From: Stichopus chloronotus
Taxonomy: Eukaryota > Echinodermata > Holothuroidea > Aspidochirotida > Stichopodidae
Direction of reading: 5' to 3'
DNA: 64,000 nucleotides
Assembly: GCA_021234535.1 (NCBI GenBank)
Contig: CM037850.1
Location: 2,790,001 to 2,854,000 of the forward strand
Part shown: positions 1 through 64,000 of the stretch, piece by piece
Layout: each line of letters starts with the position of its first letter
How positions within the stretch are numbered: the stretch's first letter is position 1
The notes under the pieces: model-generated
Seen by the model: the letters and a program-made list of their open reading frames with translations, nothing else
The model's database searches: none
What the model was told of the DNA's origin: nothing
Translations under genes and position numbers: made by a program

Positions 1-1285
1 ATCTTTGAAACGTTGTTCAATTATTTTTTGAAGCATAATTTCTTTTACAGGTATCAGTTTGGGTTTATTCCAGGCCTCTCAACTACTCATGCCTTGCTTC
101 ATCTAACTGATATGATTACCAACGTTTTTGAAAAGAGGCACTTTGTCTTTGGTTCTTTATTAGACTTGTCTAAAGTGTTCGAAACCCTTCATCATAATGT
201 TTTTATTGATTAAACTTGAGCACTATGGGATAAGAGGTAGCACCTTGGACTGGAGTACAAGTTATCTTTCTAATAGACATCAGTTTGTCTCCATCAATCA
301 CAGGAATCCTCATTATCTTGATATTAACTGTGGTGTACCATACTGGTCCATACTAGGTCCGTTACTTTCATCATTTCTGTTAATGATCTTCATAAAGTTA
401 CTGATGATCTGCATATAATAAGTTATGCCCAGGATACCAATATTTTTCTATTCTAGTCCTGACCCCATCTAGTATTTGATATTGTTCAGGAAGAATTTGT
501 GAAGATTTTCAGATGGTTTTGTCAATAAGCTTTCTCTCAATGTTAATAAGACAACCTCTGTTTTGTTTAGTCCTGTCAATAATCCGATCGATCCAGCATT
601 CAAGTCCATTAATCTCTGCAATTCTACAATACCTCGATCTCTCGAATGTTGCTAAAGTCTTGAGGGTTCTAATTGATAAGCACGTCACTTGGAGGGATCA
701 CACTTATTCAGTTACTACAAAGTAGGCTAATAATATTGGAATTATCGGTCGCATCCGTTCAACCCTACCTAGGAAAGTCTTTATCTCTCTTCAAAATACT
801 CGTACTTTCCATTTATCCTACTGTAATATTGTGCGGGTTAAAGTTAAATAATTTCCGGACCAAATTGTTGCCATTATCCACTAAGTAATAAAGACTTGTA
901 CGTTACCTCTTTAATACTCACTACTTGCAGGACACTCCTCCTCTATTCAGAAAATTAAATTTCTTGTCTATTTACGAGATCAGCCGCTACCAATGTGGTT
1001 TTATTTGCTTACAGCTATTTAAATAGCTAGTTACCCAATATATTTAATGGTTACCTTCGAATGATTCACGACGACTGCTAGCTCTTATCGAACCAGATCG
1101 TCACACCCTTTCACAAAACCTCTTTATAAACTCCAGACCTCCATCCACAATGTCCGTTATGTAGCTCCTAATGCTTGGAATTCTCTCCCCCACAGTATTT
1201 CCAATCATTGCCATGCCTCCTTTAATACCTTGAAGATCAAAATAAAATGTTTCCTACTGTCAATTACTTCTCCGTGGTAGCTTCC
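1..1285 (+). pseudogene. Decayed LINE (non-LTR retrotransposon) reverse transcriptase
   Basis: Fragments in shifting frames read as a non-LTR reverse transcriptase. Positions 13-213 carry a QFGF-PG-STTHALLHLTD stretch and an LDLSK-F catalytic-region match. The region from 197 to about 420 continues with DKLEHYGIRG-like, YLSNR-QFVSIN and GVP-(Q)-SILGPLL blocks. The thumb follows at about 660-890 in other frames. Near 1150-1280 there is a typical LINE 3' segment (PNAWNSLPHSI followed by SFNTLK). Several frameshifts and stops are present, and the 5' end lies outside the window. The clade cannot be assigned by eye; it looks Jockey/CR1-like. It is a dead relic and unrelated to the host genes. Confidence 0.85.
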
Positions 1286-4200
1286 TGTCAAGAAGTTCTT
1301 TTTTCTTTTCTTGTGTGTCGCGTCTTTTGATTTCTATTCTTGTCTCACTGTGTCCGTGTTTTTTTGTTTTTTTTTTGGAATTGTGTTTGTCTTGAGGTAT
1401 CCACGCTCATAAGCCTCGCTAAGCTTCCTGTAGACAGCCCTCTCCGGGTCTTCACCATGTGTACTTATGTATATTTGAAACTGTTTATATTACCTAAACG
1501 AAATAACTATTTGTTGAGCTTGGACTTGTATTGAGTGTAATTAGAAAAGCCGGACGGATAAGATTACGTCTGACCTTGAATGTACACTCGAGGCTGGTCA
1601 TGGAGAGACTGGTCATTCAATGAACAAAAACTTACCGAAAACACTTTTAAAAGAAAGGGAAAACTACACAAAAGTAGTTAAAAAAAAACAGACATCAGAC
1701 TTAAAGCTTGACGGTTCTGGCTAGGAGTGTCCACGTAATGATGAAAAGCCAAGAATACATCCTGAGGTCTCATCACTTGTGCATCAAAGACATGATGCTA
1801 TTCAAGACGTTGCTCCTTGATTTGTATCGGGAATTGCAGTATATTCATTGAGACGAAATGCTTGGGAAAGAAGTTATTACATTTCAATGTGCAACACAAT
1901 ATAATACTGTGATATTATTTAGATTAAACAGATCACAAATTCTTATCATACGAAATAAGTCAGACTCATCGAGCGACAATACATTAAAGTAAATACATAC
2001 ATGTACATCTATATAGGTAACTATATTAATTATATGTATATAAATGTACTAATTCAATATAAGTTTTCATTAAACAGTGCAGTATCTATAGTGTCATATA
2101 TGAAGGATGGAGGGGGGGGGGGGGTGTAAGGTTCCATATCCACACTGATTTTTTATCTCATCCCCATAGGTAGTGTACAGAGAGGAGATGTTCTACATAC
2201 TTGAGCGGTTAAACGGGCCAACCACAAACTTGGTGGGTGCAGGCTGGGTGTGAGATGTAGTGTCCTTTAGATGACGTCGCAGTCACGATACTGTAACGCA
2301 TCATGCAGTGTTATGTGGTAGCAGTACATGTTGTCACGACAACTGTTACACATTAACCTCTCCATGAATGTGCCACGGTATTTCAACCTACACAACCAGT
2401 TCTGAGCTGAATGTTTACATCTGGTAGCAATGTCGTTTCCCGTGCGTTGATAATACCTTCACTCAATATATGTTAACAACGTATATATATATAGATATAT
2501 CAAGGTTCGTCATGAGACGTCACAAGTCAACCATTCTTCAGTGTTATTCATACGATGTGTTCGTAAAAGTAACACTCCCTGCTTTCAAGTTAAATATGGT
2601 AGATTCTACAGTAGTAAGACATGCAGACGCCTTCAACATGTACATGCCGCACATATACAGTCGCCACATCTATAGGTTCCCAATTGGCGTTCCATACTAT
2701 CCGGCAGTTTGTTGTTACTTGCATGCTACATATCATACTACTTCAATTGAACAAAGTTAACGCAGTATTATACGGTCGCACTAAAAGGTGTGGTATCGTG
2801 GACGGACGGAACATATCTCTTCCCACTGGTCTATGGACTGATCTATAACCGTAAGTACCGTATGTATTAATACTAGTATATACTTCCATCAGTAGAGCAA
2901 TAAAAAAGGCGACTACGTTCAAGTATTATGTCTTATGTCATTCGTACGAAGTCGGACCTATATGATCTTATCATTCCTGCATACTGCAGGTCAACTCCCT
3001 GCGTACTGCATAGGGCTCGCCGCCTGGAGGGTCACCTATACAGGTCATCGGCGCTGTCGTTGTTAAACGGTCTCTATTGTACGTTGTTCCAAGCCTCTCT
3101 CTGCAATACATCCCGAAGGACAATGATGGTTCCGCCATGTCTGCCGGGTTTCAAGAGATGTGTGTTCTGCTGTAACTGTGTACAGTTCAGTTCTAAAGAG
3201 ACATCTGTTTCCCTCAGATGCAGTACAGGGAGACATTTGAGGGGACGATAGCAGAAGTTCTTTCATTTGTTCGACTTAACGGTGGTTATCTTTAGTTTTC
3301 CATCGGAGCGAGTCCTCAGCCGCTATACGTGAAGTCTTCACGGCATGTAGTGTGCCAGCCGCCAATCCTCAAAAATAGCCAGCCACAACGTGTACGGTGT
3401 ACCAAACATCTCCTTTTTAATTTTCAGTCTAAGCTCACCAATTTCCTTTACAGATTCTTCATTTTTTATGTTAGTTAAAGTAGCTTTTAAGGAATTGTGC
3501 ACTGACAAAAATTGGAGTTCCATAGAAATTAGGAAACTTTTTAAGAAATGTCTACTTTAAGTGGTTTATTGCACTTTTCGAAGTCTGTGATTTCGCCCAG
3601 AAACAACTCCTTGAATATCATTTGTATTTAAACATTAGGATAGTTTGAGGGATGGGATCTTAACTTGTACAAAGTTTCAACTTAACAGTAAACAGTAAAA
3701 AACATTACAATTTTCATGTCAATAGATTAGTGGACGTATCTCTTTGAATTGCACTTTTTGCACAATTTGGAAAAAAATAATTTCAGGCGATAATTAACTT
3801 CTGCCATAATATTTCAAATTCTCCTTACCCTACGACAGCCCCGTAGGGGCAACATGTCAATGTTGGAGTTTCGACGGCCAGATACGTGGATTGGTCTGAT
3901 GTGAGGGGAACACCTTTGGAAAATTCTAAATGCAGAATGATTCTATATGCATAATGGTGGGTGATAAATTGTATTCCCAAAAAGCAAGACCTCTCAGAGA
4001 TTTTTTTTTTAGGGAGGGGCGTCACTCTACGAGCCTGCATAACGACAACAACTATAAAATTCGATACTGTTATGGTTGGCAGTCTTCATTCAACTCAAGC
4101 GTGAGCTTCTTTGAAGTTTGAGCAAGGTAATGGGGAGTATTCTGTAGTAATGAATATTCATTTTATCGAAATTAGGTGATCAGTTTGTTTGGTTGTTTGT

Positions 4201-7200
4201 GAGGCACGGTGCTTCTTTTTTTATCATTTATTACTACAATTTAAGATTGCGATCAATGATAAATGAATCATACATGTTTTTGGCTCAACAGTGGGACCCG
4301 TACTGTTCCATATTTATTAGGCTGTGTATGCGCTTAAAGTAATAGCGGTTAACCTTTGAAAAATGGGTTCTACTGTTCAAATTTTTTGTATGCCATCTCC
4401 GTTGTATATTTCGAAGTACAGCTGTACTCTCTCTGTCATTGAATGACACATTCCGTCCAAAAATAAGCCCGCGGATACCATCGAAAATGAAGGAAAACAT
4501 AAAAGTGATTGTGTGCGTAGGTAAAAAGCCAATTAGTAAGTAGAATGGTACAGCTGATCACTGACGTAGCAATGGAACCATCAGTGTGTAGGTTTCTTTT
4601 TTTTTTTCCTTGTTCGATTTCCATCTCCAAAACCGATCAAACTGAAGAATCGACGACTGAGTAGGCTGCTAATGTTTTTGATATACCAGTGACACATGCG
4701 CTATTGAGTATATTCATTATGTACTGTAGGTGCTTATACTAGGAACCATTAAGTCATTTCAATCATTTGAATGTCCACAATATGTTCCGGTGCCTGACTA
4801 ACCTCGTGTGTACATTCACTGATAACAAAAACGTAAGACCAAGCAAAATCTTATCCTTTCCGTTTGTCCTTATACAGTACGCACTCAATCATAACGGTTA
4901 AGATCAAAGGTTATCTTGCGGGCTTTCCATGCACACGCAGTAAGCTCCAATGTAATGCCGTATCCTATTACTGTACGTGGAGTTTAGTTCACTTTCAACA
5001 GAAAATGGTAACTGATATTTGAGATAAGTCAGTCTCCGAACCATTTCCCCAGAATCCATTGCGGTGTGTCCCAGCGCTTTACATTATATTGTCCAAAAGC
5101 ATTGTCAACGTACAGTCGTATAGTTAGGAGACAAACTGATGTTTCGTATCGACAGCCACGTTATGTTTTAAAGAGGAAGTTGGGTGTTTATTGCGGACTT
5201 TATCAGCCGTTCACTTGTTCAACTCCTGAAAGGGGTAAGTTAACCCAGTGAGGCTATTTGAAAGGGCAAGGATGTCTGTCATGGCTGTGCTAAAATATTC
5301 AGCAGATCCTTTACATGTTCCATTACACATGTTTTACCCCTGCGGATGACATTTAATATACCGATTGCCATGCAGCTTAAGAAAGCATTGCCATTTAATT
5401 GACCCACCTGAGTTACTTTATAAGATCGATGTTTAATTGACCATGTGGGTTATCACAGGATGAGGTGATGAAAGCTGTTCTAAGGTGATGAGATTTTGCA
5501 ACAAGTTAATTGAGCCTCACTAAAGCAGAGACTGGCCCTTTAGTGTACAGTACATAATTCGGCACTTCATGAACATGTCTATATGCATAATGGGTGGGCC
5601 AAAATCTCAGTTTACTATGTCACATTGTAATAGCCTCCTTTTCCATGATATTACAACAAAAACTGCATTTCGACAATATACATAAACCTCTAGCTTTAAC
5701 GCTATATGCATGCCTTTACAAGGCGTTTCGCTAAGGGTTTGTAGGTGTAACTTCAAAGGTGTCTTGGTGATTCTATCAACGAATGCAGCCACAGTTAACC
5801 TAGTTCTGAAACAAATGAACAGAAGTCTTGCTAGTTTAGAAAAGTAAATTATCAAATTTTTGTTACTTATCGTTATGACGTTTGTAAAAATGATGTTTTA
5901 CTTTGCCAGTGAAATTGACATCCTGTGCGCGTGTGTGTGTGTTTGGGGTATGTAAAAGGCGCCAAATGGGGGGGGGGGGGGGGGACCCGAGACACCAGAA
6001 CTTGTGACTGGGGATAGGCCGAGAAATGGGAATATCGATCCCCTTTTCTGGGTACTTTGACAAAGTGCCAATTGGTGTATAAGATATGCTCCTTTAACCT
6101 CGATAGGTCGATCTTACGTTTTCTCCAATTAGCTACAGTATTCTATTTTACCTGTGTGTAAGGGGTATATTTGTGTAAAACAAAACATACACATAGGTTT
6201 CTGAATCGGGGATGAATGCAAGACTAAATACCAGCGAACTGGGGACATCATCTGCAGAGTGGGGAGATCCTCGATTACGTGAGGAAAAATCCATGTCCTC
6301 GATAGGCACCCTAAACAGTTTATGTGTGTGTGTAGGAGCACGAAATTAGGAATAATACACCTACCGAGAGTACCTGTGTGTTACAACAAACTGTACTCTC
6401 TGTTTTAGCGTCTTTTAATTTTCTTGTGCTAAGCAAGGAAGCTATGCAGTCAGGCCGGTCGCGTATGTCTGGGTGTGAAAGTGGAATAACCATAACTCAA
6501 TAATTAATACAGGGATCACCACGAAAAGTAAATTCTTTGAGTTGTTGTAACTTGGGTGTCCATTGCTTAAAGGAGGTCATTGAGGTGATATCGGTATGTT
6601 TGTGAGATTTCGTAGGGTATAACCACGTGACAATTCTCACAGTTAGCATAATTAGTCACGTTTCACTTCTAATATCTATAAAAAGTCTCAGCGTTATTAT
6701 TTTTTTCCTGTCATGTAATAGGTGTGCAACATTTGAATATGTATTAATGTGAAACCGCGTGTCTGGTCACTAAGTTTCAAAAACTAAATTGAATCGTTAA
6801 TTGATTCACTCACTCACTAATGCTCCTTGGTACAGTATGTGACGCATGAGGATCTTCTTACTTTGAACCTATGTCATTGATATTTGAAGGAAACGTGTCA
6901 GGTTTAGAAAAAAAAAAAAGAATAGTGAATTTCAGAGAACAACCCAATGTGCCTCTTTAAACTGTGACATAATTTTAAAATGAGGTTGATTGGTAGGGGA
7001 TATTGCGCCATAACATTTATAAATATGAAAGGTTCAAAATGTCAGAAAATCAATGTTTTATTGCTATCTCCCTAACGAAACATTTTAGAGGAATGGCCTA
7101 ATGGGAAATTGTGTCCGTTTGTGTGCTTATGATGACATCATTTGACCTTACTTGACCTAATTTGACTCTCTTACGATGTTTGGATTGGTCTTGTTGAGAA

Positions 7201-8161
7201 AAACCAAAATATCAATTATACTAGCCCCTGATGATGCCCTTAAGTCGAGTTAATACCATTTTCGTGAAAGTACATGGGAGGTACTGTACCTTTATTGCGC
7301 ACTGCAGCGGAAACTGAACGATTACTCCAAATCCTAAGATATCCTATTGCCTGTCACAGAAATTAGCCAGTTGACTTACCCACCCTTGTCCCACCAAAAA
7401 CAAAACATTGATATACGATAGGCACGATGTTTGTGACACTATTGAGCTTTATGATTTACAGTATACCACTCCCCAACCACTTTCACAGTCTAATTGTCTG
7501 ATGTTGTTGGGTTTAAACTGGCTAAATGAGTTGGTTCACACAATTCATTATATTCGTTCCTACCTGTTCAGTGTTACCTACCGTACTGTATGTGTTTATG
7601 ATGACGAGTCAAACGAATTAAAAAAAAACTGTACATTTTAGGGTGCAGTATCAGCCTTTTGGAACCATACTTTATGACATTATACAATTTCCCAAATTTT
7701 CAATAACTGTAGAAATAGACATACTGTATGGCTAATGAGGCTAATTAGAAATAGTACCCTACATGGTTGTCTTAAAACACAACGCTTTTCACTTCACAAA
7801 ATAATTTAAAAAATATATATATCATCAACTCTTTGAATCCCTTAAAAGTAATGATAACAGTCACACAAGAATAATAATGCCACAATGCCTCCGGGCTGCA
7901 TACTCTACTTAGACCTAAACCACACGGTGTAGCGTAGGTGAACTATACGTTTCATGTCGCATGAGAGCAATTTCAGGCAATGGAAATCGCACCCCCAACG
8001 ACCTCAACCAAATACCTCCTAAATCATTTTACCTCGGGGTTGGATATTGACCTCTGGCGATCATCTCCATTCTACACGCGGTACAGTACGTAAGTTAGCA
8101 ATTTACTCTATTGAAATGATATGTTGATAAAAACTTTAAATGTAAACGGCTTATTTTACAG
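1286..8161. other. Intergenic stretch, no gene recognised
   Basis: No convincing exon was seen; the short open frames have no recognisable domains. It holds a poly-G run (about 2110-2124), a second poly-G run (about 5968-5983) beside a short TG-rich stretch, and a fragment resembling the 5' end of HINE-like family A (see 6410). Bases 8150-8161 are the end of a presumed 5'UTR intron with the acceptor TTATTTTACAG. The promoter and first non-coding exon of the CARD-GIMAP gene probably lie here, but I cannot place them. Confidence 0.5.
6410..6640 (+). repeat. Fragment of HINE-like family A, 5' part
   Basis: The run from an oligo-T tract through GCAAGGAAGCTATGCAGTC resembles the 5' part of the element at 10493, which has GGGGAATCTATGCAGTC at the same distance from its start. 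A TG-rich stretch and an AGGTCA-like segment (GGAGGTCATTGAGGT) follow, but no tandem array is present. It is a divergent, truncated copy. Confidence 0.4.
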
Positions 8162-8211
8162 GCTTTCTGGTACTTTCCGGTGGTTGTTTATTTGCGAACA
8201 TCCTCAGTAAG
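8162..8211 (+). other. 5'UTR end of CARD-GIMAP-Hint gene, after splice acceptor
   Basis: A pyrimidine-rich acceptor (TTATTTTACAG) precedes GCTTTCTGG, 50 bases before the start ATG in the context GTAAGATGG. The paralogue at 63010 has the same layout: CTGCAG, then GCCTTTTCTG, then the CARD ATG. This shared pattern supports a 5'UTR intron whose upstream exon lies further left. Confidence 0.6.
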
Positions 8212-8526
8212 ATGGCGATGACATCTGCGCAAAGAAAGGCTCTAGACAGGACCTTAGAAGTCCTGGCTGAGGATCTAGATGTCACTCCTGCTATTATTCA
8301 TCTGAAAAGCAAAGAAATTCTTCAAGATATTGACGAAGAGAAAATCAGCTCCAAAGTTACGGAGAAGGAAAAAGTCATGGAATTGGTGAAAATTATCAAA
8401 AAGCGAGGCAGGAAGGCCTTTCAAGCATTAATGGAGTACTTGGAGAATTGTTTAGGATCAGAGCATCTTGCAGAAGAATTGGATGAAAACTTAAAGACTG
8501 TCGAAGCAGAACTGGCTGGTCTAACA
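8212..8526 (+). CDS. CARD-GIMAP-Hint protein, exon 1: CARD domain (copy 1)
   Basis: First coding exon, residues 1-105, of a predicted ~963-residue protein. It encodes a helical death-fold domain best read as a CARD. Helix 1 begins QRKALDRTLEVL. The mid-domain LKSKEIL resembles the CARD 'L..K.IL' element. The C-terminal half VMELVKIIKKRGRKAF followed by LMEYLENC has the 'kGxxAFxxLxxxL' signature. CARDs mediate homotypic assembly in apoptosis and innate immune signalling, so this part probably recruits a partner or oligomerises the GTPase; that role is inferred. The donor is ACA|GTAAGA (phase 0). The start is the ATG at 8212 (AAGATGG context); the paralogue starts the same way with MAM. There is no signal peptide, so the protein should be cytosolic. 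A death-effector-like fold is the alternative reading. Confidence 0.82.
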
Positions 8527-9334
8527 GTAAGAACAAATATTTTCTGTAATCATTCATTCTTGAGACTCTCAATGAGACTTCATTTTTCCTTCACCTGTGA
8601 TCCTCCCTTCAGTAGCAATAGTTTGGTGGAGGTCAAAGGTCATTTGTGGTCAACAGGGATTAAATAGAGAGATCCTCGTAAACACAATATCACAAGAAGG
8701 GATGCTTGTAAAGATCCTATACTGTATGTGGGGTTCCTTATTGGGTACAAGAAGCCTATTGTTTTTGGTGGCGGTCAAAGGTCACTTGGGGTCAACAGCG
8801 ATCAAAATAGTGAAAGCATTGTAAACACGATATCTCAGAAAGCTTGCAATCATCGAAGCAACAATGCATGTGTTCATTCTGGTTGATAAATAGACATATT
8901 GTTCTCCATGGTAATCATACTTTACGTGTCAACCGTCAAAACCTTAGAGCAACATCACGTTTTTTTTCTCTGGGGGGAGGCGGAAAAACCGCTAGCAGAC
9001 GAAAGTTGTAAAGACGTACAGTTAATTAATGAGTGCAAAAGGTGAAATATCGGGGGAAAAAAATCATTTACTTGTTTCAAGCTCACATGTCGTTAGCCAC
9101 TACTTCATTATTAACAATTCCTTCCAAATGTCTAATAAGTCTTCCGAGTGAAGTGGAAAGTCGTTGAGATGTGAGATTTGTTATTACAAAACCATGTAAA
9201 CCAAATAAAGTTCTACTAATATGGAATGCTTACTGCAAGCAAACTTTCAAAACGTGATCCTATTGAATTAATCGTCTTCTAATTGAAATTGTCACAGAAG
9301 AAATACAATAAATTCTCGCTCTCTATCTCTTCAG
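8527..9334 (+). other. Intron 1 with two AGGTCA repeat units
   Basis: GTAAGA donor and CTCTATCTCTTCAG acceptor, phase 0. Two diverged ~145 bp units of the family A tandem repeat lie at about 8600-8850. The first holds a perfect AGGTCAAAGGTCA at 8630-8642 and the second GGTCAAAGGTCA near 8776. The rest is featureless AT-rich sequence. Confidence 0.75.
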
Positions 9335-9778
9335 CTGGAGAAAGATGGTAGAAGACAAATTGAGAAATGGAAGGAATTCGAAGAGAAATTCCACTATGGC
9401 AGATGTGTGCATGAAAGCATTGGAATGTACCAATATGTTCCGAATAGTGTGAATGTTCTGTTGGTAGGTAAAACTGGGTCTGGAAAAAGCGCCACCGGAA
9501 ACACAATCATTGGAAAAGATCATTTCAAAGCCAGTGGTACTAGTGCATCTGTTACTAAGACGATTGATATGAAAGACTTTCAGGAGGATAGATTTAACTT
9601 TACCGTCATCGACACCCCAGGATTGTTCGATACAGCTAAGGATTTTCGAAACGAAGAAATGTTACTAGAAATTGCAAAGACGATGATAACCTTCAAAGGA
9701 GGCATCCATCTCTTCCTTTTGGTATGCAGTTCGACGAGGTTTACTGCAGAAGAACAAGAAACTGTTAAAGTTATTGAG
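9335..9778 (+). CDS. CARD-GIMAP-Hint protein, exon 2: AIG1/GIMAP GTPase N-terminal part (copy 1)
   Basis: Second coding exon, residues 106-253, beginning with an amphipathic helix (KWKEFEEKF) that leads into an AIG1-type GTPase. The P-loop [13 protein letters not shown] starts at about residue 151. A candidate G2 Thr lies in the SASVTKTID segment. The G3 motif DTPG is at 198-201 within FTVIDTPGLFDT. The TRFTAEEQETVK segment is the conserved GIMAP box before G4. GIMAP/AIG1 proteins are septin-like GTPases that bind membranes and act in lymphocyte survival and plant defence; invertebrate members are often expanded in immune gene sets. The acceptor is CTTCAG|CTG and the donor GAG|GTATGT, both phase 0. 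The frame is open across the whole exon, and the same P-loop occurs at the same offset in copy 2. Confident as AIG1 family. Confidence 0.92.
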
Positions 9779-10492
9779 GTATGTGACCACTACTCTATCG
9801 ATTGTCAATGTGTTGCGCAATATATACCTTATTATATATACTCTATTTTAGTCGGTACACACTCCTAGTTTCGTATAACTTAGGTCTTTTTCGATAAATG
9901 TTTGATAATCTATTTTACCCTAAACTTTTCAGACATTAAAATTGCAAAGCGAATGAAATGCTATGAAGATCCTTATCTTCTACTTTAAAATGTCAGTCCC
10001 TCCAACCAGATTCATTTCTTTATTTCGGCGAGGTTCAGCTTGTTGGAAAACAACATTTTATTAGACCAGTTTTATCACCTCATGCTGTGATGATCCTTAT
10101 GGTCAATCGACTTCGTAATGTAGGGCAGTTGGGTCAATAAAAAGTCTAGGCTTTCTTGAACTGCATGTCAGGGTGTATTAGGTGTAATATCCATAGGCAA
10201 AACATGTGTAACTGATCGAGAAAAGAAAGGGTCTGTTGAATATTTAGTACATATCATAACACCATATTGCGCTGTGATTTCACTAACCACAGAAAGTTAC
10301 GAAATAATATATGTAGTTCGTGAATGGAAGTGAAACACGAGACCAAAACAATCAAGAAAGATCGTACTGGCATAACCAAGAGCAATCTATTCACCTGTAA
10401 AACGTAATCTACTTTAAGTTTGCGTGAGGTGTGCTCAATAAAACTTAAATAATAAGACAAAATCCTTCCAAACGGTAATTGTTTGAAGCGAT

Positions 10493-12183
10493 TTTTTGAT
10501 TCCTTGCCGTAGGCAGGGGAATCTATGCAGTCCTGATGTCGTGTGTGGATATGTATGTGTGTGTGTGTGTATGCGTGGGTGTGTGTAGGTGTGTGCGTGT
10601 GTGTGACGCTGCTCGTAAACGCTCTATCTCAAGAAGGGTAACTCTGAGTAATTTCATTTTTTGGCATGTAAGTTGCGCATATTGAATAGATGAACCCTAT
10701 TGTTTTTGATGGAGGTGAAAGGTCATTTAAGGTCACCAGAGGGCAAACTGTGAAAACCTTGTAAACACTCTATCTCAAGAAAGGTAACTGTGACTGATGT
10801 CATACTTGGTGTGTGGGTTGGTCATATTGAGTAGATGACCCCTATTGTTTTTGGTCCAGGTCAAAGGTCATTTGAGGTCACCAGAGGTGAAAATGTGTGA
10901 AAATCTTGTAAACACAATATCTCCAGAAGGGTAAGTGTGACTTATGTCAAACTAAGTGTATGGATTGTTCATATTAAACAAATGATACCTGTTGTTTGTG
11001 ATGGAGGTCAAAGGTCATTTGAGGTCACCGGGGGTCAAACTGTAAAAATCTTGTAAACACAATATCTCCAGAACAGTAACTGTGACTGATGTCATACGTA
11101 GTGTGTGGGTTGCTCATTTTGTGCAAATGATCCGTATTGCTTTTTGTGGAGATCAAAGGTCATTTGAGGTCACCAGAGGTCAAATTGTGAAAACCTTGTA
11201 AACACAATATCTCCAGAAGAGTAACTGTGACTGATGTCATTCTTAGTGTGTGGGTCGTTCATATAACGTAGATGATTCCTTTTGTTTTTGGTCGAGGTCA
11301 AAGATCATTTGAGGTCATCAGAGGTCAAATTGTGAAAACCTTTTAAACACAGTATCTCCAGAAGGGTAACTGTGACTGATGTCATACTTAGTGAGTGGAT
11401 TGAATATTGTCAGTAGAATACCCCTTTTGATTTTGGTGGAAGTCAATGGTCATGTGACGTCACCAAAGGTCAAACTGTGAAAACCTCGCAAACACATTAT
11501 CTCCGAGAGGGTAACTGTGACTGATGTCATACTTGGTGTGTGGGTTGGTCATATTAAGTAGATGATCCCTAACATCTTTGGTGAGGGGCAAAGGTCATTT
11601 GAGGTCACCAGAGGTCACACTGTAAAAACTTGAAAACACGATATCTCCAGAAAAGTAACCATGACTGATGTAGTACTTGGTGTGTGGGTTGGCAATGATG
11701 AGCAAAAGATCTCTATTGTTTTGGTTGAGGTCAAGGGTCATTTGAGGTCACCAGAGGTCGAACTGTAAAAATGTGTAAACACAATATCTCTAGGAGTCTA
11801 ACCTTGACTGATGTCTTACTTGATGTGTAGATTGTACATACTAAGTAAAAGACTTCTTTTGTTTGTGGTGGAGGTCAAAGGTCGTTTGAGTTCACCCGAG
11901 GTCAAACCCTTCCTAACACATTAACGCCAGAAGGGTAATGTTGACTGATGTCATACTTGATGTGTTGGTTGGCCATACTGGGTAGGTGATCTCTATTGCT
12001 TTTGGTGGATGTCAAATGTCACGGTCATTTCAGGTCACCAAAATAAAGGTCATTTTGGGGTAAAGGCTTGTGGTGTATCAAGAAAAATAACTGCAGTTGA
12101 TCTTATACCTGTCATGTGGATATTTTATGTTTGTTATAATATAACCATGTAGCAAGGAATCACAAAGCCTTTTGGCTTTCTGG
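10493..12183 (+). mobile_element. HINE/Helentron-like non-autonomous element, family A, complete copy
   Basis: The 5' part has GATTCCTTGC just inside an oligo-T tract, then a TG microsatellite (10555-10605). About ten tandem units of ~145 bp follow, each centred on a variant of AGGTCAAAGGTCATTTGAGG. The 3' part has GCAAGGAATC, the inverse of the 5' motif, followed by the hairpin AAAGCCTTTTGGCTTT (12164-12179) and CTGG. Subterminal inverted repeats, a microsatellite, tandem core units and a 3' hairpin with CTRR match the Helentron-derived HINE / 'pearl' layout known from molluscs and flies. The boundaries and family name are inferred; the structure is seen directly. There is no coding capacity. 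Confidence 0.7.
10612..12060 (+). repeat. Tandem array of ~145 bp units with AGGTCA half-sites
   Basis: About ten degenerate head-to-tail units. Each contains variants of 'AACACAATATCTCCAGAAG', 'GTGACTGATGTCATACTT', a TTGTTTTTGGT box and the AGGTCA cluster. Perfect AGGTCAAAGGTCA occurs at 10858-10870 and 11005-11017; other units carry one or two substitutions. Related units occur at 8600-8850, 22100-22300 and 23380-24460. Confidence 0.85.
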
Positions 12184-13996
12184 TTAGTGTTGTATGTCAA
12201 ATAACCTCGACGTATATCGTACTCTTTCTGTCGCTGCCTTAGGCAATTAAGAATCAGATAGCCTCTTCGAGAGTAGACCTCAACCACTTACATCTTAATT
12301 GCTCCTTTACATGCGAGCTCTTCAACTAAATGTGCAAACTCAGTAAAATCACAACTCAGTAGGTTCCACTCTGGCGAAGCAATCCTTTACAGTCGAAAGA
12401 AGGGTATAGTCTCGATGTCATTTACCCACAACAGGCATTAAGCTCACAGTATTTCAAGTTTGAATGTTTGTTCATAGATACTTGGAGAGAATGTTCAATT
12501 CCTATTGGCCCATTTCAGTCAGGTGACCATGGGTTAATCGCTGATAACCCAACTTGTTAAACCGTAGTCAATCACCGACGGATGAATACAATAAAACTGT
12601 ACAGGGTAGATTGACAGTGTGTTTTCAGTCTGCTATATCTTACACAAAACAATGGCTAATACAGTATTACTAGTAATAGCAGTTAAATGACGTTCAATCT
12701 GAAGTTCGTAGATCTAACGTTACCTAGGCGGCGCCTGGGGCCTAAGGCCTGCTCAAAAGTAAAATGTAAATGTAGGTAACTCTACGAGACTACGTAACAA
12801 CAGCACAGTATACTGTCAGTGGTAATTCTTCTGACGTAGGATAATCTTACATGACTATCAGAATTGTATCGGGTGAAAGCTTCTTCAGTATATTTTGAAC
12901 ACCTTTGAAAGTTTGACAGCCTACCGAAATAAACTTTTCTTCTTTGCATAATTCTGCTGAGATGTTCAGAAACAATTCCCTATGCAATCAAATCGCAAAG
13001 AGGACTAAGGATTGCAATTCATCGCCATCTTGAAGGGTCTCCATACAACCACCGAATTAATATTGTTAAGGACAGAGAACTCCACAGTACAAATAATTTA
13101 GGCCTGTTGATAGACCTAAGCCCTGTGTGATGAAGAAATATTAAGCAGGGAAGGCCTTGACTTGAGCTATCCCAGACCAGTCATACAGTGATCTTACAGC
13201 AATGTTTTGACAGTAACGTTTTGAGCATGAGCAATCCTTTTTCTTTGTTGCACTAACTTAGGCCTAGTTCCGAAATTTTGCATAGCCTACTGAGAACATT
13301 CACACTAACAGGAAAATTAGGGTTTGCAAACAACAAGTCTTCCGCTTACTGAACCACAGCATGCACACATTAGTACACTACCCAAAAGCAAACTAACTAA
13401 AGCAGGCATTGTTACTATGTCAATTGTTATTGTTCCTCTTTGTGACTAAGTTTTACTTTCTGTTTCGCGCACGAATATTGTTGACATGTTTTAAATTTTT
13501 TTACCTTTTCTCGGGGTCCCTTTTCAACAAAAATGCGGTTATTTAAGAAGCAATGTCCTTTCTTTCTGCGTGCATTTTTTATAAAAATTCCGTTGGTATG
13601 TATGAATAAGGGTAATCAACTTTGTACCTGTGTATTAACTGTAGTATAATGCTCTCGGGGGGGGGGGGGGGGGTTATCGCATCGCTTTACCCCCGATCGT
13701 GCATTATCCTACGTCTAATACACTGTCCCGCGTTGATTGACCTTTAATTAAACGTATGCTCCATTACGATGATAGATAAGTGAACGTTCATTAAAGAGCG
13801 TAAATAGAATAAGACGAAGACAACGATAAATCACATATATTTAATTATACGTGAATTCATTTAATTATTACTGTATTTATTGTAATAAAATTCCTAACTG
13901 AAACTCAGTACTACAGTATTTCAAGCATAAAGTAACTCACATGAAGTTTACCTCATAATTGCAACAAATTATTTCTCGGTCGAATTTTTTTTACAG

Positions 13997-16129
13997 GAAG
14001 TACTAACCAAGAATGTGTACAAGAACTGTGTGGTAATTTTGACGTACGCACGTGCTCAATATGGTGCTAAAGGTAAACATTCTTTGCGAGAACACATCAC
14101 CAACGAACTTCAACGAGAGGGTAAATTTGCCGAATTAATTAAACGAGTTGGCAAGAGAGTAATTGCTGTCGAAAATTTCTTTGACGATGACTTTCTGAAA
14201 GAAAAGCATCGCCAAAGCCTTCTGTGCTATCTCGCCCAGGTAATAGAGGGAAATAAAGGATCTGTTTATTCTAACAAGGCATTCGAAAATGCTCGACTAA
14301 GAGTTGAAACGCAGGATAAACAGAGGAAGGAAAGGATTCAAAGGGAAACAGAACTAACAACCATGAGATCACAAATTCGTGCATTTCTCGTACAAAAGTA
14401 TTTAAACGACCTGACAGTGAAACAGCTAGACAATATATACGGTCATTTTAAGACAGACTTGCTCTTCATCATGGCAAGGTCAGGCGTGAAGCAGCTTCCC
14501 TGCATCACGAATGACGATGTCAAGGGATACTTAAAGGACTTCATTGAAGAAAATGGTGTTCTAATAGCAAAGTTGAAGGATATGAAGATACAAGATGAGG
14601 AGCAAAGAAAAGAATACTCGAGAAGACGACAACAGCTGAAGGAAAAGGAAAACATGAACAAGATGCAGGGCATCGTTCTGCCTTTGGTGAGTGATTACTT
14701 GAAACAACTCTCGAAAGAAGACCTAGAAGAAATAGTCCAAAAGAGAGTGTTGCCTCATGAGGTCATGAATACTCTGAAGGAGAGTCTTGCGGCATCTCGT
14801 ATAGAATTGCAGAGTACACACGTCACAAAATACATCGATGAAACTTTCTTCCAAAATCCCACTGAAATAAGAAGGCATATCGATGCTAAAATTTTAGCAA
14901 AGCGTTTAGAAGAAAAGTCAATTCAACTTAAGAAATTGCAGAGAGATCAAAAAATGAATGCTACGATGGAAGTAGTTAAGACAAAACTTCCTGAAGCATT
15001 AGATGGCAAAAACGATGACGAAATACATGAACTCCGCAGTGACTTGCAAAACGTTGAAACATGTGTCACAACTAAATGGGAAGAGCTCTTTGGTGAGCTT
15101 ATCGGGAATGAGATTGCAAACACTGATATTACTCTGAGCGAAATATCTAATTTACATTTAAAGCAAAATGCCAATCTCATTGAAAGTGTCATGTCGACTA
15201 TTCTCGAAAAGCGACAAAAAGAGAGGGAGGCAAAAGAAAAACAGGTAAGGGAGGTATTAAGAAACACTGCACTCAGTAAGATTTCGGAAGTCATTAAAGA
15301 TGACCTGGAATCGTATCTTGCAGGAAAGAACACTAGTGAGCTACAATCTTTAGATTCAAAGATATCTGAAGGGGAGGTTCCTGACGATATTTACGATAAA
15401 GTATGCTCAGAGTTGACACTGGCTCAGAAGAATTCTCTGAGTAGAACTGAAATAGAAAAAGAAATCATTACTCAAATAAAAGCCCAGAATGAGATAATCG
15501 AACAATGTAGAAGAGATGCGAAGTGCTTCTCTGGATCAAGTAAAGTGACAATTAAAGGGAGAGGTATTTCCAAAATATCACACGTAAAAGTCGGTGATGA
15601 AATACTCGTCTTTGATGACGAAGGTGTTTCTTTTTTTGATAAAGTCTATCTTATATCTCACGCAAGAGATGAAGAGAATATAGCCTTTATTCTTTTAAAA
15701 ACATTCTCTGGTAAAGAACTTTTTATATCCCCTGGTCATTTGATACCTGTTGGTAATCTATCTAGGAATGTTGCAGCCAAAGACTTGGCCGTCGGTGATG
15801 TCATATTTACACTGACGAATGGCGCTATGACGTCAGACTCTGTTACTTCCATTTCATACGAACTTTGTCGGGGGGCTTATTGTCCCATGACAATGAATGG
15901 GACTATTGTTGTCAATGACGTAGCAGCATCATGTTATACAAATTTCGTCCCATATCGTGCCGCTCATATTTTGCTCTCTCCGATCAGAGTTCTCTTCAGT
16001 TACCTTCCTTTGCCTCTCTTTCATAAGTTACTTCCTTATGATGAGGAGGAAGGGATGCCGATCTTTCTTATTACGTGCCGTTCTTTAGTCTCTGCTTGGC
16101 GATCCTTGGCCAGTAGATTTTACGTTTAG
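13997..16129 (+). CDS. CARD-GIMAP-Hint protein, exon 3: end of AIG1 domain, four helical repeats, Hedgehog-type Hint domain (copy 1)
   Basis: Terminal coding exon, residues 254-963, ending at TAG 16127-16129. Residues 254 to about 315 complete the AIG1 fold; the usual G4 T/N-K-x-D is replaced by TYAR (269-272), so nucleotide specificity may differ. Residues ~375-762 form four ~100-residue helical repeats, each opening with a pattern like YLKQLSKEDLEEI (near 388, 487, 587 and 693) and ending in a charged coiled coil. From Cys763 the chain is a Hedgehog-type Hint domain. It has CFSGSSKV, VGDEILV, SPGHL (Ser831 and His834 match T69 and H72 of the Hog domain), LAVGDVI, and NDVAASCY with Cys899 matching the late conserved Cys. 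The hydrophobic AHILLSPIRVLFSYL tail then resembles the Hedgehog sterol-recognition region. This predicts self-cleavage before Cys763, possibly with lipid transfer. The residue matching the sterol-activating Asp46 is His808. Acceptor TTTACAG|GAA, phase 0. Confidence 0.9.
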   Translation, partial: EVLTKNVYKNCVVILTYARAQYGAKGKHSLREHITNELQREGKFAELIKRVGKRVIAVENFFDDDFLKEKHRQSLLCYLAQVIEGNKGSVYSNKAFENARLRVETQDKQRKERIQRETELTTMRSQIRAFLVQKYLNDLTVKQLDNIYGHFKTDLLFIMARSGVKQLPCITNDDVKGYLKDFIEENGVLIAKLKDMKIQDEEQRKEYSRRRQQLKEKENMNKMQGIVLPLVSDYLKQLSKEDLEEIVQKRVLPHEVMNTLKESLAASRIELQSTHVTKYIDETFFQNPTEIRRHIDAKILAKRLEEKSIQLKKLQRDQKMNATMEVVKTKLPEALDGKNDDEIHELRSDLQNVETCVTTKWEELFGELIGNEIANTDITLSEISNLHLKQNANLIESVMSTILEKRQKEREAKEKQVREVLRNTALSKISEVIKDDLESYLAGKNTSELQSLDSKISEGEVPDDIYDKVCSELTLAQKNSLSRTEIEKEIITQIKAQNEIIEQCRRDAKCFSGSSKVTIKGRGISKISHVKVGDEILVFDDEGVSFFDKVYLISHARDEENIAFILLKTFSGKELFISPGHLIPVGNLSRNVAAKDLAVGDVIFTLTNGAMTSDSVTSISYELCRGAYCPMTMNGTIVVNDVAASCYTNFVPYRAAHILLSPIRVLFSYLPLPLFHKLLPYDEEEGMPIFLITCRSLVSAWRSLASRFYV

Positions 16130-17746
16130 AATTTTTCTTTGGCTTTATTGAACCTTCTCTCCATCTACTTATTGGGAATTGGAAGAACTGTGTTAACATT
16201 GAAATCAGTGATGAGGAACTGGTCAATTGTGAAATTGAGTTTAACACTACATATTGCAAACATTGCACTGTTGCTCATGTCATCGTGGATTTGGTGTGTA
16301 AAATCGTATATCATTTTGAGGGCAACATTTTCATGTAAAACCTCGAGACGGAAGGCGCTGTCTTACATTGGTGAATCTAGTGCTCCCTCCAAACAAAAAT
16401 CTCAGATCCACAACTTGACATGTTCCTTTCACTTAAAGTTTATCGACTTTTTTTTTAGATGCAGAATAACTTTCAGTCTCAAAAATAATTTTGAGACTGT
16501 CACAACATGTCTTTAGCTCATTTATTCGTTTGAGATGCTTTTTTTCGTCAATGTATAAATTCTGAGAGAATTTGTATGACTTTATCACAGCAATCTGAGA
16601 TCAATCTGTTGAACAATTAACTGTTTCAAGTTTAAGATGAAGCCTTGCAGGATGTCAACCAAAAGTTTGTCATAATCACAATTACATGAATTATAATGTT
16701 TCTAAGGCTCTCTTATAACGAATCTCGCAAACATTATGTGAATGTACTTGCTCTGTTTCTGTTTGTTTATTAAACAGAAAATTATGAATAGTTTGTGAGA
16801 TGCACCCTGGCGACCTTTGTAGCACATTAGTGGCATACTACGTTTACCACGGGAAATTCAATTGATTGAAACATTTGGCCTTTTTAAGTGACTAAAATAC
16901 GTTAGATATCAATACTTCTTGTTCAACACTTAGAATGTACTGTAATTAAAATGCCACAAAATTTTTAATAGGATATTGTTCTAGTTATCTACATTTTTTA
17001 CGGTTATTTGAGATCGCACGTATATGTGTACATACTTAAGCAGGTTATCTTGCATTTGAGTGCTCCGCACACGTATAAATTGCTTAATTATTTACACTTG
17101 ACTTTGCACAATTTGAATTGTTAATGTTGAATGGCAGTGAGGCTACATATGGCAAATAGGACTTACAGTGACGTTGTTTATGTCAAGTTTCCCTTGATAA
17201 CCCTTATTATGAAGACATTGTATTACCCTTTCAATTAAAGGATTGGCCACTGGAGGAAACTGATATTTCAGACAAATTAAGCATAGTGCCTATGTTTCAC
17301 TCTTTATTTTTAAACGTCGTTGCTCAGTAGAATGTTTGGTTCGTAAATTCTTAAAGACATGTTTATTTCAAAATAGTACATCGTATAATGAGGAACTGGT
17401 GATGTCATCCCCGCACAATAATAACCTTGACTGTCCTAAAGAAGAAAAACATTACAATGATATTTTGGAGTATTTTTTTTTTTAAAAATACGTTCCTGTT
17501 GTTCGTTTGTTTGTTGCACACGCGTATACGTCGACAAAATCCACTATACTTGCTGGGAGACGTATACATAGAATCAATTTTGCAAATAAATTTTGCAAAA
17601 CCATAAGCTGTTACGGTTAGAAATACTCCCCAATATACGCCTGAATTAACATTTCCATTGCATTAAATATGCCCTCAACATAATCTGAATTTAATGTGTT
17701 TCATTTACATTGTCCACTGACATGTTAAATATACCCTTTTATTAGC
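16130..17746 (+). other. 3' flank / probable 3'UTR of copy 1
   Basis: No further gene is seen. The Hint frame stays open for 128 codons after the TAG, to about 16516, and is hydrophobic in its first half (see findings). A candidate ATTAAA poly(A) signal lies near 16768 and an AATAAA near 17584. The true end of the transcript cannot be placed. Confidence 0.45.
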
Positions 17747-18585
17747 CAGGGATGCACCGGATATTCGGTCCGACCTTACGGTCCGTGACTAAAAATCCAG
17801 TTTTGGTTCCGATTGGATTTTGTTTTCAACATTTTGTCACAAATGTCTACCCAGAGGATTTTAATGTAAAAAAAAAATAGACCATCTCTCAAAGGAGTCA
17901 AAAGCAAGATATAGAATGAATGGTTGAACAATAACAATGTAAAATTTAAAAATGTAATATACTGACAGTTTATGTAACTTGTTAGTAATGATGAGTAAAG
18001 TGGAGTATAGAGATCTGAGAAGTTTAATTTTGATCCAGACATTGGGGTAGTGATTTGCTAGTGGCACAATTGACTTGTTTATCCCCCCCCCCCCCACCCC
18101 CCATAGCTATGCCTTTGGCTTGCGTCAAAGAGACTCGTCTAAGCCACGCTAAAATAGTACACCACTGCGATTTTTTTGCTTTGAAAGAGATGTCTAGAAG
18201 AAATTACGTGAGGATTCACTTCACATGGAAACGACAGTTTTGAACAAACCTAGTTTGTTATTTCTCAGAATAGCTGCAAACTATACACAATTTTTTTTTT
18301 GTCACAGAATTCCATCAAATCTCAGAATTCAAACTAGAGATAGCATGGTTAGTAGCACACAATTGGAAGTGAACATTGAAAGTCAACTTGTTAAAGTTAC
18401 TGTTGAATTAACTCAGTTCTACAGTGATTGAAGCATATTAGTTTCAGGCTGATAGCCTGCAAGACGTTTCATTGAAGATGTTGTGTATTGATACACTAGA
18501 GGAGCTTTGCACAATTCTAATTTTCTTAAGGATTGTAAAAATGCGGTGGGGTTGGATCTAAAAGATAAGATCCGGTGCATCCCAA
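17747..18585. mobile_element. Small hAT-like non-autonomous DNA transposon
   Basis: GGGATGCACCGGAT at 17749-17762 is matched by its exact reverse complement ATCCGGTGCATCCC at 18570-18583, a perfect 14-bp inverted pair about 0.8 kb apart. The left end reads CAGGGATGCACCGGAT, a terminus style familiar from hAT elements. I see no clean target-site duplication and no transposase frame. A poly-C run lies inside (about 18082-18101). Confidence 0.65.
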
Positions 18586-19929
18586 ACCTTTGTGGTTAAC
18601 CTTTATCGTTCTCATTTCATACAGTTTCATCTGCCTATGACTGCAAGTAGTTGTTAATATTGTATCTACCAGTCATCATTAATATCTATTGAATTGCATA
18701 GGTATCCAAAGGTTATATGTCTAATCAGTACTGGCTTATTGTTTCTGCGCTATGATAAAGTGTGTTGTCTACATCTTTTACACTGTATTGTACATTAGGA
18801 GTAAAATTCCTTTTTTGTCATTTTTATTGCTTATATACTTATCCATTGTATTTTTTCAATATTGATTAGTAGCCAAAATTTGAATATAAATAGATGTAAG
18901 GAAAGGCAAACTTCTCTGAATTGATACTTTTCAGTTCTTGAATCTTTACTTTGTTCATTTTGGAAACTCGAATTTTGATTTGCTACTGAGACAATGAGAC
19001 TATGCCACAATGTAAGTAACACCTGGCAGCTTGGACTGTTACAAAATAAAAGAAAGAAGTATATATACTGCCCGCATCTTAAGTGCGTACTATCCATAAT
19101 TGAACACAGCGTTTGCACCTTCAACGCCACTCGCTAGCAGAAAGTACAACTTTAAAGAAAACACTCCAGCTGAACGCTCCAGTTTCTGATTGGTCAGGCA
19201 ATATGTTGGCTCTGTTGGCAAGGACTGAACCACTGTTGACCTGTCTTTCATTGATATCATTGCAGTCTGACGTGTAAGTTCAGCGTTGATACAGTAGACG
19301 ATTCTGTGTAATGAAATAGAGAAAACGTGCTTAGTGATGGATGCATTGGCCGTTCACGTTCTCTTCTACTCTTTATTCATTTCTATGTGTTAAAATAACC
19401 ATTAAAAAATTTTAAAAAATCTCCATTAAAACAAAGTTTTGTCGAGGTACTGTAAACTCTCTGACATGTTATTTCGACAAGTTGATTTTTTCCCAGGTTT
19501 GAAATACCCTATGGCGTTATCTTGATATCTCCTTTACACATCCGCTTATGTAACTCTTCTTTCAATTCTGTTACTTCATTCGTTGTGATGGCAGTATCTT
19601 GATATTCCAAACTGGGGATCTACGTGGTAGGCTGTGAGCAGAATGGACGTTGACACTATATGCAAAAGAAACCCCCAAAATGCAAATTAAATAGATATGA
19701 CGTTTGTTCATATTCATGTAACAGTGACGTTATGACACCAATTCTATTGTACCGTAGATGATGCACTACCATAGTCATTTTAAGCAGTTCCAACGGACTT
19801 CAGAGTACATTATACATTTTCTGTTGGAGCTATATCATTATATTAATATATATTACCTTATGTTACATATGAATAAATAAAAACAATGAGAATTTAACAG
19901 ACATTTGAATTTATAAACGGAACAATTGA

Positions 19930-19990
19930 GCAGTTGAGAACACTCTGGTCATACCGTGAATCGAACCCGGGCCTTCTCATTAAAGCTGAC
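19930..19990 (-). repeat. tRNA-like B-box fragment, possible SINE relic
   Basis: Read on the minus strand, the segment has AAGGCCCGGGTTCGATTCAC, which contains the GGTTCGATTC internal promoter box of tRNA genes. No complete cloverleaf or A box is evident, so a tRNA-derived SINE fragment is more likely than a tRNA gene. Confidence 0.4.
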
Positions 19991-21104
19991 TTCTATCTAA
20001 AAACAGCGTTCGATAGTACATATAGGTTAATGCAACCCAGTTCTACCAATCGTTTTGACAGGGTTTCCTACCACCGTTTGAGCGACACGCCTCTTGAAAT
20101 GCAACGCAACAGCTGCCCATCAATGTTATTTCTAAACGCAACCATTTCTGTCTGCATACAAAAAAAAACATTACACATGGAACAATCTATTCATTCATGA
20201 TCACTCGTTTTCGACAAGACATACACAAATAAACCCCCAATGGAAAAATAAACTTCTTATGTTCATAGTCGAAATTCAGAGTACTTTAATTTGAAAATCC
20301 TCAGACCCAATAAAAAATTTTGTGATGCACCTTATCCAAAAATGTGCTATTCTTTGAACAGCTCGCTCCAAAGTTGCTCCCGAAAATACTCAGACAATCT
20401 TGGACAAAATACCTTGGGACACCCCGCTCCCCCTTTCAATGTTCGCTGTAGGATTACTGTTCAAAGTGTACATTCACTGTTGTAGTGCAACGCTGGAGAG
20501 GGGTGCGGGGTTGCATGTTATCCTCCGACCTGAGGGGGGTGCAGGCTATGAATGATGTGCCTGCTTGAAAAAAAAAGAAGAAGAAAAAAGAATTACCTGG
20601 AACGGTTTAAGAATGCCAGAATCACCAAGGAAGATGAAAAAATAAAACCATCGCCGAAAAAAGAATTCAATTCAGAGTCAAACGCAGCACCATTTTGGAT
20701 CTAGTCCGCCCTAAGTTAGAAAAGATTTTCCAAAAGTGAGGGAGAAACCCCTCAGCATGAACCCCTCCTCAAGATCAGTCTTTTATACAAATTACTATGA
20801 CCTGGTCTGGGGTGCAATGGCTCCGTCTGGTGAAAAAAAAACTCAACACGAAATGTTTAAGAATGAATATTTCACCAAGAAACATGGAAAACAATAAAAT
20901 CATTACTTAAAAAGTAAGAATTCCTGAATATATATTCGATCCAAATCTACCTTCAAGTGTAGCACCAGTGTGCATCTATTTCACCCAACGTAAGCAAAAA
21001 TTTCCCAAAAGGGATGGGGACACTCCTCGCCCAAGACGACGATCATCCATCTTCCTGCTGCCCCCTCCCCCTTCCACCCATGGAATCCATTAATAAACCA
21101 AGTA

Positions 21105-21220
21105 GACACAAATCATAAGACAAAACAAAATCATTAGACACGAACGAAACATTAGACACAACCAAATCATTAGATACAACCAAATCATTAGACAAAATGA
21201 ATTCAGTAGACACAACGCTC
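21105..21220. repeat. Minisatellite, unit close to CATTAGACACAACCAAAT
   Basis: About six imperfect head-to-tail copies of an ~18 bp unit (ATTAGACAC + AACCAAATC variants) are visible. Simple tandem repeat with no evident function. Confidence 0.75.
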
Positions 21221-22099
21221 TACACCAACTGATGGTGATCTACGGATGAGTCCTGCCCTGTGTGATGCGCACAAAAGTGCTATGCTCTCAAGCCATGCCC
21301 AACCACTGCTGAAATTCCAGAATCCTCTTTTTTTTTTGGGCGGGGGGGGGGGGGGGGGGCACATGCAGCCTAGAAAACGAAAACACCGTTTTCGACCATC
21401 TAGGAAGTTTGTAAAACATGACATTTTCTTGTACGCTACTCACCACCACATAGGCAAAGCCAAAAGCAGATCTTCGCAATGGGAATACAGTCTTTAAGGT
21501 ATTATGTGACGATGGGGTCATTATTATGTCACATCGTGAAAAGAGTATATCTTAATAAAAGCAGATGGTGTGAAAAAGTGTGTTTTTCTTTCGAATAAGG
21601 GACAGATGCGCACAAGTTGTCATTATATTAGACTCAATTTCCGCAGTCCACCTCTGGGGCCAACATCAAATCCCACTAATGTTGTAGGTATTAGGTGTCT
21701 TATAAAGAAGAGCAAAGTTCATGTCACTTAAAGAGCGCTCTCCACTCGATAGAGTCTTTTTTTTTTTCTTTCAAGATGGACCTTACAGAATAAAATGAAC
21801 ATATTATTCACCATGCAGCAAGATCCACGTAATCGTAACCAATGTCAGTATCTAATCTGGCTAATGAAACATGGGACTCTAGGTGTTAAGGGCATATAAA
21901 GTCCCCTTCTCGTCCTGTCCCAATACAGGCATCTTCAAGTTTATCCTTATATAAGAACTATAAAATTTGTGACAATGGGCTGGAATACTGAGCTAGGAAG
22001 CTACAAATCAGGGTTCGTACCTGGAGGAACTTAGTGACTGTCCCCTTCCTTTCACCTTGGACAAACATTAGTGACATCATTAATATTGTTCACTTTGTT

Positions 22100-22480
22100 G
22101 TTGCAAGATACCAAATGTTTTTGGTGGAGGTCAAATATCATTTTGGATCAAGATTGGTCAACGCACAAGACCATGGGAATGGAAACTTATAGCTAACGTC
22201 TGAATTGTAGACGTATATTGGTGGGTTAAAGAAGCCTATTGTGTGGAGTTCAAACGTCATTTAGTGTCAACGGGTATAAAAGTTGGTATGCTTCTAAATA
22301 CGATATAGCATGTACAGAGAAGGTTGTCTTAATGTCATATTTGTTCTGTGGGTGTAGTGGCGAGCACGATGTTGATTTCACACATCTATTACATCGGAGA
22401 AATCTATTTGGATCAAGTTGTAAATGTTTATCATATACCTGTGAAATTTCAACGTAGGAAGCTTAGGTTTCTAGCTCATC
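22100..22480 (+). repeat. Diverged AGGTCA-family repeat units
   Basis: TTTTTGGTGGAGGTCAAATATCATTT and, about 140 bases on, GTGTGGAGTTCAAACGTCATTT followed by an AACACGATAT-like box match the family A tandem unit at lower identity. No element ends are visible here. Confidence 0.5.
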
Positions 22481-22884
22481 TTTTCTTTAGAGTGCAAGTG
22501 TGTATTAATTCCTGTGCATATTGTGGTTGCTACAGTGCATCGCAATTGTTACACAATAAATCAATATAGCATTATAAAGACCATTTTACACATCAATGCC
22601 AAATGTCATATATCAGATTCATACAAAATACTCATCGTTGAATCATCGAAACCACAATACCATGGTTAACGTTTGCAAAGTTTTCTCTAACATTAGTTAC
22701 TTTAAACGTAGTGAGGTGTTAGTTTCTTTCCATCCCTGAACTATACTTGATCAGTAATTACAGCAGGTGGATTTATTTCACTAAAAACGACCTAATCCAA
22801 ATACATTATGATCCATACATTTCTAGATTGTATATTAAAATAACCATAATTTACTGCTATATTGAAATCAATTTTGATTGATAT

Positions 22885-24512
22885 TCTTTTTTATTCCTTG
22901 CGGAAGATAGTAAAGTAACTTGCGCATAATGATAATGCATGTGTGTATATTGATGGGTTTCTAAAGGACGACGAATTGGGACTCACACAAGCACTCAGCT
23001 AATGTAACTGGGGAGACGTCAAAAAACGGCGAAATGACCGTTTCTGGATATTTTAACGTAATGCAATTTGGGTACAGATTTGCACCTTGCAACTTTACAG
23101 GTCGATGTTTCCCGAGTTTTCCCCCAATCCTATGGATATATACGTGTGTATAAGTGTTTATGTGTGTAAAAATATACACACGTACACGCACCCTCGTTTG
23201 TAGCGTGAATCTGGAATACATAAAAGTCTAAATATCAGTAAAATGGGCACATCATCCGCAAAGTAGGGATATACCGATTACGCGAGGAAAAGGACATGTC
23301 TCTGATCAGCGTCGTAAACGGTTATGCGTGTGTTCGTGTGATGCCTTGGCTTGTAAACGCGATTTTGAGTAGATGATCCCATTGATTTTCTTTAAGGTCA
23401 AATGTCATTTGGGCTCAGATGAGCTAAAAGTATGAAAATCTATTGAGAAAAATATGACAACAACTGTATGTTGCTGGAACTTCAAACGGTTAGCTTTGGT
23501 GATATCTGACTTTATATGAAGGACAAAGGTCATGTGATGTGAGCACAGGTCATTGTTTAAGAACCTTGTGAGCACTTTATCTCTTGAAGGGAAATGTGTT
23601 TCAACTTCAAAGTTAGTGTGCAGGCTGTACATTGTAAGTAAATGATTTCTATTGTTCTTCATGAGGGTCAAAAGTCATTTAAGGTCACCAGCTCTTCAAG
23701 TACGCAACCTTATTAAAGAAGCTATCTCAGGGACTGAATATTGCCGTAACGTGAATGTTAGCATTGGTATGCCTTGATAATGATGCCTGTCATGTATGAT
23801 GGATGTCAAAGTTTATGTGAGGTCCATAAAGGTCATAGCTTAACAACTTGTAAACACGATATCTCTAGAACCGAAATGTGCTGAAACTTCAAGGTTGGTG
23901 TGTTAGTTGCACAATGTTAGTTCATGATCCCTACTTCTCTTCACGGTGGTCAAAGGTAATTGAAGGTCACCCTAGGTAAGAATATAAAACATGTTAAGTG
24001 TGACATCTCACCTTCTAAATGGTGCCTGAACTGAACCTTTAAGAAAAAGATTTTCAGTGTTTCATGGGGTCCAATGTCATTTGAGGTTACCAGAGGCTCA
24101 GTATGAAAACCTACTGAAGAAGATATCTCTGCAAGTAAATGTTGTTCATTCTGCTAACATTTGTAGTTCTTGATAAGAATATTATGATCTCAATCACTTT
24201 TATGGAGGTCAAATGCCACATGAGGTCGGTGAAGGTCTTGGTCTGAAAAGCTTACCAACATAATATAACAATGTTTGAAAGTTGCTGGAACTTCAGCAGA
24301 TATCTCAAACTAAGAATGTGAGCTTCAAAATGCACATAGTAATAGCTCTTGATAAGCATCTATGATATGTCATTTTATGAAGGTCACAGTTTATGTGAGG
24401 TTACTGGAGATCATCTCACAGCTTATAATCTGTAAACACGGTGTCTCAAGAAGAGTAAGATGCTTTTTGTGTGAAATTTATCAAAGAATCTTAAAGTCGT
24501 TCGACTTTCTGA
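22885..24512 (+). mobile_element. HINE-like non-autonomous element, family A, second copy
   Basis: It starts at an oligo-T tract followed by ATTCCTTGCGG, the counterpart of the 5' end at 10493. The 5' part includes short TG-rich stretches. Diverged AGGTCA tandem units fill about 23380-24460. The 3' end has CAAAGAATC, then the perfect 16-base palindrome AAAGTCGTTCGACTTT (24493-24508), then CTGA. It has the same plan as the copy in intron 2 of the CARD-GIMAP gene but is more decayed. Confidence 0.6.
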
Positions 24513-27500
24513 TTTTTTAATCCTTGTTGAATGCAGTCATAGGATTTATGTGAGGCGATAACGATGTGTGTGTGTGCACTGACAACCACTACAACTTAGT
24601 GGGCCACAACTGTTCGCGAGCGCTCGAACCTCGCACGTCTTTCCTCGCGGAGCTCGTAACTGTGGGGTTGCAAACTTCGCGAACATCAAGGAAATATTAT
24701 CAATGTTTGTCTTCAAATGTTTTCAAAGAAAAGTCAATTTTTTTGTGGTATTCATTTTGATGGCGTTTGTTCAGCATTTGAGTATATTACTTTACCCCAA
24801 AGAAATTGCATTCAGACGCTGCCTTACTTACAATAAATGCAGTATGTTAGATGTCAAGCCAACTTATTTAGTATAGTATATAGAATGTACATGAAGTGAA
24901 ATGCTACTAAACTTTTCACACAGAAGTAGTTCACGCTACGGTAAGCGCTATATGCACTTATTAAAATTTTCCACTACACAGCCATACTGGTCCAACAAAG
25001 ATGTTCCCAGTATTAATCCCATTTGTACGAATTTGGGCTTTAACGGTATTCACCTATAAAAGTCCAGAATTATCATAAAGTTAAGAAAGCTTTTTTTTTT
25101 CTTTTCTTTGGGACGAATGATATCTCATAACACTTTCTATTAACTAAGAAGTCATAAATTCGTTTAACCAGTTTCTTTGCTGCAGAAGCACATCGCATTA
25201 TGGGGAATCTGTAATGGCACGCTCTCGATCCATACTTAGGGATCATTCTTAAAATTCTCATGTAATTTTGGCTTTCGTATATAAAATTTTTGACAACTTA
25301 AGAGTTTTGACGTCATTTTTAAATGTTATGTTCAATCTAGATGAAACCAGTCTAAGCTAAGTTTTTGCTTTTATCAAACGTCACGATTACTGTAAATACA
25401 AACTTTCAATTACAAAAAAGGACTAGAATGAAGATCTCCTTCAATTGTTATTAGAATATTTCTATACATGTGGTCTGCTTGTGTTCAAGGAATTCAGGTC
25501 CAATGATGAAACACCATTGATGAAAAAACATGTTAGTCTTTGTTTCTGTCTCAGGACTGAATTTGGTACATTTATTGCAAGTATTATAATAGTTTGAACT
25601 TATACGTGATACACTGAATATCTTTGAAAAGTGAAGGAGAAAATAAATTTTGGTTTTACTCGAAATGTTTGTCTAGATTCTGGTATTTAGATAAAATATT
25701 AGTACAACATATGAAAAGGCAAAACAGGCTAAACCTGACCCTAACTTTACATAACTGTGATTATGTGCTTATTTATGTACAATACGTGAGTCTTTCACAA
25801 CCACATTCTGCCCAGAATTTATTTGAATCCCTTGTTTGATCATCAATGAACGACATTCTACTACCACTGATCTACACTAGAACAAGAATAGTAATCGATA
25901 ATCCTTCCGACGTGACCTTCTTTCCTCGGTCTGTTCATAAATATTTTAGCTTATGCGCACAATGTAGTAACAAAAACATTTTGAACGCCAATGACAATAG
26001 TTACGTGGACATGCCTTGACATCACTCATGAAGAAGAAAGAAATAACATTGTATCTGTAGATCAGTAGTGGCGACAGTTCTGTGCAGTGCACAACGCACA
26101 CCAACGATAAGGAAACCCAGTCAAGAGCCGAAGTTAAACTACGGTCAAATGTCACTGAGGTATGCATGCGTCTACGATTGTTTGCGGAATACATTACTGT
26201 ATTCATCCGTCAATTATGTTGAGTATTGGTGAGGCAGTGGCTGTTCATCGCACATATCTGAATATCTGAGTATTTGGGAATATTTACCAACTGCGAATGT
26301 ACATTGAGTACGAAGTCTTCATGCTTGATCGGTGTAGTATTATAGTACTGTATTGGAGTGTCATAAGTACAGACAGTCTCTACAGGAAGTTGTTTTTCAA
26401 TAGCACATTCATGGTGTGCGCCTTTATGCATTACAAAACACGTTGTTGAACGGCATCCACCATTTCGACTAGCTATGGTAAGTTTCTTAAACATTAAAGT
26501 ACATTGCACAAAATGGTATACTTCCAGCTGGGATATTTACTTAACGATTTTTAAATGTGACGAAGACTACTCGCATAGAATCAAATACTACTTGCCAACC
26601 GAGAATAGTTTCACCTATCCAATATCAAAGGAGAATTCGTGACTACAAGTGAAATCGGCAAGGGTACCAGACAACTAAAATAGTAGGGTCTGTCTCTTAG
26701 TTTTTATATTTTTTCGGAGAACTTTTTTTCTATTTATCTCACAATGTTGTAGGCTAAACATATGAAAACCTGTGGAGAGAAACGGCAGAAGTTAAACCTG
26801 CGGAAGGAAAGAGGTTAGAAGAGGAGTCAAACCTACGCTGGTAAAGTAACAGTCGCATAACAGACTTTTTATTACTATTTTTATTTCTTTTTTAGGTTGA
26901 GTCGAGTAACAGTCTTAACCCTAACTCACTATACGCCCCGAGAGAGAATTCGGCTGACGGATGTTCGAAGATACATTTAAGCACTACATCCCCAATTCCC
27001 TAGAACTGTAACATAGACAAATATGTATCCTAACACTATAGTATATCCGCTGTTGCTGGTAGTACAACCAGTGTTCATTCAAACATATAGCGGTATTGTG
27101 TGTGTGACGTGTGTGCGTGTATCCAGGGTTCTAAATTCCAGCTAGGCAAATATTCTCACAGATTTTGGATATGAATAATTATGATGTGAGCCTATCAATT
27201 TGTCCTTGTGTTTTTTGTGCTCCCCACCCCCAATGAACTATTGAAGTAATTGGAAAGTGTGTGTACAAATAATATCAGAGGTTTGAAGCAAGTTTACTTG
27301 CTGAACTTTGCAAGGGCGATTTCTGACGACCTAGGAGGTATTTTTTATTCCAAATGTTGTGGTGTGCTCTACGGCAAATATTGGTAGCTCTACTGTTAGT
27401 ATTGTTAGTACTTGTACCACTGTTTCATCATGTGCTACTCCCCCCCCCCCCCACCCAGAGACAAAATTCTAACTAGACCACTAGAACCAAGTCGAGTCTC

Positions 27501-28710
27501 ATGACCCCGTCCCCTCCAAACATCACTTGCAACGTTAATGAAAATCCCCAACAAGCTATCTTAGTAGGTTCGTCGCCCTCAACATATGAACACCTAGGGC
27601 AGTAGGTTAACAAGGAGAAGTTAACATATGGTTTGAGATTTATTACTTCGAAGGGGGGGGGGGCATATTAGCTGCTCCAAGCAACATTAAATTGGTTGGT
27701 AAATGAAGTCAAGCATTGCGGTATCAAGAGTAATATTTTGAAGGTAATTGAAAGTACCAACTACAGTGGCGTAGTTAAAGTATTTACAAGGGGTGTGGGT
27801 GGAGGTTGCGCGAGACTATTATAGTGTGTCAAACATTTTTATGGTCAGACTTTTCAAACTTGATCTTGGAAATGAGGGTAACATCAATTGGCGAAGTCTT
27901 AAGATAGTCTGAGCTTACATATGAGTGTGACTTTTAATATGATGAAACTGATAATTGATTGTTGTCCTGGGAAGGAGTCTAGAGGGAGTTGGTGTCCCTT
28001 GGTAAATTTTTCGCTTGGAAAATGTTTCATTATGTAGAATGGACAAGATGCACAATATTGCTATATTTGACACTGAATATATCCCCAAGAGTTCCTACTT
28101 TTAGCTCACGAACATTACGTGTGTGAGGTTAAAGATCTGAGCCACACAGATGCCTTCCACATTTAGAAAATTACTCCTATGTTAATTATTTTAAGTATTT
28201 TTTTTAAAGATATATGTTCTCTGCTAAAATGCCATATTGTTGGCTACTTACCTCGAGTCAGTGCTCATCGCTCTCTTTCAAGAATAAAGGAAAGAGTAGT
28301 CTCAACCCATGTGATATTTGTTACTACTTTCATACTTTTTTCTCCTAATTATTTGAGGAATTACTGCGACATGCAGCTTTGAACACTCGGAAAGTGGTAT
28401 GATGTCTTAGCGTTAAGAATATTGGGTATCTATTTTCTTCTCTCAAGGTATTTAAATGTTTCACTAAGTTTGGTGAAGATTTTGAAATCTAGTAATTTAG
28501 AAAAGAGAAACCCAAGACCTTTGAAGATTCTCAGATGTAGTTAGGCAATTAACCTCAGAGTTAGAGACTTCTATTAATTCGAGGACGTGATAAATGTCTT
28601 TATCACTAGTTTCCCGAGTTCTATGTCTGTTCTTTCATTGAAAGTAATGGACTATGCATGTCATGAAACAAAGCTACTTTAAAAAAAAAAAAAAAACGTT
28701 GGCATAATCG
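24513..28710. other. Intergenic stretch, no gene recognised
   Basis: The first ~80 bases look like another family A 5' end set directly against the previous 3' end (AATCCTTGTTGAATGCAGTC, then a short TG tract near 24565). A dispersed repeat lies at 26220-26500. A poly-C run lies near 27440 and a poly-G run near 27653. No exon recognised. Confidence 0.45.
26220..26500. repeat. Dispersed repeat shared with 53700-53950
   Basis: Shared blocks include GGGAATATTTACCA / GGGGATATTTACCA, TGAGTACGAAGTCTTC / TGAGTACGACGTCTTC, and GTTGAACGGCATCCACCATTT / GTTGAACGACATCCGCCATTT in the same order and orientation at 53700-53950. This is an uncharacterised dispersed element. Minus-strand reading frames through both copies look incidental. 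Confidence 0.5.
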
Positions 28711-29240
28711 TTTTTATCTCATCGCCCTATATGGACTAAGATGAGATATTGTAGTCACTTGGCAATTGGAGCTCTATATTTTACTGTACATCAGTTTGAG
28801 AATGGTTGCCATAGAAACGCTCGGAGGTGATGAGTAGAGACATCCCAGGGGTACGCCATGGTAGAGCGACCATGGGTATAGCCGGGTCCTTTTGTTTGCT
28901 ATAAATAAAAATCTTCCGTGCCGATGCTTGTGCGTGTGTGTATGTGTGTGCGTGTGTGCGTGCGTGCTTTCCCTTGTATTGTAGTACTTTCTGTGGACCT
29001 GAACAAAGAATTTCAGGTCGTCGGAGAAAATTATATTGAATTTTCAAGTCCTTAGAAAAACAACAATAGGGAACTAAGGCTGTGTGTGTGTCCGTCCCCG
29101 TCCAAATTGTAGTTTTTCCAGAATACTTTGAAAAGTATATGAGTGATTAAGTTTAAACTTGGTAAGGTTGTGCATGATGCCAATACGTCCAACATGTATA
29201 GACTATGGGGCATGTTCTAATATAGCTACTAAAGATTAAG
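28711..29240 (+). mobile_element. HINE-like family B, truncated copy
   Basis: It opens with TTTTTATCTCATCGCCC and the inverse GATGAGATATTG about 30 bases on. The family's conserved 5' module follows (TTGTAGTCACTTGGC, GGTTGCCATAGAAACGCT, CCATGGTAGAGCGACCATGG), then a TG microsatellite and the start of the tandem-repeat region (TTTTTCCAGAATACTTTGAA). The array and 3' tail are missing. It matches the copies at 50196 and 60049. Confidence 0.7.
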
Positions 29241-30100
29241 CTTTGTTCTCTCCATGTTGGCAGGGAATAAAAATTCGCTTTTCTTGCAGAAAAATGGTAT
29301 TCCTAAATGAAGTCATGCGATCCCACTCCGAGTCGGGTCACAGTGGCCAGAAAATCAGGATTGAAAATTCTATGAAATATGCTAATTTCAGTAAAAATCC
29401 ACATGAAGATAAATGTTCAAATTGCTGTTTGTGAGTGTATGGAAACCTTGAAATGAAGCGAAATACATGATATTAAAATTCGTAGAAACGAATTTAAATC
29501 TAGCAAGGGAAGGGTAGCAAGTAGGGGGTCATTATCTGAAAATTGTGTTAGCGCCCTCACTTGGTGTGCTTCTCAGATTTTCACTGAACTACTTAACTTA
29601 AGTCAATTCACATAAAAAAGCCATCTGATATTGCTAAATGCATTGCAGGGGTGGCTCGGGTGTTATATATTGTCGTTTTTAGGATATATTATTTGCTTAA
29701 AATTAAAAAGAAAATTGGAAACTGTAAATAACGAGTCTGCTATGTATGTCTACAAAATTCCGCTCTTAGATTGAGGTCGATATTTAAATTAAAAATTCAG
29801 AACTAGCCCCTGAGCACATACACTAACAACCCTCCACACTTTTGACTTTTTAGGTAGTAGTCACTTGATCGAATTTGGTCTATTATGTGAAAAGAGCAAT
29901 ATTGCAGCAATGAAATCCCCCTTCCCTCCACAAGAAAAATCCTGCGTCTGATATGTGCACTTTACGTAAGAAATGGTATTTTTTCAAAAGAATTACCATA
30001 GAGAAAGAACTTGAAACATCTGCCACTCGAGCGTAACTAGTGGAAAGATTCTTCTTCCTCGTCTTCCAAATTTCCTTCGGCGCCATTCCATTCCTCGCTG
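29241..30100. other. Intergenic stretch, nothing recognised
   Basis: Unique-looking AT-rich sequence with no convincing exon, RNA gene or repeat structure visible by eye. Confidence 0.4.
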
Positions 30101-30830
30101 CTCACTACAATTATATTTTACATGAATTTTAAACTTCAAATGTCGTTTGTCAAGTTATCCCAATTTTGTGGGTGAAGTTACAAAAAGCATCATTTTATAG
30201 TTTTAAACTGATTAAGTGGTCATCGCTGCGGACGTAATGCACGGAATCAGACTATACCATTTCATCTTTGAGATTGAAGTATGATAGACGAGGCGCTACG
30301 GTTAAAAAGAAAGCGTGTGAACTATGAAATACTGTTGCAATTAAAGCTGGCAAATGATAACACGATAGAATTTATTTGACAAAAGTTTTGTGCAACATGT
30401 CAACGTTAATGCGACATTGTCGCACAAATGGCTAAAAACACTGCTTGTACCGATCCACGACATGCGCACGAAGCGCGCGAAAATTTTGGCATATTTGGGG
30501 GCATTTGAACAAAAATTCGAGAATTTTAGTAGAAAATTGGGGAAATATTTTCCACCTCACTTACTGCTCACCACAATAACTTTACAGTACATAAATTTTA
30601 AACTTCCAGCGTCATTTGTCAAATTATCCCAAGTTTGTAGGTGAATTTGCAATAGTATCATTTTATAGTTTAAAACTAAGTGGTCATCGCTACGGAGGTA
30701 TATGCATGGAATCAGATGCGCGCAAAGCGCGCAAAAATTTTGGCACGTTTTGGTGGCATTTCAGAATTCAGGAATTGTAGTAGAAAATTCGGGCAACATT
30801 TTCCCTTTTGCCTCTTCCATGCGGTAATTA
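30100..30830. repeat. Duplicated repeat block with GCGC-rich core
   Basis: Two passes of the same material are seen. The block AATTTTAAACTTC-...-TCATTTGTCAA-...-TATCATTTTATAGTTT-...-AAGTGGTCATCGCT occurs at about 30120 and 30595. A core resembling ATGCGCGCAAAGCGCGC + AAAATTTTGGCA occurs at 30463 and again at 30714. An undescribed tandemly duplicated dispersed repeat; not coding. Confidence 0.6.
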
Positions 30831-31499
30831 GTATGCATCAAGAGATCATGGTGAGAATGGTAAAGACTAGGGCTCAAGAATATCTAGAGTGAGTCTTTAG
30901 GGCACATTTGCTACTCGGGAAAAAAGTGGGGGGCACGTGTCCCCCGTTCCCCGGTTCCTACCCCCCTGATTGGCCCAATAACCAAAATCCCTTTTCAACA
31001 TCATGTGATATAGGATTAACTTAAACGATATGACTCCTAAAATCACTGACATTGAGAAACATTTCCTAAATACGTAAAATCAGGCCAAAACTATTTACTT
31101 GCCAGTCCCACCGTTTTTTTTTTTTTTTTTATAATTTTGATAACTCATAAAAACGCCCTGGCTGTGGGAGTCAGGAGTGTACGCCATTTTTCTGGGAATT
31201 TCCGAAAAGGTTGGTTTTTTTTTATCTATTTGCCAATATTCCGTTCCGCTGCAGCTTTCGGCGAAACAGAAAACAGTTTGGTCGTTGATCTTAGCCCTCA
31301 GTCCCAAAGGCTGTTAGTGTATCTTCCCATTTTGTCAACTTTTCATGCCTTCTTTTAAGCAAAATCACCCCAAAAAATAGCGAATAAAAGACCTATCTCA
31401 CAATGTTTATGAAAATGGCCGGCTCAGGCTGCCTTAAAAGGTTTGGTGAGAAAAGACGAGAAAAGATTTGCCCCGGAAAAAAAAAAAAAAAGTTTGAAT

Positions 31500-31590
31500 G
31501 AGGTGGGACTCGAACTCGCAACACAATTTTTTTCCAAAACTTCTCAGGCGAACGGCTTACCACTACACCACAGTGATCTTTCTTACGATA
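31500..31590 (-). repeat. tRNA-derived SINE-like sequence
   Basis: On the minus strand it reads TGTGGTGTAGTGGTAAG (A-box-like) and about 45 bases later GCGAGTTCGAGTCCCACCTC (B-box-like). The anticodon region does not fold cleanly and an oligo-A stretch interrupts the expected variable arm. A tRNA-derived SINE or tRNA pseudogene is the best reading. Confidence 0.5.
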
Positions 31591-31797
31591 AGCTTTTGCA
31601 ATACTATTTGAATGTATTACGCTATAATACTGCAATATTACTGCAACTTAATTTAACTGTAATTTTATTTAAACATTGGAGGGTGGCGTTTGTGCTTATA
31701 ATTTTAAATTTGACTTATATAAGCGGGCTGGACTGGAATGAAGCTGATGGCTAGGCTATAGCCTGGGCCTGTTACGTTAATTAACGTCTTAGCTATA

Positions 31798-31912
<115 letters not shown>

Positions 31913-32124
31913 CCTAGGCCTATATATATAGCCTATAGGCCTATGTGCGAAGGCCCCTAGGCCTAATGCATTAGGCCTATATTGCTTGTGTGGTTTGGTT
32001 ATTGGTTATAACAATAAAATGAAAATATTTTTAAAAGACAATCTCATTTTCGGCGTTTGGCATTACAAGCACTTGTTTCCAACCATTTTCACCGAAAATT
32101 TTTGGGCCCTAGGCCTAAGCGGGG

Positions 32125-32345
32125 GGCATTGTTTCACGCTTCAGAAGAACTATTGTAGATCAGGAGTTAGAAATAGCTTCTTTTCACAAAGATCGAGTTA
32201 TCGATGAGTGGAATACTCTTCCTGATTCCATTGGTTCCACTTCTAGTGTGAATGCTTTTAAAAATGCTGTTGATCGTTACTTTGCTGCTTGTGGGAGAAT
32301 TTAGGGTTTTCGGTGGTTCAGGGTCTTTTATGAGGACTTAAGTCC
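32125..32345 (+). pseudogene. 3' end of a LINE, 5'-truncated
   Basis: The reading frame SGVRNSFFSQR, after a one-base insertion near 32192, continues RVIDEWNTLPDSI and NAFKNAVDRYFAACGRI and then a stop. This is the characteristic last segment of Jockey/CR1-like ORF2 proteins. It is followed by a short 3'UTR ending in TAAACTAAACTAA near 32380. The rest of the element is absent, as expected for a 5'-truncated insertion. Confidence 0.75.
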
Positions 32346-32494
32346 TTCCTGACCCTTACTCTACTAAACTAAACTAAGCGGCGGTGCGTCTTTGGGCGGC
32401 TGCAAACCGTGAGTGTTGCTCAAACGTTTAGCTTTATTTTTAGCTCCATTAGTCTAGGCCTAGCAACTATAACCGAGACAGAAGTAGTACTTAC

Positions 32495-32798
32495 AGGTAG
32501 CAGAAGAATCTTCCCGTTTTTCATTAGCAACCCTCTTCACAGCCCGTTTCTGTTTGGAAATATCTGTAAAATACTGGTAGCATTTACGGTGGCATCCTCC
32601 GTTTTCCGGTATTGGTAAGACGTACAAATCATCACACGAATTGTTTTCAAGAAAACACCTGGATACTTCGGCCTGTTTACCATCTAAATTCTCCCATACT
32701 TGTACACCATGCAAAAAAGTTCTCCAAGTTTTTTCGTTAAATGGCCTAATTTCCTCATTTGTTTCAAAAACATGTGCATAACAGACACTTTGAGACAT
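32495..32798 (-). CDS. Possible first coding exon with a Cys/His-rich motif (function unknown)
   Basis: A minus-strand frame starts at ATG 32798 (AAAATG context) and runs 101 codons to a textbook donor, CCT|GTAAGT, at 32495/32494 (phase 1). The peptide has a Trp/Phe-rich N-terminal half and the motif CHRKCYQYFTD near residue 70, followed by a basic helix (KQKRAVKR). The HxxCYxxFT pattern resembles N-terminal zinc-binding modules of lineage-specific invertebrate proteins, some transposon-derived. I cannot name the family. No downstream exon was found to the left, where TE debris and the AT microsatellite lie, so this could be an exon of a large gene or a stranded fragment. Confidence 0.4.
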
Positions 32799-33140
32799 TT
32801 TACTTTCGATTTTGATCTTTTTGGTACGCGGGAAGTATTACTGTGTGTATACTGCGCACACTTAGGCCTAAATTGCACTAGCGGACGACACTCCGTTCAG
32901 ACAATTCCTAGACGAAATTTGATTGGTTGAAAAGTAATTTATGACCTACGTACACCTGACGTCAGTGGCTCCTCGTTCGTGGCGTTATCACAGAAAAGTG
33001 GGGATCTTTTCTTCATTATTTTTTTCATTTGTGACCACCTCCACGCGGGATTAAGTTTCTATATGAAAGATATTTTATCTTCATATTCAACATTTTTCCG
33101 TCCCCCGCCGTTTGCTGGAGAACAAGACAAAACATTAGAG
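32799..33140. other. Short stretch upstream of the minus-strand exon
   Basis: Would hold the promoter and 5'UTR if the minus-strand exon at 32495-32798 is real. No TATA box or other decisive signal is seen. Confidence 0.3.
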
Positions 33141-34725
33141 GCGAACGCCCCATAGTCTAGTATTGCTTCTATTGTAAATTGCGTCTAATTTGCTGATTTT
33201 TTTCTTTAAAAAAGCCAATTTGCCCCAAATTTGGTATTTCCAGTGTATCTTGAGAAGTATTTGAGCATTTAATAAAAACTTTTGCAAGGACTTTTCTGAG
33301 AATGGAATGTTCAAGGTTATCACTTTTATAGTAAAGAGAGTGAAATTTGCTGATTTTTTTAGGAAAAAAGACAATTTTGCCCCCCTTCAATTTGTTGTAT
33401 TTCCGGAATATCTTGAAAACTATTAAACCAATTCACTAAAGGCTTTGTAAGGACTTACCTGAGAACACAGTTTTCAAAATAATGTTACTGTAATTGTAAA
33501 TCCAGTGAAATTTGCTGATATTTAGGAAAAAAGCCAATTTTGTACCAAAATTTGGATTTCCACCATATCTTAAGAACTATGAAACTAATTAACTTAAAAC
33601 TTTGCAACTGAAGACTTCCCTGAGAACACTTACTGTTCAACATAATACTACTGTGATGGTAGATCGAGTAAAATTTGCTGATGTTTGAGGAAAAACTCAA
33701 CTCTTGCCCCAAACTTTGTATTTCCACTATCCATTGTTCAACATAATGTTATTGTATTGGTAAATCCAGTGAAAATTGCTGATTTTTTTAGGAAAAAAAG
33801 CCAATTTTGCCCCAAATTTGGATTTTAACCGTATCTTGAAAACTATTTGACCAATTAACTGAAAGCTTTGTAAGGACTTCCCTGAGAGTACTTACTGTTT
33901 AACATAATATTACTGTAATGGCAGATCCAGTGAAATTTGCTGATTGTTTAGGAAAAAGCCAATTTTGCCCCAAAATTTGGATTTCCACCATATCTGAGAG
34001 CAAATTTAAGCGTTATACGCAAAATTTTGCAAGGCCCGACCTATGAAAACAAAAATGAACTGAGATACAGTATACCACTCTTATAGTAAACTGGTGAAAT
34101 TGTATGATTGTTTGGTAAAAAATGTAGCGCCAGCATCCGGGTCAATAGACACCACCTTTTTAACTTTAGCCAAAACATTTTTAGCAGAACTGGCCTCTGT
34201 GGATAATATCTGCCAACGTCCCTGCCACTTATGAGAACATTTCTTTTTAATTCAAACAATAATTTTAGCAGAACCAGGTCCTGCATAGGTAATTAGGAGA
34301 CTTAAGTTCAAATAACCCAGAGAGGGATGCTCTTATATCCTTCCCCTAACTCTCACCACTACGCCTAACCTACATGGCATAAGTCAATGTTATAATTGTG
34401 TTATGAAGCGTAATATGCACAGATACTTTAGAGCCGTTATTATTATCGTTACTTGAGCATAGTGGCGGCAGGCTATAGGCTCACGTTTGTTACCTTACAG
34501 TAGATACCAGTATTGAGATATTACCTTCGGTTCTTCTGCTTACCACCATTTTATGCTTGAAGAATATTTGGCTCTAATTTACAACCAGTTCCCAGAACTA
34601 GGTCTCTGTGAGATGTGGTTGCAGTAAACTAATACAAATCCCCATGTGCAGGCCCTGTGTTGAAAACAATGCATGTTGCCGATGAGATACTGTACGCAAC
34701 TCCGTGGATTGCCCTCTTGTTTTAT
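33140..34725 (+). mobile_element. HINE-like family B, 5'-truncated copy
   Basis: About six ~155 bp tandem units run from 33150 to 34100, each with AATTTGCTGATTTTT-...-AAAGCCAATTTTGCCCC-...-ATTTCCACCATATCTTGAG. The family's 3' module follows (CATCCGGGTCAATAGACACC, TTTTAGCAGAACTGG, CAGAACCAGGTCCTGCA, AACCAGTTCCC). It ends with CCGATGAGAT (34679-34688), the inverse of the family 5' motif. The 5' module and TG tract are missing. Confidence 0.7.
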
Positions 34726-35199
34726 TCGTTGGTCTATTCAACGAGGCCAAATTGGAGAGATATACCATTCAATCTTTCAACTCATGAAATTCTTGATAAT
34801 GCCACACTTACATACAATATGCTCAAATAGTCTTTCATCTTACTATCGAACGGAATCATTAACGTACTTAAAACTGAAGCAAATTATGAGATCGTGTGGT
34901 TACTGGACACTTTCAGTTTTTTAGGCAAGTATAAAAAACTATAAAAATATAAAAATTTCCACACACACCACATTTTACCTGACTCACGTTAACGGTATAT
35001 AGTACACAACAAAACTTTTTTTTTTCATTTAGTAACTCATAAAGAGTTTAATGGCAAAATGCCTACACGGATTGGGTTTTCGTTTTGCCAATACTAGAAC
35101 ATTCTTGGAAAAGTTTTTACTGAAAAATGTTGTAAATAGGAACTTTTATACCCTAGTTAATTTTCTTTTCCAATTCGTCTGTGAAAATAACGTAAAACG
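34726..35199. other. Intergenic stretch, nothing recognised
   Basis: No clear coding or repeat signal. It may include the 5' end of the DIRS element that follows, but no terminal repeat could be identified. Confidence 0.35.
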
Positions 35200-38100
35200 A
35201 TTGGATTTTTCAATCAGACGGACATTGCAGGTGATGGAAGATTCGTCTACTAACGTTAAAACCGACAGGCCTTGTACTTAAGCATTGGTCCATAGCATTG
35301 GATAGAGGAAGGACACACGCCTCCTTAAGGTTAATCAAGATACCTTGACAATGCTGGCTAATGCTTGTTTTGAAATGAATGCATTGCGTAGAGATCTCAT
35401 CAAGCCTGACTTTTACCAAAGTACAGTCACCTATGCAAGCCGTCAGTGAAACTCACAGACTTCCTGTTCGGGGATGAACTCTCTAAGGTAGTAAAAGACT
35501 TTGATGAGGAACAGAAAACAGCCGGAGTGATGAGAAGGCCAAAGGCTTGACTGAGGTTTAATCCTTGGTCACACCCAAAGACAGAGGTACCAGGAAGCAA
35601 GCTGGTACAGCAACAGTAGAGGCTGTTCTTTTCCAAAGCCTTTTCTAGGGTTTCGTCGAGCCCATCAACACCGAACAGAGACCCATCCAAAAAGTACAAC
35701 AGACCGGCAAACGACAGTATGAGGACAACATCTACATCCACAAAAGCTCAGTCACAGTTTCTAGCAATAGCATTGCTCTACCCAAGGCCAATCAAAGAGA
35801 AAAATAATGAAGTAACTCACTACAATTTTTCCTTAATGATAGTAGGTTAGAACTTATTGGGGGATCGACTGAAACAATGTTTTCATGAATGGGAAGCTCT
35901 TACTTCAGACCTTTTATTTTGAGAATGGTTTTGGGCTATAGACTGGAATTTAGATCCAATGGACCTCCCACTCAGAATGCAGAACGTCATCCATATCGTT
36001 TCAGCAATGTGGAGAAGCAGGCAATTGAAACAGAAATCGCTTGTGTAAGGGGAAAAGTTATTGAACTGGCAAGTCATGGAGACGGCGTTATGTCCAATGC
36101 ATTCACGAGACCGAAGAAGGATGGTAGTCTTAGAATGACGTTAAACCTCTCTGAACTAAATGAGGCTATTTATTATCATTATTTTAAAATGGATATTCTA
36201 GAGACTGCAATAAAGTAAATTCTCCTGGTTACTATATGGCTTCGGTCGACCTCGAAGATGCCTATTACTGTGTAACTATTGCAACAGGAGATAGAAAATA
36301 CCTCAAATTTTGTTGGAAGGGCAAAGTGTGGCAGTTCACATCAATGCCCAATGGATTCTCTTCTTGACCAGGCATCTTAACAAAACTTCTGACACCAGCC
36401 CTTGCAGCATTGACGACATTTATTATAGTAACATATAGATGATACACTGATAATTGCAAACACACTGAATCACTGTTAAGAAGCTGCTACAGAAAATCTA
36501 ACACTCTTGTCAAAACTGGGATTGGTCGTTCACCCGAAAAAAGTCAGTTCTCACATCCACTTTGGAAGTACAATTTGTTATCAATTCACAGTGCAAGTTA
36601 ATGCAAGTGCACTTTCTTTCGAAAGGAAAGTTGAAGTGCAACAATGTTGTTCACATCTCTTGAGTGTCGGGTGTTCAGTATGGACCACGGAATTACAGGC
36701 AGCTCGAGTAAAAGAAAATAGGTGCACTAAAAATACGGGATAAAAATTTTGACAGAAAAATGTCCTTGTCAGCATGGGCAAGACAAGACCTGTTTTTGTG
36801 TTGTAATAATGTAGAAAAAGCCGTAAGGTTTATTGATAACAGCCGGTGCTCCAAATGTTTTACTAGTGGTTCCCTCTGGATCGGATTAGGGTGCCACTGA
36901 TAGTACCACTGACATTGGGGGATGATGGAATGTACTGAAGAGTATCAGAGAACAAAACAATGAAATAAATTTCCTTAAGTAACTTCCTGCGTTTCATGCT
37001 CTACGTTCATGAACTCAGCAAAAGACTATGGGAATAGTGTGAGAAAGGGGCATATGGATTTCTGCTACCAATGTAAATGGAAAGCAATATACTATTGCAG
37101 ATAGAAAATCCCGAAAATTCAATGATGATGGGTTGGAGTAGATGATAAACTCTTGCAAATGTAGACCAATATGCAACATTTATGGTAAACAAGAAATGGA
37201 CCATCTAGGCTGAATGCTTAGGTAAAAATATATATCGACCAACTGCGATAAATAGCGATCAACTGCATGGGATTGTGCCTCTTTTTATACATTTCCACCA
37301 TTTTGCTTTATGTTTATGAAACTGTTTGTCCAAAATATAGCAAGAGAGAGCTGCGGGATTGCTAGTAGTTCCCTCTGCGGCCCACGCAGTAATGGTTCTC
37401 TAGGATGTTACACATGTTGACTGATCATCCGGTTATACTCCGGCCAGAGAGAGTTGTTTTACAACACCCAACACTGCAATCACATCACCATGCACTCGAG
37501 AACAAACTGCCTCTTTTGGTTTGCCCTTCCAGCAAAAGCTGCCAATATTATCTTCTCATCATGGAGAAATTCCACGAGGCAACGAGGCCACGAGGTGTAT
37601 GTATCCGCCAGTTCTTGGAGTTTTGTTCTAAAGGGAAAACAGATCCACTGTAAACATCTCTAGTCCCTATTTTAGAATTTTTGTTTGAACCTTCACATAA
37701 ACTTGGGTACAGTGCCATGAACACTGCGCGATAAGCACTACCATAAAATAGGGCTTTTTCAAGCTTTTTTTAAAGATGGCTATCGTCATTTTTTATAGTT
37801 ACGTCTGCTGTGTTTCCCTCTTTTTTCTCTTCTTGACCTTCATGCACCCTATTTATTTTTCTTTGAAGCTGTAAAAGAGAGAAAATATTGATGAAAGATA
37901 CATCAGTACACATTGGATTCGAACTCATGATTATAACACTTACTTAAGTAATCATTAAGAGTTTCCCCTAACCCACTGCTCCACGAGTGAGCATGGAAGA
38001 TTGGGTTGTTCATATTATTACAACCATTCTTACCGTAATAGTATCTACCGACTCGTCAAACCTGTGTTATCGTGTTACAATACAACAGTATTTGAACATC

Positions 38101-38552
38101 TGTCATTAACGGTAAGAATTGTCAAATATTATCTACAATTAACGGCAAGGACTGATTAGGCCATGGAGTGGGTAAAATAAAAGATTCTGCTATAACTTTT
38201 GTTGAGAAAGACTTGCTAAAGCAACCTAAGCCAGGAAATGTTAGATGTGTCATCACCTCAGAAGTATACCATTTGGACAAAATGTGTACATCTATAGACA
38301 TTTATTTAGTTATCTCAAAAGCACAAAGCTGGATGAAGAAAACAGAAGCAACTTTTCTTTAGCTTTAAGAAACCACATCAAGCTATTTCTACAGACACTA
38401 TTGCCCGATAGCTTCGTTGTGTTATGATAGCTGCGGGCTTTAATGTTGATCAGTTCAAAACCCATTCTTCGAGGGCAGCAGCTATTTCAAAAGCAATTCA
38501 AGCAACGGTGCCAATTTCACATATTTTACAACAAGCTGGTTGGAGCAAGTAT
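35200..38552 (+). mobile_element. DIRS-type (tyrosine recombinase) retrotransposon, decayed, left part
   Basis: A capsid-like region spans about 35300-35540 with frame breaks (FEMNALRRDLIKPDF, then TDFLFGDELSKVVKD). The reverse transcriptase spans about 35860-36540, with GYRLEFRSNGPPTQN, RPKKDGSLRMTLNLSELN, YMASVDLEDAYY, and a catalytic IDD at 36435-36443. The tyrosine recombinase C-terminal part follows near 38390-38550, with THSSRAAA containing the HxxR motif, then VPISHILQQAGWSK. Stops and frameshifts interrupt every part, so the element is dead. DIRS elements integrate through a tyrosine recombinase rather than an integrase. About 1.3 kb between 36780 and 38160 is poorly recognised and carries a tRNA-like SINE. 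Confidence 0.8.
37895..38005 (-). repeat. tRNA-derived SINE-like sequence inside the DIRS relic
   Basis: On the minus strand it reads TGGAGCAGTGGGTTAGG (A-box-like) and, about 45 bases on, ATGAGTTCGAATCCAATG (B-box-like). The spacing suits a tRNA with a long variable arm (Ser/Leu type). Mismatches in the arms favour a SINE over a functional tRNA gene. Confidence 0.5.
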
Positions 38553-38717
38553 TGTGTTTGTACCAAGTAGAAAGGACAGAAAATAACACAGTATACACAG
38601 TAAAGCAAGTATAGTGAAGTGATGCTTATTGCTCTCTGTCTAAAACGCCTCTGAAGCAGGCTCTTTGTTCTTACATTCAGCACTAGGCCTGTACCTACAT
38701 GACTCAAAAGAAACAGC

Positions 38718-39063
38718 TTAGCTGTAAAATACATAATCTTTTCCAACAGTGGTGTTTTTCTCTGTCTCTGTGGTGTAAGTAGTGAAGTCAATGGCCTCAT
38801 TGTTTTGTCTAGTTGGTTCATTTTCTGTTTTCGAGTCTTTCAATGTTCCATTGTTTCCCATCAAAGGTTTCCTAAGTGTTTGGAGCAATTTTCCTTGAAA
38901 TTTGTATGGGTTCACTAAACTTTGAAAAACCCTGTTGCACATTTCCTGCTTTCTTTATTCGGACCCAGTCACCTGTCGTGAACTGTCTACTGTACACCTT
39001 TTGGTTTATCGGAATATTCCTTGCTCTCTGCCTGTTTACTTTAGACACGATGACGTAATTCAT
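38718..39063 (-). pseudogene. Gypsy integrase C-terminal part
   Basis: Minus-strand frames read FTTGDWVRIKKAG and then KFSEPIQISRKIAPNT, the small beta-barrel region that closes Ty3/gypsy integrases. A low-complexity acidic tail follows and stops at 38718. A frame break lies between the two overlapping frames near 38890. Confidence 0.6.
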
Positions 39064-39202
39064 GCAGAGGTGCGGAAGTAGGTTCTTTGGTGACTCCTGT
39101 AATATCTAATTTTGGCCTTTGGCCTAAGGTGTCGACCGTGCAGTAAAATGGATGGTTCTACACCCGTCAGTCGGTCGCATGTGGCGTAGACCTGTAAACT
39201 TG

Positions 39203-39961
39203 CTAGATTTTTTTTTTTTTTCTGGTAGATAGTTTTATGTCTCGTCCAGTAAACTTGGTAGTCTGTACCCTGTCATTAAGTACTCGATTGAATCTTTCAA
39301 TCTCACTATTATCTTTGGGATTATAGATGGCAGGAAACCGATGTTTAATATTACGTTCCTGCATGTAGGTCTTAAAATCATTACAACTACATTGTAGTCC
39401 ATTGTCAGTCACAATCTCTTCTGGGAATCCTTCCCTTGAAAAAATAGTTGTAAGTGTATGAATTACAGTAGAAGCAGTAATATTGCAAGCAAATGCAACT
39501 TCCGGTCATTAACTCTAGTAGTCAATAACCGTAATAGTAAAACGACAATCTCTTAGTGCTGTATTATCAGGACCAACAATATCAATATCAGTTTTCTTCC
39601 AACCGGAAGTGGGTAAAGGGACAGGTTGCATAGGACCAGTTCGCACACGTGCTGATTTGTCATGATTTTGACAAATTGCACAATCTTTAACCATTTGCAT
39701 AACAGTATCATCCATCTTAGGCCACCAATATAAGTGACACAATCTTTGTTTGGTGCGAACTATCATACACTGATGACCTTCGTAGGCGAAATCAACAATC
39801 TTAGAAATAAAAGTAAATGGAATAACAACTCTCTCTGCTGTAAAAATTACTTTATAATGCATTGACAAACTTTCACCGACTCTGTTAAAAGGCAACAAAT
39901 CGTCAGCTAAACCTTTAGCAGAAAAAGGCCAGCCGGAATAAAAGGAAGTTGACAACGTCAC
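39203..39961 (-). pseudogene. Gypsy integrase zinc-binding and catalytic core fragments
   Basis: On the minus strand, 39961-39515 holds the HHCC zinc-binding region (AYEGHQCMIVRTKQRL, WWPKMDD, CAICQNHDKS) and the start of the RNase H-like core (DIDIVGPDNTA). A frame break follows. 39412-39203 then gives TDNGLQ, with the second catalytic Asp, and NPKDNSEIERFNRVL, with the catalytic Glu. Integrase would insert the element's cDNA. Broken by frameshift and stops. Confidence 0.8.
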
Positions 39962-40019
39962 TTAACACTGGATCAGAATTGGTAGCCTGTTGTAAGGAGC
40001 TTTCAAATCGATCTTGAAG

Positions 40020-40850
40020 TGAAATTTTAGCATCAAATTAACCTACAACTGTCATTGTATAAAAAGCCATTTCGGTATTAGTGTAGGATTTAACAGAACC
40101 CCCACAAGGCTTAAGGGTTTCTTCTAGAAAATACTTCTTAAATGTACTTAGGTTCATTAAAGTAACATCACATGTTGTATCAACAATAACTGAAATACAT
40201 ACATTGTTAATCAACACATCACAAGTAACATTAGATCTATGTCTAGAATTTACATGGTAAACATTTTCAATTTTCTGTACTTGTGGTTGATCCGGTGTAG
40301 TGGTGGTAGCTGCAGGTGGGAAGAAGTAGTATCTGAAGTAGACGCAACTGAACGTACCTTATTACGGCCTAGGCACATTTTCTCAAAATGTGCTTTTCTT
40401 CTCACAAGTTCTGAATGAAGCGTGAACGGCCTGACACTCCATAGGATTTGCAAGGTGCTTTTTTGATCAGCAGCAATAGCATTTCTTAGTCCGACCAGAA
40501 TTGCGTGTCTTGCTGTCGCGGACTTGTGACGTAGGAAACGCACTTGGCTTCCATGACATCGACCGCGCTTCACGTTGCCCTTGTTCAAAGTTACTTGAGA
40601 CTGCCAAAGCTTTTGAAAGGGTCAACTTTGGCTCAAGAAGAAGTCGTTCCCGAAGTTTGGGTGAATTTGGGTTGACCTTCTCGACGAGCTGGTCGCGTAA
40701 AATTTCGTCCAAAAATGTGCCAAATTTTCACGTTGACGCAAGGTCCCGCAAGGAGGAAATATAAATGCCAATCGATTCACCTGCCAACTGCCTTCCTTGT
40801 CGAAACCTGTAGCGCTGAGTAAATACCGACCGTTAAAGAAGTAAATGCGA
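40020..40850 (-). pseudogene. Gypsy gag remnant and aspartic protease-like fragment
   Basis: On the minus strand, about 40790-40470 gives the end of the capsid region (YISSLRDLAST, FLDEILRDQLVEKVN, KLRERLLLEPKLTLSKAL). A decayed zinc-knuckle segment follows (CYCC, then HFEKMCLGRNK). Near 40250-40050 the frame reads INNVCISVIVDTTCDVTLMN, a protease active-site region with DTT where DSG/DTG is expected. The protease is joined directly to sequence that normally follows RNase H, so the polymerase part is deleted. Confidence 0.65.
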
Positions 40851-40980
40851 AAGATCCAAAAGTCCTCGTCGCCAATTTCATTGTGTTTGTAGCACGTAGC
40901 CGAGACAGAAATAACACAATATACACAGTCTCTAATTTGTATATACGTTCGTTTTTGCTTTTCGATGATGCCAGGGAGCT

Positions 40981-41033
40981 CTAAACATCTCACATTATTT
41001 CGAACGTATTACGAAATAAAATTGGAAGATTAA
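40981..41033 (+). mobile_element. Possible continuation of DIRS recombinase after the gypsy insertion
   Basis: Just beyond the gypsy right LTR the plus strand reads LTLFRTYYEIKLED and stops. DIRS recombinases have a TF-x-x-[FY]Y segment, with the nucleophilic tyrosine, shortly after the AGW[ST] motif, which on the other side of the gypsy element ends at 38550. This fits a single DIRS element split by the insertion. No clean target-site duplication could be read. Confidence 0.45.
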
Positions 41034-42599
41034 ACATGAACTTACTTTGCATGAAGTTTGAGCTTCATTTTAGGAAGTAATTTTTAGGAAGAATAATATG
41101 CCTTCCACTCCCACCTCGGACCTTATAGCACCCATTAGATCGGAGTAATGAGGTTTGCTAAGTTCTTATTGTTACTGTAAGAGGTGAAATTTTATTATTT
41201 TATAATGGGCATCTGCCCACCGTTCTCTTGCCTCATCCTTTGAAGTCTGACTACGCATGTGCGAACGAGATCTGACATTATTCATCACTCCACTTACTTC
41301 ATGACAATGAAGTTCAAACTTCAAACAAGGCAAACTCTCGGGTTTAGCCTTTAATATGTTATGATATGCAATGTATGATCCCCCATGCTGCGGTTCCGCA
41401 CTGATTCGCCGCTGATGGTCCTGTACGTACGTGTTAAGTTAAAACGCAATTTAACGATCACTGACCCATAGATTGTCTTAATCGTTATACTTATGCCGAA
41501 TCACGCATGGCATGTGACTACCATTCCTTTAACCAAATGTAGAAGAATTAACAAGGTATTATGTGCCATTTAATGAAAATTGTTGAATATTGCTGAGTCT
41601 AATAACTTTTGTTTCATATTGATGTTTGATCTCTGTTCCCCGTATGTCTAAACAATAGTTGACATTTGAGAAATTTACAAATTTGGAATGATTTTATCGT
41701 ATTTAAAGATCTGAAAAGCACTCAGATTCTGGTTACAAGTGGCTAATAACTAAATCAATTTGCACTAAAATGCCTTTCGTTAGCCATTCCAGCCAAGCAT
41801 GCTCTTTCCGCTTGGTTTCCTTTATATCTCCAAATTCTTTTTTTTTTTTTTTTGCCTATCTGAGGTTCACTTTCAACCCATAAAGTGGTTACATTGTGAT
41901 TTATTGATTAGCATATGTCATTATTTCTTGGTTCTTTGTCAAGTGTCCCTAATTATGTGCGGGTAATTGCTATGTTATTTAACGGAAGCCACACTGCATA
42001 TCGCATCTGTAATAGCCCCGCAAAATGCTTACTGTACTGAAAGTAATATCATTTTTTTTTTGTCATCACTATCTCATTCATTACTACTTTAACAGAAGTT
42101 TGGAAGTAAGCCGAGCGTTCGTCGATCTTCATAACCTTTCTCAGATTGAAATAATTTAAACACACGTTGCTGTGAATTCTGCCATTCCTCACCTCATCCC
42201 TTTGTCAGTCTATCGGGCATCGAGCCTATTGGGCATCGAGTTGCTTACCCTCCCTCCTCCCTGGTCCATAGGTAAATACTGGCACCACTCGTCTCCAGCT
42301 AAGTTGGAAAAACATATCATATACCATTACCCTATTTAATTTCCCCTGAGGACAGGACCCGTGGAAACAGACGGGGAAGGACCGGGGATATCACCCCAGT
42401 GTCATGCATATTTCAAAATCGTTGCAGAATTATTGACCTTTATATACGGTATATGTTCCATGAAAAGTTAGAGTAATATAGAAAGTATAGAAATGTAAAG
42501 CTCATATTGAACAAATAAAGAAAACATGCAAGTACTGTGAATGACTTTGACAGCTCCTGTTTTACACCTAAAAAAAGATGCAGGCACTGCACATCAATG
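41034..42599. other. Intergenic stretch, nothing recognised
   Basis: AT-rich sequence with oligo-T runs and no recognisable exon, RNA gene or element end. It may include the 3' terminal region of the DIRS relic. Confidence 0.35.
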
Positions 42600-43650
42600 C
42601 ATATGAATCTATTTTGGCTCCTCTAGATTGTGAAAAAAAAAGACTAGAGTAAAAGTCCTCTTTCTTGACTTTTCAAGTGCATTTTATATGGTCTTGCCAA
42701 ATCAACTACTGGCCTGATCTTCACAATTTGCAAAAAAAAAAAATACTTGGAATATCCACTGGTTAGCTTAATTTTTCCTAGGGTGGTCAAGACAAATTAT
42801 GTTGGATAAAGTAAACGGTTGTCAGAAATATCGAAATGGAAGGTTGTTGTGTCCGTTTTTCACTATTTTATTTACTTTATATACTCATGAAATTGGAACA
42901 AATTCAAGCACTTTCGTTACAAAATATGAAGATGATGCTGCTGTGTCATTCAACATTACCAAGAAATCTGCTGTAATTGATCAATTGCATTATCAGCCTT
43001 TTGTTCATGACAGTTTTGCAACGTGCAAACACAAAATTGAAATCTTAATCCAAAGGAACTGTGCTTAGCGGACAACGTGAAGCTCTAATACAGTCAATAT
43101 CACAAGATATCATTATTAAAGGACAAGAGGTGCCTAGAACCTCAAAAACTGTGTGTGTTGATATAGATTACATTTTGACCTTTCCTTGCAACATATCAAA
43201 GGTATTAAGTAAAGTTTATTATATAGTACCTAATCTGGCTTATGCTGCGACCTTTTTAATCGGAACGCTAAGATGTCTTTATTGCAATCATTTTGCCGGA
43301 CATAATTTACGCAGAGCCTGTCTGGTACCATTTGGTAGACAAAACAGATAGACTTATCAAATCTCTTAAAAAATCAACTATAATTTTTAATTTACACGTC
43401 GATGCACTTGTAAGTAAAGTGAATGCTGCTGCAAAATATGATTTTGAAAGAAATGGAAAAAAGATTACCAATGACAAAAGTCACCCATTGTACCCTGCAC
43501 TGCCAAGTCTCTTATGTAAATCAAACAGGGACCCACTGAAGAAATTCACACGTCTTAACAAAACACAGAACAGCAGCTTTTATATAGGAGTTCATATTTA
43601 TCATGCCGCATTGTTTATTCAATTCAACCACATAGAATTGTAAGCTGTTT
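42600..43650 (+). pseudogene. Decayed LINE reverse transcriptase
   Basis: Frames in sequence give SSFLDFSSAF (first catalytic Asp), a broken GxPQG region, TILFTLYTHEI, and FVTKYEDDAAVSF, in which the [YF]xDD catalytic box is present as YEDD. The thumb region follows (IKGQEVPRTSKT, ISKVLSKVYYIV) and then a typical C-terminal tail (IIYAEPVWYHLVDKTDRL, HPLYPALPSL). There are several frameshifts and stops. Its motifs differ from the LINE at 1-1285, so it is a separate family. Inactive. Confidence 0.82.
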
Positions 43651-45129
43651 TTCTATTTCTTTCTTACGTATTATAAGCCTTTACACATTGATGTTATTAC
43701 ATATGTTTGTATATTCCTTAAACTTTTACTTTTTATGCCATTTTTGCCCTTCTCTTTGTGTAACCCCTCTTTATAAATTTTATATTCATACTGGATTGAC
43801 TAAATGTAAATAACGGACTTTCTTGTGTGTGTGTGTGTGTGTGTGGGGGGGGGGGGGGGGTTATGAAGTGTCGAAATGCACCTGGTCAATAGCAGTTCGA
43901 ACATTTCAAGGAGATGAAAACAATTTTCGGTGGACATCTCCACCCCTACTAAACCCTTTTTTTCAATGCACGGATTTGTCTCACATCAAGTTCTTCAGGG
44001 TAAAATGATCTAGTTCACAGCTTTATCCTGGGATATAAAAATTTCTACACTTTTAAAAGGCGTTGTAGCTACAATTTTAGTTTTCTGTTTTACTATTGAC
44101 TTTCTTGGGATATGGTTTACCAATAACAGTTCACTCCAAATTTCGTTTATTCTGCCAAATACTACTTACATGTCCTATCATACAAGTCCCATTTTATTGT
44201 AACAATCTTAGAGGGCAATATATAAAGAATTCCATACCTCTGTGACGGTATAACCGGGTATATTGTCGGCTTATATCACTGGTACCCACTGTGCAATCAA
44301 CCCTCATCGCTACAATATGGGGCTAGCGAAATGTGAATTACCCCAAAAAATAGATTAATTGTGAACTTTTTAACACTTCAGATGGTGCAGCTGTCAGTGT
44401 GCCACACCATGTAACTTATTAACACTTGGAGTAAAACAATGCCTATAGTTATTTTATTCATACCTCCTAAATTCCTTGTCTAATACTAAAAATTCATTTT
44501 TTTGTTGTTGTCCAAAAGTCATAATGATAACGATAATAATAATAACGATAATAATAATAACAATAATAATAATGACATATTTGATCTTTGAGACATTAAA
44601 TGATAATTCGTCAGTTGCAAACCATAAAATAGGAGCTTTCAGTGATTTAATTCTTTATCAGACTGCAACGTTTGTTATCAACATGATGTAAATGAAATTT
44701 ATTGGTGTCTTCCGGAAATAAAACAAATGCCAAGATATTGAGTACTGAGTATATTACAGTATAGGTCATTTATGTAGGCCTACATTGCACAGTATCTGAA
44801 TAACGTAGGCCCAAGTATAGACCCTTGTTGCATTCAGCACTAAGGATATACATCACGATAACTTGATTCCATACAATGAAAGTCGTACAATACTCGGTTC
44901 TATTTAAAAGGTAACTAGATATAACCCAATTATGAACTACACCACAAATTCTGTAATGTTTTATTTTGCTTCTATACTGATCAAAGTAGTAAAAATGCTA
45001 CTACAAGATCATTTTTGTGAAGGACGTTACTTTTGTTGTCCATGACAAAAATGTATAGCCTTGAAGTTTTTTAGTAAATGTTTGATCAGCACCTTGGTAA
45101 TACTGGCCACGAATTGTGCAATCGCTTCA
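43651..45129. other. Intergenic stretch with simple repeats
   Basis: Holds a TG microsatellite running into poly-G (about 43822-43860) and an AATAAT/AACGAT trinucleotide-like run (about 44520-44575). No gene recognised. Confidence 0.5.
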
Positions 45130-45600
45130 TTAAACCAATACAAAAGTTTCCTATAGAATTTTTATATGAAAATATATAGAAACTTTTAAGATTTCTATAA
45201 AATTTTAAAGCATTTACTCATTAAAACCCCATAGACCACTTTATAGAATCCTATAGAAAACTCTATAAAAACTTTATAAAAACACTATAAAAAAGATGGG
45301 CTGTCTACAGGATTTTCTATAGAAAATCTTATAAAGTTCTGCAGAAAACATATAAGCTTGGTTTACAAATTCTATAGAAACTATGTAAGATTTTCTATTG
45401 AATCTTGTAGAAAATACACTATAGAGCACTTCATAGAATTATATAGAGTACCTTAGAACAGCTCTATAAAAATGTCAAGAAACTCTATAAAACTCTGCAG
45501 AAACTCTGTATAAACTCTAAAGAAAGTCTAGAGAAACTCTATAGAAACTCGATCTATAAAACTGGATGTCTGTAAACTTTTCTATAGAATCTCTAAAGAC
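45130..45600. repeat. Cryptically simple TCTATAGAAA-rich array
   Basis: More than twenty irregularly spaced variants of CTATAGAA / CTATAAAA are packed into ~470 bp, with no fixed period. The core TTCTATAGAA is palindromic. A shorter patch of the same kind lies at 48425-48610. No coding potential. Confidence 0.75.
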
Positions 45601-48424
45601 ATATACAAATAACAATAGCGCAGTAATCAGAATGTACTGATTGACTTCATATGGTTTCAGGTTATAGCTGTTATCTTGCTTTCTCGTAATTTCCAAACAC
45701 AGATTAGGTATATGGGAGTTCAACAAATTAAAAAAAAAGTCAATTACTCTCCGTTGTATTCTTCGATACAAAGTGTTTCCACTGTTTTTCTCTTCCTCCA
45801 GAAGTCCTATCTCCTTGCATGGTTTGCTACACGTTTGACAGAGCCATCACTAGGGTAATTACTGAAATCAGTAGAATACAATTTTATTGACAGCTTTACA
45901 ACTACGAAGTGTAGAAGTATATATTAAAGAGTAAACAAACAAGAAGTTGCCATGAATCGCAACAAGCTGAGGACATTTCAAAATAAAATAAAAAGAATTC
46001 CATATGGAAGCAGGGAGTTTGACGTTCAATTGATGAGCCATAAATATAATTTCAAAGGAGAAAGTGCTGAAAGTGTACTGCTAATACTGTTAATTATGTA
46101 AATGTATTCTACTTAACTACATATAAAGACACTAGACTATGTTGTAGTAAATTTAAAGGCACTAATTTTAATGTGAATACGGTATAAAATACATGCCTTA
46201 GACATTTGCCCCGAACACACTATTTTGCCTTAATACAACTACTACTGCAACTGAAGTCCATCTGGGTCACATATGGGTAATATGATGCCAACGTAGCCTA
46301 CATAGCTGAAACTCATCTGGGACCCATGTGGGTACGTATGTGGACACCATTGTCCAAATGAAGCCCAGATGGGTCTCATCATATTCTGCTAGCTGGGCCT
46401 ATTCTGTCTTAGTTTCTCTTTTTCTTCAATAATTTGCTCACGGACGCCTCAACAATATTATTCATTTCCTGTCCTAACGGGATTGCACCTCGTTTTATGA
46501 GCAATATAATGTTCAGGAGCCTAGCCTATAGGTTATACCATGCAGAGCGTATAGGACCTAACAACAGTAAAGTGAGTAACCAAGCTGACTAGCCAAACTT
46601 TTAAAGGAATTCTCCACCAACCAAAAACTTCACATATATATGAGATTCTTTACCATTCTATCAGTTAAACATAACTATTTTACCAGAGGATACTTCTTTA
46701 GATACGAAATAACCCTTTAAAAGTTGGGCTTCAGCACGAGCCTGAAAATGTGTGACGTAGAACCGACAACAACCGTTTCCATTTCTTGCATTCACAGATA
46801 CATTACGAAAGATACTAACATACTAAGCGCATGAAACGACAGGAGCTGTTACTGTGATGGACATAATATTTAATTGCTTCTTATACGGTAGACGCACCAA
46901 ACCAAGCGAAGGTAAGCTGTGTAATTAGCTCAAAGGTATTTCAATTCTTTATTCGTCGGTCCCAGTTCAATATCATTCACAGACCAACGTCATTTAAGTG
47001 AATCCTTAAACAATTAGGTAGCTCCGAACAATGGTCTATGCCACCCCCTGGTGAAACGAAGGTTTTATCACCAAATAAGAGGTACAGTACGTACTGTAAC
47101 CCACAGCTTGAGCTAAAAATCAAGGGCAATGTTCAATCTAGATTTGCCAGTACTACGTCACAACCGACTGATTTCCAGCAACAGCGAATTCTTTGAGATA
47201 TTTTTTGAAAATGAGAACGGTGACTTGGCTACAATATTGTTTGCATCTTTTTAAAAGTCATAAGAAGCGATGGTGGAGAATCTTTAATAGAAAAAATGCC
47301 AAAATATGTGTTTTTCCAGCATAAATACAGCTTACAGCTTAAGTTAAGTTTGACTGCAAGGAGTATCTCACTCACACAAACTTGGTTAAGAAATAATCCT
47401 ACAATTAAAGTGTATAATCGTCATGTCTTTAGGTTATTTATCATTTGATGACACTGAAGACTAGAAATACCATAGCTGTGGCTGTGAAGAGAGCAGAGAA
47501 GAGTACAATTGCTCGATGGTTGTTAACGTCAACACGTTTCCACATTACAAGCCACATGTGCAGCATACCCAGAGCATTGAAGCTTCCTATGTTAAAACTG
47601 AAATGCAAACGTACGTGAGATAATTATGGCATACCCGATTGGCAATAATTCTAGCAATAGCGATTAGCACAAGTAAACCAAAACAGTTTTTTCGTTACCT
47701 TGGTGACACTGAGCCCAGGAAACACATGGGCTCCATGTAGGTGAATCCATATAAGACCCATATGATTTTGCACCCAATATCACCCATTACCTAGCTAGGT
47801 TTCAATCAAGGACTTTTTTCAACTTTGAAAAAGGTGTATGGACAGAGAAACACGTATTTTTCGAAGTTTTTTATCAAGCGAAAATTCGAATTCATCGGAG
47901 AAACCCTTAATTCAGTATATGTTGAAAAAAAAGGCTGACGCAGAGATTTGCCTCTTCCTGTACACCGTGTAAGAGTGCTTTGTAGATGTAAGAACTGAAA
48001 ATGCCCTTTAGTTTAATGATTCTTGTTAGTAAATACTGGCTGATAGGAAGATCCATGCCATTGCACACACACGACTTAAACGAGCGGATCCAGGATTGTG
48101 AGAAGGGGGGGGGGGGGGCATACACCGTCGTCCGAAAGGGATCGGAGTTTGAATTGTAGATGCGACTTCCCAGCATTAGGGGAGATACTTTTCATATATC
48201 TATTTGGTCATTTTCGGAGTATTTGAAAAAAAGTTAGTCAAAATAAATTATTGGTCATCGAAAAAAGGAAATGGGGGGGGGGGGGGCGTGCTCCACCTGG
48301 TTCAGCGCCGTCATCGATCAGAAAAGTTGTCAACCTTTCCTACTGCATCCAAATCATGAAAGTTTCTGATGAGCTTATTCTTAAGGGTTATATACAAGGG
48401 TCAAGTGTATTCTGTAACCAGCAG
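45601..48424. other. Intergenic stretch, no gene recognised
   Basis: Two patches (46255-46385 and 47715-47805) share GGG-CCATATGGG/CCCATGTGGG-like motifs and probably belong to one dispersed repeat. Poly-G runs lie at about 48106-48118 and 48273-48286. No exon recognised. Confidence 0.45.
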
Positions 48425-48610
48425 AATTTCTATAGAGAGCAGAATGTTCTATAGAGATTGTTACTTACAGAAACTATTTTTAGAAGTTGTAAATTCTACA
48501 GAAACTGCAAATTTCTATAGAGGAATTCAAGCTTTTCTGAAGCAAATCGTTGATTCTGTAAAGTTCTATAGAGCTCTATAGACATCAATAGAAGTCTATA
48601 GAAAACTTTT
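48425..48610. repeat. Second TTCTATAGA-rich patch
   Basis: About ten copies of TTCTATAGA / TCTATAGA in 185 bp, the same composition as 45130-45600. Irregular spacing, non-coding. Confidence 0.65.
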
Positions 48611-50195
48611 GTATCTATTAGAGGGAGAAAAATGTCAGCAATATAGGTACTGATGTCCAAAGTTGACAGCTGCCTTGTTCTGATCAGTTATGACCGTCAC
48701 AGGGTAAAATAGGTACACAGAATGACCCCTCGAACTCTAAACACAGTCCGTGGCGGGTGGGACACTTTGTCCTGTGGAGTGCCTGTCCACGTTAAGGAAT
48801 ATATGTCCTACGGACACTTTTCCAACCTTTTATCTCACTGTAGCTTGTGTCCTAGATCTAGAAGATCACGTAGTGTTCTTGCCCACACAACGGACCATTT
48901 GTTAGGGTATGTGAGTTAAAAAAACATTACATACCCACACCGGCTTCAAAGGTTACAGCGTTTAAACATCTGACGTTATTTGATCTCACAAATCACTTTT
49001 TAGTGTCCTTGATTATTGATGGTTCAAAAAATATCCAACAGGGAAAACTGAGCCAGCTATATGTTATCCGTTTGTATAAGTCAAGCTAATGGCCATTAAC
49101 CTTGAATGAGCTAACATAAGATATTTAAATTAGACATGGGAAATCGAAGATTCGAAGCAAACAGTGGAACCGCAATAAGTCCGTGGGGTGTTTCAATACT
49201 CACCAAGGGAAAACTGATGTGCTGAAAGATCGAGCACAAGGAGAGAGACCAGGCAAGATAATGACAACTGAGGCAGGTGTGGCAATAAATGTTATCCTAA
49301 GGACGGATTTGCCACTGGAACAGACACTATTGTTTTAACAAGCATTTGCAAGACTAAAACAGTGTCCCTTCTATATATGACTATTAATTCATCTGTGATA
49401 TAACAAAAATGAGTACCAATGCGTAGCTCAGCTAGCTTACAAAGCATCTACGAATATGGGAAATAATAAGGCTGGAGTTTATTAGCATTACAAGCATTAC
49501 CAGAAAATTAAAGAATTCAGCATGGTTGTGTAAAAACACCACCGTAAAGAAATATATAATATATGATCATCTAGTTATGCAGCGGCTTGTTAATCTCAGA
49601 TTTAAACAGCCACAGATATCTACTTTGTAGTCAAATTAGATGTTATGTGAAAATGAGATTTCTTTTTCGTCAGTCGTGGTTTGAGAGTATAATGCTCCTT
49701 CCTACAAAAAAGTTATGATGATAAGTGGCATCAATGATGCCCATTGATTGCAAAGGAAATCACGTGATATAGGTTTTACACAGATGACTTTAAAAATTAT
49801 TCAAATACTAATATTGTCCATAGCATTAATAGCAGGGACTATACTTTATTCCCAGCTGCCACTATTAAATGGTAACTTTCTAACAATTTCTTGTTCAGAA
49901 GTCAATGTACTATGATTCCCGCATTTTCAAAAGTTTACGAAAGAACTGGCTTGTACTCTTACAGTTGTAAAAAGCTGTAGAAACCACCCCGTCATTGTTT
50001 ATTTGTTGAAGTGTAGCCTAGTTAAAGAAATGACTTGCATTAGAGGATCGTCAGTCACCACAGTGTCCGCTTCCTCTAATTTGTAAATATTCAGCCACTT
50101 CCCCCTCAAAAAAAAGAAGAAAAAGAATCGTCTATCTGCCGTAATTAACACTCTCATAGGTGAGATTTCTCTGAAAATAAATATGGCGTGGATTT
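48611..50195. other. Intergenic stretch, nothing recognised
   Basis: No exon, RNA gene or element end could be recognised in this stretch. Confidence 0.4.
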
Positions 50196-52175
50196 TTATC
50201 TCATCGCTCTATAGGAGCTAGATGAGATATTGTAGTCACTTGGCTAGTGGAGCTACTTATTGTACTGTGCGCCCATGGTAGAATGGTTGCCATGGAAACG
50301 CTTGGAGTGGATGAGTAGGGGTACCCCATGGTAGAGTGACCATGGGTACATGAGGGTTCTGTTGGGTGGTATAAATGAAAACGTGTCCCAGGCAATGTGT
50401 GTGTGTGTGTGCCTGTGTGTGTGCGTGTGCCGTTGTTTTCGGGTGGGATCGAGGACCGAAACAATAGATTTTAGGTCCTCTGAAGAAAATTCAATAGATT
50501 TCTCCGATCCTCTCAAGATTAACAATAGACAGTCTATTGTTAAGGTTAGGGTTGCGGAAGAAAAAAACAAAAGAAAGCACAATGAGGTCCTCGGAATGAA
50601 TGGAAAACAAAGTGGTGTGTGTGTGCTTCCGGAACTGTCCAAATTGTGGTTTTTCCAGAATAGTTTGAAAAGCATATGAGCGATCAAGTTAAAACTTGGT
50701 AAGGTTTTGCATGACGCCAATATGTTCAAGATGTATTAGTTGTATGGTAAATCGAATCAAATTTGCTGATTTTTCAGGGAAGAAAGCCAATTTTGCCCCA
50801 AAATTGCTATTTCCAGCATATCTTAAGAGAGTATTTAAGCATTTAATGCACAAGTTTGAAAAACGTACCTGAGAATGAAATATTCAAGGTATATCACTTT
50901 TGTAGTAAAGAGAGTGAAATTTGCTGACTTTTGAGGGAAAAGCCAATTTTGCCCCAAAATTGGTATTCCCAGCATATCTTGAGATCTATTAGACCAACGA
51001 ACTTAAAGTATTGTAAGAACTTACCTGAGAACACATTGTTCAAAATAATATTACTGTAATGGTAAATCGAACCAAATTTGCTGATTTTTTAGAAAAAAGC
51101 CAATTTTGCCCCAAAATTGCTAATTCCAGCATATCTTGAGAAGCATTGGAGCATTTAATGCAAAATTTTTCAAAAAAACTTACCTGAGAATAAAATATTC
51201 AAGGTATATCACTTTTGTAGTAAAGAGAGTAAAATTTACTGAGTTTTGAGAAAAAAAGCCAATTTTGCCCCAAAATTTGGATTTCCGGCATATCTTGAGC
51301 ACTATGAGAGTAATAGACTTAAAGCGTTGTAAGGACTTCCCTGAGAACACATACTGTTGAAGACAGTATTACTGTCAAGTTAAATCCAATGGAAAGTGCT
51401 GATTTTTTAGGAAAAAAGGCGAATTTTGCCCCAAAATTTGGATTTCCACCATATCTTGAGAGCTAGTTAAGCAAGTATATGCAAACTTTTGCAAGGCCGT
51501 TTCTATGAACACAATAATGAAGATACAGTATATCACTGTTATAGTAAACTGGTGAAATTGTATGATTGTTTGGTAAAAAAAAATTAAGAGCCAGCATCCG
51601 GGTCAATAGACACCACCTTTTTAACTTTACCCTAAACATCTTTAGCAGAACTGGCCCCTGTTCATAATGTCTTTCAACATCCCTTCTAATTATGAGAACA
51701 TTATTTTTAAATCAAACAATAATTTTAGCAGAACCAGGTCCTGCACAGGTAAATTAGTTAGAGATTAATGTGCAAATAACCCACATGGCTTAGAGGGATG
51801 CTCTTATATCCTGCCCCAACTTTAACCACTACGCCTAACCCACATGGAACAATGTTATAATTGTATAATGTAGCATAGTATGCACAGATACTTTGGAGCC
51901 GTTATTGTTATCGTTACCTGAGCCAAGTAGCACCAGACTATAACCTTAAGTTTGCTACCTTATAGTAGATATCAGTATGGGGATGTTCGGCCCTGCTTAT
52001 CACCATTTTATGCTTGAAGTATATTTCCCTTTCATTTACAACCAGTTCCCCAAACTAGGTCTCTGTGAGATGTGGTTGCAGTAAACTATTCAAAATTCCC
52101 ATGTCCATGCCCTGTATTGGTATCAATGCATGTTGGCGATGAGATACGCAACTCTGTGGATCGCCCTCTTATTTT
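50196..52175 (+). mobile_element. HINE-like family B, most complete copy
   Basis: The 5' motif ATCTCATCGC (50198-50207) is mirrored about 20 bases on by GATGAGATATTG. The conserved 5' module has GGTTGCCATGGAAACGCT and CCATGGTAGAGTGACCATGG, followed by a TG microsatellite (50397-50430). About six ~155 bp tandem units span roughly 50640-51560. The 3' module begins CATCCGGGTCAATAGACACC and ends with GCGATGAGAT (52136-52145), the exact reverse complement of the 5' motif. Subterminal inverted repeats, microsatellite and internal tandem units give a HINE/pearl-like architecture. Open frames through it on either strand are repeat-driven, not genes. Confidence 0.75.
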
Positions 52176-54940
52176 AATCTGTGGGCAGCAAATCTCTCTA
52201 TGGTTATGGATATAAGTATAATCTATGGAATGTTTAGATGCATTTTCAAAACAAAACTTCCCTCAGCGTTAGCAATTCGTGGAAAAACATATTACAGTTA
52301 GATCTAAAATGTTCAAGAAAATAACACTTGAGATGAAGGTTGATATAATACCTCCACTTCACTATCCGATGAACTACTTACAGTACTCTCTCAGTAGTTA
52401 TGTTGTTGTTTTCGTTTTTCGTTTTTCTCTCTAAATATTATAACACAGCTTTTGTAGCCAACAATCGAAGGATATTACTTCCACTAGTGAACTGCCACTT
52501 GTGCAAGTGCAGCTCCCTCGTCCCACAATAAAAGCATAGTATAAATAAAACTTATCATTAAAACATTTTTAACGGAAAGTTCAGCAGGGAATCATTACTT
52601 ATGTAAGCCAAATTGTCTTGTATCCAAACCCGAGTATATTTATGGATATCGATGAAGAATATTGTATCACTTGTCAATTCGATCTGTTCATGCATAACTT
52701 CAGACACATATCTTCTTGGCATTATGGAAGCAGTTGATTCTACAAACGATGTAGTTATAAAAAAATGTTGAAGAGTTGGAAAAACATAAAAGCTCTTAAA
52801 TTTTCCAGTGGATAAAGTCAGTTACATGAACTTCATGATAATGAGAGAAAAATTGTTGCGCCTGGGATGTTGTTTCATAGTACTATGAGTAGACACCCAA
52901 AGGCGAAAAATGGGGCGGGGACGCGAATGGGGAGAAGGACGTGGGTGCACGTCGCGAGTATTCCAAATTTTCAAAAAAATTATCAATTGTGCCTTAAATT
53001 AACATTATCAGGCATCTCACTGTTTGAAATTGTTACTTGTTCACCATATAGAAATCAACGTTTTCTTGTTAATCCTTCAGAGAAAAGGTCTTCTTTCACG
53101 AAAGATACGTGGCACTGAATTAATTGCTGCCCCCCCCCCCCCCCCTAAAAACAGATTTGTTGGTGGAAGGTGTGAAACCCGGAAAGAAAAACAAAACTGT
53201 AAAAAAGAAGATGCTATCTGTCACGTCAACTGTAATGAAAAAAAAAACTGAAGTTTCATTTCTGACCTCATTTTGTAAAACGGCGACTGGTGAAAAGATG
53301 AAGAGAGAGATGTAAGCTTTGCTCATCCATGTACAAATTATTATAGCAATTGACACACAGATCTTAGACAGTTCAGATGACGTTTGCTTCAATTTGACAC
53401 GGTGTTGTTTTAGTTAGTGAAGGTGGACTACAGCGAAAGAAGAACTGAGGTGAAATCTTCTTTCTACACCTACAGTAGCTATGTGTAAATGTGTGTATGT
53501 GATGGAAACTACAACCTATGCTGATATTTGTCTTCCACCATCGTATATTTTGCAGCGTACGTGCACAGGGACAGCAACTACAAGATTCGGACAGTAATTA
53601 TTGAAGAGAGAATACTTGACTTGGTCGTATTTGGCTCCTATATTTTATTCCTACACTTTGAAGGGTAATGCCAATGCTTGCTGTTATATGTATTTTTTAA
53701 GACAAATACGATTGCGTTCACCATGGCCAAAACCTGAATGCACCAATCGGATATGGGGATATTTACCATGTGCGAATGAACACTGAGTACGACGTCTTCC
53801 AGTGTCGTCGTTGTATTGATTGACATAATGTATTGCAAAAACAGACAGAACGTGCGACTGTACAACTATGGACGTGTAGTTGAACGACATCCGCCATTTT
53901 GAAAATTATACCTGTACTGTAGAACCGGTAAGTTTTGCAACCATTTACATATCATCATACCTTTCTCTGAATGGTACATTTCAAGCTGTGGGGTTTGTCA
54001 TGTTGTAGGTTTTTGTGTAGTTCGATAGTCTTCTGTACTTCGATTGTTGTGCAGTAAGACTACAGGCTAGTTAACGTTTCGTTTTCTCTGCTCATTGTGT
54101 GCTGTAGTTATGCTTAACGTTGGCCTGGTCTATTGTTTTTCTGTATGATGGCTGTCATTGTAAACGTCCCTGAGAGATTTATTTGTCATAGTTCATGCGA
54201 TTTGTGGGTTGGGTTTGAAAATTCTGGCGTTTTTTGTGACTTTGTATCTACTTGTAAGTAGTGTGAAAGATTACATTTACAGGAACTTGAGGAATCATTA
54301 AAGAACTGTCCTGTAGGTGTAATGTGGATTGGAATGTTGTTTGCAAGGGACCTAAAAGGGGGGGGGGGGGGCGTCAGTAAAGGTACCAAATCATTTAGAG
54401 GTCTAGAACAGTATCGAAAGCTTGTCTGATAAAGAGGGCGGGGGTTGTTGAAAGAGGGTGCACTCACGAAAGTAAAGGACTGTGGAAAGGGAAAAAGTCT
54501 AAGGGACGATGTAGATATCTAATGGCAGATAGATGTTGCTAAATAGAATTTGGTATCATTTTCTTCAACAAGCTATTAAAAGCCCATTTTTTACCCCTCG
54601 CCACACAATAGTTAAACATCACAAAACATAGCCCTTTAGAAATATTAGCAACTTATTTGCCAGCACCTTCCTTTGAAGATTAACAAAGCATTTTAGTTTA
54701 GTTTAATTTTTCCAAGTGAACTACAGGTAAGCAGGGAAATACTTTTCAGGTTGCCTTTGCCTACTTTTAAGTTTTAACCACAGTCTGGTGTCAGGAACTT
54801 TCTAATATGGCGTCATTTACTTATGTGGCTTACATTCTTGAGTTTGTTTTTGTTTTGATATGGTCCATTTCTTCTCCCCTTGTCGCTCCTTTCTTAAGTG
54901 ATTGTGATTTAACACAAAACATACATTGGCACACAATCAC
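52176..54940. other. Intergenic stretch, no gene recognised
   Basis: Contains a poly-C run (about 53131-53146), a second copy of the dispersed repeat seen at 26220 (53700-53950) and a poly-G run (about 54359-54371). No exon recognised. Confidence 0.45.
53700..53950. repeat. Dispersed repeat shared with 26220-26500
   Basis: The same ordered blocks as at 26220 (ATATTTACCA, TGAGTACGACGTCTTC, GTTGAACGACATCCGCCATTT). Unclassified. Confidence 0.5.
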
Positions 54941-55040
54941 AAAGTCAATTGACTTTCTGGTTCATGGAGGTAAAAGGGTATTTGAGGTCACCAGAGGAGA
55001 AAGTTTGGAAATCTTTAATGGAAGATATCTTCTACATTAT
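54930..55040 (+). repeat. HINE-like family A solo 3' end with repeat fragment
   Basis: The perfect palindrome AAAGTCAATTGACTTT (54941-54956) is followed by CTGG, the same end signature as at 12164-12183 and 24493-24512. Directly after it lies a fragment of the tandem unit (GGAGGTAAAAGGGTATTTG, then AGGTCACCAGAGG). Confidence 0.55.
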
Positions 55041-57383
55041 ATCTACATTTTATGTGACATAACCTCAGTTCCATCCCTATTCAATATGTAAGAGAATAAT
55101 CATTTAGAATACCGGCAAAAAGGAGGTCCTTAAGACCTTCATGGCCTACATGTGACTTTCGATGCTCCAATTATCTAAACTTAATCATGGCTCATAACGA
55201 AAGCCCAATACCTCTTACTTTCAAGAATCTAGATCAAACATTGTGTGACAGGGTGATTGACAGCAATTTGAAACAAATAGATAATCTAATCACCACAGGT
55301 TACACCGTTTACATAAAGCGGTCAAAGGTGTGTAGTTAAGCTGAAACAAAAATAATCCTAAGTAAATCAGTAGGCCTACTCCTACAGCCAAATTCAATGA
55401 CTACAGTGATGGCCCATATAAGCATCAATTGCATGAAAATTTGGGGGAATAAGAAGGGTAGAAAACTGACAGAACCAACAGTACATCACCGATAGTCAAC
55501 AATTTGTTGTGCACTCTCACTACACTATAATATACGGCACATTTGTGGTGTGTGGTGTTCGAGCTCATCATTACCATAATACGTATGTTTGTTGAATGAG
55601 ACCTCTACTGGTTGCCTCTGGCTTATGTAAACTTTGTCCAAGCTTTCTAACGTGTGATGTCATGTTAAAATAGTTTTCAGAGGTTTGTTTCTAGTTCCCC
55701 CAGACCACACGTGACCTCCTCTAAAACCGTTAAGTCACATCTTTTCAATATGGGAGAAATACATGACAGGTTTGTTTTCAGCCGACTTTCCCCTGTTGAT
55801 TTAGAGCGTACCCAAGCAAGTGTATTACACACTCACGTCCATCCCATAGCATCTTGCATAGTCGTAGTAATTGTCTTCATAGTCCTACAAGAGCTTGATT
55901 ATCAACACTAAATGTACTAGCAACAATAATAAAGCGATCTTTTAGATATGTAATATTGTGCCATTCAAATTTCCTTTGAAGTATAAGTCCTCTTCACGAG
56001 CATGAGTAGATACGGCAGTATTTCAGCTCAGGCCACGTCTACCGTGCTTATCATATTATCTCCTTTTCTAATCACATTAGAAATATTAACAACAGTCTCC
56101 TACAGAGTAAGCACTCTTAATTAGCTCTGCAAATTCTACTTCAAACTTAAACGACCTTACCCTAATCTAAGTTGGAAAAACGTGCGAACCTGGTTCTCGG
56201 GAAATCCGCTACAATCGCGGGAAATCCTGCATATCAGGACACACTTTTTTATAAAAAAAGGGGGAAAAACTGGGAAATCTTCAAAGAAACAATATAAAGA
56301 AGACAGAACAGGGAAAATGTTGTTACACACATATTTAAAAGAAGCTCTCTTGATCGTTATTGCTTACGATACTCACATAGGTAAAAAGCGCAGGTTACCT
56401 CTATGCCTAACCACGATCTCCAGTATATCCACAACGACCACGCAAGTTACCAGAAATTATCGCCAGTTTACTTTTAGGCACACTTCAGCTGCCCTACATA
56501 CCCTATGAACCACAGTGCTCACGGATGATTCGCGCGGAGCTCGTGCCCAATTTCATCTCCGTCGTTTCTAGTTTTTTTTTTTTTTTTCTGAACTCAGCAC
56601 AACACATTCTCTGTGCAATTAATGAGAGAGGAGTGTTTTCATAAGTACAAATGTACACAGCATACATACAGTACATAGCGAACAGACCCACGCGGCAGGG
56701 CTTGACCTTTGTACCTTCTTTACGTTTACAGTCGTACACCCAGATGCAATAGTAGCGCCAAACACCTTTCTGGAAAACAAAACGTCACACGCAGTAAAAG
56801 AAATTGCCTCTGTTAAAACATTTTGAAATATGGGGGAGATGAATACTGGGGGAAGATTCTACTGCCTGTTCTACTGCCTGTTAATGGTCACATTTACCAG
56901 GGATAAAAGAGTTCGGTACAAATGTCATGGCCGCAACAGGTGGCTGAATTTGAGTACAATGCGATGACGGTCACAGGTGTTTTGTGTGAGTTTAAATTGG
57001 GGTTAACGTCCAGACTCCAAACTAACAAGCCATTAATTTAGCAAATGAAAAAATGTCAACACTGAAATGGTAAAAGCATACATAGAAATAGATGTTTCGA
57101 AAAGTGAAGCGAGCCGACCAAAAAGCGACTTCAGGGGAACGGAATACACGAGTGTCAATATTCGTGAATGCAAAGAAATTGCCTCTAGAAATAAATGTTT
57201 GAATAAGCTATGAAATGAGCTATTTTACGGAAGATACAGACATTACCATTTTTGGACAGGTGTCGACATTTTTCCAGTTAAAAAACTTTTCTTGGAAACA
57301 TGCTAGGACTTTCCTAAGTCCAACGCGCAGAGCTGTTCGTAAGTAGTATACAGACTGTATATTTGACAATACAGTGGTCTATG
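55041..57383. other. Intergenic stretch, nothing recognised
   Basis: No convincing exon, RNA gene or repeat end was seen. Confidence 0.4.
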
Positions 57384-57390
57384 ATTCTGA

Positions 57391-58443
57391 GCATGGGCGT
57401 CAGCAGGTTTCAGAAATTGAGGGGGACACTATACTATCTAAGTTGAGCGCCACCATTGGTTGGCGCGTAGCGTACCAGAAAATTTTGAGTACCTAAGACC
57501 GCTTAGATCCCAGGAGACGGCCTTCCTGAGTCGTTTTTAGTTACATCAGAACAAGATCTGTGAGAAGAAATTTTGCCTCACAAAACTAAATTCCTACAGA
57601 AAGTACTGGTAGAAAGATGCCGTTCTGACACCAAGGGAGACGAATTACACAGCGTCCATCTCAAACAAAATATTGAAAAAGTGGCGCCGTCACCTCCGGG
57701 ATGAGTGGAGTGGTATATATAAAACATGCATGTAGGTGCGAGACGTCAGTTGTTATGTACCCAGGTATTTTAATAATAATAATAATCAGAAAAAGGCACG
57801 CAGAGCGTGTATAGCGCCTAGCTGGCACTCAACAACAAAGATCTACCATATCCGGCGAATACATGTAGCCTTAATTACGTAACCCCTACACCCCTTTTCG
57901 TCCGTCCAGTCTAAGGGACTGGAGGTAGTGATATGAACATAGTAACTCATCACCATCTACCTGTATGGCTTACCTAATCCGTTGGAACCCATACAAACAA
58001 CATGTGTGCAAGTTCAATTCATTTTCGAATGGTCTCTCCCCCCACCCGAACGAAATAAATGGTCACATTTAGGATATTGAGAGAATGGGAAATAAATGAC
58101 GGTGCAAGTGATGGATGGCAGGGGCCCAGGGAGTCCAGATTTCTTGCAGAATATATGTCACTGAGTCACTCGGTGCTTGTCCGAACACCCAACTTAGGAG
58201 GATTCACCGCAGTGTCAGAAGTTCCCAAAAATCTCTATACGACTGGCTGGTGATCTGGTGAACTCTTCTGCGATTCTCTGTGGATTCAACGCCCAAGTTA
58301 AATTCTGCTTGAATCATATGCGTGTGATTTTTTTTTTTAATAACTGCTCTAAAAAGTGGGTGGGACAAATTATATGATATCCCCTCCACTTTTGAAAGTG
58401 GGGGGACATGTCCCCCCCGTCCCCCACCTGTTGACGCCCATGA
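57391..58443. mobile_element. hAT-like non-autonomous element with TIRs and target-site duplication
   Basis: The left end GCATGGGCGTCAGCAGG (57391-57407) and the right end CCTGTTGACGCCCATGA (58427-58443) are inverted repeats matching at 15 of 17 positions. The element is bounded on both sides by ATTCTGA (57384-57390 and 58444-58450), a 7-bp direct repeat that reads as a target-site duplication. A 7-8 bp duplication suits the hAT superfamily. No transposase frame is present. An AAT run lies inside (about 57773-57787). Confidence 0.75.
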
Positions 58444-58450
58444 ATTCTGA

Positions 58451-60048
58451 ACAATGTTACCACACGAAAGTTTCGTTTTATTATTTGCCACGGGACTGAT
58501 GTTTAGCTTTTTAGTGAAGAATGCCACGATAGAGACATTTATTTTAGGCCAATCGCATATCTATATAACGTTATATCGGGCTCAAGTTTTACTCGTTTCT
58601 GACGTTTTGTAAGTGACACTTTTTCACTTTTAAAAAGGTACCATATAATGGAACAACGCAAATAGCCTAACGTTAAGCTTTCGTGATTTTTCAAAATATT
58701 TTACGAGTTTTCAGTCACATTTTTTGTGCTCAGCTTCACAATTTTACCCCTTCGATGTACTAGAAACCCCAATCTTCAGGGGCTTCGCCCCTGAACGCCC
58801 GCAAGGGGTTCCACCCCTACTCAAATGTCAGCGGGAAATAGATTTTCTATTGTGTTCGCCGGAAATTTAGCAAGGTTTGCCAACCCTGCATGATGATGAT
58901 GGCACATAACAAAAGAGGTATTTAAAGGCGGATAGGGAGTTGTAAAATACACCTTTTGCACTTTCTCCAAATGGAGTAGAAGCATACCTCTTTAACGGAT
59001 TTGTGGTAAAAAAGATCTGCCAATGATAAATTAGAGAGCGCACAGTAGAGCGAAAAAAACAAACAAACGTTTAATATAATTATATAACCACTATTTACTG
59101 TACCTACAAGCTTTGATGGCCTTCAATGACATTCAATGACATTACTCTTGCATAGTTAAAAAGAGACATGAAACACATATTGACAAAATGAACAAAAAAA
59201 TTAATGGTTTTCTTCTCTCTACTTGTGCGTTCTGCAGGGTTTGGCAGACATTTTTGTCCACATATCTATTAAATATATATGCTTCTACTTGATTTGGAGA
59301 AAGAAAGAACAAAAGGTTATGTTAGATGTATTTTACAAGTCCTTATCCTCCTTAGTATCAATATTCCATCTCATCAGGAAAATCCAAATACAACTTGATC
59401 ATTTTCATTTCAAAAGTAGGTTTAATGTAACATTCATTTCAATAAATGTACTGACGTTTGAGAGAAAAATTATTCTTTGTAGCAACAACAGCTACATATC
59501 GCTGCGTAACAACAACATAATAAGCTTCTCCACTGTTGCAGGTGACCGCTAACCCCATCACAAATCACGATCGTTCACTTGATCAAGCATACAGTAGTGG
59601 TTCACAAACTTTTCATTGGCAATGGTCCTTTCACCAGGAATCTGTGACACCAAAGAACATTAGGAAAGTACCACCCCACCAATCTTTCGCAGATGCTTGT
59701 CAAGCATCTGCATGGGACTGCAAAGAAGTTACTAGGGGATACTCATCTTGAAACAGTTCCTACAGTTCCAAAGGAATTCTGAGGGCCAGCGGAAGCATTT
59801 TTACCAGGTTGAGATATCTTATGTATAAGCGTTCGTCTTCAGTTAAAATACATTAATTTCTGTCAGTATTTTCGTGGATAAAATAACCTATTGTTTAACA
59901 TTATTGGATGATTTTTGCCTGTTACGGTCTGATGAAAATGTATATTTTTTTCCTGATTACAAAAGCAAAAGACTTCTTAAAGTCCAAGGCTGAATGTGGG
60001 TAGCACTATTGGCAGGAGATGATACTTCTTTTCTTTACCTCCTTGCTT
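58451..60048. other. Intergenic stretch, nothing recognised
   Basis: AT-rich with no clear exon or element end. The short open frames lack domain character. Confidence 0.4.
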
Positions 60049-61565
60049 TTTATCTCATCGCCCTATAGGGGCTAAGAAGAAATATTGTAGTCACTTGTCT
60101 AGTGGAGCTCTATATTCTACTGTGCACCCATGGGAGAACGGATGCCATGGAAACGCTTGGAGGGGATGAGTAGTGACACCCCCGGGGTATCCCATGGTAG
60201 AGTGACCGTCCTGGAATGACCACGGGTACAGCCGGGTCCTGTTGGGTGGTATAAATAAAAACGTGTCCGTGCCGATTTGTGCGTGCGGGTGTGCGTGTGT
60301 GCGTCAGCACCTGTCCAAATGTTTTTTGTTTTTTTTTCCAAAGTTCAAATTTGGTAAGGTAGTGCATGATGCACAAACGTTCCAGACGTATTGCTTGTAT
60401 GGTAAATTTAGTCACATTTGCTGACTTTTAGAAGAAAAAAGGCCAATTTTGCCCCCTAATTGGTATTTCCACCATATCTTGAGATGTATTTGAGTTTTGA
60501 AAGCAAACGATTGCAAGGACTTACCTGAGAATGTAATGTTCAAGGTAAATCACTTTTGTAGTAAGAGAGTGAAATTTACTGATTTGCTTAGAACAAAAAG
60601 TCAGTTTTGCCGCATAATTTGTATTTTTACTATATCTTAAGAACTATTAAACCATCTAACTTAAATCTTTGTAAGGACTCACCTGAGAATACATTGTTCA
60701 ACATACTATTTCTGTAATTGGTAAATCCCGTGAAATCTCAGCGTTGATTTTTGAGAAAGCCAATTTTGCCTCAATATTTGGATTTTCACCATACAGCATC
60801 TTTAGAGCTAATTGAGCAGTACAAGCAAAATTTTGACCTTCCTATGAACACAATAATGAAGATGCAGTTTATCACTCTTATAGTAAATTGATGAAATTTG
60901 ATGATTGTTGTTAAAAAAAAAGAGCCGTCATCCGGGTCAATAAACACCAATTTTTAACTTTAGCTTTAACAAATTTTAGCAGAATTGGGAACTGTGGATT
61001 ATGTATTTGCACATTCATGCCAATTGTGACAACGTTATTTTTAAGTCAAACGATTATTTTAGCAGAACCATGTTCTGCACATGAAAGTGGGAGACTAAAT
61101 GTGCAAGTACCCAGTAGAGGAATGCTCTAATATCCTGTCCCTATCTCTAACCACTTAGCGTAAATTACTGTATATGGAATGAGTTTAACCTAATGTTATA
61201 ATTGTGTTATGTAGCATAATATGCACAGACACTTAACTTACTTAACTTATTGTCATCATAACGTGAGTAGTGGCACCAGGCTAGCTTAAGCTTGAGACAG
61301 TTCTTTAAAATAGATAAGAATATTACCATTTTATGTTCTTCTGCTTACACCCCATTTTATCTTTGAATACTATTTGACTCTAATTTAGAATCAGTGCCCG
61401 GAACTAACAACAGGGAGCGTGATGTTCCTCCTCTAGGTTTCTGTGACATGTGGTTGCAGTACAATATTAAAATCTCCATCTGCAGACGCAGTAATTAAGA
61501 CTATATTGATATCAATGTATGTTAGCGATGAGATGCGCAACTCTGTGGTTTGCCTTCTTGTTCTT
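60049..61565 (+). mobile_element. HINE-like family B, complete copy
   Basis: Same plan as 50196-52175. It opens TATCTCATCGCCCTATAGGG with a nearby GAAATATTG counterpart. The 5' module has GGATGCCATGGAAACGCTTG. A short TG tract lies near 60280-60302, and fewer tandem units span about 60330-60930. The 3' module contains CATCCGGGTCAATAAACACC and ends with GCGATGAGAT (61525-61534). It is shorter than the copy at 50196 because it has fewer tandem units. Confidence 0.72.
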
Positions 61566-63009
61566 TTTTTTTTCGGGTTTTGTCTTTCTGTTCTTTTCTT
61601 TTATTTTTTCCTTTTCGTCTTCCTTTGCTTTACTCAATTGGTACGTTGTTCCGCCACATCTCATAAGTCATTGGAAACAAAGTCCATTCATTCAGTAAAT
61701 CGATTATTGTGACATGGTGTTAATACCAGTTTCATAATTGTATATTTGGTACAGTATTTGTGTTGTTAAGACGGGAAGGAAGGGTGAGTCTTGAAAGCCA
61801 CTGTGAATATTCTCCTAGGCTAGTATTGCGCTTATTTTCTCGTATTTGCTACTGTTGATGTCGCTAAAGGATGGGGTGAGATGGGAAAGCACCCTGGGCC
61901 CTTGGATCAGCCCGCGCCTGATAGTAATTGTCTTGTAATCACCAAGAAAGGTCTCTAGTACGATTTCGGATTTCTCGGTCCTGGCCTGTAATCGAAATGT
62001 CTAGGTCTCGAATAGAGTGAATGTCTGGGTCACGACTTAGAGTGGGAGGTGTGTCGGACCTGAGCACAAATGGCATTCGGGCATTGTAAACAAGAAGAAA
62101 AAACCCACCTTAATCATGTGATTTATCTCGTGTACACGTGGTTGCTTTCTTTTCATTGTATCGGCATATATGGAGACGTTGTGATGATTTACATCACTGA
62201 TTCTTTACATTCCGCTTTCACAGTGTGTTCGTAGCACCACAACAATCACCGTTTTCGTGAATTACTACAAATTTGCAATACAAATCCGACAAGAATTTAA
62301 ACGGTTAAACCATCATAAGAAAGTTCTTTTGTTTCTTTCCTGTTGTGTTCAAAAAAAAAAAAAAACTTCTTGATCAAACCTTCATTGCATGTACTTTGTC
62401 TGTGGTCTCAAAAAGGGAAAACTTGTGAAGTTGGACTTCTTTCAAACGTCGGGCAATTGCAAACAACAGCTATGATTGACTTGGTTAAACCAACACAATA
62501 AGGATAAATTCCACTACTTTTGAGTCATGTAAACCTTGTTTTGAATGATAACTTCTACCGTATGTACCTTTCGGAACAAATGATGCATTCTGAAAACCTT
62601 CGATTGATAGATTTGCATCATTACAGACTGACACATCTTCATTGTGTGAAAAGAGCATTTGAAAAATTATTTTCTCAGTTTCATTTAAGCTAAGTTTCTT
62701 AAGAAAAAAAACATTCATCGGAGAGAATCTTTTGAAAACAGCAATTGAAACAGAAGACACTATTGGAACCATTCTATTTCGCCTTTATTGGTTTTTCGCA
62801 ATTTCATTTGTATGTGTATGTGTTTATCTTATATTTGCAAGTTCAAGTAATGAATTAAAACCTATTCTTTGATATTATTATTATTATTTTTGCAGTGTTG
62901 TGTTTCATGTTGAACGCAAGTCTAACACGTCACACTGTAACTGTATTTATTTGAGTGAGAATGACTGTAAATTAATTGTTTCACATTGACGTCATGAAAT
63001 CATCTGCAG
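61566..63009. other. Stretch upstream of copy 2, probable promoter and 5'UTR intron
   Basis: No exon could be recognised. An oligo-T run, ATTATTATTATT (about 62875-62887), and the acceptor TCATCTGCAG (ending 63009) precede the 5'UTR of copy 2. Confidence 0.4.
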
Positions 63010-63067
63010 GCCTTTTCTGTGTACGCCTTCTGCAACTACTGTACTTTTGGGATTCACATCTCTAAAG
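63010..63067 (+). other. 5'UTR end of copy 2, after splice acceptor
   Basis: CATCTGCAG|GCCTTTTCTG mirrors the copy 1 arrangement (TTTTACAG|GCTTTCTGG). An in-frame TTG at 63047 lies upstream of the CARD ATG but is not a plausible start. Confidence 0.55.
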
Positions 63068-63376
63068 ATGGCTATGTCGGAAGAACAACGAAATACCTTA
63101 GACCGATGTCTTGTTATCCTGGTGGAGAACTTAGATGTCAATGATGCCTCAGTACATCTACAAAGCAAAGGGATACTAAATGATGCAGATGTAGACTTTA
63201 TCCGTGCAAAACCAGAAACAAGAGAACAAATCAGGGAATTCGTGAGAATCTTGAAAAGAAAAGGAGATACCGCCTACCCGCAATTCAGAGACTACTTGGT
63301 AATCAATGCAAATCACATAGGAACATCCCTCGACGAAGCGTTTTCTCTAATTGAAGAGGAAAAACACGGTGTACTG
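63068..63376 (+). CDS. CARD-GIMAP paralogue, exon 1: CARD domain (copy 2)
   Basis: Residues 1-103 from ATG 63068 (AAAGATGGC), starting MAM like copy 1. In an ungapped hand alignment 31 of the first 66 residues are identical to copy 1. Shared positions include QR-LDR, the LDV element, HL-SK-IL and the CARD-like L+RKG segment (EFVRILKRKGDTAY). I place the donor at CTG|GTAATC (63376/63377) because it is phase 0 and falls at the position equivalent to the copy 1 donor. The reading frame runs 12 codons further into the intron. The role is presumed the same: a homotypic adaptor-binding or oligomerisation domain in front of a GIMAP GTPase. The intron that follows is only ~390 bp and lacks the AGGTCA units found in copy 1. 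Confidence 0.8.
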
Positions 63377-63766
63377 GTAATCATATTTAAAGCACTTAAG
63401 CTACTTGGTTAACTTTACCACTGCAACCCACACCTCTCAAGGAAAAGAGATGCAATAATTCGAAAATAAAAGAAATAACCTTGGATCAACATGCATAAGC
63501 TTCTTACCAAAATTGGGCTTCTTTTACTCATATATATTATGTTCTTCCTTGCCCTTTGTAAGACTAGTTTCCGAGCGTCTCGTTAGAGAACAAATATAAT
63601 AATTACGTTGCACTACATACTTTTTCTGCATTCTAGAAGTTACCGTAGATTGAAACTTCTTATTGTCTTGCTGAAAAATTGAACGGTTGCGGATATGTAA
63701 GCAATTTTATCTTGTTTGTTTTATTTCTCTTCACTCATAACGATTTTGCGGTAATTTTCATAACAG
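63377..63766 (+). other. Intron 1 of copy 2
   Basis: GTAATC donor and TTCATAACAG acceptor, phase 0, 390 bp. No repeat units recognised. Confidence 0.65.
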
Positions 63767-64000
63767 GAAATAAGAAAAACAGAACAACAAAGGAGCCATT
63801 GGCAAGGCTTTGAAAAAAGGTTTTATGCATTTGGATGCCAATACGAGACCTTAAATCAGTATGAATCCATCCCAGGTGAAATAAACATTGTACTGATAGG
63901 CAAAACCGGATCTGGAAAGAGCGCCACTGGGAATACTATTTTGGGGGATCCAGAGGTCTTTGCAGAAAGTGATGATCGCAGTATACCCGAAACGAAAGAA
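63767..64000 (+). CDS. CARD-GIMAP paralogue, exon 2: AIG1/GIMAP GTPase start (copy 2, cut by window end)
   Basis: Opens after AACAG with [19 protein letters not shown], the counterpart of the amphipathic helix in copy 1. The P-loop [13 protein letters not shown] begins at exon residue 46, exactly as in copy 1 (protein residue 149 here). After it the sequence diverges ([11 protein letters not shown]) and the window ends before G3. The frame is open to base 64000. It is an AIG1-type GTPase in direct orientation with copy 1, about 47 kb away. Whether it also ends in a Hint domain cannot be seen from this window. Confidence 0.9.

Follow-up and report, generated by a model that had tools for sequence, protein, structure and literature searches.

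The window, a 64,000-nucleotide stretch of the sea cucumber genome (C22:2790001-2854000), carries a three-exon, phase-0 gene whose exons join in frame into 963 codons plus a stop, with GT-AG at both introns (Table 1). The second intron measures 4.2 kb and is rich in repeats. As the earlier note had proposed, the joined protein contains CARD, AIG1 and Hint domains (Pfam 3.4e-11, 3.6e-43 and 1.4e-29 respectively), all above the curated cut-offs: AIG1 reaches 147.8 bits against a cut-off of 27 and the Hint profile (PF01079) 103.6-107 bits against 29.7, and in exon 1 alone the CARD is matched at 3.4e-13 (49.9 bits, cut-off 23.9). The end of AIG1 and the Hint domain share one exon, which by itself matches Hint at 8.8e-30 and AIG1 at 5.9e-5, the latter being 22.9 bits and under its 27-bit cut-off. 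The next-best match to the C-terminal region is PT-HINT, at only 0.033-0.11, so there is no competing non-Hint family, and the Hedge signalling domain (HH_signal) has no match at E 1 in the 963-aa protein. The next family member starts near the end of the window and its CARD exon is followed, beyond the window, by another piece of exon 3, by a second exon for AIG1 and by a Hint at C22:2864689, which together are probably one gene.

Table 1. Features of the CARD-AIG1-Hint locus, in window coordinates
Feature	Position	Strand	Evidence or detail
Exon 1: 105 codons, phase 0, with the ATG and the CARD (Pfam match at residues 9-90)	8212..8526	+	GT donor
Exon 2: first half of AIG1/GIMAP GTPase, P-loop GKTGSGKS at 9467-9490, DTPG	9335..9778	+	Pfam AIG1 6.3e-32; structure 3zjc (GIMAP7) E 4.9e-18
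Exon 3: remainder of AIG1 (to ~14308), helical region, Hint, sterol-recognition region, stop	13997..16129	+	single open frame
Helical region, about four long-helix units	14309..15514	+	P0009 model secondary structure, unit profile comparison
Hint and sterol-recognition region, 204 aa	15515..16126	+	
Cys codon, nucleophile (C1), equivalent to fly Hh Cys258	15524..15526	+	alignment to Hh, family rows, own-genome copies
His codon at general-base position, equivalent to fly Hh Asp303 (D46)	15659..15661	+	alignment to Hh, family rows, own-genome copies
SxxH in place of TxxH	15728..15739	+	alignment to Hh, family rows, own-genome copies
Second Cys, equivalent to fly Hh Cys400	15932..15934	+	alignment to Hh, family rows, own-genome copies
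H....P.R motif, first sterol-recognition helix	15965..15988	+	family rows, own-genome copies; motif as described in PMC7906309
Start of next family member: CARD exon and beginning of AIG1 exon	63068..64000	+	

PF01079 matches at least 15 places in the 719 Mb assembly, all above the cut-off. One of these, on C7 (L001), has the genome's two exon matches to the Hedge domain upstream of it and is the true Hedgehog, which leaves at least 14 GIMAP-type Hints, 12 on C22 (eight of the GIMAP-type Hints lying within C22:2.80-3.00 Mb) and two on C185. CARD, AIG1 and Hint exons follow one another in order at 10 of the 14 copies, a count that includes L006 with its CARD located at L032, and L009, whose CARD would be the one at 63068 provided that a single gene there contains both AIG1 parts. 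A duplicate of the window gene lies approximately 100 kb away and is 97.8-97.9% identical, introns included; L003, L004 and L005 are identical in Hint and L007 and L008 are one residue apart, and the 14 copies are therefore not 14 independent witnesses. L002-L005 form a second subfamily, whose Hint is 37-40% identical to that of the window; in the second-subfamily copy at C22:13.33 Mb the AIG1 domain is preceded by two weak matches, to CARD (0.0098) and DED (0.0025), and by a CARD at 2.2e-6, all three being read from upstream frames. Just upstream of the window, L033 has a CARD and AIG1 with a broken and partly missing exon 3, and the reading frame of exon 3 is also interrupted in L014/L020. 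AIG1 matches are also present on C19, C8 and other contigs that have no Hint match there.

A protein search with the Hint part returned ten relatives, each combining Hint with AIG1: eight from Apostichopus japonicus, plus P0011 (ENA) and P0012. Precomputed annotation places a CARD in seven of the eight A. japonicus proteins, the exception being P0006, and a domain scan of seven of the eight, with P0004 left out, shows two AIG1 stretches in five. P0009 (977 aa) is co-linear with the window protein, without gaps in five measured blocks, at 78% identity in the CARD, 68% in AIG1, 50% in the helical region, 67% in Hint and 69% in the sterol region; the blocks skip window residues 101-139 and 756-762, with the exon 2/3 junction inside them and the exon 1/2 junction outside. 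No amphioxus, coral or snail relative was named by these protein searches, but their short-word filter and length limits may account for the missing relatives and the result is not evidence of absence. The product of BSL78_09939 (P0006) is listed with a fold change of 1.65 in the differential-protein table of a sea cucumber proteomics study (PMC12924188), an entry that reports the product without showing which part of the protein was seen.

The exons of two genes could have been wrongly joined across the long, repetitive second intron, but this is very improbable. AIG1 and Hint meet within exon 3, and the co-linear A. japonicus proteins repeat the CARD, AIG1 and Hint arrangement, albeit mostly as gene predictions themselves, while for P0012 a 3,694-base contig encodes a death-fold-like start, AIG1 and Hint within a single 977-aa frame, with a weak DED match (4.4e-4, below the cut-off) at the expected CARD place. 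The paralogues also share the exon layout. Among the window gene and nine paralogous exon sets, AG precedes exon 2 in 8 of 10 and exon 3 in 10 of 10, and GT follows exon 2 in 10 of 10 and exon 1 in 7 of 8, where the single exception is a guessed boundary; several boundaries had been lengthened by 3-24 bases to the query's end. On the shared exon 3, the P0009 co-linearity and the layout and splice sites of the paralogues, a joining artefact is rejected. The gene family is real and conserved, and apparently functional.

The solved CARD nearest to that of the window is CED-3 (E 1.7e-5), followed weakly by Apaf-1, and all eight CARD exons examined open with ATG. Judged from its start, MAMTSAQRK followed by the CARD, the protein is apparently cytosolic. 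The AIG1 half encoded by exon 2 is closest in sequence to the structures of GIMAP7, 4 and 5, and the P-loop and DTPG of AIG1/GIMAP proteins are found in the window protein and its relatives. Of 13 P-loop copies scanned, 9 have LT(Y/N)ARA as the fourth GTPase motif, and so does the window protein; this differs from the usual guanine-specificity motif, so GTP is only a putative substrate. The four helical repeats proposed in the earlier note stand in part: four units, each a long helix together with short ones, are visible in the P0009 model, but profiles relate units 1 and 2 clearly (E 8e-7, probability 84%), units 3 and 4 weakly (E 2e-4, 21%) and find no match for the other four of the six pairs. 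The helical region, about 400 aa long, matches no Pfam family even at a threshold of E 1, and the idea that its units are hidden CARDs was rejected, with no profile match in any of four comparisons. The full-length AlphaFold2 model of P0009 is poor, with a mean pLDDT of 65.7 and values below 50 over much of the Hint part, hence only its CARD and helical layout are relied on; a Foldseek search with the model ranks GIMAPs first.

Alignment of the Hint domain with fly Hedgehog shows that the Cys nucleophile, the His of TxxH (here SxxH) and the second Cys are all kept. C1, SxxH and the second Cys are invariant in 11 of 11 family rows, the window's exon 3 among them, and in 14 of 14 GIMAP-type Hints of the genome, the window's copy included, with Ser replacing the Thr of TxxH in all 14. 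At the general-base position every one of these rows and copies has His, while the Hedgehog of the same genome has Asp there, together with the Thr of TxxH and Ser at the second-Cys position. P0013 has Asp at the general base when read by eye, in a column that is at least 90% His among the 12 rows of the alignment. Nematode Hogs may also have His at this position. In a model-based comparison the predicted fold is nearest to the fly Hedgehog Hint, with the D46H mutant and wild type tied, and both Hedgehog structures outscore the inteins listed. Inteins are defined by an Asn at the C-terminus and, for splicing, an extein after it; the Hint of the window ends in ASCY, runs into the sterol region and then reaches the stop.

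The same substitution has been engineered in fly Hedgehog, where D303H is described as keeping structure and activity and as gaining activity on coprostanol and epicoprostanol (PMC9163320). Sea cucumbers are reported to contain lathosterol and 14-methylcholest-9(11)-enol at high levels instead of cholesterol (PMC9236903). Sterol adaptation was considered as the cause of the His general base and rejected, since the animal's own Hedgehog keeps Asp and its sterol pool alone cannot explain the His.

The H-P-R motif lies in the first sterol-recognition helix, where mutation is described as impairing cholesterolysis by human SHH (PMC7906309), and occurs in all 11 family rows and in 13 of the 14 copies, L002 having Gln for His. 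In Hedgehog, the Gly before the Cys forms a thioester, and sterol displaces this thioester (PMC13060885). Gly precedes the Cys in the genome's own Hedgehog but in none of the 14 GIMAP-type copies, in which the residue is, from L002 to L015, H, Y, Y, Y, W, K, K, E, W, A, E, K, K and W; among family rows it is Gly in 1 of 11 and otherwise T, E, K or I. In the window protein the residue at this position is Lys762. Thioester formation by the putative active site is thus well supported by conservation, but with a non-Gly residue before the Cys efficient sterol transfer is not, and the site does not seem adapted to rapid sterol transfer. Lipid attachment, which the conserved H-P-R motif supports, is correspondingly weakened.

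Another possibility is that the protein cleaves itself without a lipid, the thioester being hydrolysed or captured by a different thiol or amine, with the Hint serving only to cut or regulate the precursor. Such cleavage would need the catalytic Cys and His, which are conserved, and would suit a residue before the cut that is variable and often bulky, as inteins tolerate. Hedgehog Hint lacking the sterol region is described as cleaving by hydrolysis (PMC4695875), and autoproteolysis in other death-fold proteins offers a parallel, the ZU5 autopeptidase of PIDD being a processing domain adopted by the apoptosis system (PMC3482391). Retention of the H-P-R motif in 13 of 14 copies argues against this reading, as does conservation of the sterol region on a par with Hint in the comparison with P0009 (69% and 67%), less so in that with P0012 (36% and 50%). 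Overall, lipid-free cleavage is somewhat unlikely.

Across Hint and the sterol region, 8 of the 14 copies were compared in 28 pairs, all with a dN/dS of 0.12-0.27; many of the dS values are above 1.5 and near saturation, and the four pairs with dS below 1 give 0.19-0.27. The pairs exclude the second subfamily (L002-L005), L008, which is nearly identical to the copy in the window, and L014, whose frame is broken upstream, and four further pairs were reported apart from the 28. The Hint is under purifying selection. In addition, 48 of 138 Hint columns are invariant, all five catalytic positions among them, for which the chance would be 0.004 if columns and rows were independent, an assumption that related rows do not fully fulfil. 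Most of the Hint tree lacks resolution, with 4 of its 20 inner branches starred, and neither its midpoint root nor the long Hedgehog row informs on origin.

Vertebrate GIMAPs have a C-terminal anchor, and Hint with the sterol region might have replaced it as a non-enzymatic, folded tail for membrane binding or clustering. The end of the region consists of helices of hydrophobic sequence, the position preceding the cut varies, and the SHH sterol region is described as binding membranes (PMC7906309). Nevertheless, roughly two thirds of the Hint columns vary but none of the five catalytic positions does, and a purely structural tail is improbable. The putative self-cleavage is supported by the conserved catalytic residues together with purifying selection.

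The best explanation, to which a probability of roughly 45% is given, is that the CARD-GIMAP GTPases are cytosolic, self-processing precursors that may gain a sterol anchor. The gene, its domains, their conservation and its intact active-site residues are established, whereas each chemical and signalling step that follows is inferred. At its first Cys, the Hint would convert the preceding bond to a thioester, which a small nucleophile, aided by the His general base, would resolve, releasing the Hint part. The likeliest nucleophile may be a membrane sterol bound by the H-P-R motif, in which case a sterol ester would be left on the C-terminus of the CARD-GTPase-helical part and that part would then be located at the membrane. 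GIMAPs undergo GTPase-driven clustering and CARDs recruit CARD proteins such as caspases; by analogy with these families, GTPase-driven clustering could gather the CARDs and lead to such recruitment. The lack of a Hedge domain and the ATG at the CARD exons count in favour of a CARD-GTPase precursor. Counted against the sterol-anchored precursor are SxxH throughout, the non-Gly residue, the fourth GTPase motif and an apparently cytosolic location, whereas the processing part of Hedgehog is described as ER-resident (PMC4695875).

A more speculative extension is that the Asp-to-His swap turned a Hedgehog tail into a general ligase of sterols or other alcohols for intracellular immune GTPases, with sterylation reaching beyond Hedgehog and sea cucumber CARD-GIMAPs anchored by lathosterol or a 14-methyl sterol (sterols as in PMC9236903); this is unlikely. 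As the animal's own Hedgehog keeps Asp, the swap would be specific to the GIMAP branch rather than a general response to the animal's sterols. According to a 2015 review, cholesterol as a protein modification appears to be confined to Hedgehog proteins (PMC4695875). That claim can be tested directly in this conserved multigene family, in which an apparently intracellular immune GTPase carries an intact Hint and sterol region. Furthermore, the family provides a natural His general base, previously made in the laboratory, beside the Asp-bearing Hedgehog of the same genome.

The family shares its fold, Cys nucleophile, TxxH-type His and H-P-R motif with the Hedgehog C-terminal domain (1AT0, 6TYY and the genome's own Hedgehog), but Hedgehog has a Hedge domain, an Asp base, TxxH and Gly where the GIMAP type has CARD plus GTPase, His, SxxH and a non-Gly residue. 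With vertebrate GIMAPs (structures of GIMAP2, 5 and 7) it has the AIG1 fold, P-loop and DTPG in common, and differs by the extra CARD, the long helical region, the Hint and the altered fourth motif.

The earlier note held that no link between Hog domains and a CARD or GIMAP GTPase had been described, which is incorrect. AIG1 with a C-terminal Hedgehog-type Hint is published for the coral Acropora millepora, whose proteins, unlike those of the sea cucumber, are given without a CARD (PMC3723955), and likewise for the snail Biomphalaria glabrata, for which death-domain and Hint architectures are listed separately (PMC7053062). GmGIN1 of Glomus mosseae similarly combines an AIG1-like GTPase and a Hog domain without a signal peptide, but is fungal and its description reports no CARD (PMC2362128). 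No description of the sea cucumber family was found among the open-licence papers listed on GIMAP/AIG1 with Hint, CARD or sea cucumber. The closest counterpart is CARD+AIG1+HINT, described in amphioxus and a few fungi (PMC12373286); compared by published description, the amphioxus proteins have the same domain order and likewise belong to a fast-changing gene family. The sea cucumber family is thus a variant of an already published architecture, not a new kind, and it contradicts and corrects the statement that such architectures are unique to amphioxus among animals (PMC12373286).

The copy adjoining the window on its upstream side (L033) keeps CARD and AIG1 and has a broken third exon; it is a decayed member of the family. 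AIG1 matches of equal score lie on C19 and several further contigs (C39, C66, C101, C105 and C232), stand without a Hint domain on these contigs, and represent a single cluster whose copies are repeated or unplaced.

At L024, a locus of the second Hint-GIMAP subfamily, the frames that precede AIG1 resemble a CARD and, weakly, a DED, which suggests an exchange of the death-fold part. P0012, an AIG1-Hint protein, has a weak DED match at residues 25-86, where the CARD would stand (4.4e-4, below the cut-off).

Within the window gene, the tandem array of intron 2 contains AGGTCA half-sites. Perfect AGGTCAAAGGTCA, a DR1-like nuclear-receptor motif, occurs three times in the window against 0.01 expected, twice inside this array and once in intron 1. 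Further downstream, an integrase fragment is likely a retroelement remnant.

Features of the window and related loci
Feature	Sequence	Position	Strand	Details
Perfect AGGTCAAAGGTCA, intron 1	window	8630
Tandem array, intron 2	window	10625-12021		period 145, ~9.7 copies
Integrase H2C2 zinc-binding domain fragment	window	39515-39961	-	2.4e-9
Adjoining copy (L033)	C22	2778000-2787900
Second-subfamily locus (L024)	C22	13329600-13339500
Hedgehog (L001)	C7	5126631-5130278

The JGI protein P0013, which has a hydrophobic start, carries a Hog domain in which the general-base position, read by eye, is still Asp and the H-P-R motif is kept. The genome's own Hedgehog has Ser (AASSY) at the position of fly Cys400.
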